From Agromyces protaetiae (GTDB lineage: Bacteria; Actinomycetota; Actinomycetes; Actinomycetales; Microbacteriaceae): DNA of 64,000 nt. This document shows positions 1 through 64,000 of the stretch, in pieces. The notes under the pieces were generated by a model. The model searched no databases. It had not been told where the DNA came from and saw only the letters and a program-made list of their open reading frames with translations. Position 1 is the stretch's first letter. Every line of letters begins with the position of its first letter. The stretch lies in the NCBI RefSeq assembly GCF_004135405.1, contig NZ_CP035491.1, positions 62,001 through 126,000 of the forward strand. Reading direction: 5' to 3'. Made by a program: the position numbers and the translations under genes.

Positions 1-1
1 G

Positions 2-2173
2 CCGTTCCGGTTCCGGATGGTCGCGAGCGACGTCGAACACGGGCTCGTCGAGTTCGAGGGACCGCTCGTGTTCGTCGAGAAGACGGTGCTCGACCAGTCG
101 GCGGGTGCGACCGCTGCGGCCTCGCTCGCTGCGCTCAACGGCGCTGTGCCGACGTTCGACCTGCGCGGCCAGCGCATCGCGTACGCCCCGCACGGCGACC
201 CCGACGACACGACGCTCTCGACCGCATCGGCCAGGTTCGTGTCGGAGCCCGACCCCGGCACGGCGGAGCGGTACACGAACTTCGTGCTGCCGCGCCTGCA
301 GGTGACGAACGCCGTCGTGCCCGCGATGAGCGCGTTCACGGGACAGAACGGGCCCGTGCCGCTGCGGTACCCGCAGGTGTTCGCCGACCACGGCCTCGAC
401 ACGGCCGGGCGCAACCGGGGCGAGCTGTTCCTCGAGGTGTCGAACGCCTCGGGCGGCACGGCGACGGCCCCGAAGCCGATGGACTTCGCGAAGCAGTCCG
501 ACCGATCGGGCGGGTTCCTCGCCCCGAGCGTCGCGATCAACTCTCTCGCCCGGCGACTGGGGCCCGTGGGCGGCGCGGTCGCCGCGCTCGACCAGAACCC
601 CGCCGGGTTCGATGCGGGATCGATGTTCCCGCCCGACATGGCGAAGCTCTTCGGCATCCTGTCGCTCCGCGACCTGCTGCCCGATGCGGGCAGCCCGCTT
701 CCGAAGTTCGCGACGCAGGCGGTCGACACGGTCGTCACGATCCAGACGGCGATCGTGCGCCTCCAGCAGCTCGACCCGGTCGCGGCGCTCGCGGGGCAGG
801 CGCAAGCGATCCAGGATGCCGCGGGGTCGCTCGTCGACCGGATCGAAGCCCTCGCCGACGCGGTCGCGGCGCTCGGCGCCGACCCAGCCGCATCCCCCGA
901 CCTCGACGGCATCCTCGGCGACCTCGGGGCCGCCGCCCGCACGCTCGCAGACGGCTGGAACGGGTTCGCGCCGAGCCTCGGCCTGCCGCGCGCGCACGTC
1001 GAACAGCTCGAGGGCGTCATCCGGAAGCTCTCCGACCTGAGCGACGACGTCACTGCCGTCGCGAAGGCCGTCGAGGCGTTCTTCCGCGGCGAGCTCCTGC
1101 CGCAGTCGATCGACGCCCGGCTCGAATGGTCGACCGAGCTCACGGCCTGGCCCCCCGGGGCATCCGTCTTCGAGCCCAAGGGCGATCGCACCCTCCGTCT
1201 CGTCGCCGAGACGAGCGCACCGCTCCGCCCCGGCGGGACGCCGACGGCGCTCGTGTCGTGTTCGCTGCCGCCCTTCGAACTGCGACTCGTAGGCCCCGAC
1301 GCAGTCATCCTCATCCGCTTCGAGGTCATGGAGTTCTCGATGCAGGCGGGGCGCAAGCCCGACGTCAACGTCGTGCTCGGCGACGAGAAGGGCATCGAGT
1401 TCGCGGGCGCGCTGAAGTTCGTCGAGACGCTGAAGGACATCATCCCGTTCGACGGGTTCAGCGACCCGCCCTACCTCGACGTGTCGCCGAGCGGCCTCAC
1501 GGCGGGCTTCGACCTCGCGATCCCCGACCTCGCGGTCGGCATCTTCGCGCTCACGAACATCACGTTCGGCGCCGAGATCTCGGTGCCCTTCATCGGCGAG
1601 TCGCTCGAGTTCCGGTTCTTCTTCGCGACGCGCGAAGACCCCTTCCGGTTGCAGGTCGCGTTCTTCGCGGGCGGCGGGTTCCTCGCGATCACCCTCACCC
1701 CGAAGGGCATGCGGGTCATCGAGGCGGCGTTCGAGTTCGGTGCGCAAGTGGCGCTGAGCTTCGTCGTCGCGAGCGGGTCGGTGTCGGTCATGGCGGGCAT
1801 CTACTTCCGCCTCGAGGTCATCGACGACGACAACCAGAGCGTGACGTTGACGGGATACTTCCGGGCGCGCGGCGAGGTCGACGTGCTCGGGCTCATCTCG
1901 GCATCGATCGAGATCTACCTCGAACTCACCTACAAAGAGGTCACGGCGGGCGGGCAGAAGCAGTCGAAGGCGTACGGCAAGGCGTCGATCACGATCGAGG
2001 TGAGCGTGTGCTTCCTGTCGTTCTCGGTGACGGCGTCGTGCGAGAAGCAGTTCTCGGGGTCGAAGGGCGACCCGACGTTCGCCGACATGCTCGGCGGCTA
2101 CGTCGACGCCCAGCAGGTCACGCGAGACCCGTGGGCCGAGTACTGCGACGCGTTCGCGGTCGAGCCGGCATAG
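2..2173 (+). CDS. Large beta-rich protein of unknown function, 5' end cut by window edge
   Basis: I do not recognise the family. The reading frame is open to the first base of the window and the first ATG (17) has no ribosome binding site, so this is the C-terminal part (at least 718 residues) of a longer protein. Residues of about 230-370 (counted from that ATG) are Ala/Leu/Asp-rich and probably helical or coiled coil. Residues 420-700 are dense in alternating hydrophobic patterns typical of long beta-sheets, with Gly/Phe-rich turns such as FFAGGGFLAITL. No signal peptide or classic membrane segment is visible in what is present. The stop is 16 bases before the next large gene, so the two are probably co-transcribed and act together. 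Cytoplasmic, surface or particle-associated roles are all possible. Confidence 0.75.
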   Translation, partial: PFRFRMVASDVEHGLVEFEGPLVFVEKTVLDQSAGATAAASLAALNGAVPTFDLRGQRIAYAPHGDPDDTTLSTASARFVSEPDPGTAERYTNFVLPRLQVTNAVVPAMSAFTGQNGPVPLRYPQVFADHGLDTAGRNRGELFLEVSNASGGTATAPKPMDFAKQSDRSGGFLAPSVAINSLARRLGPVGGAVAALDQNPAGFDAGSMFPPDMAKLFGILSLRDLLPDAGSPLPKFATQAVDTVVTIQTAIVRLQQLDPVAALAGQAQAIQDAAGSLVDRIEALADAVAALGADPAASPDLDGILGDLGAAARTLADGWNGFAPSLGLPRAHVEQLEGVIRKLSDLSDDVTAVAKAVEAFFRGELLPQSIDARLEWSTELTAWPPGASVFEPKGDRTLRLVAETSAPLRPGGTPTALVSCSLPPFELRLVGPDAVILIRFEVMEFSMQAGRKPDVNVVLGDEKGIEFAGALKFVETLKDIIPFDGFSDPPYLDVSPSGLTAGFDLAIPDLAVGIFALTNITFGAEISVPFIGESLEFRFFFATREDPFRLQVAFFAGGGFLAITLTPKGMRVIEAAFEFGAQVALSFVVASGSVSVMAGIYFRLEVIDDDNQSVTLTGYFRARGEVDVLGLISASIEIYLELTYKEVTAGGQKQSKAYGKASITIEVSVCFLSFSVTASCEKQFSGSKGDPTFADMLGGYVDAQQVTRDPWAEYCDAFAVEPA

Positions 2174-2189
2174 ACGACGAAGGGCGACG

Positions 2190-5100
2190 ATGGGCGAACA
2201 GGCGATCTTCACGGCGATCCCCGGCGGGCGCTTGGACGACGGGCGGCTGCGGGTCACGGTCTTCGTGACGCCCAAGCTCACGCCCGCGGTCGCGGGCGAC
2301 GAGCAGGCGCTCGTCGAGTTCGAGGCGTTCAGGGACTGGCCGCGCACGCTCCGCGATGCCAGGTGGGAACTGGATGTCGCGGGCGTCGGCACCTTCCCGG
2401 GCTCGCCGCTCGACGATCCGATCGAGCCCGACCGGGCGCTCTGGCACGCGCTCTTCGGCGGCACCCGCGTGGGCGAGGCGGGCTTCCAGCACTTCGAGCA
2501 GTCCGTCGTGCACTCCTACCCCGTCGAGGAGGTCGTGCGCGCGATCACGACGCTCTACGCGGACGCCGCGACGCAGTTCCCGACGGCGTTCCCGCCCGTC
2601 ACGACGAGCATCCTGAAGGACGCGCAGCAGGAGCTCTCCTCGCCCGGCCTCGAACAGGGTCGCGGCGACCGGCGCGCGATCCTCCGCGACTACCTTCGCC
2701 GGTACCGCAAGCTGAGCGACCCCTCGGGCGGCGGCCGCTACTTCCACATCGGCGCCGTCTCACCGTCCGAGCGACCTCGCGCGGCCCTCGCCGCGGCCGT
2801 CGGATTCTACGACCGGGCCGTCGACCCGCACGACCCCGCCAACCCGACCGCACCAGTTCCCCCGCCGGTGAAGCCCGAGTTCCACAGCTTCGCGGCCCGC
2901 TGCGCCGACTTCCCCGAGCTCATGCGCCATCTCGGCCTCGCGATCGACCTCTGGATCGACGACCCCGGGGTCACCGAGCGCACGACGACGATCCGAGTCG
3001 TCGCGGGGCTCAACGTCGACCCGCTCGAACGCCTCCTCGCGCCCGACGAGGCCCGCCCGTTCACACTGCTCCACTACTCCGACCGGTTCTGGGCTCCCGC
3101 GCCGCGGCGCGAGCGCGGAGACATCCTCGACGGCAGCCTCGCGCTCGACGACGTGGAGCGCTTCCTCCTCGAGCAGGTCGACCCCGACGGCATGGCGCTC
3201 AAGACCTCGCAACTCCTCGACTCGCTCGCGCGCACCGACGCCGTGCTGTCGTCCTCGCCCGCGAACGCGCTCGGCATGCCGTCGATGACCGCGGATGCCT
3301 CGTCGTTGCCCGCGCTCCGCTCCACAGGCCTCATCGTGGCGCGGCGGAATCGCGCGAAGGAGCTCGTCGCCCAGTTCGAGGAGTCGGCCGACCACGAGCG
3401 CGAGCGCACGGTCGCCATGCGCCCGGCGACGCTCGACGCGACGGATGTCACGCGCGGGTGGCGCATCGATGTCTACGACCGCGATTCGGCGACGGGCGAC
3501 TGGCAGTCCCTCCACGAGCGCGTCGGCGAGTACGAGCTCGTCGCGCCGGGCGCATCCCCCGAGCCGCTGCCCGTGCAGCCGAAGCCCGACGAGGGGTATC
3601 TGAAGGCCGCGAGCACGTCGAGCGAGGCGCCCGACCCTGCGGCCGACCAGTACCTGCACGAGACGCTCGCCGGGTGGGACGGCTGGTCGCTCGCCGTCAA
3701 GCGGCCGGGACGCCCGCAGACCGAGACGGGCACGACACCGGCGGATGCCGAACCGGATGTCGCCGACACGGGGTTCCCGCTCGCCGCCCGATTCCGGGTG
3801 AAGGGCGGCACCCTGCCGCGGCTGCGCTTCGGCCGTTCGTACCGCGTGCGCGTGCGCGCCGTCGACCTCTCGGGGCACTCGATCCCGTCGAAGCAACTCG
3901 ACGAACGACACGAACGCGACCTCGACGGACCGTATCTGCGGTGGGAGCCCGTGCCGGCGCCCGCCGTCGTGCCGCTCACCGAGTACACCGAGGGCGAGTC
4001 CCTCATGCGCATGGTGATCCGCTCGACCCTCGGTGAATCCGTCGACTCGTACATCGCGCTGCCGCGCGTCGCGGGGCTCGCGGGCCACGAACCGTCGGGG
4101 CGGATCGGCATCGTCTACCGCGAAGACAACGAGCGGCACCTCGCCGCGCCGCTCACGAGCGTGCAGCTCGCCGAGACGCACGGCGTCTTCGACGCGGCGC
4201 TCGCGGGCGATCCGGCGCAGGTCGCCGCGCAGTTCGCGATCGCAGCGAAAGAGGCGGGCAGCTATCTCACCTTGCCAGGTGCCCGGCTTGCGAACCCCGC
4301 ACCTCGACCGCCGGGCGAGGAGTTCACGTTCGCGAAGGACGACGCGCTCCGCGACGGCGAGGTGCTCGTGCACGACGTGCCCGAGCTGCCCCTCCCGTAC
4401 CTGCCCGACGTGCTCTCGCGCGGGATCTCGTTCACGACGCTCCCGGGCGACGGGGGCACGACGGGCAACCCTGCGACGCGCCTCCTCCGCTGGCCGGGCG
4501 ACCCGGCCGCGTGGCACGACCGGCTGCCCGTGCGCATCCGCGTCATCGAAGGCGACGGGGCGCCCTTCTTCGACGCCGACCGGCGCACCCTCACGGTCCC
4601 GCTCCCGAAGGCGACGCTCACGACCGTGCGCGTCTCGTCGTTCCTCGACGAGCGCGACGTCGACCTCCTCCGCGTGTGGGAGCTCATCGCCTCGCACCCG
4701 CAGGGCGGCGGCCCGACGTGGCTCCAGGCCGCCCGCGCGCGCGTGCGCGACGGCCTGCACTGGATGACGACCCCGTGGGCCGAGCTCACCCTCGTGCATG
4801 CCGTCGAGAAGCCCCTCGAGAAGCCCGTGTTCGCCCTGAACTCCGAGCAGAAGCGGCAGCGGAAGGACACGTTCTCGGTGCTCCCGGGCTTCCTCGACAA
4901 CCACGCCGCGAGCACGGGCCGCATCGACATCGAGGCCGACTGGTCCGACCCCGTCGACGACCTCTCTCTCCCCGAGCCGACGACCGCGACCCGGAACACG
5001 CACGTGGCCGACTTCCTCGTCACCCCGACCGAGTCGCACGCCCGCATCGGCCGCACGGCGATGGGCCCGGCGGGCCCCTACGGGCCGCGGCACGTCGTGC

Positions 5101-6719
5101 GGCACGAGTTCGGCGACACGCACCACCACTGGGTCGACTACCGCGCGATCGCGACGACGCGCTTCCGCGAGTACTTCCCGCCCGAGATCACGAACGACCG
5201 GAGCCTCATCGAGCACCCCGGCGACGTGCTCCGGGTGGATGTCCCGTCGAGCCGCCGCCCCGACCCGCCCGACGTGCGCTCGATCATCCCGACGTGGGAG
5301 TGGCAGGAGTCGCGGCTCGAGGTCGACGCTCCGTTCGCCGTCCGCCGCGTCCGCACGGGCGGGGGCCTGCGCGTCTACCTCGGTCGACCCTGGTACTCGA
5401 GCGGCGCCGACGAACTCCTCGGCGTCGTGCTTCGCGTGCAGCCGTGGCTCACGTCGGTCGTCGACGTCGAGCGGGGCGTCGCGGGGTCGCTCGCGGCGCG
5501 CGGCATCGCGGACGCGTGGGCTGCGACCGTGCTCGCCGAGCTCGGCGTGCCGTTCGAAGAGGTCGCGGCCGCGACATCCGCTTCGTCGTTCCTCGTCGAC
5601 AAGCTGACCGAAGCGGCCGAGACGTCCGCGAACGCGACCTCCCCCGAGTCGGCGGCCCCCGCGTACGGCGTCGTCGAAGGCCTCCGCGTCACGGGCGCAG
5701 GCGGCCGCATCGTCCTCGATCCCGGTCGCGCGTTCAGCGCGCGCGGCGAGGAGCTGCCGATTCTCGCCGCTCGCGCCCGACCGCGCGACGACGTCGAGCG
5801 GTTCCTGCTGGGCGCCGCCGCCGCCGTCGAGGAGGCCCGCGCGATCGACCTCTCCCCGGCGTTGCGTGAAGCCGCGGTCGCGGCGACCCTCGCCGAATGG
5901 CTCGACGTGTTCGCGCTCCGCACCTCGCCCGAGGGGCGTCGGTTCACGTCGTCGTGGGGCGTGGACCCCGTGTTCCGCGGCGAAGCGCTCCCGGCAGGGC
6001 CGTATGTGCACCAGTTCGCGCTGCGCACGGCCGTGGGCTACTCGGTGACGCTCGCCGAGATGGCCGGGGTCGACGGCACGTCGTCCGACCCCGTGACGGT
6101 CGTCGGGCACGAGCCGCACTTCGACCGCGAGCGCGGCCTCTGGTACTGCGACCTGCAGATCGACGCGGGCTCGGCGTACACGCCGTTCGTGCAGCTCGCG
6201 CTCGCGCGGTACCAGCCGCACTCGATCCCCGGCGAGGAGATCTCGGCGGTGTCGATGGCCGACTTCGTGCAAGTCCTGCCGCGACGCGAGGCGAGCTACA
6301 TCGTGGCGCCCGACGAAACGGCGCTCACGATCTCGCTCGCGGGCGCGGTCGGGGTGCCCGAGTTCGCGGCGAGCCTCTCGGGCATCGCGAACCAGGTCGC
6401 GGCGTCGAGGTTCGTGGAGGCGTGGATCGAGCGACTTCCGGCGGGCAGCGACAGCGACCTCGACTGGGAGCGGGTCGGCGGGGTCGTCACGCTCTCCCTC
6501 GTCCGTGCGCGGACGCGCATCGCCATCCTCCGGCCACGCTACGGGAACGTCGAGTGGGCGGGCGTCGTCGGCATGCCCGAGCGCGTCGACGGTGAGCGGT
6601 ACCGGGTGCGGCTCGCCGAGTACGAGCTGCACGCGGCCGACCAGAAGGGCCTCCTGCAGCTCGCGGCGCTGCGGAAGGCCCGCCGGATCGTCTACGCCGA
6701 CACGGTCGATCTGCCCTGA
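2190..6719 (+). CDS. Giant 1509-residue protein of unknown function
   Basis: I do not recognise the family. The ATG at 2190 follows a purine-rich stretch (gacgaagggcgacg) and lies 16 bases after the preceding large gene, so the pair looks like one operon that extends left beyond the window. There is no signal peptide and no obvious membrane helix. The protein looks multi-domain. Near residues 545-570 it has an Ig/FN3-like strand pattern (RLRFGRSYRVRVRAVDLSGH). Around residue 980 it has a His-rich stretch (GDTHHHWVDY), followed by an aromatic segment (RFREYFPPEI). Around 1060-1080 there is a Gly-rich strand segment (GGGLRVYLGRPWYSSG). None of these identifies an enzyme. Codon use matches the neighbours. 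The antisense strand also carries long open frames, which is a GC-skew effect and not a gene. Confidence 0.8.
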   Translation: MGEQAIFTAIPGGRLDDGRLRVTVFVTPKLTPAVAGDEQALVEFEAFRDWPRTLRDARWELDVAGVGTFPGSPLDDPIEPDRALWHALFGGTRVGEAGFQHFEQSVVHSYPVEEVVRAITTLYADAATQFPTAFPPVTTSILKDAQQELSSPGLEQGRGDRRAILRDYLRRYRKLSDPSGGGRYFHIGAVSPSERPRAALAAAVGFYDRAVDPHDPANPTAPVPPPVKPEFHSFAARCADFPELMRHLGLAIDLWIDDPGVTERTTTIRVVAGLNVDPLERLLAPDEARPFTLLHYSDRFWAPAPRRERGDILDGSLALDDVERFLLEQVDPDGMALKTSQLLDSLARTDAVLSSSPANALGMPSMTADASSLPALRSTGLIVARRNRAKELVAQFEESADHERERTVAMRPATLDATDVTRGWRIDVYDRDSATGDWQSLHERVGEYELVAPGASPEPLPVQPKPDEGYLKAASTSSEAPDPAADQYLHETLAGWDGWSLAVKRPGRPQTETGTTPADAEPDVADTGFPLAARFRVKGGTLPRLRFGRSYRVRVRAVDLSGHSIPSKQLDERHERDLDGPYLRWEPVPAPAVVPLTEYTEGESLMRMVIRSTLGESVDSYIALPRVAGLAGHEPSGRIGIVYREDNERHLAAPLTSVQLAETHGVFDAALAGDPAQVAAQFAIAAKEAGSYLTLPGARLANPAPRPPGEEFTFAKDDALRDGEVLVHDVPELPLPYLPDVLSRGISFTTLPGDGGTTGNPATRLLRWPGDPAAWHDRLPVRIRVIEGDGAPFFDADRRTLTVPLPKATLTTVRVSSFLDERDVDLLRVWELIASHPQGGGPTWLQAARARVRDGLHWMTTPWAELTLVHAVEKPLEKPVFALNSEQKRQRKDTFSVLPGFLDNHAASTGRIDIEADWSDPVDDLSLPEPTTATRNTHVADFLVTPTESHARIGRTAMGPAGPYGPRHVVRHEFGDTHHHWVDYRAIATTRFREYFPPEITNDRSLIEHPGDVLRVDVPSSRRPDPPDVRSIIPTWEWQESRLEVDAPFAVRRVRTGGGLRVYLGRPWYSSGADELLGVVLRVQPWLTSVVDVERGVAGSLAARGIADAWAATVLAELGVPFEEVAAATSASSFLVDKLTEAAETSANATSPESAAPAYGVVEGLRVTGAGGRIVLDPGRAFSARGEELPILAARARPRDDVERFLLGAAAAVEEARAIDLSPALREAAVAATLAEWLDVFALRTSPEGRRFTSSWGVDPVFRGEALPAGPYVHQFALRTAVGYSVTLAEMAGVDGTSSDPVTVVGHEPHFDRERGLWYCDLQIDAGSAYTPFVQLALARYQPHSIPGEEISAVSMADFVQVLPRREASYIVAPDETALTISLAGAVGVPEFAASLSGIANQVAASRFVEAWIERLPAGSDSDLDWERVGGVVTLSLVRARTRIAILRPRYGNVEWAGVVGMPERVDGERYRVRLAEYELHAADQKGLLQLAALRKARRIVYADTVDLP

Positions 6720-6725
6720 CGGGAC

Positions 6726-7448
6726 TCAGCTGAACTCGATCTCGCTCAGCTTGATCCAGATCATCGCGAGTTCGGTGACGGGCTCGGCATCGGGTCCGCG
6801 CACGTAGGCGCGCCGCGTCGTCGGCAGCCTGATCCCGCCCGCCTCGACGTAGTCGGTCGTGAGCTGGGCCGCCGGGAACCCGCCCGCGATGTTGACCCGG
6901 TAGTCGTGCCGGCGCAGCAGGTGGTCCTCGCCGTCGAAGGCGAACTCCTGCACGGCGCTGTGCGTCTCGATCGAGGCGGGGAACCGCGCCCTGAGCACCC
7001 GCCAGGTCTCTTCGTCCGCCTGGATCGGGTCGATCTCCTCGACCTCGACCCCGGGCAGCGCGAGGAGGAACGGCGTCGTGAAGTACGTCCACAACGCCTC
7101 GCCGTTGAAGTACGCCCGCTGGAGCGGATCCCACGGCGTGTTCATCTGATGCCCGGCGAACGAGTCCTTCGGCGCGAGCCGTTGCCCGACGACCGTGCCG
7201 TCGGTCTTCTCGACGGCGATCCGCTCGGGGGTGAAGACGCTGCGCTGGTCGGCCGCGCCGAACGGCTCGAGCACGACATGCTCCTCGTGCAGCGCGACGG
7301 TCATGCGTCGCGGCGAGTCATCCTGCACGATGCCCTTGAGCGAGAAGAATCCGCCGCCCGAGACGATCGTCGCCTCGACCTGCCGGTACCCGGCCCAGCG
7401 CTCGGCGCCGCCGTGGGCGTCGAGGACGTCGGCGAGGAAGGCGTTCAC
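6726..7448 (-). CDS. Conserved hypothetical protein, 240 aa, paired with alpha/beta hydrolase
   Basis: The function is unknown. The GTG at 7448 was chosen because it follows a purine-rich GTGAGGGGAC stretch and leaves a 13-base gap after the hydrolase stop, so the two are read as an operon. The sequence begins with a helix containing AHGGAERW and continues with repeated beta-strand patterns. This resembles soluble LolA-like beta-sheet proteins that often start with an Ala-His-Gly-Gly helix, but that resemblance is weak and is only an inference. No signal peptide, lipobox or membrane helix is seen, so it should be cytoplasmic. An in-frame extension upstream into the hydrolase gene is possible but would overlap it by about 200 bases. 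Confidence 0.7.
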   Translation of the reverse strand: MNAFLADVLDAHGGAERWAGYRQVEATIVSGGGFFSLKGIVQDDSPRRMTVALHEEHVVLEPFGAADQRSVFTPERIAVEKTDGTVVGQRLAPKDSFAGHQMNTPWDPLQRAYFNGEALWTYFTTPFLLALPGVEVEEIDPIQADEETWRVLRARFPASIETHSAVQEFAFDGEDHLLRRHDYRVNIAGGFPAAQLTTDYVEAGGIRLPTTRRAYVRGPDAEPVTELAMIWIKLSEIEFS

Positions 7449-7461
7449 GGTAAGAGTCCCC

Positions 7462-8283
7462 TCACTCCTGGATGAACGCCAGGATGTCTTCGTCGAGGGT
7501 CTGCTGGTAGGCGCCCTGGATGCCGTGCGGCGCGCCCGGGTACACCTTGAGCGTTCCCTTCGACACGAGCTTGATGGCCTTCTCCGCCGCGTCGCCGATG
7601 GGCACGATCTGGTCGTCGTCGCCCTGCGCGATGAGGATCGGGACATCCAACGCCTTGAGATCCTCGGTGAAGTCGGTCTCGGAGTACGCCTTGATGCAGT
7701 CGTACGCGGCCGACATGTTGACGAGCATGCTCTGCCGCCAGAAGTCGTCGATGAGTCCCTTCGAGATGCTCGACCCCGCGCGGTTGGCGCCGAAGAACGG
7801 GATCGCGAGGTCCTGGTAGAACTGCGAGCGGTCGCGCAGGAGCCCCGCGCGCGCCTGGTCGAAGTCCTCGATGGGCGTGCCGTCGGGGTTCGACTCGCTC
7901 TTGACCATGATGGGCGGCACGGCGCCCGCCGTGACGACCTTGGCGACGCGGCCCTTGCCGTACTGCGCGGCGTAGCGCACGACTTCGCCGCCGCCCGTCG
8001 AGTGCCCGACGACGACGAGATCGTGGAGGTCGAGGGCGTTCACGACGGCGGCGAGGTCGGCCGGGTAGTGGTCCATGTCGTTGCCGAGGTACGACTGCGA
8101 CGAGCGGCCGTGGCCGCGGCGGTCGTGGGCGATCGCCCGGTAGCCGGCGTCTGCGAAGACCTTGAGCTCGACCTGCCAGGCGTCGGAGTTGAGCGGCCAG
8201 CCGTGGCTGAAGAGCACGGGTTGCCCGCTGCCCTGGTCGGCGTAGAAGATCTGGACGCCGTCTGAGGTGGTGACGTACGGCAT
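7462..8283 (-). CDS. Alpha/beta hydrolase, non-heme chloroperoxidase/esterase type
   Basis: This 273-residue protein belongs to the alpha/beta hydrolase fold, closest in layout to bacterial cofactor-free haloperoxidases (perhydrolases) and related esterases. The family can make peracids from acetate and peroxide, or hydrolyse esters; the real substrate is unknown. Visible features are the oxyanion segment HGWPLNSDAW, the nucleophile elbow GHSTGGGEV with the catalytic Ser, an Asp in the GDDDQIVP loop and the C-terminal catalytic His in PHGIQG. There is no signal peptide. The ATG at 8283 has a strong Shine-Dalgarno (CAGGAGG) six bases upstream, so a longer reading from 8391 is rejected. It is divergent from the large LuxR regulator at 8455, and a small partner gene follows 13 bases downstream. 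Confidence 0.9.
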   Translation of the reverse strand: MPYVTTSDGVQIFYADQGSGQPVLFSHGWPLNSDAWQVELKVFADAGYRAIAHDRRGHGRSSQSYLGNDMDHYPADLAAVVNALDLHDLVVVGHSTGGGEVVRYAAQYGKGRVAKVVTAGAVPPIMVKSESNPDGTPIEDFDQARAGLLRDRSQFYQDLAIPFFGANRAGSSISKGLIDDFWRQSMLVNMSAAYDCIKAYSETDFTEDLKALDVPILIAQGDDDQIVPIGDAAEKAIKLVSKGTLKVYPGAPHGIQGAYQQTLDEDILAFIQE

Positions 8284-8442
8284 GAGGGCCTCCTGGAAAG
8301 AGATCGATGGCGGATGTCCCGAGCCTCCGCCGCACGGCGCGTGCGCGCATCCGCGTGCCCACGCGTCGACTCCCCAGTGCGGGCCCGGCACCCCGCAGTG
8401 CCGCGCGTCCGCAACCCCGCGCTCGCGCGCGGAACCCGGCCG

Positions 8443-8454
8443 TAGACTCCGCGT
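8443..8454 (+). promoter_or_regulatory. Likely -10 element of a leaderless promoter
   Basis: TAGACT at 8443-8448 is followed by six bases and then the GTG start at 8455. The spacing puts the transcription start on the start codon. No convincing -35 hexamer is seen. Confidence 0.5.
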
Positions 8455-11217
8455 GTGCTGCTCGGCAGACTCGACGAGCAGAGGCTCCTCGATCGCGCGG
8501 TCGCCGAGGTTCGCTCCGGCCGCAGCCGCACGCTCGTCATCCGCGGGGAGTCGGGCGTGGGCAAGTCCGCGCTGTGCGATCTCACCGCCGAGCGGGCGAC
8601 GGCGAGCGGATGCCTCGTGGTGCGCGTGACGGGCGTGCAGTCCGAGATGGAGCTCGCCTCAGCGGCACTGCACCAGTTGTGCCTGCCGCTGCTCGGCCGC
8701 CTCGACGACCTTCCCGAACCCCAGCGCGACGCGCTCGCGACGACGTTCGGGCTCGTGCCGGGGCCGCCGCCGAACCGGTTCCTCGTGGGGCTCGGCGTGC
8801 TGAGCCTGCTCGCGGCGGCGGCCGCGGAGCATCCGCTCGTCTGCGTCGTCGACGACGCGCACTGGCTCGACCGCGCGTCGGCGCAGGCGCTCGGGTTCGT
8901 CGCGCGCCGACTCGACGCGGAAGGCGTCGGGCTGCTCTTCGCCGTGCGCACGCCGCACCGCCCGCCCGAGCTCGAGGGGCTGCCGTCGCTCGAAGTCGCG
9001 GGCCTCGCGGAGACCGACGCGGCCGCGCTCCTCGACTCGGTCGCGCACACGCCGCTCGACGCCCGGGTGCGGCGGCGGCTCCTCGCCGAGACGCGCGGGA
9101 ACCCGCTCGCGATCCTCGAGATCCCGCGGCTGCTGCGCGCCGAAGAGCTCTCGAGCGGGTACGTCCTGCCGGCCGACTACCGGCTCGCGGGCGACGTCGA
9201 GGCGGGGTTCCGCGACCGGGTGCGGGCGCTCCCGACCGACACCCGGCTCCTGCTCCTCGTCGCGGCGGCCGAGCCGTTCGGCGATCCCGTGCCGATCCGG
9301 CGGGCGGCCCTCGGACTCGGCGTCGCGCCTCGTGCGCTCGCAGCGTCGGCGCGCGAGGGGCTCAGCGAGCTCGGTCCGACGGTGCGGTTCCGGCATCCGC
9401 TCGTGCGCTCGGCCGTGTATCGGAGCGCGTCGCCCGCCGACCTCCGGCGCGTGCACGGCGCCCTCGCGGCCGCGACGGATGCCTCCACCGACCCCGACCG
9501 TCACGCGTGGCACGCCGCGCGAGCGGCGGCGGGTCCCGACGAGCAGGTCGCCGGGGCGTTGGATGCTGCGGCCGCACGTTCGCTCGTGCGCGGCGCCCCG
9601 GCCGCGGCGGCGGCGTTCCTGCGGCTCGCGATCGACCTCTCGGTCGACCCGACGGCGCGGGCGCAGCGGGCGCTCGAGGCGGCACACGCCGAAGTCGCGG
9701 GCGGCGACTTCCACGCGGCATCCGCACTGCTCGCGACCGCCCGTTCGGGGCCGCTCGACGAGCGCTCGCTGCGCCGCGCCGACGTGCTGCTCGCCCGCAT
9801 CGCATTCGCCACCGCGCGCGGCCGGAGCGCGGTCGGACCGCTCGTCGACGCCGCCGACGCGCTCGTCGCGCACGATCGCGCCGCCGCGCGCGCGACGTAC
9901 CTCGAGGCGCTCGGGGCGGCGCTCTTCGCCGGCCCCGAGTCGACTCCCGGGCCGGAGGAGATCGCCCGGCGCGCGGTCGCCGCCCTGTTCACGGGAGCTT
10001 CGCCCCCTGCTCCGACCGCGTCCGAACTCGTCCTCCAGGGGCTCGCGGAACCGCCGGGCCCCGGCCGCGACGCGCTCCTCCGCGCCTCCCTCGACGGCTA
10101 CGACGCCGAGCTCGCGGCGGGCCGCGAGTGGCTGCCCGACAACGCGTTCGCGGGTGTGACCGCGATCTGGCTGTGGGACGACGAGCGGCTCCGCCGCTTC
10201 TCGATGCATCACGCCGACGTCGTCCGCGCGTCGGGCGCGACGGGCGAACTGCCGCTCGCGCTCCTCCAGGGGGCGTTCTTCGACCTCTTCTCGGGCGATC
10301 TCGCCGCGTGCGAGCGGGCGGCCGACGAGGTCGACGCCCTCATCGAGGTGACGGGCACGCGGCTCGTGCCCTTCGGCGCGCTCGCGCTCGCAGCGATGCA
10401 GGGCGATACGGGTCGCGTGGCCGCCCTCGTCGGAGCGCACCTCGCGGGCGCGTCCGAGCGCGGCGAGGGGTCGTCGGTCGCCCTCATCCGCTGGACCGAG
10501 GCGCTCCTCGCGAACGGGCTCGGCCGGTACGCCGACGCGCTCGCCCCCGCGCAGCAGGCGGCGGGCCTCCTCCAGCCCCTCGACGCGGCCGCCGAGTGGG
10601 CGCTCGCCGAACTCGTCGAGGCCGCCGCCCGCACGGGTGCGCTCGCCATCGCGCGCGACGCCGAGGCGAGACTCGCCGTGCTCGCCGCAGCGGCAGGCAC
10701 CGATTGGGGGCTCGGCGTCGCCGCGCGCTCGCGCGCCTTCGTCGTCGAGGGCGTCGCCGCCGAGTCGGCGCACCGCGAGGCGATCGCCCGGCTCTCCCGC
10801 ACGTGCATGCGCATCGACCTCGCCCGCGCCCGGCTCGTGTTCGGCGAGTGGCTGCGGCGCGAGCACCGGACGCGCGAAGCGCGGGACGAGCTCGGGGCGG
10901 CGTTCGACGCGTTCGCCGAGGCGGGTGCGGACGGGTTCGCGGCGCGCGCGGAGCGCGAGTTGCGGGCGGCCGGCGCGTCGGCCCGGGTGCAGCACGCGCG
11001 CGACCGGGCGAGCGAGCGCGGCGGGCCGACGCTCACGCCGCAGGAGGAGCAGATCGCCCGGCTCGCGAGCGGCGGGCTCTCGAACCCCGAGATCGCGGGT
11101 CGGCTGTTCCTTTCGACGCGCACGGTCGAGTACCACTTGCACAAGGTGTTCGCGAAGCTCGCCGTCTCGTCGCGGCACCAACTCGCCGGAGCGCTGCCCG
11201 ACACCACTATCGTGTGA
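8455..11217 (+). CDS. Large ATP-binding LuxR-family (LAL type) transcriptional regulator
   Basis: This 920-residue regulator has an N-terminal STAND/AAA-type ATPase domain and a C-terminal LuxR helix-turn-helix, the layout of LAL (MalT-like) activators. Walker A is GESGVGKS at residues 31-38. A Walker B-like VVDDAHWLD has its Asp pair at 133-134, and winged-helix-like and helical (TPR-like) segments fill residues 250-840. The HTH is near 860-915 (LSNPEIAGRLFLSTRTVEYH). Such proteins switch on target genes when nucleotide and ligand are bound. The stop is only 13 bases before the DyP peroxidase gene, so it is probably co-transcribed with the peroxidase/encapsulin pair and may control it. The GTG start sits directly behind a leaderless-type -10 element. 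Confidence 0.9.
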   Translation: MLLGRLDEQRLLDRAVAEVRSGRSRTLVIRGESGVGKSALCDLTAERATASGCLVVRVTGVQSEMELASAALHQLCLPLLGRLDDLPEPQRDALATTFGLVPGPPPNRFLVGLGVLSLLAAAAAEHPLVCVVDDAHWLDRASAQALGFVARRLDAEGVGLLFAVRTPHRPPELEGLPSLEVAGLAETDAAALLDSVAHTPLDARVRRRLLAETRGNPLAILEIPRLLRAEELSSGYVLPADYRLAGDVEAGFRDRVRALPTDTRLLLLVAAAEPFGDPVPIRRAALGLGVAPRALAASAREGLSELGPTVRFRHPLVRSAVYRSASPADLRRVHGALAAATDASTDPDRHAWHAARAAAGPDEQVAGALDAAAARSLVRGAPAAAAAFLRLAIDLSVDPTARAQRALEAAHAEVAGGDFHAASALLATARSGPLDERSLRRADVLLARIAFATARGRSAVGPLVDAADALVAHDRAAARATYLEALGAALFAGPESTPGPEEIARRAVAALFTGASPPAPTASELVLQGLAEPPGPGRDALLRASLDGYDAELAAGREWLPDNAFAGVTAIWLWDDERLRRFSMHHADVVRASGATGELPLALLQGAFFDLFSGDLAACERAADEVDALIEVTGTRLVPFGALALAAMQGDTGRVAALVGAHLAGASERGEGSSVALIRWTEALLANGLGRYADALAPAQQAAGLLQPLDAAAEWALAELVEAAARTGALAIARDAEARLAVLAAAAGTDWGLGVAARSRAFVVEGVAAESAHREAIARLSRTCMRIDLARARLVFGEWLRREHRTREARDELGAAFDAFAEAGADGFAARAERELRAAGASARVQHARDRASERGGPTLTPQEEQIARLASGGLSNPEIAGRLFLSTRTVEYHLHKVFAKLAVSSRHQLAGALPDTTIV

Positions 11218-11230
11218 TCGGGGGTTGAGG

Positions 11231-12298
11231 ATGTCTCAGGGCGACCGGGTACCGATCGACGCACAGCAGGTCGACGCGCCGCTTTCGCGGTTCGCGATCT
11301 TCCTCGTGGTGACCGCGAGGGCCGGTGACGACGCACTCGACACCGTGCGCGACGTCGTGTCGGGCATCGACGACCTCGTGAAGACGGTCGGGTTCCGAGA
11401 CCTCGGCGGCAAGCTGTCGTGCGTCGTCGGCATCGGGCGCGCGCTGTGGGACCGCCTCTCGCCCGGGCGTCGGCCGATCGAGCTGCACGCGTTCCCGCCC
11501 GTCCGGGGCGACGTCCACACTGCGCCCTCGACGCCCGGCGATCTGCTCTTCCACATCCGCGCCGAACGGCAGGACCTGTGCTTCGAGTTCGAACGCCTCC
11601 TGCTCGACTCGCTCGGCGACGCCGTCGCGGTCGTCGACGAGACGCACGGGTTCCGCTACTTCGACGCGCGCGACCTCCTGGGCTTCGTCGACGGCACGGC
11701 GAACCCCATCGGTGCCGACCTGCCCGAAGCATCCCTCATCGGCGACGAGGACCCCGACTTCGCGGGCGGCAGCTACGTCGTCGTGCAGAAGTACCTCCAC
11801 GACCTCGATGCGTGGGCGAAGCTCACGACCGAGGAGCAGGAGGCCGTCATCGGCCGCACGAAAGCCGACAACGTCGAGCTCGACGACGGGCCGGGCCCGC
11901 AGTTCGCCCACAAGACGCTCGCGACGATCACCGACGCCGACGGCACCGAGTTCGACATCCTGCGCGACAACATGCCGTTCGGCAGGCCCGGACAGGGCGA
12001 GTTCGGCACCTACTTCATCGGCTACTCACGTCGGCTCTGGGTCATCCAGCTCATGATCAAACGCATGTTCGTGGGCGACCCGCCCGGCTACTACGACCGC
12101 ATCCTCGACGTCTCGCACGCCGTCACGGGCACGACGTTCTTCGTGCCGAGCAATCCCGTCCTGCAGGCACTCGGCGACGACGAAGTCGTCGCCGCCACGG
12201 AGCATCCGGATGTCTCGCCCGACGCGCCTGCCGTCGGCGCATCCCTCGGAATCGGGTCGCTGCGCGACCGCGCGCCACGGAAGGAACCGCAACCATGA
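11231..12298 (+). CDS. DyP-type heme peroxidase (class B), encapsulin cargo
   Basis: This 355-residue dye-decolorising peroxidase oxidises aromatic substrates with hydrogen peroxide using b-type heme. The class signature GFVDGTANP places the catalytic Asp at residue 154. The proximal heme ligand is His227 (FAHKT) and the distal Arg is 245, followed by Asn247 (ILRDNMPFG). The spacing is what class B enzymes such as rhodococcal DypB show. The C-terminus carries a cargo-loading peptide, LGIGSL at residues 339-344, after a Pro/Ala-rich linker; it docks the enzyme inside encapsulin shells. The start codon follows the LuxR regulator stop by 13 bases, and the stop overlaps the encapsulin start (ATGA). 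No Tat or Sec signal is present, so it acts in the cytoplasm inside the shell. Confidence 0.96.
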   Translation: MSQGDRVPIDAQQVDAPLSRFAIFLVVTARAGDDALDTVRDVVSGIDDLVKTVGFRDLGGKLSCVVGIGRALWDRLSPGRRPIELHAFPPVRGDVHTAPSTPGDLLFHIRAERQDLCFEFERLLLDSLGDAVAVVDETHGFRYFDARDLLGFVDGTANPIGADLPEASLIGDEDPDFAGGSYVVVQKYLHDLDAWAKLTTEEQEAVIGRTKADNVELDDGPGPQFAHKTLATITDADGTEFDILRDNMPFGRPGQGEFGTYFIGYSRRLWVIQLMIKRMFVGDPPGYYDRILDVSHAVTGTTFFVPSNPVLQALGDDEVVAATEHPDVSPDAPAVGASLGIGSLRDRAPRKEPQP

Positions 12299-13104
12299 CC
12301 GACCACCTGCTGCGCCGCCTCGCGCCCATCACGAGCGACGCCTGGGACCTCCTCGACGACGAGGCGAAGGACCGCCTGCCCGTCGCCCTGGGCGCCCGCA
12401 AGCTCGTCGACTTCGTCGGGCCGAAGGGGTGGGAGCATTCGGCGACGAACCTCGGCCGCGTGGGCCCCGTCGTCTCGGCGCCCGCCGACCGGGTCATCGC
12501 CCGCGCCCGCAGGGTGCTGCCGCTCGCGGAGGTGCGGGCCGACTTCACGCTCGTGCGCGAAGAGCTCGTCGACGCGAGCCGCGGCGCCGCCGACGTCGAC
12601 CTCGGCCCCCTCGACGACGCCGCGCACGCGATCGCCGCCGTCGAGAACGCCGCCGTGTTCGCCGGGTGGGAGGAGCTCGGCATCGTCGGCATCGTGCCGT
12701 CGTCGCCGCACGCCCCCATCCGCCACGACGCGGGCACGTCGAGCTACGACGACCTCGTGGCGTCCGCGATCGCGACCCTCAAGCACTCGGGCATCGGCGG
12801 GCCGTACGCGCTCGCGCTCGGCCCCGACGACTGGACCGCCGTCGTCGAGGCGAACGAGGCGGGCGGCTACCCGCTCATCCGACACTTGCGCGACCTGCTC
12901 GGCGGGCCGATCGAGTGGGTGCCCGGGCTCGAGGGCGGCGTCGTCCTGAGCCAGCGCGGCGGCGACTACGTGCTCGAGGTCGGCGAGGACCTCTCGATCG
13001 GGTATGCGAGCCACACCGCGGAGACCGTCGACCTGTACTTCGAGGAGAGCTTCAGCTTCCGCGTGGCGACGCCCGAAGCGGCGGTCGCGATCTTCCTCGT
13101 GTGA
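12295..13104 (+). CDS. Family 1 encapsulin shell protein
   Basis: This 269-residue protein is the HK97-fold shell protein of an encapsulin nanocompartment (linocin M18-like). Recognisable parts are the N-terminal helix region LLRRLAPITSDAWDLLDDEA and the segment ARKLVDFVGPKGWEHS. The YDDLVASAIATLK helix and the C-terminal strand region with SIGYASHTAETVDLYFEESF are also recognisable. The length is standard for family 1 (about 265-270). The ATG overlaps the peroxidase stop by four bases, so translation is coupled and cargo and shell are made together. In known systems 60 (T=1) subunits form a shell with small pores, and the DyP enzyme is held inside by its C-terminal peptide. Peroxide defence is the usual inferred role. 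Confidence 0.96.
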   Translation: MTDHLLRRLAPITSDAWDLLDDEAKDRLPVALGARKLVDFVGPKGWEHSATNLGRVGPVVSAPADRVIARARRVLPLAEVRADFTLVREELVDASRGAADVDLGPLDDAAHAIAAVENAAVFAGWEELGIVGIVPSSPHAPIRHDAGTSSYDDLVASAIATLKHSGIGGPYALALGPDDWTAVVEANEAGGYPLIRHLRDLLGGPIEWVPGLEGGVVLSQRGGDYVLEVGEDLSIGYASHTAETVDLYFEESFSFRVATPEAAVAIFLV

Positions 13105-13112
13105 CGGGGGGA

Positions 13113-13949
13113 TTACTCCGCGGCTGCGCGACGACGGCGCACGACGCCGGCGCCGACGAGCGCGAAGCCCGCGACGAGCGCCGCGAGGCCGACGAGGCCC
13201 TGCGTGCCTTCGAAGCCCGTCTCGGCGAGCTCGTCCTTCGCGGCCTCGGTCTCGACCGCGGCGGTCTCACCGGTCGCGGCGGGCTGGTCCTGCGGAGCCG
13301 CCGACACGGGAACATCGGCGCCGAACGTGTACGCGCAGCCGTCGACCGAGATCGACGAGATCGTGCCGTCGCCCGTGATGCCCGAACCCAGCGAGTAGCC
13401 GAACGCGAGGACCTGCGCGTTCTCGTACGCTGCGGTCCACTCGGCGAACGAGCCCTGGTTGGGGTAGCCGCCGCCGCCGGGCGCGTGCGGTGCCGCCGGG
13501 ATCGAGACCCACGTGCCGCCGGCCGGCACCGAGAGCCAGATGTTGCCGCTGTAGACGGGCTCGATCACGAGCGTGCCGTCGGCGGTGCCGTCGCCGTCGA
13601 GGTCGACGACGAGCTGTCCGCCGGGTGCCGGGGTCGTGCCGGTCCAGTCGAGGGCGAAGTCGGTCGCGTTCGCGAGCGGCATCGCCGGGGTGAGCTCGTA
13701 GTACCCCGCGGCCTTGCGGTGACCGGTCGCGTCGGTCCACACGTGAAGGAGGTCGTCGCCCTCCTGCTCGACGATCTCGTTGTGGCCGGTGCCGTCTTCC
13801 GACGTCGAGGAGAGATCCCAGTCGGCGAGGGTCGTGTAGACCTCGCACCCGGTCTCTTCGGCGTTGGCGGGGGCGGCGACGACGCCGGCGAGGGCGACGC
13901 CGCCCACGAGACCGGCGGCGGCGAACCGGGTGGCGATCTTCTTCAACAT
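13113..13949 (-). CDS. Sortase-anchored surface protein with LAETG motif
   Basis: This 278-residue exported protein has an N-terminal signal peptide (Lys-Lys, hydrophobic core, likely cut after ANA near residue 30). It has a beta-rich extracellular domain containing a Gly/Asp calcium-loop-like stretch (VDLDGDGTADG) and an Ala/Glu-rich spacer. The C-terminal sorting signal is LAETG at 241-245, followed by a membrane helix and the RRRR tail. A class E-type sortase would cleave between Thr and Gly and attach it to the cell wall. The extracellular domain contains only two or three Cys and no recognised enzyme motif; the binding or structural role is unknown. The ATG has an AGGAG site directly upstream. 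The leader of this gene holds several hairpins (see 13973-14078). It is convergent with the encapsulin gene. Confidence 0.88.
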   Translation of the reverse strand: MLKKIATRFAAAGLVGGVALAGVVAAPANAEETGCEVYTTLADWDLSSTSEDGTGHNEIVEQEGDDLLHVWTDATGHRKAAGYYELTPAMPLANATDFALDWTGTTPAPGGQLVVDLDGDGTADGTLVIEPVYSGNIWLSVPAGGTWVSIPAAPHAPGGGGYPNQGSFAEWTAAYENAQVLAFGYSLGSGITGDGTISSISVDGCAYTFGADVPVSAAPQDQPAATGETAAVETEAAKDELAETGFEGTQGLVGLAALVAGFALVGAGVVRRRRAAAE

Positions 13950-13972
13950 GACTCCTGAGTGAAGGGGGTCGA

Positions 13973-14078
13973 CGCGTGGCGGATCCACGCGCCGTCGGCA
14001 GAGGTGACCGGCCTTCGCTGGGCTCGCGAAGGCCGGTCGGGGTTCGATGCTTCCGCATCGATCGGGTTCCTATGAACC
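13973..14078 (-). promoter_or_regulatory. Cluster of four hairpins in the surface-protein leader
   Basis: Four perfect inverted repeats lie in a row, 24-129 bases upstream of the surface protein start. They are a 7-bp stem (13973-13979 with 13985-13991), a 13-bp stem with 7-base loop (14006-14018 with 14026-14038), a 6-bp stem (14045-14050 with 14055-14060) and a 5-bp stem (14065-14069 with 14074-14078). No gene ends here and no T-run follows, so a simple terminator is unlikely. A structured 5' leader (attenuator or ligand-sensing RNA) or a multi-site operator is possible. Confidence 0.5.
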
Positions 14079-14154
14079 TAGACGGACGGCGGGCCCCGAG
14101 AACGCCGGGACCGGTTCCAGACCTGGCCCCAATACGGGGCACGCGCTCCGTGTT

Positions 14155-14170
14155 CCGCGGAATTCCGCGG
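14155..14170. promoter_or_regulatory. Perfect 16-base palindrome, operator candidate
   Basis: CCGCGGAATTCCGCGG is exactly self-complementary and sits midway between two divergent genes. It is a candidate dimer-binding site; the regulator is unknown. Confidence 0.4.
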
Positions 14171-14290
14171 CGCACGAGGCATCCGATTTCGACCTGTTGC
14201 GAATAGAACGAACACTTCCGCACCCTGTGGCGCCGCTATCGAGTCGCCTGGAGTTCACCCGGAGCGGGCCCCGGGCGCCGCTCGTCGCCC

Positions 14291-14303
14291 TACGCTGGGA
14301 GGC
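14291..14303 (+). promoter_or_regulatory. Likely -10 element of a leaderless promoter
   Basis: TACGCT at 14291-14296 plus seven bases leads straight to the ATG at 14304. The seven bases (GGGAGGC) could also serve as a ribosome binding site if transcription starts further upstream. Confidence 0.45.
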
Positions 14304-15020
14304 ATGCTGGTGATCAGCTACAACCTCCGCAAACACCGCGCGATCAGTGAGCTCGCGGCGCTCGACGAGCGCCACGAGCCCGACGTGCTGTGCCTGCAGG
14401 AGTGCGACACGACCGACCTCGCCGAGCACGTCGGCCGGCTGCAGCTCGCGCACTCGACGACCGGCAATCGCCTCGGCCTCGCGATGTACTACCGCGCCGA
14501 CCGGTACGAGCCTCGTGACATCAAGGCGTTCGCGCTCAAGAAGTCGCTCCACGATCGCGTGCTGCGCCCCGCGCACGAGCGCCTCCTCGGCGCGCGCCTC
14601 ATCGACCTCCAGCACGACCGGCGCGAGTTCATCGTCGCGTCCTTCCACGCGGCCCCGCTCACGGCGCTCAACTCGCTCCGCCGCCACCAGATCAGGTCGG
14701 CGCTCGGCGAGCTGCAGTTCCTCGGACCGGGCCTTCCGACCCTCATGGTCGGCGACTACAACTACCCCGTGTTCAAGACGAACCTCGCCGAGAAGGTCCA
14801 GGCCGCGGGCTATGAGCTGACCCTCAGCGACAGCCGCACCTACACGCGGTACAAGTTCTTCCGCGGGCACTTCGACCTCGCCACGAGCGCCGGCCTCGAC
14901 ATGCGGAGCGTGCGCACGCTCCCGCGCGGGTCGAGCGACCACCTGCCGATCCTCGTCGACGCGCACTACCACCAAGACCATCTGCTGCCGGTGCCCGAGG
15001 GCATCGACGCGGTCATCTGA
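14304..15020 (+). CDS. Endonuclease/exonuclease/phosphatase-fold hydrolase
   Basis: This 238-residue protein shows the DNase I-like metal-dependent phosphodiesterase fold. Visible signatures are the N-terminal strand SYNLRKHR with the conserved Asn and the metal-binding Glu in LCLQECD. The His-containing SFHAAPL segment, the Asp-Asn pair in MVGDYNYPV and the terminal SSDHLPI with the catalytic Asp-His are also present. The family includes nucleases, phospholipid and inositol phosphatases and sphingomyelinases; nothing in the sequence selects one. There is no signal peptide, so it is cytoplasmic, unlike many secreted members. It stands alone between a divergent surface protein and a convergent NYN-type gene. 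Confidence 0.85.
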   Translation: MLVISYNLRKHRAISELAALDERHEPDVLCLQECDTTDLAEHVGRLQLAHSTTGNRLGLAMYYRADRYEPRDIKAFALKKSLHDRVLRPAHERLLGARLIDLQHDRREFIVASFHAAPLTALNSLRRHQIRSALGELQFLGPGLPTLMVGDYNYPVFKTNLAEKVQAAGYELTLSDSRTYTRYKFFRGHFDLATSAGLDMRSVRTLPRGSSDHLPILVDAHYHQDHLLPVPEGIDAVI

Positions 15021-15026
15021 GCGCGG

Positions 15027-15479
15027 TCAGCGCCCGAGCAGGTCGTTGAGCCACCCCGGCCCGGCGACGCGCACGTCGCTCGGGAGCCGGGCGCGAAGGC
15101 CGCGGTCGGCGGTCACGACGAGCAGATCGGCACCGGATCTCTCGGGCGATCCGGATGTCTCGGGCGATCCGGATGTCTCGGCGCGCACCCGCTCGACGAT
15201 CGCCGTGTCTCCGTCTGCGGCCGCGCGGACGACCTCGAACCGATCGGGATCGACGCCGTCCGGAGCATCCGCCCGCTTCGCCTGCCCTTCGACGACGGCG
15301 ACGATCCGCGCGATCTCCACGTCCTCGCCATCGGGCCCGGCGACCGTCCGCCCGACGAAGGATGCGAGCCGTGCGAGCAGCCGTTCGGCAGCGCCGGCCC
15401 GGTCGCGCCACCACCCGTCGGGACGAGATCCGACGACGTTCGCGACGTCGACGACGAGGATCACGGCTGGTTCCGGCAT
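15027..15479 (-). CDS. NYN/PIN-like small protein (possible RNase)
   Basis: This 150-residue protein starts with the strand ILVVDVANVVGSRPDGWW and ends with a VVTADRGL strand. That is the arrangement of acidic-site NYN/PIN-like nucleases (first Asp near residue 10, later Asp in TADRGL). Database names for close relatives often read NTP pyrophosphohydrolase, which the motifs do not support. The function is therefore a possible metal-dependent RNase, not proven. Residues near 100-115 contain a tandem Ser-Gly-Ser-Pro-Glu-Thr repeat encoded by an 18-bp DNA repeat (15140-15175), probably a flexible loop. The ATG at 15479 has a leaderless-type -10 element (TACCAT) six bases upstream. Confidence 0.7.
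   Translation of the reverse strand: MPEPAVILVVDVANVVGSRPDGWWRDRAGAAERLLARLASFVGRTVAGPDGEDVEIARIVAVVEGQAKRADAPDGVDPDRFEVVRAAADGDTAIVERVRAETSGSPETSGSPERSGADLLVVTADRGLRARLPSDVRVAGPGWLNDLLGR
15140..15175. repeat. Tandem 18-bp repeat, two copies
   Basis: Two exact copies of an 18-bp unit (15140-15157 and 15158-15175) start with TCTCGGGCGATCC and are followed by a partial third. They lie in frame inside the NYN-like gene and encode a repeated six-residue motif, so copy number can change without breaking the frame. Confidence 0.85.
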
Positions 15480-15485
15480 CGACGG

Positions 15486-15491
15486 ATGGTA
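15486..15491 (-). promoter_or_regulatory. Likely -10 element of a leaderless promoter
   Basis: On the minus strand TACCAT is followed by six bases (CCGTCG) and the ATG of the NYN-like gene. The divergent gene at 15534 has a similar CATTCT element at 15522-15527, also six bases before its start. Confidence 0.45.
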
Positions 15492-15533
15492 GCAATCATT
15501 GTGCTCGGCCCGCTCTCGCGGCATTCTGAGTCC

Positions 15534-15941
15534 ATGAGCGACCGTGCGGAGTTCTTGGACTGGTTGAACGGCGAATACACCGAAGGCGAGCGGGCCCTCT
15601 TCAACGGCGACGACGGGCCGCGCCGCAACACGTGGGCGCGATCGGAGCCCGTGAGCGTCCTCGGAGCGTGGCGGAACGCCGTCGGCCGCGAGGACCTCAT
15701 CGAGGCGTTCGTCGATCTCGCGCAGAGTTTCTCGGACTGTACCGAGTACGGCCTCGACCTCATCTCGCTCGACGTCGTCGGCGACCTCGCCTACACGGTC
15801 GGGTACGAGCGCGTGTCGACGTCGGTCGACGGCAAGCCGCGCACGTTCACGCTGCGGTCGACGCAGGTGTACCGGCGCGACGCCGACGGCTGGCGCGTCG
15901 TGCACCGGCACGCCGACAGCGTGCCGTCGCCCGCCGAGTAG
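15534..15941 (+). CDS. SnoaL/NTF2-like protein
   Basis: This 135-residue protein has the alpha+beta barrel pattern of the NTF2/SnoaL/DUF4440 group. It has N-terminal helices, then strands with RNTWARSEPVSVLGAW, a strand pair DLAYTVGYERVSTSVDG and the final DGWRVVHRHADSV strand, which is typical of the DUF4440 branch. Members are cyclases, isomerases or simple ligand-binding proteins, and no catalytic residues can be assigned. The ATG at 15534 was preferred over 15486 because the longer form would overlap the divergent promoter. A CATTCT element six bases upstream suggests leaderless expression. Confidence 0.75.
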   Translation: MSDRAEFLDWLNGEYTEGERALFNGDDGPRRNTWARSEPVSVLGAWRNAVGREDLIEAFVDLAQSFSDCTEYGLDLISLDVVGDLAYTVGYERVSTSVDGKPRTFTLRSTQVYRRDADGWRVVHRHADSVPSPAE

Positions 15942-15959
15942 CGTTCGAGCGCGCCGCGC

Positions 15960-16130
15960 TCAGTAGTCCACGTGCTTCTCCTGGAGCACGTGGAGCTTGT
16001 CCTCGTCGTCCTGCCACGCCTGCAGCGCGTCGGTGAGCTGGCGGGCCAGCCAGTCGGCGTCTGCCTCGTCGGCGAACCCGCCGGAAAGCTGGGTCAGCCG
16101 TTCGGTCGCGGTGCCACGCAGATCGTCCAT
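15960..16130 (-). CDS. Small acidic protein, 56 aa, unknown function
   Basis: The ATG at 16130 follows an excellent purine-rich site (GGGGAGGGTGACG). The predicted product is acidic and helical, with a DADWLARQLTDALQAWQDDE segment, and has no signal or membrane part. It may be a small adaptor or a remnant. A longer reading from 16379 is rejected because of its poor composition and lack of a binding site. Function is not recognised. Confidence 0.5.
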   Translation of the reverse strand: MDDLRGTATERLTQLSGGFADEADADWLARQLTDALQAWQDDEDKLHVLQEKHVDY

Positions 16131-16182
16131 CGTCACCCTCCCCGTTTCGAGGGTCATCCTGCCATTCGCACGCGCGCGCGTC

Positions 16183-16224
16183 GATGCCTCGGTGCGGATG
16201 CCTCGGTGCGGATCCCTCGGTGCG
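16183..16224. repeat. Tandem 14-bp repeat, three copies
   Basis: Three consecutive 14-bp units read GATGCCTCGGTGCG, with one base changed in the third. They lie in the intergenic stretch upstream of the methyltransferase gene. The unit contains the GGATGCC-type motif common in this genome. It could affect the promoter spacing of either flanking gene. Confidence 0.85.
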
Positions 16225-16311
16225 GATCTCCGTGCTGCGCACGGATGTGCACGCTCGGCGGCAGGAGCACGCTGATCTTCGTCATCGAGTACACGGACGA
16301 AGGAGATCGAG

Positions 16312-17151
16312 ATGACCGCAACCACGACGATCACGCGCACCGATGCGGATCGCGAACTGAAGGCCCGCCACCGCAGCATGTGGGCGTCGGGCGACTACCC
16401 GACGCTCGCGAGCGACCTCATCTGGTCGCTCGGGTCGCGTCTCGTCGAGGCGACGGGAGTGCAGGCGGGCGACCGCGTGCTCGACGTCGCCGCGGGCAGC
16501 GGCAATGCCGCGATCCCAGCGGCGCTCCGCGGCGCGGACGTCGTCGCGAGCGACCTCGCGCCCGAACTGTTCGCAGCGGGGCGTGCGCGCGCAGGCGAGG
16601 CGGGAGCCCGACTCGAGTGGCGCGAGGCCGACGCCGAGGACCTGCCGTTCGAGGACGCCGCGTTCGACGCCGCGGTCTCGTGCGTCGGCATGATGTTCGC
16701 GCCGCACCACGAGCGGTCGGCGGCGGAGCTCGTGCGCGTCGTGCGCCCGGGCGGTCGGTTCGGCGTCTTGAGCTGGACGCCCGAGGGGTTCATCGGGCGG
16801 ATGTTCCGCACGATGAAGCCGTACGCGCCGCCGCTTCCCGAGGGCGCGCAGCCCGCGCCCCTGTGGGGCGACGAGTCGCACGTGCGGGGCCTTCTCGGCG
16901 ACGCGGTCGACGATGTCGTCGCCGTCCGAGAGACGATTGCGATCGACCGGTTCGGGTCGGGGGCGGAGTTCCGCGACTACTTCAAGACGCACTACGGGCC
17001 GACGATCGCCGTCTACACACGGATCGCCGACGACCCGGCGGCCGTCGCAGAACTCGACGACGCCCTCGCCGATCTCGGCGACGAGGCGCTCGGCGACGAC
17101 GGCCGCGCCATGCACTGGCAATACCTGCTCGTGACCGCGACGAAGCGGTGA
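16312..17151 (+). CDS. Class I SAM-dependent methyltransferase
   Basis: This 279-residue protein carries the Rossmann SAM-binding core. Motif I is VLDVAAGSGNAAI, followed by an acidic residue at the end of strand 2 (VVASDLAPE). The motif II-like DLPFEDAAFDAAV and motif III-like RVVRPGGRFGVLSW are also clear. The Leu/Pro-rich cap in the second half would hold the substrate, which is not predictable; small-molecule methylation of the UbiE/Methyltransf_11 type is likely. The ATG has a strong AAGGAG site seven bases upstream. A small gene follows nine bases after the stop and is probably co-transcribed. Confidence 0.88.
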   Translation: MTATTTITRTDADRELKARHRSMWASGDYPTLASDLIWSLGSRLVEATGVQAGDRVLDVAAGSGNAAIPAALRGADVVASDLAPELFAAGRARAGEAGARLEWREADAEDLPFEDAAFDAAVSCVGMMFAPHHERSAAELVRVVRPGGRFGVLSWTPEGFIGRMFRTMKPYAPPLPEGAQPAPLWGDESHVRGLLGDAVDDVVAVRETIAIDRFGSGAEFRDYFKTHYGPTIAVYTRIADDPAAVAELDDALADLGDEALGDDGRAMHWQYLLVTATKR

Positions 17152-17160
17152 CGACGACCG

Positions 17161-17403
17161 ATGGGAACCACGACCATGTCACTCTCGGGAACCTACGAAA
17201 TCCTGCTCCTCCGCGACGCCGACGAAGTGCGCTTCGCGCAGAACGTCGAACGGCGCAGGCTCGCCCTCGAGCGCGAGGCGTTCGACCGGCAGGCGGATGC
17301 CTCGCGGCAGGCGCCGACCCCGGGACATCCGGTTCGCGTCTCACGCGCCGCCCGCTGGGCGGCCGTCAGGAGACTCCTGCGAGGCACGCGCCCGGCGCTC
17401 TGA
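17161..17403 (+). CDS. Small basic protein downstream of methyltransferase
   Basis: This 80-residue product is rich in Arg and has a helical segment with DEVRFAQNVERRRLALEREAF. There is no signal peptide. It begins nine bases after the methyltransferase stop, suggesting co-translation. The start may be the ATG at 17161 or the one at 17176; neither has a clear ribosome binding site. Function unknown; it may be a small regulator or nucleic-acid binding protein given its charge. Confidence 0.5.
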   Translation: MGTTTMSLSGTYEILLLRDADEVRFAQNVERRRLALEREAFDRQADASRQAPTPGHPVRVSRAARWAAVRRLLRGTRPAL

Positions 17404-17431
17404 CCCTGGTGCCGCCCGACCGCGTCGGCCC

Positions 17432-17444
17432 TAGACTCTGCAGC
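17432..17444 (+). promoter_or_regulatory. Likely -10 element of a leaderless promoter
   Basis: TAGACT at 17432-17437 is seven bases before the GTG at 17445. It is the same hexamer as at 8443, also in front of a large LuxR-type ATPase. Confidence 0.5.
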
Positions 17445-19606
17445 GTGTCGGACACCTCGCTGACACCACGCGAACGCGCGGTCCTCGCCGCCGTCGAGCG
17501 GCGCCTGACCAACCCCGAGATCGCCCGGGAGTTGTTCATCTCGGTGCGCACGGTCGAGAGCCATATCGCCGCGCTCCGCCGGAAGCTCGACGCCGAGACC
17601 CGCGCCGACCTCATCGCCGCGGGCGCCGAACGCCACGAGTCGTCGGTGCGCGTGCCCGAGAACGCGTTCGTCGGTCGCGCCGCCGACCTGCGCGCGCTCG
17701 GCGACGCCGTCGACGCCCGGCATTGGGTGACGGTGACCGGACCGGGAGGCGTCGGCAAGACGCGGCTCGCACTCGAGTTCGCCCGCGCGGGCGAGCGCAT
17801 CCCCGTCGCCGTCGAGCTCGAGCACGCCGAGCCGGGTGACGTCGTCGCGCGCATCTCGCGCGCCCTCGACCTCGAGTCCGCACCAGGCACAGACGCGGCC
17901 GCGGCCGTCGCGATGTCGCTCGCCGCACACCCCTACCTGCTCGTGCTCGACAACATCGACCGGGTCGGCGCCGCCGTCGGCGCCCTCGTCGCGCGCGCCG
18001 CGACCGCCGCCCCGGACCTCCGCGTCCTGACGACGTCGCGCACGCCCGTCGGCGACCCCGCCGAGCACGTCCTCGCCCTCTCACCCCTCGGGACGGTCGG
18101 CGACGACGCGCCCGCCGTCGCGATGTTCTTCGACCGGCTGTCCGCGGGCGGCTTCTCACCTGCACGCACGGCGACCGACCGCGCCCATGCCGCCCACATC
18201 TGCGACCGGCTCGACGGGCTGCCGCTCGCGATCGAGCTCGCGGCATCCGTCGCCCGACACCTCACGCTCGCCGAACTCGCCGACCGGCTCGACCGCGACT
18301 TCGCGACCCTCGACCGGGCGACCCCGAGGGCCGGCACCGCACGGTCGAGACCGCGTTCGAGTGGAGCTGGGACCTCTTGAGCACCGACGAGCAGGATGTC
18401 CTGCGGCGGCTCGCCGCCCTCCCGCGCACCTTCGACATGGACCTCGCATGCGCCGTCACCCGGCCGGGTGCCGAGGGCATCGTGCTGCGCCTCCTCGACC
18501 GCTCCCTCATCGTGCCCGTCGCGGGCACCGAGCCGAGTCGGTTCCGGCTGCTCGCGGTCGTGCGCGACGTCGTGCGGGCCCGCACCGACGAGGACGTCGT
18601 GCGCGACGTGCTCGAACGCCACGCGACCTTCATCGACGGGATCGTCGTGCCGTTCGCCGGCCGCGCGCGGCTCGACGACAGTCTGCAGGCCATGCACGCC
18701 TCGGAGATCCTGTGCCCCGAGGTCAACGCGGCGGTGCGATGGGCGACGGCCACGAGGCATCCGCTCGTGCTCTCCCTCGCGACCTCGCTCGGCATCGGCG
18801 TCGAGCAGTACGGCTCCGACGTCGACAGCGTCCGCTCGCTCGCGGCCGTCGCGCGCGAACCCGACATCATCGACGACGCGACGCCGCAGCAGCTCCTCGC
18901 CCTCGGCACGGCGCTCACCTTCCTCGACATGGACGCCGTCGCCGCCCTCGCCGACCGGGCGCTCGCGATCGCCGTCGACGACCCGTCGCGGCTCGCGGCG
19001 CTCCACCTCGCCGGCATGGCAGAGGCCTACCGCGACCACGAGGAGGCGGCGCTCGAACGCCTCGCCGACGCCGAAGTCCTCGCCGAACGGCTCGGCGACC
19101 GCTGGCAGCTCGGCGCCGTGCGCCAGATGCGCGGCGTCGCGCTCCGCCGCAGCCATCCCGAGCGCGCGATGGCCGACTTCGCGGCCGCGATGCACGACTA
19201 CGGGCGCGCGGGCGACGCCATGCACGTCAACAACGCCCGCTACATGATGGCGCTCACGGCCGCCGAGGCGGGACTCGACCTCGACCGGGCGATCGAACTC
19301 GCCGCCGAGTGCGTCGACTACGCGCGAGCGGCGCACAACGAGCACGAGCTCGCGCACGCCGCGATGGTGCAGCAGCTCCTCGGACGCGACGACGCCGCGC
19401 TCACGCTCGACGAGCTCGGGCACGAGTTCACCCGGTTCGGCGACATGCGCTGCGGCATCCGCACCCTGCTGCTCCGGGCCGATCGCGACGCCCCCGACGA
19501 CGCGGCGCGCCGCGCGCTCCTGCGCGATGCACTCGACCTCGCGCGGGCGGCACGCGACGAGGCACGCGAAGCGCAGATCCTCGCGCGCCTCGCGGTGCCG
19601 GTCTAG
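17445..19606 (+). pseudogene. LuxR-type regulator with N-terminal HTH and NB-ARC-like ATPase, frameshifted
   Basis: Two frames together encode one regulator of about 720 residues. The N-terminus is a LuxR/GerE helix-turn-helix (LTNPEIARELFISVRTVESH). It is followed by a P-loop ATPase (Walker A GPGGVGKT, Walker B YLLVLDNID, sensor TSRTP) and a C-terminal helical repeat region. The first frame stops at 18380 after nonsense residues. The second frame resumes exactly with the family segment VETAFEWSWDLL. Adding one G to the GGG run at 18316-18318 restores a continuous frame (LDRGDPEGRHRTVE). It is either a real loss of function or an assembly error. An N-terminal HTH is the reverse of the usual LAL order. 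Downstream it is convergent with the IclR gene. Confidence 0.85.
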
Positions 19607-19612
19607 CGCGGC

Positions 19613-20386
19613 TCAGGCGATCGCGGCGACGTACCCGAGGCTCGAGCCGATGCGGTCGGCCGCTTCGATGAGCGCGGCGGCGAGCACCGTCTCGCGCTCG
19701 TCGAGGCGCACGGCGCTCGCGGGGCCTGAAAGCGAGATCGCGCCGACGACCGTGCCCGAGGGGTCGCGGACGGGCGTCGCGACGCTCGCGCGCCCGAGGG
19801 CGAACTCGTCGACGTCGACGGCGTAGCCGCGCCGCCCGACCTCGGCGACCTCGGCGTTCAGCCGGTCGAGGTCGGTGATCGTGCGGGCCGTGTAGGCGAT
19901 GAGCTCGCCGAGGAGTTCGGCGCGCTCGGCGACGGCGACCCCGAGCAGGAGGCACTTGCCCATGCTCGTGGCGTGCAGCGGGTCGCGGCGACCGGCGATC
20001 GTGTGGTCTCGCGGGGCGTTGACGCCGTCGAAGTTGACGAGGTACATCACGCTGTCGTCGCGGCGGACGGCGACGTTGGCCCCGAGACCGAAGTCGGCCG
20101 AGAAGTTCTGCAGCGTCTGGCGAGCGCCGCGGTAGAGCGAGTTCTGGTTGAGCGCGACGCTGCCGAGCGCGATGACGTCGGGGCCGAGGCGGTAGAGCCC
20201 CGTCACGGGGTCGCGCTCGACGAGTGCGACCGACTCGAGCGTGCTCAGCAGGCGCGAGGCGGTCGACTGGCCGAGCTGGGTCGCCTTCGCGACGTCGGAC
20301 ACGCGCTGCGGCTGGCCGCCGGCGAACACGTTGAGGACGGCGACGGCCTTCTCGACACTCTGGTTGTTTCCACGCTCGGACGGCAT
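19613..20386 (-). CDS. IclR-family transcriptional regulator
   Basis: This 257-residue protein has the IclR layout. An N-terminal winged helix-turn-helix spans about residues 5-70 (SVEKAVAVLNVFAGG, SDVAKATQLGQSTASRLL). A C-terminal GAF-like ligand-binding domain contains the conserved HATSMGKCLLLG segment. Members control small-carbon catabolism and bind palindromic sites as dimers or tetramers. The ATG at 20386 has AGGA eight bases upstream; an alternative ATG at 20395 has none. The nearest catabolic genes are the sugar transporter cluster starting at 21456, whose upstream region has a TTTCCGGAAA palindrome, so this is its likely regulator by position. Confidence 0.9.
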   Translation of the reverse strand: MPSERGNNQSVEKAVAVLNVFAGGQPQRVSDVAKATQLGQSTASRLLSTLESVALVERDPVTGLYRLGPDVIALGSVALNQNSLYRGARQTLQNFSADFGLGANVAVRRDDSVMYLVNFDGVNAPRDHTIAGRRDPLHATSMGKCLLLGVAVAERAELLGELIAYTARTITDLDRLNAEVAEVGRRGYAVDVDEFALGRASVATPVRDPSGTVVGAISLSGPASAVRLDERETVLAAALIEAADRIGSSLGYVAAIA

Positions 20387-20467
20387 AGCGATCATCCTAG
20401 GGCCCAATCTTGCCCAGACGGATCGGGGCATGCGGAATGTGCGACGAATGTGCAAAGAGCGGGCGGC

Positions 20468-20971
20468 TCAGATCCCGAGGCCACCGACTCCCGGGCCGAC
20501 GCCGAGGCCGACCCCGCCCTCCGGGCCGACGAACTCGAGCCGAGCCCCGCCGTCGCCGGGCCGCTCGGCGAGCGAACGGTGCACGTCCCACAGCGGACCC
20601 GGACGCGAACGCGCGCGCGAGCCGCCGTCGGCGCCCCCGGCCGCCGCGACGACCGCGAGCCCGTCGCGCATGACCGCCGTGGGCTCCCCGTCGGGCCGGT
20701 CGGCGTCGCCGCGTTCCCCGAGGGTGACCCGCAGACTCGTGCCGCCGCGGACGGCCATGACGCCTTCGACGATGTCGCCGGCTGCGCCGCCGAACGAGCC
20801 CGCGCCCACGAGCTGCAGCCGCACGATCGTGGCCCAGTCGGGCACGCGCACCCGCTCGCAGTGGCGCCGGGGTTCGACGAGCACGACGGCCGAGCGCACG
20901 CCGTCGTGTACGCCGTCATGTACGCCGTCGCGTGCGTCGGCGTCGACGAGTTCTTCATATCGGCGTTCCAT
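20468..20971 (-). CDS. Glycine-rich beta protein of unknown function
   Basis: This 167-residue product has a Gly-rich second half (VRLQLVGAGSFGGAAG, LAVVAAAGGADGG). The pattern is that of short glycine-rich beta-helical or tail-like proteins, but no enzyme motif is visible. Near residue 15 a short DGVHDGVHDGV repeat is encoded by 12-bp DNA repeats. The ATG at 20971 has no Shine-Dalgarno at proper distance. A TATTTT element six bases upstream instead suggests a leaderless transcript. It lacks a signal peptide. It lies between the IclR gene and tatA, all on the minus strand. Confidence 0.5.
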   Translation of the reverse strand: MERRYEELVDADARDGVHDGVHDGVRSAVVLVEPRRHCERVRVPDWATIVRLQLVGAGSFGGAAGDIVEGVMAVRGGTSLRVTLGERGDADRPDGEPTAVMRDGLAVVAAAGGADGGSRARSRPGPLWDVHRSLAERPGDGGARLEFVGPEGGVGLGVGPGVGGLGI

Positions 20972-20999
20972 CTCTTCAAAATAGAAGAGAATTTCTCTT
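20972..20999 (-). promoter_or_regulatory. AT-rich leaderless promoter with overlapping palindrome
   Basis: On the minus strand TATTTT (20983-20978) is six bases before the ATG at 20971. Directly upstream is a 15-base palindrome, AAGAGAA-T-TTCTCTT (20985-20999), which would lie in the -10/-35 spacer. That is a good position for a repressor site. This is the most AT-rich stretch of the region. Confidence 0.5.
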
Positions 21000-21039
21000 T
21001 ATGACGAAGGTGTCGGTCGATCCGCAGGCGGCTCGAAGG

Positions 21040-21234
21040 CTACGCGGAGGTTCGCTCCGACGCGCCCTCGACGGATGCGTCGGGCACCGGCGACTCGTCG
21101 CGCACCTCGGTGCGGAGGATGCGCACCGACTGGCCGAGGCTCCGCGCGAGCGCGGGGATCTTGGGCGCCCCGAAGAGCAGCAGGATGACCGCGACGACGA
21201 TGAGCGCGTGCCATCCGTTCAGGTTCGCGAACAC
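21040..21234 (-). CDS. tatA: TatA-type twin-arginine translocase subunit
   Basis: This 64-residue protein has the TatA/E layout. A short N-terminal membrane helix (HALIVVAVILLLFGAPKIPAL) contains the conserved Phe-Gly before a hinge. An amphipathic helix with ARSLGQSVRILRTEV and an acidic tail follow. TatA oligomers form the path for folded proteins exported by TatC. The GTG at 21234 was chosen for the GGAACGGAG site upstream and because the mature start (MFANLNGWHAL) is the family form; upstream readings add only nonsense residues. No tatC is nearby, so this is probably a second copy. It stands next to a transporter gene set whose binding protein has a twin-arginine lipoprotein signal. Confidence 0.88.
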   Translation of the reverse strand: MFANLNGWHALIVVAVILLLFGAPKIPALARSLGQSVRILRTEVRDESPVPDASVEGASERTSA

Positions 21235-21249
21235 GAGGACTCCGTTCCC

Positions 21250-21277
21250 GCCCGGCAGGCCGGCGGCTCTGCCGGGC
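21250..21277 (-). promoter_or_regulatory. 9-bp stem hairpin in the tatA leader
   Basis: GCCCGGCAG (21250-21258) pairs with CTGCCGGGC (21269-21277) across a 10-base loop, ending 15 bases upstream of the tatA start codon. It may fold in the mRNA leader and affect translation. Confidence 0.4.
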
Positions 21278-21353
21278 GATCTCTCTTTCGATGCGCGTTC
21301 GGCATCGATATGAACTGCGGGTTGAGCGTAACATGCGATATGTGCGATAGTCA

Positions 21354-21382
21354 TGCACCAGGTGCACACCACTTTCCGGAAA
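21354..21382. promoter_or_regulatory. Two palindromes upstream of the sugar transporter operon
   Basis: TGCAC-CAG-GTGCA (21354-21366) and TTTCCGGAAA (21373-21382) are both exact palindromes in the region before the first permease gene. The second resembles the short inverted sites used by some IclR-type regulators. Either could be the operator of the IclR protein encoded 1 kb to the left. Confidence 0.45.
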
Positions 21383-21455
21383 CGGATGATCAATGCAGAT
21401 CGCATCGACCGAACCCACGTTCGCGACATGCTGACCGAGAAGGACCCGCCCCGCG

Positions 21456-22364
21456 ATGCAACTCACCACAGCCCCGCCGAAGAGCGGCCGCCTCTCAGAG
21501 CTCGGCTTCATCACCCTGCTCCTCCTCCCCGGCCTCGCGCTGCTCGTCTGCGTCGTGCTCTACCCGCTCCTGCGCTCCCTCGCCTCGGCGTTCTTCACCG
21601 AAAGCCTGGTCTTCCCGGGCGTCGAGTGGGCGGGATTCCAGAACATCGCCGACGTCCTCGCCGACGGCTTCGGCGAACTCCTCCTGCAGACGCTCATCTT
21701 CACGGTCGGGGCGACCCTGTTCCCCTTCCTCATCGGGTTCGCGCTCGCACTCGTGCTCAACGAGCGCTTCCGGGGCTCACGCCTGCTCCGCGGCGTCTTC
21801 CTCATCCCGTGGCTCCTGCCCGGTGTCGTCGTCTCGTTCCTCTGGATGTGGATCTTCGACGCGAACTACGGCGTCCTGAACGGACTCCTCCTGCAGTCGG
21901 GCGTCCTCGACTCCCCCGTCCCGTGGCTCTTCCAGACCGACACCGCGCGCGGCGCCCTCATCATCGCGAAGACCTGGAACTCGTTCCCCTGGATCATGGT
22001 CATGCTCCTCGCGGGCCTCCAGACCGTGCCCAAGGAACTCCACGAGGCGGCGATGGTCGACGGCGCGGGCGCCGTCCGGCGCTTCCTCACCGTGACGTGG
22101 CCGCACGTCCGCGGCGTCGCGGGCCTCGTGCTCCTCCTCGAGTTCATCTGGAACTTCCAGCACTTCGACACGATCTTCGTGCTCACGGGCGGCGGCCCCG
22201 CCGGCACGACCGCGACGTTCGCCACCGAGGTGTACGACACCGCCTTCAAGGGCTTCGACCTCGGGCACGCCGGCGCGCTCGGCCTGCTCTGGATGGCGCT
22301 GCTCATGATCCTCGTCGTCGTCTACGTGCGCTTCTCGGAGCGCGGAGAGAAGCAGAACGCATGA
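21456..22364 (+). CDS. Sugar ABC transporter permease (MalF/LacF type)
   Basis: This 302-residue protein has six predicted membrane helices and the binding-protein-dependent permease signature EAAMVDGAGAVRRFLTVTWP (EAA loop), which contacts the ATPase. It forms the import channel with the next gene product; substrates of this CUT1 family are oligosaccharides. The ATG at 21456 follows a GAGAAGGAC site. The stop overlaps the start of the second permease by four bases (ATGA), so translation is coupled. It is the first gene of the operon, behind a region with two palindromes. Confidence 0.93.
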   Translation: MQLTTAPPKSGRLSELGFITLLLLPGLALLVCVVLYPLLRSLASAFFTESLVFPGVEWAGFQNIADVLADGFGELLLQTLIFTVGATLFPFLIGFALALVLNERFRGSRLLRGVFLIPWLLPGVVVSFLWMWIFDANYGVLNGLLLQSGVLDSPVPWLFQTDTARGALIIAKTWNSFPWIMVMLLAGLQTVPKELHEAAMVDGAGAVRRFLTVTWPHVRGVAGLVLLLEFIWNFQHFDTIFVLTGGGPAGTTATFATEVYDTAFKGFDLGHAGALGLLWMALLMILVVVYVRFSERGEKQNA

Positions 22365-23290
22365 CCGGCATCCTCACCGCCAAGTCCGCGTCGATCGATC
22401 CCACGACGGTCGACCCCACGCCGACGCGCGCCGCCGTCGCGGCCGACCCCCGTCGCTCCGACCGTCGACGCGGGCGACCGCGCTGGGCGATCTGGCTCAC
22501 GCTCCTCGTCGTCGGGGCGTTCGCGTTCCTCCCCGTCTACTGGCTCGTCGTCACCTCGCTCACGCCGAACGCCGACGTGTTCGCGTTCCCGCCGCGGCTC
22601 TTCCCGACGACGATCACCTTCGAGCACTACGCCGACGTGCTCGCGAACCCGGCGATCCTCGGCTTCCTCGGGAACAGCATCTGGGTCTCGGCGATCACGG
22701 CCGTGCTGTCGGTCGTCGTCTCGATGTACATGGGGTACGCGTTCTCGAAGTTCCGCTTCCGCGGCCGCGCCTCGCTCATGTACTTCGTCCTCTCGAGCCA
22801 GATGTTCCCGCAGGCGCTCCTGCTCGTGACGCTCTACGTCGTCTTCGCGCAGTTCGGCCTGCTGAACACGTACCAGGCGCTCGTCATCTCGTTCACGACG
22901 TTCACGCTGCCGCTCTGCGTCTGGATGCTCAAGGGCTTCTTCGACGCCCTGCCCGACGAGCTCATCGAGGCCGCGAAGATCGACGGCGCCGGACACTGGC
23001 GCACGCTGCACTCGGTCATCCTGCCGCTCGCGGCTCCGGGCCTCGTCGCGGCGGGCCTCTTCGCCTTCGTGCGCGGATGGAACGACTTCATCTTCGCACT
23101 CACCCTCGCCGGCCCCGAGAAGCAGACCCTGCCGCCCGGGCTCGTGAACACCTACATCGGCGAGGCATCCACCGCGTGGCCCGAGCTCATGGCGGCGTCG
23201 CTCATCACCTCGATCCCCGTCTGCATCGCCTTCATCGCCCTCCAGCGCTTCCTCGTCGGCGGCATCACCGCCGGCGCGGTCAAGGGCTGA
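22361..23290 (+). CDS. Sugar ABC transporter permease (MalG/LacG type)
   Basis: This 309-residue partner permease has an Arg-rich cytoplasmic N-terminus, six membrane helices starting near residue 43, and the EAA loop EAAKIDGAGHWRTLHSVILP. With the preceding gene it forms a CUT1 heterodimer. It continues the sugar operon; the binding protein gene follows after 72 bases. No ATP-binding subunit is encoded anywhere near, so a shared MsmK/MsiK-like ATPase from elsewhere in the genome is presumed, as is common in actinobacteria. Confidence 0.93.
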   Translation: MTGILTAKSASIDPTTVDPTPTRAAVAADPRRSDRRRGRPRWAIWLTLLVVGAFAFLPVYWLVVTSLTPNADVFAFPPRLFPTTITFEHYADVLANPAILGFLGNSIWVSAITAVLSVVVSMYMGYAFSKFRFRGRASLMYFVLSSQMFPQALLLVTLYVVFAQFGLLNTYQALVISFTTFTLPLCVWMLKGFFDALPDELIEAAKIDGAGHWRTLHSVILPLAAPGLVAAGLFAFVRGWNDFIFALTLAGPEKQTLPPGLVNTYIGEASTAWPELMAASLITSIPVCIAFIALQRFLVGGITAGAVKG

Positions 23291-23362
23291 TCACCCTCAT
23301 CCGCAGCACCACCCACACCCAGCACCACCACCCCAACCGAGTATCACCAGAGGAGAACCACC

Positions 23363-24661
23363 ATGTCCGCACAGCTCAGTCGGCGCGACCTGCTCCGCTT
23401 CAGCGCCATCGGCCTCGGCGCAGCCGCCATCGCGGGCGTCGCCGCAGGATGCGCCCCCGTCGCCGGGGGCGGCGGCGCAGCCGCCCCCTCCAAGACCCCC
23501 GCAGGCCCCACCGATTTCTCGTTCGCGTCGTGGGGCATGTCTGAGGATGCCACGAAGGCCGCCCTCGGACCCACGATCTCGTCGTTCGCGAAGAAGGACG
23601 GCATCACGATCGACACCCCGAGCTACCCGTTCAACGACTACCTCGGCCAGCTCACGCTGCAGGTCCGCGGCGGCCAGTTCTCGGGCGCGGCCCAGTTGGA
23701 CGTCGCGTGGCTCGCGAGCCTCGCCGCGCTCGGCAAGCTCACCGACCTCGGCTCGTACGCGAAGGGTCGCGGGTACACGCCGGCCGCCCTGAACGCCGGT
23801 CAGTTCGACGGCGTCCAGTACGGTCTGCCGTGGACGATCGCGGCCATCGGCCTCATCACGAACACCGAGCTGTTCGAGAAGGCCGGCGTCTCGAACACCC
23901 CCGCGACGATCGACGAGTACGAGGACGCGCTGAAGGCGCTCAAGGGCCTCGGCGTGATCCCCTACGCCGCGTCGACGAAGACCGCCCAGCTCAAGGACTT
24001 CATCGTGTGGGCGCAGACGTTCGGCTCGCCCATCGTCGAAGACGGCAAGTGCACGATCGGCGACGCCGCCTCGGTCGACGCCGTCACGTGGTACAAGAAG
24101 CTCTACGACCAGGGCCTCATCACGGCCGACGTCGACCGCGGCGCCGCGCGCACGCTCTTCAGCCAGGGCAAGACGGCGATCTACGACGACGCCCCCGCGG
24201 GCCGTGCCGGCGTCTTGAAGAACTCGTCCGACCCCGAACTCGGCTCGAAGATGGCGCCCATCGCACGCCCGGTCCTGAAGAAGGGCGACACCCCGCAGGA
24301 GCTCCTGTGGGGCCACCTCGTCGTCGTCGTCGACGGCAAGGGCGCCGGCACCGCGTCGGACTTCGCGCAGTGGCTCACGAGCGACCCCGCCCAGGAGATC
24401 AGCTACTTCTCGGCGCTCGGCCTCCCGCCGACGACCGAGGAGGCGCTCGCGGCGTCGGCCGTGCAGGCGAACCCGTTCGTGAACTCGTTCACCGAGCTCG
24501 TGACGAAGGACGCCAAGGCGAGCGCGCTCTGGCAGTTCCCGCAGTACGCGCAGATGGAGAACGCCGTCGCCGAGCAGGTGCAGGCCGTGCTCATCGGCGC
24601 GTCGTCGCCGAAGGACGCGATGAAGACCGCCGGCGAGCAGATCACGCGCCTCATCGGCTGA
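23363..24661 (+). CDS. Sugar ABC transporter substrate-binding lipoprotein, Tat-type signal
   Basis: This 432-residue extracellular binding protein delivers sugar to the two permeases just upstream. The N-terminus has a twin-arginine motif (SRRDLLRF), a hydrophobic stretch and a lipobox VAAGC with the lipidated Cys at residue 30. It should therefore be folded, exported by Tat and anchored to the membrane outer face. The mature part has the family-1 binding-protein pattern, including SGAAQLDVAWLASL, the hinge YGLPWTIAAIGLITNTELF and GKTAIYDDAPAG. The start has GAGGAGAACC upstream. A tatA gene lies about 2.1 kb to the left, which fits the export route. Confidence 0.94.
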   Translation: MSAQLSRRDLLRFSAIGLGAAAIAGVAAGCAPVAGGGGAAAPSKTPAGPTDFSFASWGMSEDATKAALGPTISSFAKKDGITIDTPSYPFNDYLGQLTLQVRGGQFSGAAQLDVAWLASLAALGKLTDLGSYAKGRGYTPAALNAGQFDGVQYGLPWTIAAIGLITNTELFEKAGVSNTPATIDEYEDALKALKGLGVIPYAASTKTAQLKDFIVWAQTFGSPIVEDGKCTIGDAASVDAVTWYKKLYDQGLITADVDRGAARTLFSQGKTAIYDDAPAGRAGVLKNSSDPELGSKMAPIARPVLKKGDTPQELLWGHLVVVVDGKGAGTASDFAQWLTSDPAQEISYFSALGLPPTTEEALAASAVQANPFVNSFTELVTKDAKASALWQFPQYAQMENAVAEQVQAVLIGASSPKDAMKTAGEQITRLIG

Positions 24662-24723
24662 TTCCGTCCTCTACGGCCCCGCACACCCGGACACCCCTCC
24701 CACACCCCCGAACGAAGGAACCC

Positions 24724-26993
24724 ATGCTCCACCGAGAGATCACCACCGATATCGTCGTCGTCGGCGGCGGCCTGGCCGGGGTCTCGGCCGCGATCAGCGC
24801 GGCGAGGCTCGGGCGGACGGTCGCCCTGATCGGCAACCGGCCGGTGCTCGGGGGAACTCGTCGTCCGAGGTCCGTGTCTGGGTGTGCGGGGCGACGGCGC
24901 ACGGCATGCAGCGCTTCGCCCGGGAGTCGGGCGTCATCGGCGAGCTGTACGTCGAGAACCAGTACCGCAATCCCGACGGCAACCCGATCCACTGGGACGA
25001 GGTCGTCTTCGACGCCGTGCGCGCCGAGCCGAACATCAGCCTGCACCTGAACACCGACGTGCGCGCCGTCGAGGCCGACGACGCATCCTTTGAAGAGGGC
25101 GCGGGCGGCGAGCGCGTCATCCGCTCGGTGACGGGCTGGACGATGGGCTCGGAGATCGAGACCGTCTTCCGCGGCGCGTACGTCGTCGACGCGACGGGCG
25201 ACGGGCTCGTGGGCGAGCTCGCGGGCGCCGACTTCCGCCTGGGGCGGGAGGCTGCGTCGGAGTTCGGCGAGGAGTGGGCGCCCGAGGTCGCCGACCGCGA
25301 GTTCCTCGGCTCGACGATCCTCTTCTACACGAAGGATGCGGGACATCCGGTGCGCTTCGTCGCGCCCGATTCGGCGAAGGACATCTCGAAGACCCCGATC
25401 CCGAAGTCGCGCATCATCCGGAGCGGCGACAAGGGCGCCCACTACTGGTGGATCGAGTGGGGCGGCGAGCTCGACATCGTCCACGACAACGAGCGCATCC
25501 GCGACGAGCTGCGCTCGGTCATCTTCGGCATCTGGGACCACATCAAGAACTCGGGCGAGTTCGACGCCGACACGCTCGACCTCGAGTGGGTGGGCACGCT
25601 GCCGGGCAAGCGCGAGTACCGGCGGTTCCTCGGCGACCACGTGCTCACCCAGCACGACATCCTCGACCAGGTCGACTTCCCCGACCAGGTCGCGTTCGGC
25701 GGCTGGTCGATCGACCTCCACCCCGTCGAGGGCATGTACGCCCAGCATGCGGGCGCGCACCAGCGGTTCTCGAACGGCATCTACGGCATCCCGTTCCGCA
25801 GCTACTACTCGCGGAACGTCGCGAACCTCCTCATGGCGGGCCGCGACATCTCGGCGTCGCACGTCGCGTTCGGCTCGTCGCGCGTCATGGCGACGTGCGC
25901 CGCGGGCGGCGAAGCCGCCGGTACGGGCGCAGCCGTCGCGCTCGAGCTCGGGGTGCGCCCGAGGGAGCTCGGCGGGGAGCGCGCGGAGCGGCTCCAGCAG
26001 ACGCTCCTGCGTCAGGATGCCTCGGTGTTCGGCGTGCGGAACCGCGACCCGCTCGACCGGGCGCGCGCGGGCCGGGTGACCGCGTCGAGTGCGACCCGGT
26101 CGCTCGCGGCCGATCCGGATGCCGAGGAGTCGAGGCATCCGCTCGCCCACGACCTCGGCATCCTCGTGCCGGTCGATCCGCGACTCGACGCGCTCGACGT
26201 GCTCCTCGACGTCTCCGCCGACACGACGCTCGCGGCCTCGCTCTGGACGACGGGCAAGCGTCAGAACGCCGTGCCGATCGACCGGCGGCTGACGGTCGAG
26301 GTCGCGCTCGAGGCATCCGATGCGCCGCAGGTCGTCCGTCTGCCACTCGACTGGCGGCCGTCGGAGCCCGAGAACGTCGTCGTCGTGCTCCACGCGAACG
26401 ATGCCGTCGCGGCCGTGCTCGCGCACGACACGGTGACGGGCGTGCTCGCCCTGCAACACGTGCCCGAGGCCGACGGCGACGTCAACGTCGAGTACGACCC
26501 CGGCGAGGCGCTCGTGCAGTGGCCCGCCCATCCGTTGCGCGGCTGGACGCCGCGGATCGAGGCGCATCCGCCGACGGAGGCGTACGCGCCCGAGAAGGCG
26601 GTCGGCGGCTACCAGCGGCCCTACGGCGGCCCGCAGCTGTGGGCGTCGGCGCCGGTCGGCGACGGGCACGAGTGGGTGCAGGTCGAGTGGGATGCCTCGT
26701 GGTCGCTCGGCGAGCTGCGGCTCGTCTTCGACGACGACGTCGATGTCGAGCTCAACACGCTGCACCATCACCGCTCACCGCACCTCGTGTTCCCGCAGCT
26801 CGTGCGCGACTATCGCGTCGAGGCGCGGCTCGCAGGTCGCTGGCGGGTGCTCGAAGAGGTCTCGGACAATCGCCGCCGGCATCGCATCCACCGGTTCGCA
26901 CAGCCCGAGCAGGCCGACGCCGTGCGCGTGACGGTGCTCGCGACGAACGGCGACCGCCGGGTCCGGATCGTGAGCCTGCGCGCGTACGAGTAG
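24724..26993 (+). pseudogene. FAD-dependent oxidoreductase (PF12831-type), frameshifted
   Basis: The first 44 residues hold the FAD-binding Rossmann strand IVVVGGGLAGVSAAISAARL. The frame then breaks, and a second frame continues with VRVWVCGATAHGMQRF and about 700 further residues. The GGGGG run at 24850-24854 needs one more G to restore the family sequence GGNSSSEVRV. Repaired, it is about 756 residues. The N-terminal part is an FAD-dependent oxidoreductase (GAYVVDATGDGLVGELAGA, late GRDISASHVAFGSSRVMATCAAGG). The C-terminal 280 residues are a beta-rich domain resembling sugar-binding modules. It lies 62 bases behind the binding protein gene, with GAAGGAAC before the ATG. Oxidation of an imported sugar is the likely job. 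Confidence 0.87.
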
Positions 26994-27001
26994 GCGGTTG
27001 G

Positions 27002-27014
27002 TAGCGTTGCTGGC
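27002..27014 (+). promoter_or_regulatory. Likely -10 element of a leaderless promoter
   Basis: TAGCGT at 27002-27007 is seven bases before the ATG of the TetR gene at 27015, nine bases after the preceding stop. Confidence 0.5.
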
Positions 27015-27644
27015 ATGCCGAGGGTCAGCGATGCGTATCGCGCGAAGCGCCTCGACGCGCTCTACCGCGCGACGTGGGGGTCCATCGCCCGCATCGGCAT
27101 CGAGCGCACGACGATCACCGACATCATCGAGTCGTCGGGCTTCAGCGCCGGCATGGTCTACAACTACTTCGCGAGCAAGGAAGACCTCGTCGACGCCGCG
27201 CACATCGAAGCCATCCGGCGGTTGCGCGGCGCGATCGAGTCGGCGACCGAGAAGCCGTCGCCCCGCCCCGACGTGCTCTTCGAGCGGCTCATCCGCGCCA
27301 TCGCGACGCGCCCCGAGGCGGGCGACAACGCGATGGGCGCGCTGTGGTCGATGAACGTGAGCGAGACCGCGAGCCCGGCCGCGCGCGCCGCCCTCGACGA
27401 GATGTGGCGGTTCGCCGCCGACCGGGTCGCCGAGCATGCGCTGCGTTGGGAGCGTCCCGACGGGCGGCTCGTGGGCCGCGCCGCGGCGCGCGCCGACGCC
27501 GACCTGTTCGTCTCGGTCGTGCTCGGGTACTTCGCGCAGCAGCGGTTCCGCACCCTTACGTCGTCGACGCCGCTCGTCGACGCGCTTCGGTCGGCCGTGA
27601 CGCACCGTGCGGCGCTGCGCCGACTGTGGTCGACCGGGCGCTGA
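27015..27644 (+). CDS. TetR-family transcriptional regulator
   Basis: This 209-residue regulator has an N-terminal TetR helix-turn-helix, with ERTTITDIIESSGFSAGMVYNYFASKEDLVDA at residues 30-61 and the recognition helix around GMVYNYF. It has a helical C-terminal ligand domain without recognisable ligand residues. It starts 21 bases after the oxidoreductase stop and precedes the secreted glycosidase, so control of one or both is likely. The leaderless-type start suggests it has its own promoter. Its operator was not identified with confidence; the AT-rich stretch at 27735-27765 is the obvious place to look. Confidence 0.88.
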   Translation: MPRVSDAYRAKRLDALYRATWGSIARIGIERTTITDIIESSGFSAGMVYNYFASKEDLVDAAHIEAIRRLRGAIESATEKPSPRPDVLFERLIRAIATRPEAGDNAMGALWSMNVSETASPAARAALDEMWRFAADRVAEHALRWERPDGRLVGRAAARADADLFVSVVLGYFAQQRFRTLTSSTPLVDALRSAVTHRAALRRLWSTGR

Positions 27645-27821
27645 CCGGCGCGGGTCTCGCCTGATCGGGCCGCAGGCGTCGGCTATTCGAGTCATTCTCG
27701 GCACCTTTCATGCCCATCGTGCATCCTGACTCTGCGAATCGCATACGTTCTGCAAAATATGTTGCCGCCGTGCGCACCAGGCACTACCTTGACCGTGCCC
27801 AAACGATTCGAAGGAGATTCC

Positions 27822-30800
27822 GTGCGGCCACCCCTCCGGCTCCGCCTCGCAGCGGCCACCCTCTCGACCCTGCTCATCCCAGCGCTCGGCGTCACCGCGA
27901 TCGGTGTCACCGCGGCGTCCGCCGAAGAGACGCCACCGGCCCCCGCCGGCCCGGGAAGCCTCTACGACGAGCCGTTCGACGACCTCGCCGGCTGGACGGC
28001 CGTCACGGGCGCCGTCACCGAGTGGACCGTCGCCGACGGCACGATCGGCATCGACACCCGCGGACAGTCGTCGGGACGGTACATCCGCCCGACCGGCCCG
28101 CTCTCCCTGCCCGACGCGTACGAATTGCGCACGAGCGTCAAGATCGACGCGATCGATGCGCAGGGCACCGTCACCCTCATGCTCGACATGCGGAACCTCA
28201 CCGACTGGAAGAGCACTGGGATCAGCCCCCAGTTCTTCGGCTTCGACGCCGACGGCAACGGCAGGTTCCGCATCTCGAAGCCCATCGTCACCTCGACCGT
28301 GTGCGACGGCATCTCGCCGCTCGAACGCGGCGAGTGGACCGACCTCGTCGTCCGCCGCGCCGCGGGCATCACCGCGGTCTACGCAGACGGCGCACTCATC
28401 GGCGCCGTCGAGTCGCCCACCGCGGGCGGCACGATCGGCTTCGGCGCCTACAAGAGCGCCGCGAGCTTCGGCCCCGTCTCGATCGACCCCCTGACGGCGA
28501 CGCCCGAGGGACATCCGGCCACCGCCGTCGGCTGCCCGTGGAGCCCGCCCGTCACGCCGCCCGACCCGGCGCCCGGCACGGGCGAGGTCACGGGCTCGGG
28601 CGAGTGGACGCCCGCCGCGGCGACCTCCTCCGACCGCCCCGGCCACGAGGTCACGAGCGGCGAGTCGACGATCTCGCTCGACGGCGACTGGGCGTTCACG
28701 ACCGACCCCGACCGCTCGGGCGTCGCCGACGGCTTCCCGCTCGTCGCGACCTCGGTCGACGGCTGGGACACGCAATCGGTCCCCGGCAACTGGGACGTCC
28801 ACGACGAGTACGGCCGCTACACGGGCGCCGCGTGGTATCGACGCACCTTCGAGTCGGGCGATCTCAGCGCCGCCGCGGGCGAGCGGGCGTGGCTGCGCTT
28901 CGGCGCCGTCTACAACGACGCCACGGTGTGGCTCAACGGCGCCCGCCTCGGCTCGCACTCGGGCGGCTACACGCCGGTCGAGTTCGACGTCACCGACCAT
29001 CTCGTCGACGGCGAGAACACCCTCGTCGTCCTGGCCGACAACACGTTCCAACAGGGCGCGTGGTGGTCGTGGGGCGGCATCTCCCGCTCGGTCGAGCTGG
29101 TGAAGACCGCCGAGGTGCGCATCGACCGCCAGCAGATCGTCGCGACCCCCGACCTCGCGGCGGGCACGGCGCACATCGAGTCGACCGTCTTCGTCGAGAA
29201 CGCGGGCGACGAGGCACTTACGGTCGCGCTCACTGGTCGCATCACGGATGCCGCCACCGGCGCCGTCGTCGTCGACGGCCTCGAGGCATCGGTCGAGGTG
29301 TCGGCAGGCGGCACCGCGAACGCGTCGCTCACGGCCGACCTCGCCGAAGGCTCGTTCGAGCTCTGGAGCATGGACGACCCGAACCTGTACAGGTTCGATG
29401 TCGCCCTGGATGCTCCGGCCGCGTCTCAGAGCGACCGCTTCGGCATCCGCCTCTTCGAGATCGACGGCACGTCGATGCTGCTCAACGGCGAGCCCCTGAA
29501 GCTCGCGGGCGGCAACCGAGTCTCCGACGACCCGGCGAACGGCAACGTCGAGCCGACATGGCTCGTCCGTCGCGATCTCGACCGCATGAAGGCGTCGGGC
29601 ATGAACCTCTCGCGCATCATGCACTACGCGCAGTCGCCCGAGCTGCTCGACTACGCCGACGAGATCGGCATGCTCCTGATCGACGAGGTGCCGGTCTGGA
29701 ACCAGGGCCGCAACCTCAAGAACGACGTCGACGAGATCAAGCTCGAGTTCCGCGAGATGGTCGAGCGCGACTTCAACCACGCGTCGGTGTTCGCCCACTC
29801 GATCGCGAACGAGATCATCTCGTACGACCAGACCGGGCGCACCTACCTGCAGACGATGGCCGACTACTCGCACGAGGTCGATCCGACACGGTTCGTGACG
29901 GCCGCGAACGACAAGATCGACGAGGCCGACAAGGTGCCGAACGCGGCGTCCGACGGTGCTCAGTACATGGACTTCGTGAGCGTCAACATGTACGACAGCT
30001 TCGCTGCGAAGGTCGACCGGGCTCACCTGCTCTACCCCGACGTGCCGATCTTCGTCACCGAGTACAGCCCCGACGGCACGAGCCACCCGATCGAGCGCGA
30101 GTTGCTCGATCACACGACGGGCGTCGGCACGGCCGCGCAGGCGTTCGAGAGCCGCGACTTCGTCTTCGGCTGGTCGCAGTGGACCTTCAACGACTACCGC
30201 AGCGACTACTCGAACTCGAGCCGCGACCTCGTGCGCGGCTGGGGCAACGTCGACGTGTGGGGCCGGCTCAAGGCGGCGTACTGGCAGTCTCAGTCGTCGA
30301 ACGCGCCGGTCGCGTCGTTCACGCTCGGCGGCGTCACGTCGGGGGACGCGGGCGGGCTCGGCGTCGTGTCGATCACCCCGTCGGGCGAGGTGCCCGCGCA
30401 CGGGCCGTCGGACGTGCTCCGCGGCTACCGCGTGTCGCTGCAGGCGTTCGACGCCGCCGGAGCGGTCGTCGGCGGCACGATCGTCGACCTTCCCGAGGTC
30501 GCGCCTGGCGATGCGGCGTTCGACGTGCCCGTCGCGTGGCGTTCGCAGACGGGCGCGACGCGCGTGCGCGCGACGCTGCTGTCGGCGACGGGCTACGAGG
30601 TGGCGGTCGCGGTGACGGATGTCTCGGCGCCCGCCGCTCCCCTGATCACCGAGGTCGTGGCGGCGAAGGACGCCGTGCGCGTGCGCTTCGACGACCCGGC
30701 GAACATCGGCAAGTACCGCGTGGTCGCGACCGCGCCGGGCGGTGCGCGCACGACGGTCGACACCCGCGAGTCGTTCGCCGATCTGAAGGGCCTCACGACC

Positions 30801-32729
30801 GGAACCGAGTATGCGATCACGGTCGCCGCGGTCGGCTCGACCGGTGCCGGAGCGATCGCCGAGGCATCCGCGACCCCGACGGGTTCGCTCGCCCTTCCGC
30901 CCAAGGCGCTGAACCTCGAGCCCGTCGACGGCGGCGTCGTGCTCGGCTACGCGAGCCAGACCGCGGGCGGCACGTTCGAGGTGCGCGCGACCGACGCGTC
31001 GTCGGGCGCCGAGGTCGCGTCGTACACGACGACGAACCGGCCGGGCACGCGCGTCGAGGGTCTCGCGGCCGGCGTCGCGGTCGACGTGCGGATCCGCGAG
31101 GTGGATGCCTCGGGCGCGGCCGTGTCCGAGTGGAGCGACGCGCTGCGCGCCACGCCGCTCGCGGCCGACACCGTCCCCGTGCTCGATGTGCGCGGCGTCA
31201 TCGCCGGCTCCGACGAGGCGGGCATCGTCCTCCGCCCGTCGAACCGCACCGAGCGCTACCTCGTGACGGTGTCGGGCGAGGGCGTCGACCGCTCGTTCGC
31301 GGTCGAACGATCTGCGGTCGACCTCATCACGATCGACGGCCTCGCGCCCGACCGCGAGTACGCGGTGTCGATCGCCGCGCAGGGCGCGGGCGGCACGTCG
31401 GCGACGTGGTCGGGCAGCGTACGCACCCGCGTGCAGGCGTCGGGCGAGGCATCCGTGCCGACCGGCGTGCACGTGACGAACCGCGGCGACGACGCCTTCC
31501 TCGTGTGGGACGACTCGGGCGCCGACGGCTATCGCGTGGCGTTCACGGCGTGCGGTGAGACGACGACCGCCACGGTCTTCGGCGCCGAGTACTCGCTCGG
31601 CAAGATCGGACAGTTCGCGGGAGAGTACTCGGTCGCCGCCGTGGTCGGCTCGTCGGTGTCGGATGCCTCGGCGCCCGTCACCGCACCCGGCGAGGAGCGG
31701 TGCCCGCTCGTCGTGACGGTCGGCGACACTGTCGCGCGCGACGACGGAACGGTTCCGTTCCGCACGACGGGCACCTGGGCGAACAGCTCGCTCACCGCGC
31801 CCGGCGGCTACGCGTCGCGGTACGCGGAGGTCGCGAAGTCGCCGACCGCGTCGGCGACGTGGACGGCCCCGGTCCCCGACAGCGACGTCACCTCGCGGAT
31901 CGCGGTCGTGCTGCCCGCGAACGACCTCAACACGACGACGGCGACCTACTCGGTGCACACGGCCGACGGCGAGCAGCAAGTCGTCGTCGACCAGCTCGCC
32001 CGCGGCGGCGGCTGGGTCGAGCTCGGGGACTTCGCGTTCGACGAGGCCCACCCGCCGAAGGTCGTGCTCACGGCGTCGAACGGGTTCGTCCGCGCGTCGG
32101 CGGCCCGGTTCACCGACGTGACCGTACCGGTCGCCCCGGTCGACGGCGCCGCCGCGGCGCCGGCCGTCGGCGTGCTGAGCACCGACAACGGCTGGGACAC
32201 GGGGCTGCAGGACGGCGAGTTCACCGTCAGCATGAACCTGTGGTGGGGCGAGAACGCCACGTCGCTGCGGCTCTTCGAGAACGGCGAGCTCGTGTCGACC
32301 GTGCCGCTCACGCCGGCTTCGCCCGGGGCGCAGACGGCGTCGGTGCGCATCTCGGGGCTGCACAACGGGGTCTACCAGTACACGGGCGAGCTCGTGAACT
32401 CGAAGGGCGCGACGCGCGTGCAGCCCGTGACCGTGCAGGTGTCGCACGCGACGCCCGCGACGCCCGTGCTGAGCTCCGACAACTGGGACGGCGACGGCGT
32501 CTACACCGTCACCGCGAACCTGTGGTGGGGCACGAACGCCACCTCGTACCGGCTCCTCGAAGACGGCGCCGTCGTCGCCGAGGGCGCCCTGACCGCGGCG
32601 ACGCCCGGCGCGCAGCAGGTCGCGGTGCCGCTCACCGGTCGCGGCCCCGGCAACCACGGGTACGTCGTCGAGTTCCGGAATGCGGCGGGCGCGACATCCA
32701 GCGCTCCCCTCACCGTCGCGGTGCGATAG
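27822..32729 (+). CDS. Secreted multidomain glycoside hydrolase family 2 enzyme
   Basis: This 1635-residue enzyme is exported: the signal peptide is residues 1-34, cut after ASA. The order is a LamG-like/DUF1080-like jelly-roll domain (45-230), GH2 sugar-binding and Ig-like domains (275-550) and the TIM-barrel catalytic domain. The acid/base is predicted at Glu664 (HSIANEI) and the nucleophile at Glu747 (FVTEYS). Next come several FN3-like modules, a golvesin/Xly-type carbohydrate-binding module near 1300-1435 and two C-terminal repeats each containing NLWWG. GH2 enzymes are beta-galactosidases, beta-mannosidases or beta-glucuronidases; the specificity is open. The GTG at 27822 has AAGGAG five bases upstream. 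It probably feeds the sugar transporter encoded upstream. A strong terminator follows. Confidence 0.92.
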   Translation: MRPPLRLRLAAATLSTLLIPALGVTAIGVTAASAEETPPAPAGPGSLYDEPFDDLAGWTAVTGAVTEWTVADGTIGIDTRGQSSGRYIRPTGPLSLPDAYELRTSVKIDAIDAQGTVTLMLDMRNLTDWKSTGISPQFFGFDADGNGRFRISKPIVTSTVCDGISPLERGEWTDLVVRRAAGITAVYADGALIGAVESPTAGGTIGFGAYKSAASFGPVSIDPLTATPEGHPATAVGCPWSPPVTPPDPAPGTGEVTGSGEWTPAAATSSDRPGHEVTSGESTISLDGDWAFTTDPDRSGVADGFPLVATSVDGWDTQSVPGNWDVHDEYGRYTGAAWYRRTFESGDLSAAAGERAWLRFGAVYNDATVWLNGARLGSHSGGYTPVEFDVTDHLVDGENTLVVLADNTFQQGAWWSWGGISRSVELVKTAEVRIDRQQIVATPDLAAGTAHIESTVFVENAGDEALTVALTGRITDAATGAVVVDGLEASVEVSAGGTANASLTADLAEGSFELWSMDDPNLYRFDVALDAPAASQSDRFGIRLFEIDGTSMLLNGEPLKLAGGNRVSDDPANGNVEPTWLVRRDLDRMKASGMNLSRIMHYAQSPELLDYADEIGMLLIDEVPVWNQGRNLKNDVDEIKLEFREMVERDFNHASVFAHSIANEIISYDQTGRTYLQTMADYSHEVDPTRFVTAANDKIDEADKVPNAASDGAQYMDFVSVNMYDSFAAKVDRAHLLYPDVPIFVTEYSPDGTSHPIERELLDHTTGVGTAAQAFESRDFVFGWSQWTFNDYRSDYSNSSRDLVRGWGNVDVWGRLKAAYWQSQSSNAPVASFTLGGVTSGDAGGLGVVSITPSGEVPAHGPSDVLRGYRVSLQAFDAAGAVVGGTIVDLPEVAPGDAAFDVPVAWRSQTGATRVRATLLSATGYEVAVAVTDVSAPAAPLITEVVAAKDAVRVRFDDPANIGKYRVVATAPGGARTTVDTRESFADLKGLTTGTEYAITVAAVGSTGAGAIAEASATPTGSLALPPKALNLEPVDGGVVLGYASQTAGGTFEVRATDASSGAEVASYTTTNRPGTRVEGLAAGVAVDVRIREVDASGAAVSEWSDALRATPLAADTVPVLDVRGVIAGSDEAGIVLRPSNRTERYLVTVSGEGVDRSFAVERSAVDLITIDGLAPDREYAVSIAAQGAGGTSATWSGSVRTRVQASGEASVPTGVHVTNRGDDAFLVWDDSGADGYRVAFTACGETTTATVFGAEYSLGKIGQFAGEYSVAAVVGSSVSDASAPVTAPGEERCPLVVTVGDTVARDDGTVPFRTTGTWANSSLTAPGGYASRYAEVAKSPTASATWTAPVPDSDVTSRIAVVLPANDLNTTTATYSVHTADGEQQVVVDQLARGGGWVELGDFAFDEAHPPKVVLTASNGFVRASAARFTDVTVPVAPVDGAAAAPAVGVLSTDNGWDTGLQDGEFTVSMNLWWGENATSLRLFENGELVSTVPLTPASPGAQTASVRISGLHNGVYQYTGELVNSKGATRVQPVTVQVSHATPATPVLSSDNWDGDGVYTVTANLWWGTNATSYRLLEDGAVVAEGALTAATPGAQQVAVPLTGRGPGNHGYVVEFRNAAGATSSAPLTVAVR

Positions 32730-32747
32730 CTCGGTCGACATGCAGAG

Positions 32748-32779
32748 GGCCCGGCTCCCTTTCGGGAGCCGGGCCTTCT
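32748..32779. terminator. Bidirectional intrinsic terminator between glycosidase and ClpC genes
   Basis: A perfect 12-bp GC-rich stem (32748-32759 with 32764-32775) has a four-base loop and a T-rich TTCT tail. It sits between two convergent stops (32729 and 32790) and can serve both. Confidence 0.85.
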
Positions 32780-32789
32780 GGAGAGCGGG

Positions 32790-35351
<2,562 letters not shown>

Positions 35352-35366
35352 CTGGTCCTCCTGGAA

Positions 35367-35387
35367 CTTGAGTTGGGTACGCTCAGG
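35367..35387. promoter_or_regulatory. HAIR-like HspR operator
   Basis: CTTGAGT-N7-GCTCAGG matches the HspR consensus CTTGAGT-N7-ACTCAAG in 12 of 14 positions. It lies 16 bases upstream of the ClpC-type gene, where a repressor would block transcription or overlap the start. Confidence 0.6.
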
Positions 35388-35461
35388 TTTAACGCGGAGG
35401 GGCGGGGGTATTCCCGGTTCGCGTGCTCGCATTTCAGACTTTCATGGGGAACAATGGACGT

Positions 35462-35479
35462 TGTGGCAATGTTGCTACA
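35462..35479. promoter_or_regulatory. Inverted repeat before the toxin-antitoxin pair
   Basis: TGTGGCA-ATGT-TGCTACA has one mismatch between its arms and lies 27 bases upstream of the antitoxin start. It is a likely autoregulatory operator of the antitoxin. Confidence 0.5.
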
Positions 35480-35505
35480 TCTCAACCGAAGGAGAGGTGA
35501 TCCCG

Positions 35506-35745
35506 ATGTCCATGCTCAGCTCGCGCGAATTCAACAACGATGTCGCCGGGGCGAAGCGACGCGCAGCGCACGAGCCCGTCGTGATCACCGACCGCGGGGA
35601 GCCGGCGTTCGTGCTGATGTCGATGCAGGAGTACCGCCGACTCCGCGCCCCGAAGCAGAACATCGTCGAAGCGCTCCGCATGAGCGAAGACATCCCGTTC
35701 GAGACGCCTCGCGTCGGTATCGATCTGCGGGTGCCCGAGCTGTGA
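35506..35745 (+). CDS. Phd/YefM-type antitoxin
   Basis: This 79-residue protein has the Phd/YefM N-terminal DNA-binding domain: SSREFNNDVAGAKRRAAHEP, then VVITDRGEPAFVLMSMQEY. A short acidic C-terminus would wrap around the toxin. Such antitoxins bind their own promoter and neutralise the partner. The ATG at 35506 follows AAGGAGAGGTGA. The stop overlaps the toxin start by four bases (GTGA), giving coupled translation with the antitoxin made first. An inverted repeat upstream is the probable operator. Confidence 0.92.
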   Translation: MSMLSSREFNNDVAGAKRRAAHEPVVITDRGEPAFVLMSMQEYRRLRAPKQNIVEALRMSEDIPFETPRVGIDLRVPEL

Positions 35746-36161
35746 GTTGGCTGCTCGACACCAACATCATCAGCGAACTCCGCCGCCCGACCGCCGTCGC
35801 GAATCCCGGCGTCGTCGAGTGGGCGGCTTCACAAGACCCCGACTCGCTCTACCTTTCAGCCATCACGGTGCTCGAACTCGAAATCGGCGTGAGGCGCAAA
35901 GAGCGAACCGACGCGGTGCAAGGTGCGATGCTCCGGCGCTGGCTCGACGGCGACGTGCTGCCGACGTTCAGCGGTCGCATCGTTTCCGTCGACACCGCGG
36001 TCGCGGTACGCGCGGGAACACTGCACGTGCCCGACCCACGGCCAGAACGTGATGCGCTCATCGCCGCGACCGCGACGGTGCACGGCCTCACCGTCGTCAC
36101 CCGCAACATCAGGGACTTCGCAGATCTCGGCGCGACTCTGCTGAACCCCTGGAGCGACTGA
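35742..36161 (+). CDS. VapC-type PIN-domain toxin
   Basis: This 139-residue PIN-domain protein shows the acidic active-site layout of VapC RNases. The first Asp is in WLLDTNIISELRRP, the Glu in SAITVLELEIGVRR, and the Asp pair in PERDALIAATA and TRNIRDFADLG. Such toxins cleave tRNA or rRNA in stressed cells and need a metal ion. The GTG start overlaps the antitoxin stop. Both genes form a standard type II toxin-antitoxin operon. Pairing of a Phd/YefM antitoxin with a PIN toxin is common in actinobacteria. The gene is convergent with the HNH gene, only eight bases away. Confidence 0.92.
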   Translation: MSWLLDTNIISELRRPTAVANPGVVEWAASQDPDSLYLSAITVLELEIGVRRKERTDAVQGAMLRRWLDGDVLPTFSGRIVSVDTAVAVRAGTLHVPDPRPERDALIAATATVHGLTVVTRNIRDFADLGATLLNPWSD

Positions 36162-36169
36162 CCACAGGG

Positions 36170-37456
36170 TCAGCGGATCGGCGAACTCGACAGCGGCGGC
36201 GGCGACAGCACCTCCCGCCCACTCGGCCCCCGCCACCGCACAACCCCACCCGTCTCCTGCTCCATCCGCCACCGTGTGTGGTGTTTCAACCGGTGATGCG
36301 ACCGGCACAGATGCGCAAGGTTGTCGTGCCGCGTCTCACCGCCGCGGGCCCAGTCGACGGTGTGGTCGATGTCGCTCTCGCGGGCGCGACGGCCGCAGCC
36401 CGGGAAGCGGCAGCCGCCGTCGCGCACGGCGAGGTAGCCCGCGAGGTCGGCGGGAACGCGGTAAGTCGTGCGGCCGTACGATAAGAACGCGCCGGTCTCG
36501 GGGTGGGTCAGGATTCGCGTGAACGAGGGCGCGTCGGCCGCGAGGCGGCGGGCCGTGTCGGCGTCGATCGGGCCGTAGCCGTCGAGGTCGGCCGGCTCTT
36601 CGGAGAGACCCATGAGCGTGAAGACGGGCACGGTGACGAGCACTCGCGGCTTCACGAGGCCGGGCTGCGTGACGGCGGCGAACTCGCCTTCGGCGAGCGC
36701 GCCCGCGAGGAGCAGGTTGGCGGCGATGTCGGCGCACCGCTGCGCACGCGTACGGGTGTCGACCGGCGACGATGAAGCATCAGCAGCGTCAGCTGCGAGC
36801 GCATCGAGCCGATCCTTGATCGCGTACGCGCGCTCGGCGCGCATGAAGACGCTCAGCCACGCCATGCCGTCGCGCGCGGGCTCGACGCACACGCGCCGGT
36901 CGCGCTCGGCGGCGGCACGGCGCTCTTCGAGCGGCACGGGCTCGAACCGCTCACGGAAGCGGCGGAGCGCTCGGCGAAGAGCAGGGGGAGTCTGCCGCGG
37001 GGCGCGCTCGATCGCCTCGGCTTCGAGTCGCGCCGAAAGCGCAGCGGATGCCCCGGAGGTCGCCTCGATGACGGCCTGCACGTGTGCGAGGCCGAGGTCT
37101 CCGCGCGCGAAGGCGGCGGATGTCTCGGGCAGACGCTCGAGGCACACGGCATCGCCGAGCATGCCCGACGCCCGCACCTCGGGCACGACGAGCGCGGTCG
37201 CGAGCTCGGCGATGAACGAGCGCGTCGCGAACTCACGGTCGGTCGACGTGCTGCCGTCATGCACGCCCTCGAGCAGCGCGGCGGTCTCGCGGGCGCGGCG
37301 CACGAGCCGCAGTTGCTCGGCCTGCGCGATGCGGATGCTGCGTTCGAGCTCGACGATCGCGTCGAGGTCGGTGGAAAGGTCGAGTTCGAGCAGCTCAGAC
37401 GGCGACACCGCGCGCGCAGGCAGCCCCACCGAGGCATCCGCAATCACCGCTGTCAT
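36170..37456 (-). CDS. DUF222/HNH endonuclease-domain protein (13E12-type)
   Basis: This 428-residue protein belongs to the actinobacterial 13E12 repeat family. It has a long N-terminal helical DUF222 domain (residues 20-310) and a C-terminal HNH nuclease fold with CRFPGC, DIDHTVDWARGGET, DNLAHLCRSHH and a final KHH. The HNH motif residues are complete, so it may be an active metal-dependent nuclease. Members occur in many copies per genome and their biological role is unsettled. The ATG at 37456 has an AAGG site just upstream. There is no sign of a mobile-element boundary here, although the family is often linked with one. Confidence 0.9.
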   Translation of the reverse strand: MTAVIADASVGLPARAVSPSELLELDLSTDLDAIVELERSIRIAQAEQLRLVRRARETAALLEGVHDGSTSTDREFATRSFIAELATALVVPEVRASGMLGDAVCLERLPETSAAFARGDLGLAHVQAVIEATSGASAALSARLEAEAIERAPRQTPPALRRALRRFRERFEPVPLEERRAAAERDRRVCVEPARDGMAWLSVFMRAERAYAIKDRLDALAADAADASSSPVDTRTRAQRCADIAANLLLAGALAEGEFAAVTQPGLVKPRVLVTVPVFTLMGLSEEPADLDGYGPIDADTARRLAADAPSFTRILTHPETGAFLSYGRTTYRVPADLAGYLAVRDGGCRFPGCGRRARESDIDHTVDWARGGETRHDNLAHLCRSHHRLKHHTRWRMEQETGGVVRWRGPSGREVLSPPPLSSSPIR

Positions 37457-37617
37457 ACCTTGATTCCACCATGACCCACTGACATTCGAGGCATCCGGAA
37501 ATCTCGCCTGACCAGCGCTTCCTCCTGTGGATAACTCCGCCCGACGTCAACCTTGTGGAGGACCGATCGCGGCCCCGGTTCGAGCAACCGGCACCCCCGG
37601 CATCCGCACACGGGCGC

Positions 37618-37630
37618 TACCCTCGCGAGT
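37618..37630 (+). promoter_or_regulatory. Likely -10 element of a leaderless promoter
   Basis: TACCCT at 37618-37623 is followed by seven bases and the ATG of the glyoxalase-fold gene. Confidence 0.5.
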
Positions 37631-38104
37631 ATGACCGTCATCCGCCTCGACAACGTCGCCATCGTCGTCGAAGACCTCGACGCGGCGATCGCCTTCTTCA
37701 CCGACCTCGGGCTCGAGTTCGAGGACCGCGCGCAGATCGAGGGCGAGTTCGCCGACCGCACGGTCGGGCTCGACGGCGTACGCAGCGAGATCGCCATGCT
37801 GCGCACGCCAGACGGCCACGGCCGGCTCGAGCTCACGACGTACGCGCACCCCGAAGCATCCTTCTCCGAACCGCGCACCCCGCCGCCGAACACGCTCGGG
37901 CTGCACCGGCTCATGTTCGCCGTCGACGACATCGACGCGACCGTCGCGCGCCTGCGCGCGCACGGGGCCGAGGTGCTCGACGCGATCGCGCAGTACGAGG
38001 ACTCCTACCGGCTGTGCTACCTGCGCGGGCCGAATGGCATCATCGTCGCCCTCGCCGAGCAGATCGGCCGCGAGGCGCCACCGGCGGCAGCCCCGTCCGC
38101 TTGA
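37631..38104 (+). CDS. VOC/glyoxalase-family protein
   Basis: This 157-residue protein has the paired beta-alpha-beta-beta-beta units of the vicinal oxygen chelate fold. The first is VIRLDNVAIVVEDLDAAIAFF with strand SEIAMLRTPDGHGRLELTTY; the second is LHRLMFAVDDIDATVARL with strand LCYLRGPNGIIVALAEQ. Metal ligands may be the His near residue 97 and terminal acidic residues, but the first unit lacks an obvious His. Glyoxalase, dioxygenase or resistance roles are all possible. The 3' end overlaps the convergent membrane protein gene by 65 bases. Confidence 0.85.
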   Translation: MTVIRLDNVAIVVEDLDAAIAFFTDLGLEFEDRAQIEGEFADRTVGLDGVRSEIAMLRTPDGHGRLELTTYAHPEASFSEPRTPPPNTLGLHRLMFAVDDIDATVARLRAHGAEVLDAIAQYEDSYRLCYLRGPNGIIVALAEQIGREAPPAAAPSA

Positions 38105-38951
38105 ACTGCCACGTCTGCAACGCCCAGAACACGCCGAACAGCACGAGCAGCACCGTCTCGACCCAGAAGATCACCTGCGGCGGATGCGTGTGCGAGCGGG
38201 TGACGAACCAGGCGACGACGCCCGTGACGACCGCGACCGCCATGAGCGCCGCGATCGTGAGGTAGATCGGCCGGTACGACACGGACGCCCGGCCCGCGAT
38301 GCTGAGCCGCATCTCGGTGCGGAACGCGTTGACGACCGCGACCACGATGAGCAAGGCGAACATCGGGATCGCGGCGGCGTAGTGGCCGTAGTCGAAAAAC
38401 GACGCGCGCAGCGGCCAGGAGGCGTCGAAGCCGAACCAGAGCAGCGCGCCCGCCCAGACCCCGCACGCGACGAGGAACCCGGGGAAGGTCCACCGGTCGC
38501 CCACGCGGTTCCGCCACGCGGTCACCCCCGCGAACACCAGGCCGACGACCGCGAGCACGAGCAGGGCCCACATGTTGTTCACGATGCCGGGCAGGAGTTC
38601 ATCGGGAATCGATTTCCCCGGGGCATCCGGATTCACAAGAGGCGTCGGCACGAACGCGACGACGGGCGCGAGGAGACCCGCGAGGTTGAGCGCGGCATCC
38701 TCGACGCCCGGCCGCCCCATGAGCGCGACGAGCACGAAGCCCATCCCGACGAGGGCACCGACGAACGCGCTGCGCGCCGGCGTGTAGTAATAGGCGCTGA
38801 TCGACGGGCGCAGCACGCCCGAGTGGATGATCTCGATGACGACGGCCGCGAAGACGAGCAGCACCGCGGCGATGAGCGACACGCGCAGGTAGACATAGGT
38901 TCGGATGACTCGAGGGTCGATGCCGCTCGGATCCGCTTCGCTTGTGAGCAT
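38040..38951 (-). CDS. Multi-pass membrane protein of unknown function
   Basis: This 303-residue protein has seven or eight hydrophobic helices and a charged cytoplasmic tail (GRSARRGRR). Short motifs such as SISAYYYTPARSAFVGALVG and the repeated aromatic residues look like those of uncharacterised actinobacterial membrane proteins; no transporter signature is seen. The ATG at 38951 has a G-rich stretch upstream. The last 65 bases overlap the 3' end of the glyoxalase gene on the opposite strand. Divergent from the DUF805 gene at 39027. Confidence 0.8.
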   Translation of the reverse strand: MLTSEADPSGIDPRVIRTYVYLRVSLIAAVLLVFAAVVIEIIHSGVLRPSISAYYYTPARSAFVGALVGMGFVLVALMGRPGVEDAALNLAGLLAPVVAFVPTPLVNPDAPGKSIPDELLPGIVNNMWALLVLAVVGLVFAGVTAWRNRVGDRWTFPGFLVACGVWAGALLWFGFDASWPLRASFFDYGHYAAAIPMFALLIVVAVVNAFRTEMRLSIAGRASVSYRPIYLTIAALMAVAVVTGVVAWFVTRSHTHPPQVIFWVETVLLVLFGVFWALQTWQFKRTGLPPVAPRGRSARRGRR

Positions 38952-39014
38952 GATCCGACCCCCTGTCGACGGCGGTGTTCGACCCCATTATCGGGGCCGC
39001 GGACCCGCGAGCCC

Positions 39015-39026
39015 TACACTGACGGC
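39015..39026 (+). promoter_or_regulatory. Likely -10 element of a leaderless promoter
   Basis: TACACT at 39015-39020 is six bases before the ATG at 39027. Confidence 0.5.
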
Positions 39027-39359
39027 ATGTCATTCGGCACCGCGATCCAGACCGTACTCCGCAAGTACGCCGAGTTCGAGGGCCGCGCCGGGCGCCCCGA
39101 ATTCTGGTGGTGGATCCTCTTTTCCGCCCTCGTAGGCAGCGCCCTCAGCGTGTTCAACGTCATCCCGATCGGCGACGCGTCGGTCGGCGCGATCTTCTCG
39201 GGCCTCTGGGGCGTCGCCGTGCTGCTCCCGACGCTCGCGGTGCTCGTCCGCCGTCTGCGCGACGCGGGCTACGGATGGGGCCACGCCTTCTGGCTCCTCG
39301 TGCCGATCGCGGGCCTCATCGTGCTCGCGATCATGTGCTCGCAGCCGACGAAGCCCTGA
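39027..39359 (+). CDS. DUF805 membrane protein
   Basis: This 110-residue protein has the DUF805 layout: an N-terminal amphipathic segment (VLRKYAEFEGRAGRPEFWWW), three membrane helices and the conserved RRLRDAGYGWGHAFW loop. The family is widespread and functionally uncharacterised; it is thought to be a small inner-membrane protein. It has no partner gene in reach. Confidence 0.9.
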   Translation: MSFGTAIQTVLRKYAEFEGRAGRPEFWWWILFSALVGSALSVFNVIPIGDASVGAIFSGLWGVAVLLPTLAVLVRRLRDAGYGWGHAFWLLVPIAGLIVLAIMCSQPTKP

Positions 39360-39415
39360 ACCGGAGCCGCCTCTCCCCCGTGGATTGGGGGCATCGACGA
39401 TCGGGCCTCGCTCAG

Positions 39416-39427
39416 TAGCGTGAGCGC
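39416..39427 (+). promoter_or_regulatory. Likely -10 element of a leaderless promoter
   Basis: TAGCGT at 39416-39421 is six bases before the GTG at 39428. Confidence 0.5.
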
Positions 39428-40819
39428 GTGCCAATCGGGTTCACGGTCGATGCCGACGGGTCGGTCTCAGCCCATCGCGCGCCGCCAGCGCCGCCGCGCG
39501 GTTGGTATCGAGATCCGGATGACTCGTCACATTGGCGTTTCTGGACGGGCACCGCGTGGACACCGTTCCTGCACCCTCGCGATGAGCGTCAAATGCTCGA
39601 CTACCTCCCGGAAGGCGGAGACGAATCCGCGCACCTACTGCCCCGAGACATCCGTTCTAATGACCTCCGTGCGCGCATTCCGGCCCAGTCGCTCATCGAG
39701 AAGCTCGTCGAACTGGAACACCGCGGCGAACGCGGCGAACAGGAATCGTGGCACCGCGGAGCCGTCGGCGAGCGCTACGTCGCCGACCTCCTGAAGGGCC
39801 TCGGGCCGGAATGGACCGTCCTCCACTCGGTGCCGGTCGGCAAGGACGGCAGCGACATCGACCACGTGCTCATCGGCCCACCTGGCGTCTTCACGATCAA
39901 CACAAAGCATCACCCGGGCAAGAGCGTGTGGGTCGCCGGGAGGGCCCTTCGGGTCGACAACCAGCCGAAACACTACCTGACGCACGCGATCCACGAGGCC
40001 GATCGCGCACAACGGCTCCTCTCGAAGGCGACGGGGTTCACCGTGGAAGTCGTCGGGATCATCGTCATCGTCAGCGCGACTCTCACGATCCGCGAACGGC
40101 CGCACAGCGACGGCGCGCAGATCGGCGTGGTTCGGGCAGCGGACCTCCTCAGCACCGTGCAGGTGCCGCGCGGGTACAACGACGAGCAGGTCGCGAAGAT
40201 CGTCGATGCGGCCATTCGGCCGGAGACGTGGTCGCCGGTGAAACCGCGTGCGGTTTCCGATCCCGCCGCGCTGCTCGCGCAGTTCGCGGCGATCGATGCG
40301 CGGATGCGTACGAGGACGCGGATGCCTCGTCCCGCAACGAATGCCCCTCGCCCACGCCCATCCACGCCGGGTCCGTCGACGCGGGACAGTTGCTTGGGTG
40401 CGTTCGTCAAGTTCCTGGGGATCCTCGCGCTGATCGCGGCAGCGCTCTGGGCCCTGACGATCGGGTTGCCGATGCTCTTGAGCGCGGCCGCGACATCCGC
40501 TCAAACGCAGCAGGGCGAGCGCGCCGAAGAGGCGCGGCAGGCCGAGTTCACCGCACTCGCCCAGGCTGCGGGTACGGCGGCAATCGCACTCGATGCGAAC
40601 AGCCCGGGCGGCGTACGCCCGACGAAACTGAAGATCACCCCGCTCGGTTCTCGACTCGTGATAGCCGATACCGAGGTCTTCCTCGCCGATCTCCCCGCCG
40701 GCACGACGGGCGACTACACGACGACACCCGACGGCCTCTCGTACACGCTGACTCTCGTCGGCCCGAAGTACGGCACGACTGTGACGGTCTCCCCCGAAAC
40801 CGGTGTCGTCGCGGGCTGA
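39428..40819 (+). CDS. NERD-domain protein with DUF2510 module and membrane anchor
   Basis: This 463-residue protein starts with a DUF2510-type Trp-rich module (PRGWYRDPDDSSHWRFWTG, residues 22-45). A nuclease-related NERD domain follows around residues 105-220, with GAVGERYVADLLKGL and the likely catalytic stretch DIDHVLIGPPGVFTINTK. A Pro/Arg linker, one membrane helix near 330-355 and a C-terminal beta domain complete it. NERD domains belong to the PD-(D/E)XK nuclease superfamily and may act on DNA; the precise role is unknown. The anchor with N-terminal domains inside the cell would place the nuclease at the membrane. It stands alone. Confidence 0.85.
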   Translation: MPIGFTVDADGSVSAHRAPPAPPRGWYRDPDDSSHWRFWTGTAWTPFLHPRDERQMLDYLPEGGDESAHLLPRDIRSNDLRARIPAQSLIEKLVELEHRGERGEQESWHRGAVGERYVADLLKGLGPEWTVLHSVPVGKDGSDIDHVLIGPPGVFTINTKHHPGKSVWVAGRALRVDNQPKHYLTHAIHEADRAQRLLSKATGFTVEVVGIIVIVSATLTIRERPHSDGAQIGVVRAADLLSTVQVPRGYNDEQVAKIVDAAIRPETWSPVKPRAVSDPAALLAQFAAIDARMRTRTRMPRPATNAPRPRPSTPGPSTRDSCLGAFVKFLGILALIAAALWALTIGLPMLLSAAATSAQTQQGERAEEARQAEFTALAQAAGTAAIALDANSPGGVRPTKLKITPLGSRLVIADTEVFLADLPAGTTGDYTTTPDGLSYTLTLVGPKYGTTVTVSPETGVVAG

Positions 40820-40843
40820 GCCCACCGCTGCACACAGATCACC

Positions 40844-41787
40844 TCAGCCGAGCCCCTCCGCCCCCACCCGCACCGCATCGAGCACCGCCTGCAACGCGGG
40901 CGAGTCCGCCTGACTGCGCCGGTGCACCGCCGACACGCCGCGGGTCGACACGGGGTCGACGGTCGGCAGAGCGACCAAGTCGTCGTGCAGTGGCGGCCGC
41001 CCGAGCCTGGGCACGAGCGCCACGCCGAGGCCGGCGCGCACGAGTTCGAGGTGGTTCTCGAACTCCATCGATTCGTGCACGATCCGCGGCGCGTTCGAGA
41101 CGCCGTCGAACAGGCGCCGCAGCCATTGCCGGCAGATCGTGGAGTCGAACGTCGCGATCCAGTCCTCATGGGCGAGGTCGATCGGCGCGAGCTCAGTGCG
41201 TCCCGCAAGCGGGTGGTCGCGCCGCAGGATGACGTCGGCGACGTCGGTGAAGAGCGGCGTCTCGACGAGGTGGTCGGGCATCGCGAGCGCGACGCCGCCC
41301 CAGCGGTGCACGATGCCGAGATCGCGTTGGCCGGATGCCACGAGCGCGACGGTCTCCCACGGCTCGCTCTCGCGGAGCGGCACCGTGAGCCCCGGATGCT
41401 CCGCCCGCAACCGCGGGAGCACGTCGATGAGGAGGCCCCGCACCGACGTCGAGAACGCGCCGATGCGCACTTCGCCGGTGACGCGGCGTGCGCGGCCGTC
41501 GGCGCCGGCGTCGCCGTCAGCCCGACCTCCCGCGAGGTGCAGATCGGCCTCGATCCGTTCGAGGTCGGCGAGCACGGTCGCCGACGAGGTCACGAGCTGT
41601 CGCGCGGCATCCGTCAGCACGACCCCGCGACCGGCGCGCTCGAGCAGCGCGACGCGCGTGTCGCGCTCGAGCCGCTTGATCTGCTGCGAGACGGCCGAGG
41701 GGTGAATCCGAGCGCGTCGGCGGCCGCCGCGACGCTCCCGTTCGTCGCGACGGCTCGCAGGGCGACGACGGCTTCGAGATCGATCAT
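40844..41787 (-). pseudogene. LysR-family transcriptional regulator, frameshifted
   Basis: The N-terminal frame (MIDLEAVVALRAVATNGSVA) continues into nonsense after GFTP. The next frame resumes with the HTH sequence SAVSQQIKRLERDTRVALL and a full periplasmic-binding-like effector domain. One base is missing in the C run opposite 41699-41702 (gggg on the plus strand). The total of 944 bases becomes 945 (314 residues) when it is restored. As written, the protein is cut after about 30 residues. It is divergent from the EamA permease, with an inverted repeat between them, the typical arrangement for a LysR regulator controlling an exporter. Confidence 0.85.
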
Positions 41788-41796
41788 GCAGAGATG

Positions 41797-41814
41797 CTAC
41801 CGATTCAGAGGTAG
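41797..41814. promoter_or_regulatory. Inverted repeat between LysR and EamA genes
   Basis: CTACC-N8-GGTAG contains the T-N-A core expected of LysR sites, ten bases upstream of the LysR start and 45 upstream of the EamA start. Autoregulation plus activation of the exporter gene would fit. Confidence 0.5.
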
Positions 41815-41859
41815 AAACATTCGCTGGTGTTTCCGGATGTCCCGGGGTCGACTGGATCC

Positions 41860-42830
41860 ATGACGAGACGCGACATGCTGCTGGCCGCTGCCGTGGCGAC
41901 CCTCTGGGGATTCAACTTCGTGGTTATCGACTGGGGCATGGAGGGCATCCCGCCGCTCTTCTTCGTCGCCGTGCGCTTCGCGGTCGTCGCGCTCGCCGCG
42001 CTCGTCGTCCCCCGGCCCGTCGCGAGCTGGAAGACGGTCGTCGGCGTCGGCCTCTTCATGTGCCTCGGGCAGTTCGGCCTGCTCTACACGTCGATCGCGC
42101 TCGGCCTGCAGCCCGGCATCGCGGCTCTCCTCCTGCAGGCCCAGGTCGTGCTGACGATCCTCGTCGCGGCGCTCGCGCTCCGTGAGCGCCCGACGAGACT
42201 GCAACTCGTCGGCGTCGGCGTCGGCACCGTCGGCCTCGGGATCGTCGCACTCGGCCGCGGCGGCGACGCCCCCGCGCTCACGGTCGTGCTCTGCCTCGTC
42301 GCCGCGCTGTCGTGGGCGATCGGCAACGTCATCTCGCGCTGGGCCGGAGTCGTCGCCCCCGCGAAGCCGCTCGGCGCGCTGTCGCTCACGGTCTGGTCGG
42401 CACTCGTCGTGCCGATCCCTGCGCTTGGACTCTCGGCTGCGCTCGAGGGGCCCGACGCGATCGCCGCGGGCATCGCCGCGTTCGGCTGGCGCCCGATCCT
42501 CTCGACGCTCTACACCGCGGGCCTCTGCACCCTCATCGGCTACGCGATCTTCAACGCGCTCCTCGCGCGCAACCCCTCGGCGTCGGTCGTCCCATGGGTG
42601 CTCCTCGCACCCGTCGTCGCGATGGCGTCGGCGGCGCTGCTCCTCGGTCAAGTCCCGAACGCGTGGGAGACGGTCGGCGGGCTCGTGCTCGTCGCCGGCG
42701 TGTTCGTCGCGAACGCCCCGATGCGACAGCGAGACATCCGCCCCGCGCGAAGCGCGCCTACGCCCACCCCAACTCCCCAGCCGCCGATCGTCGAGCCCGA
42801 AGTAGTGCCCGATCTCGTGCACGAGCGTGA
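41860..42830 (+). CDS. EamA/DMT-family membrane transporter, 3' end affected by frameshift
   Basis: Ten hydrophobic helices in two EamA repeats (LWGFNFVVIDWGMEGIPPLFF and the second half starting LCLVAALSWAIGNVISRWAG) mark a drug/metabolite transporter exporting small molecules such as amino acids. It follows a divergent LysR gene. As given, the frame runs on to 44019, far into the following genes. With one base restored in the CCCC run at 42775-42778 it stops at 42830, giving 323 residues, the family length. The same insertion repairs the convergent metallopeptidase gene. The last about 70 bases overlap that gene. The ATG at 41860 lacks a strong binding site. Confidence 0.85.
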
Positions 42831-43107
42831 TGCGCACGCGTGCGCGGAGCGCGTCGAGGTCGGCGCTGTGCTCCTGCATGGTGTTCTTGAAGAGGGTGAT
42901 GCGGTCGGGCAGCTCGCCGTAGCCGTAGACGCCGCGGGTCTTGAGCGGCCGCCCCGTGTAGAGGCCGTAGAGGCGCGGCCACTCCCCCGGCGGCTGGTTC
43001 GCGGTGAGGATGGCGACGTTCTCGAGCCCCCGCACCATGTCGTCGGGCAGCGCATCGAACACCTCGCCCACCATGCGTTCGAAGTCCTCGTCGGAGATCT
43101 CGACCAT
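42758..43107 (-). CDS. Zincin-like metallopeptidase (PF06262), 3' end affected by frameshift
   Basis: A compact zincin of about 116 residues with the zinc motif HEIGHYFGLDD and the short N-terminal helix SDEDFERMVGEVFDALPDDM. It is predicted to be a soluble cytoplasmic peptidase; family members are almost always this length and end with GW or similar. As given, the frame passes that point and runs on. Restoring one G in the run at 42775-42778 gives the expected end LGELGWA and the TAG stop at 42758. The ATG at 43107 has a GAAGATGG-like purine stretch. It is divergent from the gene at 43160. Confidence 0.85.
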
Positions 43108-43147
43108 CTTCCGATTCTGCGCCCTTTCGAGACGAGCGTGCCCTCGA

Positions 43148-43159
43148 TACCGTGTCCCC
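43148..43159 (+). promoter_or_regulatory. Likely -10 element of a leaderless promoter
   Basis: TACCGT at 43148-43153 is six bases before the GTG at 43160. Confidence 0.5.
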
Positions 43160-44308
43160 GTGAACAGCGCAGAGCACGTCGAAGTCGGCGATTCGATCGA
43201 GATCGCCCTCCCCGACGGCACTCGCGTCTCGGCCGCTTCGACGCCGATCATCGAGGTCGGCGGCGTGCCGCTCACCTACGGCGAGATCGTCGCGCTCGGC
43301 GGCGACTTCTACGGCAGCGCGACGCCGATCTCCGACCTCGGCAGCGCCGACGTGCGGGCCGCCCGCTTCGCGGACGCGTTCGGCCAGCTCGAAACCGAGC
43401 GAGCCGAACCGCTCACGCGCATCCGCGACATCCTGCGCCTCGAACAGCGCGCGATCGCCGACGCGCGCGCCGCGACGCCGCCGCACGAGCCGTCGACGGC
43501 GTACGCGGCGCTCGGCGACTCGCTCTCGCTCCAGTGGTCGGAGGTCGCCGACAAGCAAGGCCCGAGCTACGGCGAGTTGCTCTATGGAAACCTCGACCAC
43601 TTCGGCGACGACGCGCGTACCGCGTATCGGGTCGGGCATCGGGCTGCGGTCGAGGCGGCGAGCGCCGCCACCGAGACATCCGCGCTGCTTCGCGCCTACG
43701 CGATGAACGCGTTCGCCGACCACTTCCTCACCGACCTCTTCGCGGCGGGCCACGTGCGCACGCCGCGGCGCGCGCTCGCCGAGCTGCCGGGCGCGCCGAT
43801 CCCGGCCTCCGGCCTCCTCGCGCTCGTCATGCACGACGAGGACAACCGGCTCGGCCTCGACGTGACGAACGCGCGCGGCGACCGCTGGACGGCCTACGGC
43901 GACGCCCAGGAGCTCGACGCGCGCAGCGCGCGCAATCGCGAGTCGGCGATCGAGGCGGTGCAGGCGTCGGTCGACGACGTCTTCCGCGCGTTCCAGCAGG
44001 GGCGGGCGGATGCCTCTGATGCACCGGATGCCTCGGAGCCGGCCGCGCTCGCGCTCGCTCCCGTCGCCGACGCCGACGCCGAAGCGCCCGGCCGCAACCA
44101 CGCGCCGCTGTTCCGCGTCGAGGCCGACCGCGCCGTCTTGCGCCGGGGCGGCGTCGCCGGGAACTGGCCCGACCAGGGCGACTGGTCGTTCACGACCGAC
44201 TGGGCGCTCCTCCCGATGGTCGAGACGATCCTCCGCGGCATGGTCGCGGACGGCGCGCAGGCCAACTTCGCGCATGCGATCGCCGCGGATCTCGGGATCA
44301 CCCCGTAG
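43160..44308 (+). CDS. Putative zinc-dependent phospholipase C / P1-nuclease-like protein
   Basis: This 382-residue protein has a helical core with His and Asp residues spaced as in the zinc phospholipase C/P1 nuclease superfamily: YGNLDHFGDD, AYRVGHRAAVE, and NAFADHFLTDLFAAGHVRTPR. They resemble the three-metal cluster ligands, but I cannot confirm the full set. The N-terminal 50 residues are a small beta domain. There is no signal peptide in this reading, which is unusual for secreted phospholipases, so the substrate may be internal. The GTG start sits behind a leaderless-type element. Assignment is by motif only. Confidence 0.6.
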   Translation: MNSAEHVEVGDSIEIALPDGTRVSAASTPIIEVGGVPLTYGEIVALGGDFYGSATPISDLGSADVRAARFADAFGQLETERAEPLTRIRDILRLEQRAIADARAATPPHEPSTAYAALGDSLSLQWSEVADKQGPSYGELLYGNLDHFGDDARTAYRVGHRAAVEAASAATETSALLRAYAMNAFADHFLTDLFAAGHVRTPRRALAELPGAPIPASGLLALVMHDEDNRLGLDVTNARGDRWTAYGDAQELDARSARNRESAIEAVQASVDDVFRAFQQGRADASDAPDASEPAALALAPVADADAEAPGRNHAPLFRVEADRAVLRRGGVAGNWPDQGDWSFTTDWALLPMVETILRGMVADGAQANFAHAIAADLGITP

Positions 44309-44331
44309 GGTCGTGCTCCCGCGACGACGCG

Positions 44332-45219
44332 TCACCGCGCGAGCGCGGCCTCGGCATCCATCCGCGACAGCTTCTCGGGGTTCGCGATCGCGTAGATGCG
44401 CGTGACGCGGCCGCCTTCGATGACGAGACTGATCGCACTCGCCAACTGCCCCGCGACCTCGGCGCGCATGCCAGGGCCGCCGTTGACCCACGCGGGTCGC
44501 GCCTCGAACGGCAGGTCGAGCTTCGCCAGACTCCCCACGAGGAACCGAGCGATGCGGTCCGCCCCGACGACGGGCCGGAGCGCCGCGCGCTGCACCATCC
44601 CGCCGCCGTCCGACACCGCGACCACGTCGGGAGCGAGGACATCCATGAGGCCCTGCACATCGCCCGAGTTGACCGCCGCCGCGAACCGCGCGACGACCTC
44701 CTCCTGCTCGGCACGGCCGACGCTCACGCGCGGGCGCCGCGCCTCGACATGGGAACGCGCTCGATGCGCGATCTGCCGCACGGCGGCGGGCGTGCGCCCC
44801 GTCGCGAGCGCGATCTCGTCGTACGGCACGTCGAACACCTCGCGCAGCACGAACACCGCCCGCTCGACCGGGCCGAGCGTTTCAAGCACCGTCAGCATCG
44901 CGATCGACACGCTCTCGGCGAGCTCGACGTCGTCCGCGACATCCGGACTCGTGAGCAACGGCTCGGGCAGCCATTCGCCGACATACGACTCCCGCCGACG
45001 CGCGAGCGTGCGCACCTGGTTGAGCGCCTGCCGTGTGACGACCTGCACGAGATACGCGCGGGCGTCGCGCACTCCGGCGCGGTCGACGGCCGACCAGCGC
45101 AGCCAGGACTCCTGCAGCACGTCCTCGGCGTCGGCCGCCGAGCCGAGCAGCTCGTACGCGACCGTGAAGAGCAGCCCGCGGTGCACGAGGAACGGGTCGA
45201 CGCCCGGTTCGTCGCTCAT
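44332..45219 (-). CDS. ECF41-type RNA polymerase sigma factor with SnoaL-like C-terminal domain
   Basis: This 295-residue sigma factor has region 2 (LLFTVAYELLGSAADAEDVLQESWLRW), region 4 (ERAVFVLREVFDVPYDEIA) and an added SnoaL-like domain of about 110 residues. The additional domain is characteristic of ECF41 (SigJ-like) factors and replaces a separate anti-sigma factor by acting on the sigma factor itself. It is translationally coupled (ATGA) to the carboxymuconolactone decarboxylase-like gene upstream, the classic ECF41 partner. A matching promoter lies before that gene at 45911-45937, so the operon is likely self-activating. The ligand sensed is unknown. Confidence 0.93.
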   Translation of the reverse strand: MSDEPGVDPFLVHRGLLFTVAYELLGSAADAEDVLQESWLRWSAVDRAGVRDARAYLVQVVTRQALNQVRTLARRRESYVGEWLPEPLLTSPDVADDVELAESVSIAMLTVLETLGPVERAVFVLREVFDVPYDEIALATGRTPAAVRQIAHRARSHVEARRPRVSVGRAEQEEVVARFAAAVNSGDVQGLMDVLAPDVVAVSDGGGMVQRAALRPVVGADRIARFLVGSLAKLDLPFEARPAWVNGGPGMRAEVAGQLASAISLVIEGGRVTRIYAIANPEKLSRMDAEAALAR

Positions 45220-45851
45220 GCCGCCGAGCCGAGTTCCGCCGAGCCGCGTTCCACCGGGCCGCGTTCCGCCGGGTCGACGTCCGCCTCTCGCACCGCGAGC
45301 GGCGCGAGCCCGCATTCCGCCGCGAACTCCGAGGACCGGATGCCGAGCGCGACGTTCATCCGCGCGGTCAGGTTCATGAACCCCACGCGACCCGCGAGCT
45401 CGACGAGCGCGGCCGGCCCGAGCGCATCGAGGAGTCTCGCCGAGAGCTCGTCGGTCACCGCCGGCGGCGTCGCACTCATGGCCTCGGCGTAGGCCATGAC
45501 GTCGCGTTCGAGCGGGGAGAACACGGATGCCTCGCGCCACCGCGGCACCTCGCGCACCTTCTCCTCGTCGAGGCCGCGGTCGTGCGCGAGGAAGTAGTGC
45601 AGATCGAGGCAGAACCCGCAGCCGATCGTCGCGGCCGCCGCCATCGCGGCGTACGAGGCGAGCTGTGGGTCGAGCTCGCCCCAGCCGTCGACCTTGCGTC
45701 CGATCGTCATCGAGTCCTTCATGACGGCCGGATGGTGCCACAGCACGCCGATCGAATCGGGCACCTTGCCGAGCATCTTGCGGGAGATGAGCTTGACCGC
45801 GGCGCCGTACAGGCCCGTCACCTCGGTCGGCGGAATGCGGGTGGTCTCCAT
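45216..45851 (-). CDS. Carboxymuconolactone decarboxylase (CMD)-family protein
   Basis: This 211-residue protein is an AhpD/CMD-type helical protein. The redox motif IGCGFCLDLHYF has the Cys-x-x-Cys followed by the His found in peroxidase-type members. This favours a thiol-dependent redox function over true decarboxylation. ECF41 sigma genes are consistently accompanied by CMD-, oxidoreductase- or epimerase-like genes, and this is such a pair. The ATG at 45851 has CGGAGGACGC upstream. The C-terminal tail carries a repeated Ser-Ala-Glu/Gly-Pro pattern (GPVERGSAELGSA) of low complexity. Confidence 0.9.
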   Translation of the reverse strand: METTRIPPTEVTGLYGAAVKLISRKMLGKVPDSIGVLWHHPAVMKDSMTIGRKVDGWGELDPQLASYAAMAAAATIGCGFCLDLHYFLAHDRGLDEEKVREVPRWREASVFSPLERDVMAYAEAMSATPPAVTDELSARLLDALGPAALVELAGRVGFMNLTARMNVALGIRSSEFAAECGLAPLAVREADVDPAERGPVERGSAELGSAA

Positions 45852-45910
45852 GATGCGTCCTCCGTCGCGTTCGGCGTTCGAATGCGGTTCGAACGGTCCG
45901 TCGGCATGAA

Positions 45911-45937
45911 GACACCGGGCGGCGCGCAGCTGTGACA
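45911..45937 (-). promoter_or_regulatory. ECF41-type promoter
   Basis: On the minus strand TGTCACA (45937-45931), 16 bases and TGTC (45914-45911) follow each other. The known ECF41 consensus is TGTCACA-N16-CGTC, so only one base differs. It lies 60 bases before the CMD-like gene start, so the sigma factor encoded in the same operon would read it. Confidence 0.75.
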
Positions 45938-45951
45938 TCCGCCGAACGTTG

Positions 45952-46845
45952 TCATGGTTCGGGGATCGCGCGCGCGAAGCCTTCGAGCGTGACGAGCCGC
46001 GGGTGCGGCCCGCGCCGCTGACCCGTCTCGAGGCCGTCGATCGCGGCGAGCTCGTCGTCGCTCAACTCGAAGTCGAACACGTCGAAGTTCTCGCGCAGCC
46101 GCTCGGGTCGCACCGACTTCGGGATCGCCTGACGCCCCTGCTGCAGATGCCACCGCAGCATGACCTGGGCGCGCGTCTTGCCGTGCGCGTCGCCGATCGC
46201 CCCGAGCACGGGGTCATCGAAGACGGTCGCGCCGCGCTTCCAGTAGGCCGTGATGCCGCCGATCGGCGACCATGCCTGGGTGATCGTGCCTGCCGCGGCA
46301 TCCGCCTCTTGCACCGCGCGCTGCTGGAAGTAGGGGTGCAGCTCGATCTGATTGACCGCAGGAACGACGGATGTCTCGGCCGCGAGCTCCTCGAGATGCT
46401 GCGCCAGGAAGTTGCTCACGCCGATGGCACGCACGCGGCCGTCGGCGAGGAGCTGCTCGAGCGCTCGGTACGCGCCGACCGTGAGGTCGAACCGCGACGG
46501 CAACGGCTGGTGGAGGATCAGCAGGTCGAGCCGATCGACGCCGAGCTTGCCGACGCTCTTCTCGAACGCGTGCAGCGTCTCGTCGTAGCCGAAGTCGCTG
46601 ATCCACACCTTCGTCTCGATGAAGACGTCGTCGCGGTCGAGGCCCGACCGGCGAATGCCCTCGCCGACGCCCTCCTCGTTGCGGTACGCCGCGGCCGTGT
46701 CGATGTGCCGGTACCCGATGGCGAGCGCCGTCTCGACGACGTCGGCCGTGATGTCGGGCGGGGTCTGGTACACGCCGAGCCCGAGGGCCGGCATCGTGGC
46801 GCCGTTGTTCAGAGTGAGCGCGGGAGTGGCGGTCATGTGGTTCAT
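45952..46845 (-). CDS. Aldo/keto reductase
   Basis: This 297-residue NADPH-dependent aldo/keto reductase resembles the 2,5-diketo-D-gluconate reductase group. Landmarks are the cofactor/active-site tyrosine segment HIDTAAAYRNEEGVGEGI with the catalytic Tyr, the Lys in FIETKVWISD and the LLILHQP strand. RAIGVSNF, VNQIELHPY and the coenzyme-binding C-terminal IPKSVRPERLRENFDVFDF are also clear. It reduces small aldehydes and keto sugars; substrate open. Start is the ATG at 46845; a second ATG at 46836 is possible. It stands next to the ECF41 operon but ends before its promoter. Confidence 0.93.
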   Translation of the reverse strand: MNHMTATPALTLNNGATMPALGLGVYQTPPDITADVVETALAIGYRHIDTAAAYRNEEGVGEGIRRSGLDRDDVFIETKVWISDFGYDETLHAFEKSVGKLGVDRLDLLILHQPLPSRFDLTVGAYRALEQLLADGRVRAIGVSNFLAQHLEELAAETSVVPAVNQIELHPYFQQRAVQEADAAAGTITQAWSPIGGITAYWKRGATVFDDPVLGAIGDAHGKTRAQVMLRWHLQQGRQAIPKSVRPERLRENFDVFDFELSDDELAAIDGLETGQRRGPHPRLVTLEGFARAIPEP

Positions 46846-46911
46846 GGTGCTCTGGTGGTGGACAGGATCGCCAGATAGAATTCAACTGATCGAATGATTG
46901 GAGGCGATGTC

Positions 46912-47487
46912 ATGAGCGCCGGTACCCTCATCCGCACCGCCCGCCGCAATCGGCGATTGACGCAAGACGGCCTCGGCCGACGCGCCCGATTGAGCCAGTC
47001 GCACATCTCCCTCATCGAGGGCGAGCGGCAGAATCCGTCGTTCGAGACCGTCGAGCGCGCGCTCGGCGCGGCCGGGCATCGCCTGATCGCAGTCCCGACG
47101 CTTCGAGCGGATGTCTCGACCGTCGCCGCAGAGATCCGCGGCGACCTGTCGTACGGTCGGCCCAACCTCGCCCTCCGGCGGTTCCTCCAGCTCAACGACA
47201 ATCTGAGTGCCGAACACGGCGCCGTCCGGTTCGCACTCGCGATCACCGAGCCTGAGCCGACGGGGTCGAAGCAGTGGGACGCCGCGATCGGCGGACTCGT
47301 CGAATACCACCTCACCGCCGAAGGGCTTCCCCTCCCCGACTGGGCGAACGCAGACTCGCGGTTCCTCACTCGTTCGTGGGTGTTCGGCACCGGGCCGTAC
47401 ACCCTCGCGCCCGACCCCGATCATGTCCCCGATGCATTCGCCCGTCGTCGCGTACTCATCGACGAAGACACCCTCCGCAGCGTATGA
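46912..47487 (+). CDS. XRE-family HTH regulator, partner of nucleotidyltransferase-like gene
   Basis: This 191-residue protein has an N-terminal Cro/CI-type helix-turn-helix (LIRTARRNRRLTQDGLGRRA, LSQSHISLIEGERQNPSFET). A long C-terminal region shows no catalytic signature. Its stop overlaps the next ATG (ATGA), so it is co-translated with a nucleotidyltransferase-type protein. This arrangement is that of MNT/AbiE-like toxin-antitoxin or defence modules, where the HTH protein is the antitoxin or repressor. ATG at 46912 has TTGGAGGCG upstream. A TAGAAT hexamer near 46875 could be its promoter. Confidence 0.8.
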   Translation: MSAGTLIRTARRNRRLTQDGLGRRARLSQSHISLIEGERQNPSFETVERALGAAGHRLIAVPTLRADVSTVAAEIRGDLSYGRPNLALRRFLQLNDNLSAEHGAVRFALAITEPEPTGSKQWDAAIGGLVEYHLTAEGLPLPDWANADSRFLTRSWVFGTGPYTLAPDPDHVPDAFARRRVLIDEDTLRSV

Positions 47488-48000
47488 GACGGTTCGACGA
47501 TGCGACGCTCTTCGACCGCGATCGGCTGATCGAGGCCCTTCGTCTCCTCATCGCCGAACTTCGCGAATCCGGCGAGCGCGGAGGCATCCGGATCATCGGC
47601 GGCGCCGCGCTCTCGCTCCGGTACTTCGACCGCGGCGTCACCGTCGACATCGACGCACACTTCATCGGTACGCACGAGACGATCGAACGGGCATCCGCAC
47701 GCGTTGCCGACGCGCAGCAGTGGACGCCCGATTGGCTCAACAACGCAGCCGTCGGCTTCATCCCCGAGTACGGCGCGACTCGCATCGCATGGCAGACGAT
47801 CTTCAACGACGGCGACATCATCATCGAGGTCGCTCCCGCAGACGCACTCCTCGCCATGAAGCTCCGCGCGAATCGCCCGGGCCGAGGGCTTCTACGCCGG
47901 TGAAGCCCTCCCCGATCGGGCGATCCGGATGGTAGAGCGCATCGTGCGCGTGGGCATCCCCGAAGCACCGGCACCGCAACCGCCCATCGATCTCGGGTAA
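47484..48000 (+). pseudogene. Nucleotidyltransferase-like protein (DUF6036/AbiE-like), internal deletion
   Basis: The first 130 residues hold IIGGAALSLRYFDRGVTVDIDAHF, with the Gly-Gly and paired Asp of nucleotidyltransferase-fold proteins, and the segment PADALLAMKLRANRPG. The frame then becomes LLRR and stops at 47903. In a different frame from 47881 to 48000 the family C-terminal helix reappears (AEGFYAGEALPDRAIRMVER), ending in TAA. The frame offset needs a loss of 3n+2 bases (or a one-base gain). Relatives have about 20-25 residues between these parts (RDxxDI... region), so a deletion of some 60-75 bases is the best reading. The gene is probably inactive while its XRE partner is intact. 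Confidence 0.75.
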
Positions 48001-48054
48001 GGACCGAAGGGCGCAGTCATGAAGTTCATCGTGCTGCATCTCCTCCCGACCCGT

Positions 48055-48066
48055 TAGCGTGAGCCC
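48055..48066 (+). promoter_or_regulatory. Likely -10 element of a leaderless promoter
   Basis: TAGCGT at 48055-48060 is six bases before the ATG at 48067. Confidence 0.5.
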
Positions 48067-48288
48067 ATGACGGATGACTCTCGACGTGGCGAACCCTGGT
48101 GGTACACGACGCCGTTCTCGGGCATCGCTACCGTCACGGCGATGGCCCTCCTCATCGGGGCGATGGGGTTCAACATCGGCGAGCAGGGCCCTGGCTTCGC
48201 GAACGTCGGGATCCTCATCGCCGCCGTCGTCGTGATCGGCGCGACCATCGCGTCGATCGTCATGAGTCGACGGCGCGACGGCGCCTGA
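48067..48288 (+). CDS. Small two-helix membrane protein
   Basis: This 73-residue product has two hydrophobic helices (GIATVTAMALLIGAMGFNIG and VGILIAAVVVIGATIASIVM) and a basic tail (SRRRDGA). Unknown function; small membrane proteins of this kind often attach to transporters or kinases. It has its own leaderless-type promoter and no obvious partner. Confidence 0.7.
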   Translation: MTDDSRRGEPWWYTTPFSGIATVTAMALLIGAMGFNIGEQGPGFANVGILIAAVVVIGATIASIVMSRRRDGA

Positions 48289-48326
48289 ACGATCAGGATG
48301 TCACCGGCAGGTGCCACCCTTCTTCC

Positions 48327-48974
48327 ATGAGCAAGCAAGGCTGGGCCGACTTCCTCGCGGCACGCGACCGGGCGGACTGGGTGGTGCTGCACGGCGGGGC
48401 GACTGCGGTCTTCCGCACGGCGTCGATGGCGGATGCCGCCGCCCTCGCCGCGGCGATCGTCGGCGTTCCCGGGTTCGAGTCGGCAGGCGGCCTGCTCACG
48501 ATCGCGGGTGCCCGCCTGACCGTGCGCCTGACGCGCGACGTGTACGAGCTCGAGCCAGAGCATCAGGCGCTCGCGCAGGCGGTGTCGGAGGTCGGGCGCG
48601 GGCTCGGCGCATCCGCCGATCGCTCGGCCGTGCGCGAGGTGCAGTTCGCGATCGCGGCGAAGCCCGACGATGCCGATCTCGGGTTCTGGCGAGCGGCGCT
48701 CGGGTACGACGACACGGGCGCCGACTCGGGCGACACGCTCGTCGACCCGATCGGCGTCGGGTCGGCCGTGTGGATGCAGCACCTCCCGACCGAGAAAGCA
48801 CTGCGCCACGCGATGCACATCGACGTCTCGCTGCCGCGCGAAGAGGCCGAGGGGCGCCTCGCGGCGGCTCTCGCGGCGGGCGGGCGTCTCGTTCATGAGT
48901 CGGACGACGTATGGATCCTCGCCGATCGCGCCGGCAACAAGGTGTGCATCTGCCCGTGGCCCGACGGCGAGTGA
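48327..48974 (+). CDS. VOC-family protein with N-terminal pterin dehydratase-like domain
   Basis: This 215-residue protein fuses two parts. Residues 1-95 resemble a 4a-hydroxytetrahydrobiopterin dehydratase-type domain, with AVFRTASMADAAALAAAIVG and the later DVYELEPEHQALAQAVSEVG, though the catalytic His residues of true dehydratases are not all visible. Residues 105-215 form one VOC unit (VQFAIAAKPDDADLGFWRAALGY, GNKVCICPW). Such fusions are common in actinobacteria, and their enzymatic role is not clear. The start lies six bases behind a CACCCT element, a weak leaderless-type signal. The neighbour downstream is another VOC-like gene. Confidence 0.8.
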   Translation: MSKQGWADFLAARDRADWVVLHGGATAVFRTASMADAAALAAAIVGVPGFESAGGLLTIAGARLTVRLTRDVYELEPEHQALAQAVSEVGRGLGASADRSAVREVQFAIAAKPDDADLGFWRAALGYDDTGADSGDTLVDPIGVGSAVWMQHLPTEKALRHAMHIDVSLPREEAEGRLAAALAAGGRLVHESDDVWILADRAGNKVCICPWPDGE

Positions 48975-49016
48975 CGCGCGTAGGGTGACCCAGAGACATC
49001 CGAACGAGGGGTACCG

Positions 49017-49496
49017 ATGGCCGAGCTCGCCCGCATCCAACCGAGCCTGTGGTTCGACTCCGACGCACGCGAGGCGATGGAGTACTACGTGAGCGTGTTC
49101 CCGAACTCGCACATCGGGTCGATCACCGAGTACCCCGCCGACTCCGACGAGAAGCACCTGTCGGGCATGGCGGGCAAGATCCTCAACGGGCAGTTCACGT
49201 TGAACGGGGTCGACTTCGTCTGCATCGACGGCGGCCCGTACTTCACCTTCACCGAGGCGATCTCGTTCGTCGTGCTCGCGAAAGACCAGGCCGAGCTCGA
49301 CGACTACTGGGCGAAGCTCTCGCATGTGCCCGAAGCCGAGCAGTGCGGCTGGTGCAAAGACCGGTTCGGCCTCAGCTGGCAGATCATCCCCGAGAACATG
49401 GGCGACCTCACGAGAACGCCCGAGCAACTGCAGGTCGTGCTCGGGCAGAAGAAGATCGTCATCGCCGAACTCGAGGCGGCGGGCGCGGGCATCTGA
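49017..49496 (+). CDS. PhnB-like VOC protein (YjdN/3-demethylubiquinone methyltransferase-like)
   Basis: This 159-residue protein has the VOC fold form found in PhnB and 3-demethylubiquinone-9 methyltransferase-like entries. Features are IQPSLWFDSDAREAMEYYVS with FPNSHIGSITEYP, the strand FTLNGVDFVCIDGGPYFTFT and the CGWCKDRFGLSWQIIPENM segment. Despite the name no methyltransferase motif is present. It probably binds an unknown small ligand. ATG at 49017 follows CGAGGGGTACCG. It lies 42 bases behind the VOC/pterin gene. Confidence 0.88.
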   Translation: MAELARIQPSLWFDSDAREAMEYYVSVFPNSHIGSITEYPADSDEKHLSGMAGKILNGQFTLNGVDFVCIDGGPYFTFTEAISFVVLAKDQAELDDYWAKLSHVPEAEQCGWCKDRFGLSWQIIPENMGDLTRTPEQLQVVLGQKKIVIAELEAAGAGI

Positions 49497-49528
49497 AATG
49501 GCGGATGCCTCGGCGCCCGCCGTCCCGA

Positions 49529-49541
49529 TAGGCTCGCCGTC
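49529..49541 (+). promoter_or_regulatory. Likely -10 element of a leaderless promoter
   Basis: TAGGCT at 49529-49534 is seven bases before the GTG at 49542. Confidence 0.5.
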
Positions 49542-49913
49542 GTGGCATCCGCGATCGCGTTCGTCGTCATCCTCGCCCTGCTCGCCGTCTTCCAGCTCGC
49601 CCTCGTCTTCGGCGCGCCGCTCGGCCGTTTCGCGTGGGGCGGGCAGCATCGCGTGCTGCCTGCGAAGCTCCGCGTCGGCAGCTTCGTGTCGATCCTCGTC
49701 TACGCGGCCATCGCGCTCCTCGCGCTCGACCGGGTCGGCGCGATCGACGTCGTGCCCGACCTCGTGTCGACGGTCGGCATGTGGGTCGTGTTCGGGTACT
49801 TCGTGCTCGGCATCCTCATGAACGCGATCTCGCGCAGCAAGCCCGAGCGGTACACGATGACGCCCGTCGTGACGGTGTTGGCCGTGCTGAGCCTGCTGAT
49901 CGCGCTCTCGTGA
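49542..49913 (+). CDS. Small four-helix membrane protein of unknown function
   Basis: This 123-residue protein has about four hydrophobic helices (AIAFVVILALLAVFQLALVF, VSILVYAAIALLALDRVGAI, VGMWVVFGYFVLGILMNAIS and VVTVLAVLSLLIAL) and a conserved SKPERYTMTPV loop. It is a typical small inner-membrane protein in actinobacteria without a known role. GTG at 49542 has a leaderless-type promoter; no ribosome binding site is visible. Confidence 0.78.
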   Translation: MASAIAFVVILALLAVFQLALVFGAPLGRFAWGGQHRVLPAKLRVGSFVSILVYAAIALLALDRVGAIDVVPDLVSTVGMWVVFGYFVLGILMNAISRSKPERYTMTPVVTVLAVLSLLIALS

Positions 49914-49941
49914 ACGCGCCGCGCACCTGAGGTTTCCTCTG

Positions 49942-49975
49942 TTGCAGCACCCCTGCACGGTGCCATGCTTCGAAC
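49942..49975 (+). promoter_or_regulatory. Promoter of the phosphoketolase gene
   Basis: TTGCAG (49942-49947), 16 bases and CATGCT (49964-49969) form a sigma70-like promoter. The GTG start follows six bases later, so the transcript is probably leaderless. Confidence 0.6.
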
Positions 49976-52453
49976 GTGAGGGGAATCACCGAAACGACTG
50001 CGACGCCGTGGACCCGAGCGGGCGAGGAAGCCCGCGATGACGACATCCACTCGATCGACCTCTGGTGGCGCACCGCCAACTACCTGAGCGTCGGCCAGAT
50101 CTACCTGCTCGACAATCCGCTCCTCCGCGAGCCGCTCACGGGCGATCACGTGAAGCCGAGGCTCGTCGGCCACTGGGGCACGACGCCGGGACTCAACTTC
50201 GTCTACGCGCATCTGAATCGCGCGATCCTCAGGCGCAAGCAGCCGACGATGTACATCATCGGGCCGGGGCACGGCGGGCCGGGGCTCGTCGCGGCATCCT
50301 TCCTCGACGGCACCTACACGACGACGTACCACGACCTCTCCTACGACGAAGCGGGCTTGAAGCGCCTGTTCACGCAGTTCTCGTTCCCTGGCGGCATCCC
50401 GTCGCACGTCGCCCCCGAGACGCCGGGGTCGATCCACGAGGGCGGCGAACTCGGCTATGCTCTGAGCCACGCCTACGGCGCCGCGTTCGACAACCCCGAC
50501 CTCCTCGTCGCGGCGATCGTCGGCGACGGCGAGGCCGAGACGGGCCCGCTCGCGACGAGCTGGCACTCGAACAAGTTCATCGACCCCGCGACCGACGGCG
50601 TCGTGCTGCCGATCCTGCACTTGAACGGGTACAAGATCGCGAACCCGACGGTGCTCGCGCGCATCTCCGACGAGGAGCTCGTCCACCTCATGCAGGGATA
50701 CGGGCACAAGCCCTATGTGTTCGTCGCGGGCTTCGACGACGAGGGCGACGAGTCCATCCACCGCCGGTTCGCGGCGCTCCTCGATGAAGCGCTCGACGAG
50801 ATCGCCGAGATCAAGGCCGCGGCTGCGGAGGACCCCGACATGGACCGTCCCATGTGGCCCATGATCGTGTTGCGCACACCCAAGGGGTGGACGTGCCCGC
50901 CCGAGATCGACGGCAAGCGCACCGAGAACTCGTGGCGAGCCCACCAAGTGCCACTTGCCTCGGCGCGCGACACCGAGGCGCACCTGCAGGTGCTCGACGG
51001 GTGGCTCCGCTCGTACCGACCCGAGGAGCTCTTCGACGAGGACGGCGCCCCCGTCGCCGAGGTGACGGCGATCACGCCGCCGGGCGACCTCCGCATGAGC
51101 GCGACGCCGCATGCGAACGGCGGGATCCTGCTGCGCGACCTCACCCTCCCCGACTTCCGCGATTTCGGCGTCGACGTGCCGACGCCCGGCTCGTCGCCCG
51201 TCGAGGCGACGCGCGTGCTCGGCACGTGGCTCAAGGCGGTGATGGCAGCGAACCTCGACAACTTCCGCGTGTTCGCGCCCGACGAGCTCGCCTCCAACCG
51301 CATCCAAGCGGTGCTCGACGTGACCGACAAGGCGTGGAACGCAGCCCTCGACAGCGACGACGAACACTTGGGCAAGCGCGGCCAGGTCGTCGAGATGCTC
51401 TCGGAGCATCAGTGCCAAGGATGGCTCGAAGGGTATCTGCTGACCGGCCGGCACGGCCTGTTCACGTCGTACGAGGCGTTCATCCACATCGTCGACTCGA
51501 TGTTCAACCAGCACGCGAAGTGGCTCAAGATCTCGCGCGAGATCGAGTGGCGCCGCCCGATCGCGTCGCTCAACTACCTGCTGTCGAGCCATGTGTGGCG
51601 ACAGGACCACAACGGGTTCTCCCACCAGGATCCGGGGTTCATCGACCATGTCGTCAACAAGAAGGCCGAGGTCGTGCGGGTGTACCTGCCGCCGGATGCC
51701 AACACGCTCCTCAGCGTCTACGACCACTGCCTGCGCTCGCGCGACTACGTCAACGTCGTCGTCGCGGGCAAGCAGCCGCAGGCGTCGTGGCTCACGATGG
51801 ACGAGGCGATCTTCCACTGCACGCGCGGCGCGGGCATCTGGGAGTTCGCGTCGAACGTGCCGACGGGCGAGGAGCCCGACGTCGTCATCGCCGCGTGCGG
51901 CGACGTGCCGACGCTCGAGGCGCTCGCCGCGATCGACATCATCCGCACCGAGCTGCCGGGCCTCAAGGTGCGGATGGTCAACATCGTCGACCTCATGCGC
52001 CTGCAGCCGTCGGAGGAGCACCCGCACGGCATGACCGACCTCGAGTACGACCAGCTCTTCACGACCGACAAGCCCGTCATCTTCGCGTATCACGGTTACC
52101 CGTGGCTCATCCATCGCCTCACGTACCGCCGCAACGGGCACAACAACCTGCACGTGCGCGGGTACAAGGAGGAGGGCACGACGACGACGCCGTTCGACAT
52201 GGCGATGCTGAACGACCTCGATCGGTTCCACCTCGTGATGGATGTCATCGACCGCGTGCCGTCGCTCGGCTCGCGCGCTGCGCTGCTGCGGCAGAAGCTC
52301 GACGACCGGCGCATGGAGGCGCGCCGCTACGCGCGCCTCCACGGCGAGGATCCCGCGGACATCCGCGATTGGGTGTGGCCCGACGCGCGCGGGCTGTCGG
52401 ATGTCTCGGCCGGCGTCAGCGCGACGGCCGCGACGGGCGGCGACAACGAGTAA
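49976..52453 (+). CDS. xfp: Xylulose-5-phosphate/fructose-6-phosphate phosphoketolase
   Basis: This 825-residue ThDP-dependent enzyme splits xylulose 5-phosphate or fructose 6-phosphate with phosphate to acetyl phosphate and a shorter aldose phosphate. The ThDP site is [20 protein letters not shown] (residues about 182-201), preceded by GPGHGGPGL and [20 protein letters not shown]. The C-terminal part holds [17 protein letters not shown] and [13 protein letters not shown]. Length is standard for the family. It links sugar-phosphate metabolism to acetyl phosphate and ATP yield. The start is a GTG; no partner acetate kinase is adjacent. Confidence 0.96.
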
Positions 52454-52514
52454 CGGCAGAGCCGACCTCTCCTGACCGCCGCCTCCCGTTTCCCCCCTTC
52501 CCTCTTCCCTCACG

Positions 52515-52573
52515 CCGAAGTCGCGCAAATGGTCGTCATTCCGAGCGAGTGAAGACCATTTGCGCGACCTCGG
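52515..52573. terminator. Long intergenic palindrome between convergent genes
   Basis: A 20-bp stem with one mismatch (52515-52534 with 52554-52573) and a 19-base loop lies between the stops of the phosphoketolase and hydrolase genes. A pyrimidine tract precedes it and a G-rich block follows. It may terminate both transcripts, although no T-run is present; it could alternatively be a dispersed palindromic repeat. Confidence 0.5.
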
Positions 52574-52611
52574 CGGGCGGCGGGGCGGCGGGCGGGGGCG
52601 AGGGGGCGGGG
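52574..52611 (+). other. G-rich block able to form a G-quadruplex
   Basis: Runs of 3-5 G at 52574, 52582, 52590, 52594, 52602 and 52608 are separated by one to five bases. They are capable of quadruplex folding just at the 3' end of the hydrolase gene. Confidence 0.45.
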
Positions 52612-52614
52612 CGG

Positions 52615-53520
52615 TCAGTTCCCGAGCCGTGCGACGTCGACGATCGCGTCGGCGAACGCGTGCGGCGCCTCCTGCGGCAGGTTATGGCCGACGCCGCCCG
52701 AGACGGTTCGGTGCTCATAGGGTCCGGTGAACTTCCCCTTATAGGCGGCGGGCGGCGGGTGCGGGGCGCCGTTCGCGTCGCCCTCGAGCGTGATCGTCGG
52801 CACGGCGACGGGCGGGCCTGCCGCGAGCAGGCGTTCGGTGTCGTCGTACTGCGGCTCGCCGTCGGCGAGCCCCAGTCGCCACCGGTAGTTGTGCACGACG
52901 ATCTCGACGTGGTCGGGATTGTCGAAGGATGTCGCGGAGCGGGCGAACGTCGCATCGTCGAACTGCCATTCGGGCGACGCCGTGCGCCAGATGAGCTTCG
53001 CGAACTCGTCGCGGTGCTGCGCGTACCCGTCGCGGCCGCGGTCGGTCGCGAAGTAGAACTGGTACCACCACGACAGCTCGGCGGCGGGCGGGAGCGGCGC
53101 GCGGTTCGCCGCTCGCGAGCCGATGAGGTACCCGCTCACCGACACGAGTCCCGCGACGCGCTCGGGGTGGAGTGCCGCGACGATCGCGGCCGTGCGGGCA
53201 CCCCAGTCGAATCCGCCGACGACGGCCCGGTCGACGCCGAGGGCATCCAAGAGCGAAAGCGCGTCAAGCGCGAGCGCGGCCTGTTGGCCGTTGCGCGGCG
53301 CGCCGTCGTCGAGGAACCGCGTCGTGCCGTATCCGCGGAGGTGCGGCACGATCACGCGGTGCCCCGACGCGGCGAGCGACTCCGAGACATCCAGATAGCT
53401 GTGGATGTCGTAGGGCCAGCCGTGCAGCAGCAGCACCGCCGGGCCGTCGGCGGGTCCCGCCTCGGCGACGCCGACGCGCAACGCGCCGGCGTCGACCTGG
53501 CGGGTCTCGAAGGACTTCAT
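52615..53520 (-). CDS. Alpha/beta hydrolase (epoxide hydrolase-like)
   Basis: This 301-residue alpha/beta hydrolase has the oxyanion motif VLLLHGWPYDIHSY and the nucleophile elbow AVVGGFDWGARTA. The nucleophile position is Asp (GFDWG), not Ser, which marks epoxide hydrolases or haloalkane dehalogenases. The terminal His lies in SGGVGHNLPQEAP. Its start overlaps the epoxide hydrolase-family stop (ATGA), so both are co-translated. Together they suggest a two-enzyme route for epoxides or haloalkanes. No signal peptide. Confidence 0.9.
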   Translation of the reverse strand: MKSFETRQVDAGALRVGVAEAGPADGPAVLLLHGWPYDIHSYLDVSESLAASGHRVIVPHLRGYGTTRFLDDGAPRNGQQAALALDALSLLDALGVDRAVVGGFDWGARTAAIVAALHPERVAGLVSVSGYLIGSRAANRAPLPPAAELSWWYQFYFATDRGRDGYAQHRDEFAKLIWRTASPEWQFDDATFARSATSFDNPDHVEIVVHNYRWRLGLADGEPQYDDTERLLAAGPPVAVPTITLEGDANGAPHPPPAAYKGKFTGPYEHRTVSGGVGHNLPQEAPHAFADAIVDVARLGN

Positions 53521-54710
53521 CGCAACGGCCGGAACGCCGCCCGCAGCTCCTGGGTGAAGAGCTCGGGCTGCTCCCACGCGGCGAAGTGCCCGCCGCGGTC
53601 GAGCCGGTTGAAGTGGATGAGGTTGGGGTACGCCTCGGCCGCCCACGTGCGCGGCGCCGCATAGATCTCGTCGGGGAAGACGCTCACCGCGGTCGGGATC
53701 CGCACGCCCTTGGGCGCGAAGAACGGCAGCTTCGACTCCCAGTAGAGCCTCGCCGACGACACCGCAGTGTTCGTCACCCAGTACAGCGTGACGTTGTCGA
53801 GGATGTCGTCCTTCGAGAGCCCCTCGGGCACGCCCGCGAAGACGCGCGCGATGAGGTCGTAGCTGCGCGAGTCGTGATCGAGCATCCACGCGGCGAGGCC
53901 GACGGGCGAGTCGACGAGCCCGTAGAGGGTCTGCGGGCGGCCCGCCATCTCCTGCGCGTAGCCGAGGCCGTGGGCGTAGAAGAACGCGAGCTGATCCCAC
54001 GCGCCCTGCTCTTCGGGCGTCAGGTCGGCGGGAGCCGGGTCGCCGTCGTCGAGCGCCTGCTGGATCGACGGCGGCACGGTCGCGGCCATGTTCGTGTGGA
54101 TGCCGAGCAAGCCCTCGGGTTCGAGGAGCGCCATCTGCTCGGTCACGGCGTTGCCCCAGTCGCCGCCCTGTGCGACGTACCGGTCGTAGCCGAGGCGGCG
54201 CATGAGCTCGATCCACGCCTTCGCGATGCGGATCGGGTCCCAGCCGAGCTCCTCGGGCTTCGCCGAGAAGCCATGCCCGGGCAGCGACGGGATGACGACG
54301 TCGAACGCGTCGTCGGCGCTCCCGCCGAACGCGGTGGGGTCGGTGAGCGGCCCGATGATCTTCAGCTGCTCGATGATCGAGCCCGGCCAGCCGTGCGTGA
54401 CGATGACGGGCAGCGCGCCCTCGTGCTTCGACTTCACGTGGATGAAGTGGATGTCGACGCCGTCGATCTCGGTGAGGAACTGCGGCACGGCGTTCAGGCG
54501 CGCTTCGACCTTGCGCCAGTCGTGCTCGTTCGCCCAGTAGTCGGCGAGCGCCTTCACGACCTCGAGCTGCACCCCCTGCGAGGGGTCGGGGGTCAGTTCG
54601 GGGTCGGGCCAGCGGGTCTCGCGCAAGCGGCGCAGGAGGTCGTCGAGGTCGGCCTGCGGGATCGCGACGGTGAAGGGGCGGATGTCGGTGGAGGCAGCGG
54701 TGTCGGTCAT
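53517..54710 (-). CDS. Epoxide hydrolase-family protein (microsomal type)
   Basis: This 397-residue enzyme has the N-terminal EHN domain (FTVAIPQADLDDLLRRLRETRWP) and the alpha/beta hydrolase core with oxyanion HGWPGSIIE. The Asp nucleophile is in YVAQGGDWGNAVTEQ and the acidic residue and terminal His in NRLDRGGHFAAWEQP. Microsomal-type bacterial enzymes open epoxides to diols via a covalent ester on Asp. Coupled to the next gene by ATGA overlap, and preceded by the MEDS/GAF-LuxR regulator genes on the same strand. ATG at 54710 lacks a strong binding site. Confidence 0.92.
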   Translation of the reverse strand: MTDTAASTDIRPFTVAIPQADLDDLLRRLRETRWPDPELTPDPSQGVQLEVVKALADYWANEHDWRKVEARLNAVPQFLTEIDGVDIHFIHVKSKHEGALPVIVTHGWPGSIIEQLKIIGPLTDPTAFGGSADDAFDVVIPSLPGHGFSAKPEELGWDPIRIAKAWIELMRRLGYDRYVAQGGDWGNAVTEQMALLEPEGLLGIHTNMAATVPPSIQQALDDGDPAPADLTPEEQGAWDQLAFFYAHGLGYAQEMAGRPQTLYGLVDSPVGLAAWMLDHDSRSYDLIARVFAGVPEGLSKDDILDNVTLYWVTNTAVSSARLYWESKLPFFAPKGVRIPTAVSVFPDEIYAAPRTWAAEAYPNLIHFNRLDRGGHFAAWEQPELFTQELRAAFRPLR

Positions 54711-54802
54711 GCCCGAGATGGTCGTCGCCCGCGAGAAACCCCGCGTCGGGGACATCCGCCAATCGCACGCCGTGCGCTCCGCAGGTGAGGGGAATCCCCC
54801 AA

Positions 54803-55693
54803 TCAGATCACGCCGTGCCGCAGCGCGAACGCCGTCGCCTCGCTCCGCCGCGCGACGCCGATCTTGCGGTAGAGGCTCGTGATGTGGCGCTCGACCGTGC
54901 GATCCGAGAGCCACATGACGGCCGCGATCTCCTTGTTGCTGAGGCCTTGCGCGAGCAGACCCAGCACCTCGGCCTCGCGGCGCGAGAGCGGCAGAGCCGT
55001 CAAAGCACGGCCGGATGCCTCGTGGCCGCCGTCGGCCGCGGCGGCCGCGCGGGGCGTCGGGGCCGACGGCTCAGGCGATGCCTCGCGCGGCAGCGCCTCG
55101 CCCTCGGCGACCAGCCGCGAGGCATCCCGGATGCTCCGTACCGCCGCCTGCAGCGACGGCCCCGTCTCCTCGGCGAGCGCCCGGAGCACGGCCGTCTGAC
55201 GTTCGAGGGTCTCCTCGGCGATCACGCGTGCCGCGCGCTCGCGCGCGAGCCGGCGCGCCGTGTGGTTCGCGATCGCAGCCTGCCCGACCGCGACCCGCAG
55301 GAGGTGAGTCTCGGTGGGGGTCGGGAACTCGTCGCGTGCCGCCGAGACGACGACGAGGCCCGACTCCCAGGGGAGTGCGATGGGCACGCGCGCGACGCGG
55401 TACCGGCCGTGCTCGTCGAGATCGACCTCGGTCGTCGTGATGCCCGCGCCGGTCGAGTCCCCCGCCTCGAGCGCGACGGCGAGTTCGGCGGACGGCTCGG
55501 GACCCGACGGCCGCCAGGCCTCGACCTCGTCGAACCGCGCGTACGCGCCGTCGAGGTCGAGCACCCCGACGAGCACGCTCAAGAGTCCCGACACGATCTC
55601 GGGTGCCTCGTGGTCGACCCACATGGCGGGCAGCGCGAGGAGGGCGCCGAGGTCGCGCGCCCAACGGCCGGCGTCGACCCCGCCGTCGGTCAT
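54803..55693 (-). CDS. GAF-domain LuxR-family transcriptional regulator
   Basis: This 296-residue regulator has an N-terminal GAF-like sensor (residues 15-165, LVGVLDLDGAYARF, VARVPIALPWESGLVVVSAA). A helical linker and a Pro/Ala stretch follow. The C-terminal LuxR HTH is LSRREAEVLGLLAQGLSNKE to WLSDRTVERHITSLYRKIGV. It is co-translated with the MEDS-domain gene upstream (ATGA overlap). The next genes in the same direction are two epoxide/haloalkane-type hydrolases 92 bases away, the probable targets. Confidence 0.9.
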   Translation of the reverse strand: MTDGGVDAGRWARDLGALLALPAMWVDHEAPEIVSGLLSVLVGVLDLDGAYARFDEVEAWRPSGPEPSAELAVALEAGDSTGAGITTTEVDLDEHGRYRVARVPIALPWESGLVVVSAARDEFPTPTETHLLRVAVGQAAIANHTARRLARERAARVIAEETLERQTAVLRALAEETGPSLQAAVRSIRDASRLVAEGEALPREASPEPSAPTPRAAAAADGGHEASGRALTALPLSRREAEVLGLLAQGLSNKEIAAVMWLSDRTVERHITSLYRKIGVARRSEATAFALRHGVI

Positions 55694-56328
55694 GCGTGCG
55701 GCTCGCGCTCGGCGAGGAAGTCGCGCGGCGGCGCGAAGAACGGGTTCTCGTGGAGCATCCCGCCGATGAACACGATGGGGTGCGTGCGCAGGATGTCGAC
55801 GACGAACGCCCCGTCGAACCGCGACGCGTCGTAGCCGCAGATGACGACGTGCCGGTGCTTGGCGTGGATGAAGTTCGCCCTCGCCTCGAACTCGATGAGA
55901 TCATCGCCGACGGGTGCGCCGCCAGCGTCGCTGCCGTTCGCCCACCCCATGTCGGCGACGAGACGGATGCGCGGCGCCGCCCGGTCGACGAGCACGCGCT
56001 CGAGCTCGTCGAGCATCGCGTCGGGGTCGAAACTCCCGCCTCGGAGGTACGTCTCCTCCCACGTGCGCACCTCGAACCGCCGCTCGGAGAGGAGCCCGGC
56101 CGAATCGTAGCCGAGGTGCCGCAGGCGGTTCACGGGCGCGGCGGACTCGGCTGGATCTACGAAGTACAGCAGGCGATCGCCGCCGTCGAGGCCCTGCTGC
56201 GCGAACGCGTCGAGCACGGCCTGCGCCTCGTCGGGGCCGGTCCAGAACGCGCACACGTGCCGATAGCGGTCGAGCACACCGCCGGCGAACGTGACGGGCT
56301 CGGCCGGGTCGAGTGCGTCTTTCGCCAT
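55690..56328 (-). CDS. MEDS-domain sensory protein (DcmR-type)
   Basis: This 212-residue protein has the MEDS domain seen in DcmR and in actinobacterial regulators. Typical parts are HVCAFWTGPDEAQAVLDAFA, LYFVDPAESAAPVNRLRHLG, GGSFDPDAMLDELERVLVD and HVVICGYDASRFDGAFVVDI. The domain is thought to sense C1 or halogenated compounds. It lacks its own HTH, so it probably works through the GAF-LuxR protein with which it overlaps. A GGAAC-TC-GTTCC inverted repeat (56331-56342) lies just before its start and may be its operator. ATG at 56328. Confidence 0.85.
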   Translation of the reverse strand: MAKDALDPAEPVTFAGGVLDRYRHVCAFWTGPDEAQAVLDAFAQQGLDGGDRLLYFVDPAESAAPVNRLRHLGYDSAGLLSERRFEVRTWEETYLRGGSFDPDAMLDELERVLVDRAAPRIRLVADMGWANGSDAGGAPVGDDLIEFEARANFIHAKHRHVVICGYDASRFDGAFVVDILRTHPIVFIGGMLHENPFFAPPRDFLAEREPHA

Positions 56329-56330
56329 GG

Positions 56331-56342
56331 GGAACTCGTTCC
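56331..56342. promoter_or_regulatory. Inverted repeat at the MEDS gene start
   Basis: GGAAC-TC-GTTCC, two bases upstream of the ATG. The position fits a translational or transcriptional operator. Confidence 0.35.
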
Positions 56343-56398
56343 GCCGGGGACAGGGGCAGGCTACTCCCCGGCAGGCGGGCCGGACAACGGGCGAACGG

Positions 56399-57991
56399 CT
56401 ACAGCGCCCCCGTCGCCGCCGTCTCGCGCACGACCCCCGCGCCCTCGAACACGAGCAGCCGGTCGGCGAGCTTGTCGACGAAGAACCGGTCGTGCGACAC
56501 GACGACGATCGCGCCCGGGAAGTGCGTGAGCGCGCGCTCCATGACCTGGGTGCTCGTGAGGTCGAGATGGTTCGTGGGCTCGTCGAGCACGATGACGGCC
56601 GCGCCCGAGAGCAGGCACTGGGCGATCGCGACGCGCGCCTTCTGCCCGCCCGAAAGGGTGCCGATCTTCTGCTGCAGGTCGGCCTCGGAGAACTGCAGCA
56701 TCGCGAGGAAGCGCCCGACGCTCTTCTTCGTCGCCGTGAAGGCGAGCGAGTCGGGGTAGGCGTTGACGGCGTGCCCGACGGTGTCGGTGAGGTCGAGCTC
56801 GGCGTAGACGCGGTTGTACGAGACGAACCGCGCGCCCTTCGCCCACCGCACGCTGCCCGCATCGGGCTCGGTCTCGCCCGTCAGCACGTCGAGGAGAGTC
56901 GACTTGCCCGATCCGTTCGACCCGATGACGGCGACGCGGTCGCCGCGCTGCAGGTCGAACGACACGTTCTCGAAGAGCGGCGCGCCGCCGAAGCCCTTCG
57001 CGAGCCCCGTGACCGTGAGCAGGTCGTTCGAGACCTTGAGCTCGTCGTAGATCGACGTGATGATCTGGTCGATCGGCCGCGGCGCCTGGCGCTTCTTGAT
57101 GTCGGCGAGGCGACGCGCGACGGCGTTCGAGGGGTTGCGGGATGCCTCGCGGCGGGCCGCTGCCGCGGCCTGCTCGTACGCCAGCAGTTCCTCCTCATGG
57201 GCGAACTGGCGCTCGAGCATCTTGAGCCGCGACTGCTTCGCGTGCACGTACTCCGAGTACCCGCCCTCGTACTCCTGCAGGCGGTAGTTCTCGATCTCGA
57301 CGATGCGCGTGACGACGCCGTCGAGGAACTGCCGGTCGTGCGAGACGACGAGCACGGCGCCCGCGAAGCCCGCGAGCCAGTTCTCGATCCAGCGGACGCC
57401 GTCGAGGTCGAGGAAGTTCGTGGGCTCGTCGAGGAGGAGCACGTCGGGCGCTTGCACGAGGATCAGCGCGAGCGCGGCGCGGTTGCGCCATCCGCCCGAC
57501 AGCCGGTCGACGGGCAGGTGCCGGCGCTCCTCGTCGAAACCGAGGCGCGTGAGCACGGTGTCGATCGTCGTCTCGTACGTCCACCCGCCGATCGCGTCCA
57601 TGCGCTCGAAGAGCGCGCCCTGCTCGGCGAGGAGCTTCGTCATCGCGGCATCCGACATCGGGTCTGCGAACGCCGCGCCGATCTCGTCGATGCGCGCCTG
57701 GGTCGCGTGCACCTCGGTGAAGTGGCCGCGGAGGATCTCGTGGACGCTCCGCTCGCCGTCGAGCTCGGAGAACTGCGAGAAGTAGCCGATCGTGGTGCCC
57801 TGCGTGACATCCACCGTGCCCGAGCTCGGCTCTCGGCGACCGAGGACGACCTCGAGGAAGCTCGTCTTGCCCGTGCCGTTCTTGCCGATGAGGCCGATGC
57901 GGTCGCCCCGACGGAGCTTCAGGAACGCCTCTTTCAGAACGGGTCGCCCGTCGTACTCGATGCCGACGTCGTTCAGGCGGATGAGGCTCAC
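56399..57991 (-). CDS. ABC-F family ATPase
   Basis: This 530-residue soluble ABC protein has two ATPase domains (Walker A GKNGTGKTS and GSNGSGKST; signatures LSGGWRNRAAL and LSGGQKARVAI). A linker of about 80 residues contains the P-site tRNA-interaction motif region (ARREASRNPSNAVARRLADI). There are no membrane segments. ABC-F proteins act on the ribosome as translation factors or antibiotic resistance factors; this one is closest to the EttA/Uup-like housekeeping branch in length. GTG at 57991. It stands alone, divergent from the sarcosine oxidase-like gene. Confidence 0.93.
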   Translation of the reverse strand: MSLIRLNDVGIEYDGRPVLKEAFLKLRRGDRIGLIGKNGTGKTSFLEVVLGRREPSSGTVDVTQGTTIGYFSQFSELDGERSVHEILRGHFTEVHATQARIDEIGAAFADPMSDAAMTKLLAEQGALFERMDAIGGWTYETTIDTVLTRLGFDEERRHLPVDRLSGGWRNRAALALILVQAPDVLLLDEPTNFLDLDGVRWIENWLAGFAGAVLVVSHDRQFLDGVVTRIVEIENYRLQEYEGGYSEYVHAKQSRLKMLERQFAHEEELLAYEQAAAAARREASRNPSNAVARRLADIKKRQAPRPIDQIITSIYDELKVSNDLLTVTGLAKGFGGAPLFENVSFDLQRGDRVAVIGSNGSGKSTLLDVLTGETEPDAGSVRWAKGARFVSYNRVYAELDLTDTVGHAVNAYPDSLAFTATKKSVGRFLAMLQFSEADLQQKIGTLSGGQKARVAIAQCLLSGAAVIVLDEPTNHLDLTSTQVMERALTHFPGAIVVVSHDRFFVDKLADRLLVFEGAGVVRETAATGAL

Positions 57992-58023
57992 GGGGTTCGA
58001 GCCTAACCGGCGAGAATGTGAGG

Positions 58024-59199
58024 ATGACCCCCGCCGTCTTCGACCCCGACCGCTTCGACGCCGACGTCGCCGTGATCGGCCTCGGTGCGATCGGATCGAG
58101 CGCGGCCTGGCGGCTCGCCGCGCGGGGGCTGGATGTCATCGGGTTCGAGCAGTTCGAGCCGGGCCACGCGTGGGGCGGGTCGACGGGAGCGACTCGGCTG
58201 TTCCGGGTCGCGTGCCTCGAGCATCCCGGGCTCACGCCCATCGCGCGGCGTGCCCGCGACCTCTGGCGCGAGCTCGAGGCATCCGGCGGTCAGTCGCTCT
58301 TCCTCGAGACCGGCGGGCTCATGATCGGGCCGCCCGATTCGCACATCGTCGAGGGCACCCTGGCCGCAGCCGTCTCGCATGATCTGCCCGTCGAGCGGCT
58401 CGACGCCTCCGAGATCGCGAATCGCTTCCCCGGGCACGCGCGGCTCGAGCCGGGCGACATCGGCGTCTGGGATCCCGAGGCGGGCATCCTGCGACCCGAG
58501 GCGGCGATCGTCGCGGCCGTCGACGCGGCCCGCGCCGCGGGCGCGCGCATCGTCACGGGCACGCGCGTGACGGCGGTCGAGTCCGATGCCGACGGCGTCA
58601 CGATGCGGACGGATGCCTCGGTGTTCCGCGTGCGGCAGGTCGCCGTGACGGCGGGCCCGTGGATCGGGCGCTTCCTGCCCGGCGTGCCGCTCACGCCGCA
58701 CCGGGTCGTGATGACCTGGTTCCGAGCGCGCGGCGGGCACTCCGCCGACCTCGACCGGTTGCCCGTGTTCATCCGCAGCGTGCCGGGACGCGACACCTGG
58801 ATCTGGGGGCACGGCGCGTTCGCGGGCGACGGGCTGAGCCCCGCGTTCGACGTCAAGGTCGGCCCCGAGTTCGACGGGCCGTTCGACGCCGACGACCCCG
58901 ACGCGATCGACCGCGAGATCCGCCCCGAGGAGTTCGAACTCATCGCCGACCTCGTGGCCGCGACCTTCCCCGACGTCGAGCCCTGGCCGTCGGCCGCGAC
59001 GACGTGCATCATGACGCACACGCCCGACGGGCAGTTCGTCGTCGGGGCGACCCGCGACCCGCGCGTGTTCGTCGGCGGCGGGTGCTCGGGCCACTCGTTC
59101 AAGCATGCGTCGGCGCTCGGCGAGCTCGTCGCGCAAGCGATCGCGGGCGAGGCATCCTTCACCGACGCGGAGTTCCTCGACCCGCGGAGGTTCGGGTGA
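58024..59199 (+). CDS. FAD-dependent amine oxidase (sarcosine oxidase/N-methyltryptophan oxidase-like)
   Basis: This 391-residue flavoenzyme has the Rossmann FAD strand VAVIGLGAIGSSAAWRLAA, the conserved HAWGGSTGATRLFR segment and the C-terminal GGCSGHSFKHASALGELVA. TCIMTHTPDGQF places a Cys at residue 328 where the monomeric sarcosine oxidases carry a covalent flavin link. It demethylates sarcosine or a related N-methylated amine, giving formaldehyde and hydrogen peroxide. The start at 58024 was chosen; a GTG at 58018 is possible. It is convergent with the small PLDN gene. Confidence 0.92.
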   Translation: MTPAVFDPDRFDADVAVIGLGAIGSSAAWRLAARGLDVIGFEQFEPGHAWGGSTGATRLFRVACLEHPGLTPIARRARDLWRELEASGGQSLFLETGGLMIGPPDSHIVEGTLAAAVSHDLPVERLDASEIANRFPGHARLEPGDIGVWDPEAGILRPEAAIVAAVDAARAAGARIVTGTRVTAVESDADGVTMRTDASVFRVRQVAVTAGPWIGRFLPGVPLTPHRVVMTWFRARGGHSADLDRLPVFIRSVPGRDTWIWGHGAFAGDGLSPAFDVKVGPEFDGPFDADDPDAIDREIRPEEFELIADLVAATFPDVEPWPSAATTCIMTHTPDGQFVVGATRDPRVFVGGGCSGHSFKHASALGELVAQAIAGEASFTDAEFLDPRRFG

Positions 59200-59205
59200 G
59201 CGCGC

Positions 59206-59589
59206 TCAGGCGGACGCGCCCTCGCCGTCGGCGTCCTTCTTGAGCGCCTCCAGTTCGGCGCGCTTCTTGTAGTACTCGATCTCACGGTCGAGGTCGGCGA
59301 GCTGCTCCTCGGTCGTGCGGGTGTCGCGCGGGACGACGGGCAGGTTCCCGGCGTGCACGGACGCGCCGTAGCCGCGCTGCGTGCGGGCCGGCCGCGGGGC
59401 GCGTTCGGGCAGGTTCCACTCGCGGCCGAGGGCGAACCACAGGATGACGCCCACGAGCGGCAGGAACACGACGAGCAGCACCCACGCGATCTTGGGCAGG
59501 TGCTTCACCTGCCAGTCGTCGCGCGTGATGATGTCGACGAGCGCGGCGACGACCGCGACGAGCGTGATGACCGAGAAGAGGACCGCCAT
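59206..59589 (-). CDS. PLDN-domain membrane protein
   Basis: This 127-residue protein has two membrane helices (VITLVAVVAALVDIITRDDW and IAWVLLVVFLPLVGVILWFA), the phospholipase D nuclease N-terminal-like arrangement. A basic linker and a helical acidic tail (TEEQLADLDREIEYYKKRAE) follow. This is the stand-alone PLDN form; it has no catalytic HKD motif. Function unknown. Confidence 0.85.
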   Translation of the reverse strand: MAVLFSVITLVAVVAALVDIITRDDWQVKHLPKIAWVLLVVFLPLVGVILWFALGREWNLPERAPRPARTQRGYGASVHAGNLPVVPRDTRTTEEQLADLDREIEYYKKRAELEALKKDADGEGASA

Positions 59590-59598
59590 GGCGGCAGC

Positions 59599-60279
59599 CT
59601 AGCGACCCCGCGCGGCGAACCCGTCGAGCAGCCGTTCGAGCCCCCACGTGAACTGCTCGGTGCCGATGTAGGCGGCCATGACGTCGGTCACGGCTGCGGT
59701 GCGCGGAAACCATTCGGCGGGCACTGCGGCGAAGGCGCCGCGGCGCTCGGCGATGCGGTCGGCCTCGGCGGGCAGCGGCACGGTCGGGTCGAGTTCGGAT
59801 GCCTCGAGCGCGACGGATCCGAGCACGTACACGATGACCGCATACGACGCGCGGGCCGCGTCGGCGGCGTCGAGGCCGGCTTCGGCGAGCGCGCCGAGGA
59901 GCCCCTCGCCGAGGGCGAGGGAGTTGGGGCCGTCGATGGGGGCGCTCATGAAGAGCAGGGCCGACCCCGGGTGGGCGAGGAGCCTCGTGCGGATGTCGAG
60001 GGAGACCCGCACGATGCGCTCGCGCCACGGGGCATCCGTGTCGTTCAGGATCTGCGTGTCGCGCTCGCCGACGATCCGGTCGACGACAGCGCGCAGGATC
60101 GCCTGCTTGTCGGGGAAGTACGTGTAGATCGCGTTGGGCGCGAGGCCCATCTTGGCGGCAATGCGCCGCACCGAGAGCGCGTCGGGGCCGTGCTCGTCGA
60201 GCAGGTCGAGTGCGACGCCGACGATCTGCTCATCGGTGAAGGCCCGTTCGGGGCCGCGTCGTCGTGGTCCTTCAGCCAT
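59599..60279 (-). CDS. TetR-family repressor (TetR_C-like)
   Basis: This 226-residue regulator has an N-terminal HTH (FTDEQIVGVALDLLDEHGPD to MGLAPNAIYTYFPDK) and a longer helical C-terminal domain. ATG at 60279 follows AAGGTGGACG. Divergent from a DUF4386 gene at 60392. The intergenic region carries ACACCGTACA twice, the first within the exact palindrome TGTAC-ACC-GTACA, which are good candidate operators for autoregulation and control of the neighbour. Confidence 0.9.
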   Translation of the reverse strand: MAEGPRRRGPERAFTDEQIVGVALDLLDEHGPDALSVRRIAAKMGLAPNAIYTYFPDKQAILRAVVDRIVGERDTQILNDTDAPWRERIVRVSLDIRTRLLAHPGSALLFMSAPIDGPNSLALGEGLLGALAEAGLDAADAARASYAVIVYVLGSVALEASELDPTVPLPAEADRIAERRGAFAAVPAEWFPRTAAVTDVMAAYIGTEQFTWGLERLLDGFAARGR

Positions 60280-60315
60280 TCGTCCACCTTTTCCGGAACT
60301 TCTTCGACCCACCTC

Positions 60316-60375
60316 TTGACGTTTCACTGTACACCGTACAACATTGCCTCATCAGCAAACGCTGGACACCGTACA
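60316..60375. promoter_or_regulatory. Paired TetR operators in divergent promoter
   Basis: TGTAC-ACC-GTACA (60328-60340), directly after a TTGACG -35-like hexamer (60316-60321). ACACCGTACA recurs at 60366-60375, 35 bases further on. Both lie between the TetR and DUF4386 genes. Confidence 0.65.
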
Positions 60376-60391
60376 GAGAAAGCGAAAGACC

Positions 60392-61141
60392 ATGAACAAG
60401 ACCACTACTCTGAAGGGCACGACCCTCACCGGCATCCTGCTCATCGCGAGCGCCGTCGTCGTCAACGTCGCCTTCACGGTGCTCGGCACCGCGTTCGACT
60501 ACCCCGACATCCTGCAGCGCCCCTCCGACGAAGTCCTCGGGCGATTCGCCGCGAACCCCGTCGTCATCGGCGGCACGTTCGCCCTCCTCGCCGCGGGCGC
60601 CGCGATGCTCGCCCCCATCGCCCTCCGACTGAACCGCCACTTCCCGGCCGGCCGCATCGGCACCGCCGCCGCGATCACGGGCGTCGCCGCCGCCGCTGTG
60701 CAGGTCCTCGGGCTCCTGCGCTGGCCGCTCATCGTGCCGTTCCTCGCGAACGCCCTCCCCGGGTCATCCGGCACCGAGCGCGAAGCGCTCCTCTCGACCT
60801 TCTCGACCCTGAACTCGGTGCTCGGCCAGACCATCGGCGAGACCTTCGGCTACCTCCTCACGACCGCGTGGACCGTGCTCGCCGTCATCGCCCTCCGCCG
60901 CGCGGGCGTCATCGGCCGCCTCACCGGCATCCTCGGCTTCGTCTCGGCCGCCCTCATCGTCACGGGTGTGCTCGTGCCGCTCGACGTGCCCTTCGCCGAC
61001 CAGGCCAACTTCGTCGGCTACATCCTCTGGAGCGCGTGGCTCGTGATCCTCGGCATCACGGCCATCGTGCGCGGCCGGCGGGCGAAGGCGGCGGATGTCT
61101 CGTCCGCGACCCGCGCGACCGCGCCCCTCGTCGGCGCCTGA
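60392..61141 (+). CDS. DUF4386 membrane protein
   Basis: This 249-residue protein has about six or seven membrane helices and the DUF4386 landmarks LTGILLIASAVVVNVAFTVL, LQRPSDEVLGRFAANP and QTIGETFGYLLTTAW. The family is uncharacterised but usually sits next to a regulator. It is divergent from a TetR gene with shared operators and is likely derepressed by that TetR's ligand. A long hairpin follows the stop. Confidence 0.9.
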   Translation: MNKTTTLKGTTLTGILLIASAVVVNVAFTVLGTAFDYPDILQRPSDEVLGRFAANPVVIGGTFALLAAGAAMLAPIALRLNRHFPAGRIGTAAAITGVAAAAVQVLGLLRWPLIVPFLANALPGSSGTEREALLSTFSTLNSVLGQTIGETFGYLLTTAWTVLAVIALRRAGVIGRLTGILGFVSAALIVTGVLVPLDVPFADQANFVGYILWSAWLVILGITAIVRGRRAKAADVSSATRATAPLVGA

Positions 61142-61166
61142 CCCGGCACCCTCCCCGCCTCGTCCA

Positions 61167-61226
61167 GTGAGGGGGCGGTTCGGCACGGTCGCGGAGACCC
61201 CGCACCGTGCCGAACCGCCCCCTCAC
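61167..61226. terminator. Long hairpin after the DUF4386 gene
   Basis: A perfect 23-bp stem (61167-61189 with 61204-61226) with a 14-base loop starts 26 bases after the stop. It is followed by CGTTTCG. The stem is longer than usual for a terminator, so it may be a repetitive palindromic element acting as one. Confidence 0.6.
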
Positions 61227-61295
61227 GTTTCGTCGTGGCATCCACCGGGCTACGCTCGTGACGACAGCGATCGGCGGCAGACGGCGGGGGCGACG

Positions 61296-61700
61296 ATGAC
61301 CGGCTCGGGCACGAAAGACGATCCCTGGCAGCTGACCACGGCGCCGGGATCCAGCGCGTACACGATGTGCCGCGACGAGGCATCCGACCCGCCCGAGCTC
61401 GTCTGCCAGGTCGGCTCGACGAAGCTCCGCTACCTGCTGCGGTCGATCGACGACCTGCACGCGTGGCTCCTCGAGCAGGGCGACTGGGTGCCGCTCGGCG
61501 CAGCAGACGAGCAGAAGCCCGCCCCCGACGGCAGCGTCGAGGCGTGGGGCCGCGACCCCGGCAACCCCGCCGGTGGCTGGTACGGCCTGCGGAACGGCTA
61601 CCGCGGACGGTTCGGCATGTACCTGCCGCCGCTCCTCGAGGCACTCGGCCTCGCCGAGCTCACCCACGACGCGCGCAACAACCGCGTGCGCGGAATCTGA
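61296..61700 (+). CDS. Conserved hypothetical protein, 134 aa
   Basis: This soluble protein starts with TGSGTKDDPWQLTTAPGSS and contains DDLHAWLLEQGDWVPLGAAD and a GGWYGLRNGYRGRFGMYLPP C-terminal half. This conserved sequence type is found in many actinobacteria; I know no function for it. ATG at 61296 follows GGCGGGGGCGACG. The next gene starts ten bases after the stop, suggesting co-transcription. Confidence 0.8.
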   Translation: MTGSGTKDDPWQLTTAPGSSAYTMCRDEASDPPELVCQVGSTKLRYLLRSIDDLHAWLLEQGDWVPLGAADEQKPAPDGSVEAWGRDPGNPAGGWYGLRNGYRGRFGMYLPPLLEALGLAELTHDARNNRVRGI

Positions 61701-61710
61701 GGAGCAGACG

Positions 61711-62133
61711 ATGCCGAACGACGTCGGGGCGAACCGTGCGCTCGTCGAAGCCGCCTTCGCGCGCTGGATGGACGGCACCGCCTACATCTCGAGCCTCTTC
61801 GCGCCCGAGATGACGTGGGAGATCGTCGGTCGCTCCGCCGCGTCGAAGAAGTACCCCGACGCGGCATCCTTCATCGGCCAGGTCCTCGAACCGTTCGGTC
61901 GCCGTTTCCCGCACGACACGCCCTTCCGTCCGGTGCGCATCCGAAGCATCCTCGCCGACGGCGACACCGTTGCCGTCGTGTGGGACGGCCACGGCACCTC
62001 CGTCGCGGGCACCGTGTACGAGAACACCTACGCGTGGTTCCTCACGATCGCCGACGGGAGGATCGTCGACGGCGTCGCCTTCTACGACAGCATCGCATTC
62101 GACGAGCTCTGGAACGGGGTCGACCCCGTCTGA
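61711..62133 (+). CDS. SnoaL/NTF2-like protein
   Basis: This 140-residue protein has the NTF2-like cone: LVEAAFARWMDGTAYISSLF, strand MTWEIVGRSAASKKY, VAVVWDGHGTSVAGTVYENT and the final strand IVDGVAFYDSIAFDELWN. It fits the SnoaL-like/ketosteroid isomerase-like group. Its catalytic role is undetermined. ATG at 61711 has GAGGAGCAGACG and follows the upstream gene by ten bases. Confidence 0.85.
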   Translation: MPNDVGANRALVEAAFARWMDGTAYISSLFAPEMTWEIVGRSAASKKYPDAASFIGQVLEPFGRRFPHDTPFRPVRIRSILADGDTVAVVWDGHGTSVAGTVYENTYAWFLTIADGRIVDGVAFYDSIAFDELWNGVDPV

Positions 62134-62177
62134 AGGCAGCGGCCCGGGGCATCCGTCAAGAAAAAACTTCCCAACTG

Positions 62178-62191
62178 ACCGTTCGTTCGGT
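62178..62191. promoter_or_regulatory. Inverted repeat before the MHS transporter gene
   Basis: ACCG-TTCGTT-CGGT, followed by a TATTGT-like -10 element. It resembles TetR-type operator cores; the regulator is not in the window. Confidence 0.45.
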
Positions 62192-62245
62192 TATTGTGGG
62201 GCATCCTCACCTGCGGCCACCGCACGAACAACGGAGTTCAACGAC

Positions 62246-63568
62246 ATGACCACGACCGCTGCCGAAGAAACCGGTACCCCGACACGCATGCCGAGCGAGG
62301 AGCGCAAGGTCCTCGCCTCGACGCTCGTCGGCACCTCGATCGAGTGGTACGACTTCTTCATCTACGCACAGGCCGCCGGCCTCGTGCTCGCCCCGCTCTT
62401 CCTGGCGCCCGTCGCCGAGTCCTCCCCCGGCCTCGCCCAGGTGCTCTCGTTCGCGACGATCGGCATCTCGTTCCTCTTCCGCCCGCTCGGCGCGATCGTC
62501 GCGGGCCACCTCGGCGACAAGCTCGGCCGCAAGAAGATGCTCGTCTTCACGCTCATCATGATGGGCCTCTCGACGGCGCTCATCGGCCTCCTGCCGACGT
62601 ATGCCGCGATCGGCATCGCCGCGCCCGTCCTCCTCATCACCCTCCGCATCCTGCAGGGCTTCTCGGCGGGCGGCGAGTGGGGCGGCGCAGCCCTCATGGC
62701 CGTCGAGCACGCCCCCACGAAGCGCCGCGGCTACTTCGGCGCGTACCCGCAGATCGGCGTGCCCGTCGGCATGATCCTCGCGACCGCGACCCTCTGGGTC
62801 CTCACGTCGTCGATGTCGCCCGAGGCGTTCCTCGAGTGGGGCTGGCGCGTGCCGTTCCTGCTGTCGATCGTGCTCATCTTCGTCGGCTACCTCATCCGCC
62901 GCGCGGTCGACGAGAGCCCCGTCTTCAAGGACCTCCAGCAGCGCAAGAAGGAGTCGTCGGCTCCCCTCGGCCAGCTCTTCCGCCACAACACCAAGCAGGT
63001 CGTGCTCACGGCGATCATCTTCATCGGCAATAACGCCGCCGGGTACCTCCTCATCGCGTTCTTCTCGACCTACGCCGTGACCGTCCTCAAGATGGACCGC
63101 CCGACCGTGCTCCTCGCGACGACCCTCGCGTCGTTCGGCTGGCTCGCGTTCACGCTCCTCGGCGGTCGCATCTCCGACACCCTCGGCCGTGTGCGCACCT
63201 TCCAGCTCGGCTACGGCCTCCTCGCGCTCTGGGCGGTGCCGATGTGGTTCCTCATCGACACGGGGAACATCGTCTGGTACTTCGTCGCGCTCTTCGTCAT
63301 GACGATCGGCCTCGGCCTCTCGTACGGCCCGCAGGCGGCGCTCTACGCCGAGATGTTCCCCGCGAAGGTGCGCTACTCGGGCGTCTCGATCGGCTACGCG
63401 CTCGGCGCCATCCTCGGCGGTGCGTTCGCGCCCATGATCGCCGAGGCGCTCATGAACGCGACCGGCAAGTCGTGGACGATCGGCGTGTACATCGCGATCG
63501 CCGCGGTGGTCTCGTTCATCGGCGTCTCGCTCGTCAAGGAGCCGAAGGGCGTCGACCTGCGCGGCTGA
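62246..63568 (+). CDS. MFS transporter, metabolite:H+ symporter (MHS) type
   Basis: This 440-residue protein has 12 helices and the MHS-family signatures GTSIEWYDFFIYAQAAGLVL, FRPLGAIVAGHLGDKLGRKK, RILQGFSAGGEWGGA and GYFGAYPQIGVPVG. The family takes up organic acids, osmolytes or aromatic acids (shikimate-, ProP-like). Substrate not determined by sequence. It has an operator candidate upstream. A terminator follows that also serves the convergent recombinase-like gene. Confidence 0.93.
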   Translation: MTTTAAEETGTPTRMPSEERKVLASTLVGTSIEWYDFFIYAQAAGLVLAPLFLAPVAESSPGLAQVLSFATIGISFLFRPLGAIVAGHLGDKLGRKKMLVFTLIMMGLSTALIGLLPTYAAIGIAAPVLLITLRILQGFSAGGEWGGAALMAVEHAPTKRRGYFGAYPQIGVPVGMILATATLWVLTSSMSPEAFLEWGWRVPFLLSIVLIFVGYLIRRAVDESPVFKDLQQRKKESSAPLGQLFRHNTKQVVLTAIIFIGNNAAGYLLIAFFSTYAVTVLKMDRPTVLLATTLASFGWLAFTLLGGRISDTLGRVRTFQLGYGLLALWAVPMWFLIDTGNIVWYFVALFVMTIGLGLSYGPQAALYAEMFPAKVRYSGVSIGYALGAILGGAFAPMIAEALMNATGKSWTIGVYIAIAAVVSFIGVSLVKEPKGVDLRG

Positions 63569-63597
63569 CGCGCGGCTGACGCGCGGCACGACGCAGA

Positions 63598-63630
63598 AGA
63601 GCGGCGGATGTCTCGGACATCCGCCGCTCT
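63598..63630. terminator. Bidirectional hairpin terminator
   Basis: A perfect 14-bp stem (63598-63611 with 63617-63630) with five-base loop lies between two convergent genes. No clear T-run follows, but the stem is strong. The stem centre contains the GGATGTC-type motif. Confidence 0.7.
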
Positions 63631-63663
63631 GCCGTGTCTGCCTGCGCGCTCCTTAACCGGTGC

Positions 63664-64000
63664 CTACTTCACCGGCGCGTCGACGAGGTGCCGCGCCCCG
63701 TGGCTCAGCACCTTGACGACGAGGTTGTGGCGGCGGAGCGTTTGGATCGTGCGCGTGACCTCGTCGGCCGTGCGGCCGAGGGCGCGCTCGGTCGAGACCA
63801 CGAGCACGTCGCCCGCGCGCAGGGTGCCGAAGAGTCGGCCGAGCCGCTGCTCCCACGTCTCGAGGGTCTCGGGCGCGGGGAACTTGAAGTCGAGGATCTG
63901 CACGCCGAAGGCGGAGAGGTCTTCGCGCTGCTGGAGGATCGAGGGCATGTCGTCGCGCGCGACCACGAGCCCGACGAGGCGCGACCCCTCGGGCTTCGCC
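63664..64000 (-). CDS. Recombinase-like (resolvase N-terminal) protein, partial, degenerate
   Basis: At least 111 residues, open to the window edge. The part present looks like the serine-recombinase N-terminal domain: VSTERALGRTADEVTRTIQT (in place of the usual Asp-Arg-Leu-Ala-Arg helix region), then NLVVKVLSHGARHL. The expected catalytic Ser in a VRVS-type strand is missing: the strand reads GLVVARDDMPSILQQRE, with Asp-Asp in that position. The helix-turn-helix domain is absent as the gene ends soon after. It is probably a non-catalytic relative. Confidence 0.6.
   Translation of the reverse strand, partial: AKPEGSRLVGLVVARDDMPSILQQREDLSAFGVQILDFKFPAPETLETWEQRLGRLFGTLRAGDVLVVSTERALGRTADEVTRTIQTLRRHNLVVKVLSHGARHLVDAPVK

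Follow-up and report, generated by a model that had tools for sequence, protein, structure and literature searches.

Two adjacent genes for very large proteins without a family match in Agromyces protaetiae and in distant bacteria

What do two neighboring genes do that together specify about 2800 residues, adjoin each other in Actinomycetota as well as in Bacteroidota and Pseudomonadota, and match no family in the libraries searched? The question is posed by the left edge of a 64,000-nucleotide stretch of Agromyces protaetiae DNA (hereafter the window; bases 62001-126000 of a one-contig genome of 3.68 Mb), for which a first-pass annotation made from the sequence alone had suggested a surface, particle or conflict-type system. 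The two genes are called A and B below, and their features are collected in Table 1.

The two-gene unit and its inheritance

The presence of two very large codirectional genes, 16 bases apart, is confirmed by their open frames, by their third-position GC (0.94 in both, as in real genes) and by their homologues. Gene A runs leftward out of the window: from its likely start at genome position 60301 to its end at 64173 it encodes 1290 residues, the first 567 of them at 60301-62001, and an alternative in-frame ATG at 60136 would lengthen the protein to 1345. Of the earlier claim that the operon extends beyond the left edge, only A's own first 567 codons remain; the neighboring gene on that side (genome 59310-60137, Bestrophin-like by Pfam) is divergent, and the unit ends at A. 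To the right of B lies a convergent gene (window 6726-7646, minus strand, 306 residues) without a Pfam match. Flanked by a divergent gene on the left and a convergent one on the right, A and B thus constitute a two-gene operon and not the edge of a larger one. Further along, the window holds a 1656-residue glycoside hydrolase of family 2 that includes fn3, golvesin and chitinase-N-like domains (27759-32729, plus strand); the long frame on the opposite strand (27711-32741) has no family match and would seem to be an artefact of high GC.

Table 1. Features of the A-B unit, in window coordinates
Feature	Position	Strand	Basis or remark
Gene A, last 723 of 1290 residues	2..2173	+	Open frame; third-position GC 0.94; 188 database proteins at E <= 0.001
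Predicted helical bundle in the middle of A, ~residues 810-928	728..1084	+	Residues 716-834 of the model of the relative L082 mostly helix, mapped via conserved columns
Predicted two-faced antiparallel beta sheet of A, ~residues 1052-1254	1454..2062	+	Porin-barrel-like; includes A's most conserved block
Tail at the C-terminus of A (PWxxYCxAFA), preceded by a variable linker	2126..2170	+	Conserved
Ribosome-site-like GAAGGG in the A-B gap	2179..2184	+	Read from sequence; 5 bases before the B start codon
Gene B, 1509 residues	2190..6719	+	Open frame; third-position GC 0.94; 249 database proteins at E <= 0.001
Predicted Fn3/Ig-like stretch of B, ~residues 876-1023	4815..5258	+
Variable insertion of B, ~residues 1120-1240	5547..5909	+	Between the main body and the conserved C-terminal part

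The protein database yields 188 homologues of A and 249 of B at E <= 0.001, queries included and with only the candidates sharing most words scored; the closest named relatives of both come from Agromyces. The pair is filed under no known family, in line with the first-pass statement that neither protein has a recognized domain. Pfam and NCBIfam give nothing at E <= 1 for the part of A inside the window or for whole B, PADLOC-DB 2.0.0 gives no family for whole A, whole B or one giant alphaproteobacterial pair, PHROGs returns noise (E 0.11 and 0.3, both for A), and no paper on the pair was found among open-licence articles of PubMed Central. What the pair does may yet turn out to be familiar in kind.

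When 30 relatives of A (whole A of the window included) were scanned, no consistent Pfam family emerged. The commonest, Baculo_PEP_C (4 of 30, best E 2.2e-5), was set aside as a putative match to the helical middle, and the further families, mostly helical, were interpreted likewise. Among PDB sequences the B profile finds no match, and the A profile finds mostly helical ones, most of them within the same helical middle. Two database labels were also discarded: "Tc toxin complex TcA C-terminal" on an A relative (P0192), which has no precomputed Pfam domain and corresponds to no family in the scan of 30, and "Baseplate protein J-like" on a B relative (P0016), a label of the source that again comes without a precomputed Pfam domain.

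The two genes are inherited together. Genome contigs were scanned non-exhaustively with a profile of A, via two peptide patterns, and the best 80 of 129 relatives were taken. B (sought by its own profile) adjoins A on the same strand, with A first, in all 80 loci; the median gap from A to the first possible start of B is 10 bases. By record titles, 34 loci come from Actinomycetota, 30 from Bacteroidota, Ignavibacteria and Kapaibacteria, 15 from Pseudomonadota and one from a Firmicute. Both genes are broken in one locus (L072) and B in another (L071); B also runs off the end of some contigs. A search that started from B finds the gene in 3 of 36 other genomes of the genus, each time with A adjacent, and in none of 23 genomes of the order. 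The pair is thus conserved beyond this genome, and occurrence of the genes apart, which had been named as a refutation, is seen in none of the 80 loci. Pairwise distances within A and within B correlate at r = 0.986 over 72 sequences (71 loci and Agromyces protaetiae; maximum 0.092 in 999 permutations), a value to which shared descent contributes too and which was compared with permutations only.

Clustering of the flanking frames of the 80 loci (frames of at least 80 residues, up to 10 kb per side, less on short contigs) gives no cluster in more than 9 loci, hence no conserved third gene, and, of the 40 clusters listed, those that keep one position and orientation stem from closely related loci. 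Seven Microbacteriaceae loci, compared over about 15 kb per side, have a single frame in common (E <= 1e-20), which lies well away from the pair, so that the pair evidently occupies different places. As far as can be seen, the pair is the entire module. A candidate empty site in another genome of the genus (G009), where homologues of both flanks lie about 10 kb apart, was rejected: the intervening genes are unrelated to this region and the spacing looks coincidental.

The spread is patchy, at about 1-5% of the sampled genomes per phylum. A is present in 11 of 396 Actinomycetota, Agromyces protaetiae included, in 14 of 296 genomes sampled from the phylum of a Marinifilum locus and in 4 of 299 from that of an Alcaligenaceae locus, the last two counts including the centre genome. 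Among 72,556 plasmid records, 14 match A and 9 match B; none of 50,697 phage records matches either at E <= 1e-5. A search of IMG/VR gives nothing for A and a single weak relative for B, whose contig (L107) carries the A-B pair. On this contig, which is classed as viral, A is split over two frames and its start is Tat-like; the B frame has 2422 residues. What look like fragmentary or split versions of the pair are found on rhizobial plasmids (L152, L154 and L100), with transposases near L152 and L154.

Export signals and predicted folds

The first-pass annotation had seen no signal segment. This holds for the window, where A has no twin-arginine (Tat) motif and no signal is seen on B, but not for some of the relatives, whose A proteins carry Tat motifs. 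A of Bacteroidota, Ignavibacteria and Kapaibacteria has a Tat motif with a hydrophobic stretch in 27 of 30 loci; the other three start at a contig end, which makes it 27 of 27 evaluable. The motif is also present in all four enlarged A proteins of alphaproteobacteria (3 kaa) and in A of Streptomyces sp. NBC_01334, and is absent from two further tested plasmid copies without the enlargement, from the 15 Pseudomonadota loci and from the Firmicute. Two of the 34 actinobacterial loci are cut off, 24 lack the motif and 8 pass a loose Tat test with a stretch that sits inside A's conserved first domain; frames here were read from the first possible start and searched over 100 residues, and the true start may be deeper. 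With called starts, 2 of 120 database A proteins (Agromyces protaetiae included) pass a loose test, neither being signal-like. The NCBIfam model TAT_signal_seq performs weakly on these sequences, scoring above its cut-off in 2 of 10 A N-termini, and 2 of the 10 have no NCBIfam match whatever.

Scans for motif and hydrophobicity, made without a signal predictor, reveal no evident Sec signal peptide on A, which has either a Tat motif or no evident signal. The starts of B in the 80 loci were assessed from hydrophobicity and by direct reading in place of a predictor, with some frames starting too early; they have no hydrophobic signal, and in the model the N-terminus of B is ordered from residue 2. 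Four pseudomonadote A proteins (L079, L083, L086 and L094) begin with a basic tail rich in Lys, Arg and Ala instead of a signal. In Sinorhizobium meliloti pC, a tatA gene of 55 residues follows B by 49 bases (L103 21659-21826; Pfam TatA at 36.7 bits, cut-off 21); in the three other giant loci, neither annotation nor inspection places one directly behind B, so an adjacent tatA is found in one of four. The abstract of PMC10924467 states that certain Tat substrates are exported in heterodimeric form, one partner bearing the signal. Judged from the sequences, some lineages probably export the pair folded; for Agromyces protaetiae, such export is unproven.

The helical center and beta-rich C-terminal end that the first pass had ascribed to A reappear in the predicted model of the relative L082. 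The predicted sheet superposes on porin-type barrels (VIA, among Foldseek's own candidates only, in rows that cover parts of the model), a result that long two-faced strands alone could produce. Conservation of its hydrophobic face equals or exceeds that of the polar one, a pattern compatible with a buried core and with lipid alike. Conservation falls to 0.28-0.45 at residues 1271-1275 and returns in the tail just behind them, where W, Y, C, A and F are invariant in 30 of 30 rows of alignment A2 and W, Y, A, F and A reach at least 90% in the 147 rows of alignment A3.

Models of B are beta-rich and bear a weak resemblance to Fn3/Ig domains, with residues ~876-1023 as the candidate for the Ig-like strands proposed earlier. 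The whole chain matches no PDB structure; against a viral fold library, 2 rows have E <= 0.001, both with TM < 0.1, and the Fn3-like rows have low TM. Around the variable insertion, residues 1085-1257 contain no invariant column in alignment A1, and the matches of two B relatives break at residues 1119-1190.

What the pair may do

We tentatively take A and B to form a single complex as its two subunits; it would be exported in folded form wherever A carries a signal and would act at the envelope or on lipid. We give this reading a little under an even chance. A two-gene operon inherited as a unit would encode one very large complex, and the strict linkage of A and B suggests that this complex is obligate; that the two form a single complex is likely. 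Both proteins would fold in the cytoplasm. Where A bears a Tat signal, i.e., in Bacteroidota and kin and on alphaproteobacterial plasmids, export would be of the folded form, and B, having no signal of its own, would be carried along; such joint departure is plausible. The hydrophobic face of the predicted sheet would be covered by B, lipid or membrane, and, since this face needs cover, the complex would most likely act on lipid or at the cell envelope. For B, a scaffold of Fn3/Ig type is probable, and for the conserved last residues of A, a docking peptide. In Agromyces protaetiae, where A has no signal, the complex would stay inside or leave by some other route.

A more far-reaching proposal makes the pair a new two-protein machine, in which a porin-like or lipid-holding sheet is folded in the cytoplasm under a giant scaffold partner, exported by Tat outside Sec and BAM, and then inserts into a membrane or carries lipid; we consider it decidedly unlikely. 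If Tat export of a folded A sheet with B as its cover proved true, the question would arise of how a large two-faced sheet stays soluble without Sec and BAM.

The same observations can be read without lipid. A and B may build a dry scaffold on the surface, purely structural or adhesive, whose many beta domains form a long rod or mesh; A's sheet would then be no more than a usual hydrophobic core, and neither lipid nor membrane activity would be involved. The beta-rich models of B with their weak Fn3/Ig resemblance, the great size, the Tat motifs of some lineages and the high conservation of A's hydrophobic face all agree with this scaffold. It is nevertheless somewhat unlikely, given that no adhesin, anchor or sorting family is matched in Pfam or NCBIfam and that the actinobacterial copies have no credible export signal. 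The latter point, together with the lack of a credible signal on 15 pseudomonadote A proteins (several with basic N-terminal tails) and of any signal on B, argues for a giant cytoplasmic complex in most hosts, a store, an enzyme scaffold or similar, to which export was added later in Bacteroidota and on alphaproteobacterial plasmids. Against this stand the Tat motif in every evaluable locus of the Bacteroidota side and the absence of an enzyme family among Pfam and NCBIfam matches, and we regard such a complex as clearly unlikely.

Patchy presence and plasmid carriage, with one copy near dpdE-dpdH in Agrobacterium vitis (genes of 7-deazapurine DNA modification and restriction) and another on a plasmid stretch with an HsdR-type gene, would suit a conflict or defence module, i.e., a toxin, antiphage or competition system. 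We hold this very unlikely: PADLOC gives no match, the flanking clusters include no immunity-like conserved third gene, and the most conserved block of A is C-terminal, the opposite of polymorphic toxins with their variable tip. Descent from a phage or particle module (tail, baseplate or contractile device) is barely conceivable, the source name of P0016 and the weak resemblance of B to Fn3 tail proteins (TM about 0.1) being outweighed by the empty search of the phage records, by PHROGs hits at noise level and by IMG/VR, where A has no relative and the contig of the single weak B relative carries the A-B pair. A match to a known phage tail family, another refutation named in the first-pass annotation, thus appears neither in PHROGs nor in the phage records. 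The interpretation offered there is supported in part; the phage and catalogued defence readings find no support.

Comparison with known systems

Alphaproteobacterial plasmids carry giant pairs in which an A of 3.0-3.3 kaa is followed by a B of 1.8-1.9 kaa, split in one record. Both profiles match these pairs, whose proteins are annotated "hypothetical" (e.g., S. meliloti pC SO078_RS29800/29805 and Ruegeria THAF33 FIU92_RS17480/17475). Their A has over double the length of the one described here and contains long additional stretches at the N-terminus and in the center; the pairs are themselves uncharacterized. On a plasmid of Agrobacterium vitis CG957 (L097 7201-31056), a giant pair with B in two frames lies a few genes before dpdE-dpdH.

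DUF6603 (PF20248) and the frame downstream of it make up a parallel uncharacterized giant pair: in 3 of 3 loci (L149, L150 and L151; longest-frame lengths) a protein of ~975-1160 residues precedes a same-strand frame of 926-1084 residues. PF20248 is matched neither by A nor by the other members of the 30 scanned. No link of DUF6603 to A or B emerges: in a comparison that covers 3 genomes and at most 50 of 120 listed homologues (every second one above 1000 residues), hhalign gives whole profiles a probability of 0.46%, DUF6603 against the C-terminal part of A 2.1% versus 0.8% for a reversed control, and the DUF6603 partner against B 0.1%.

Outer-membrane beta barrels (CymA, OmpG, FhaC and LptD) share two-faced strands with the predicted sheet of A but differ in that no Sec signal is seen on A and the turns in its model are short; to our knowledge, Agromyces has no outer membrane. 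Microsomal triglyceride transfer protein and lipovitellin give A its best Foldseek E (6.8e-5) and resemble it in combining a beta part, a helical part and large beta sheets; the match to these large lipid transfer proteins reaches a TM of 0.07 and a probability of 0.20, i.e., no superposable fold. Finally, the well-known Tat-exported heterodimers (hitchhiker mechanism) are smaller cofactor enzymes, and in the A-B pair the signal is present only in part of the lineages; the two arrangements agree in that a single partner bears the signal and the two genes adjoin.
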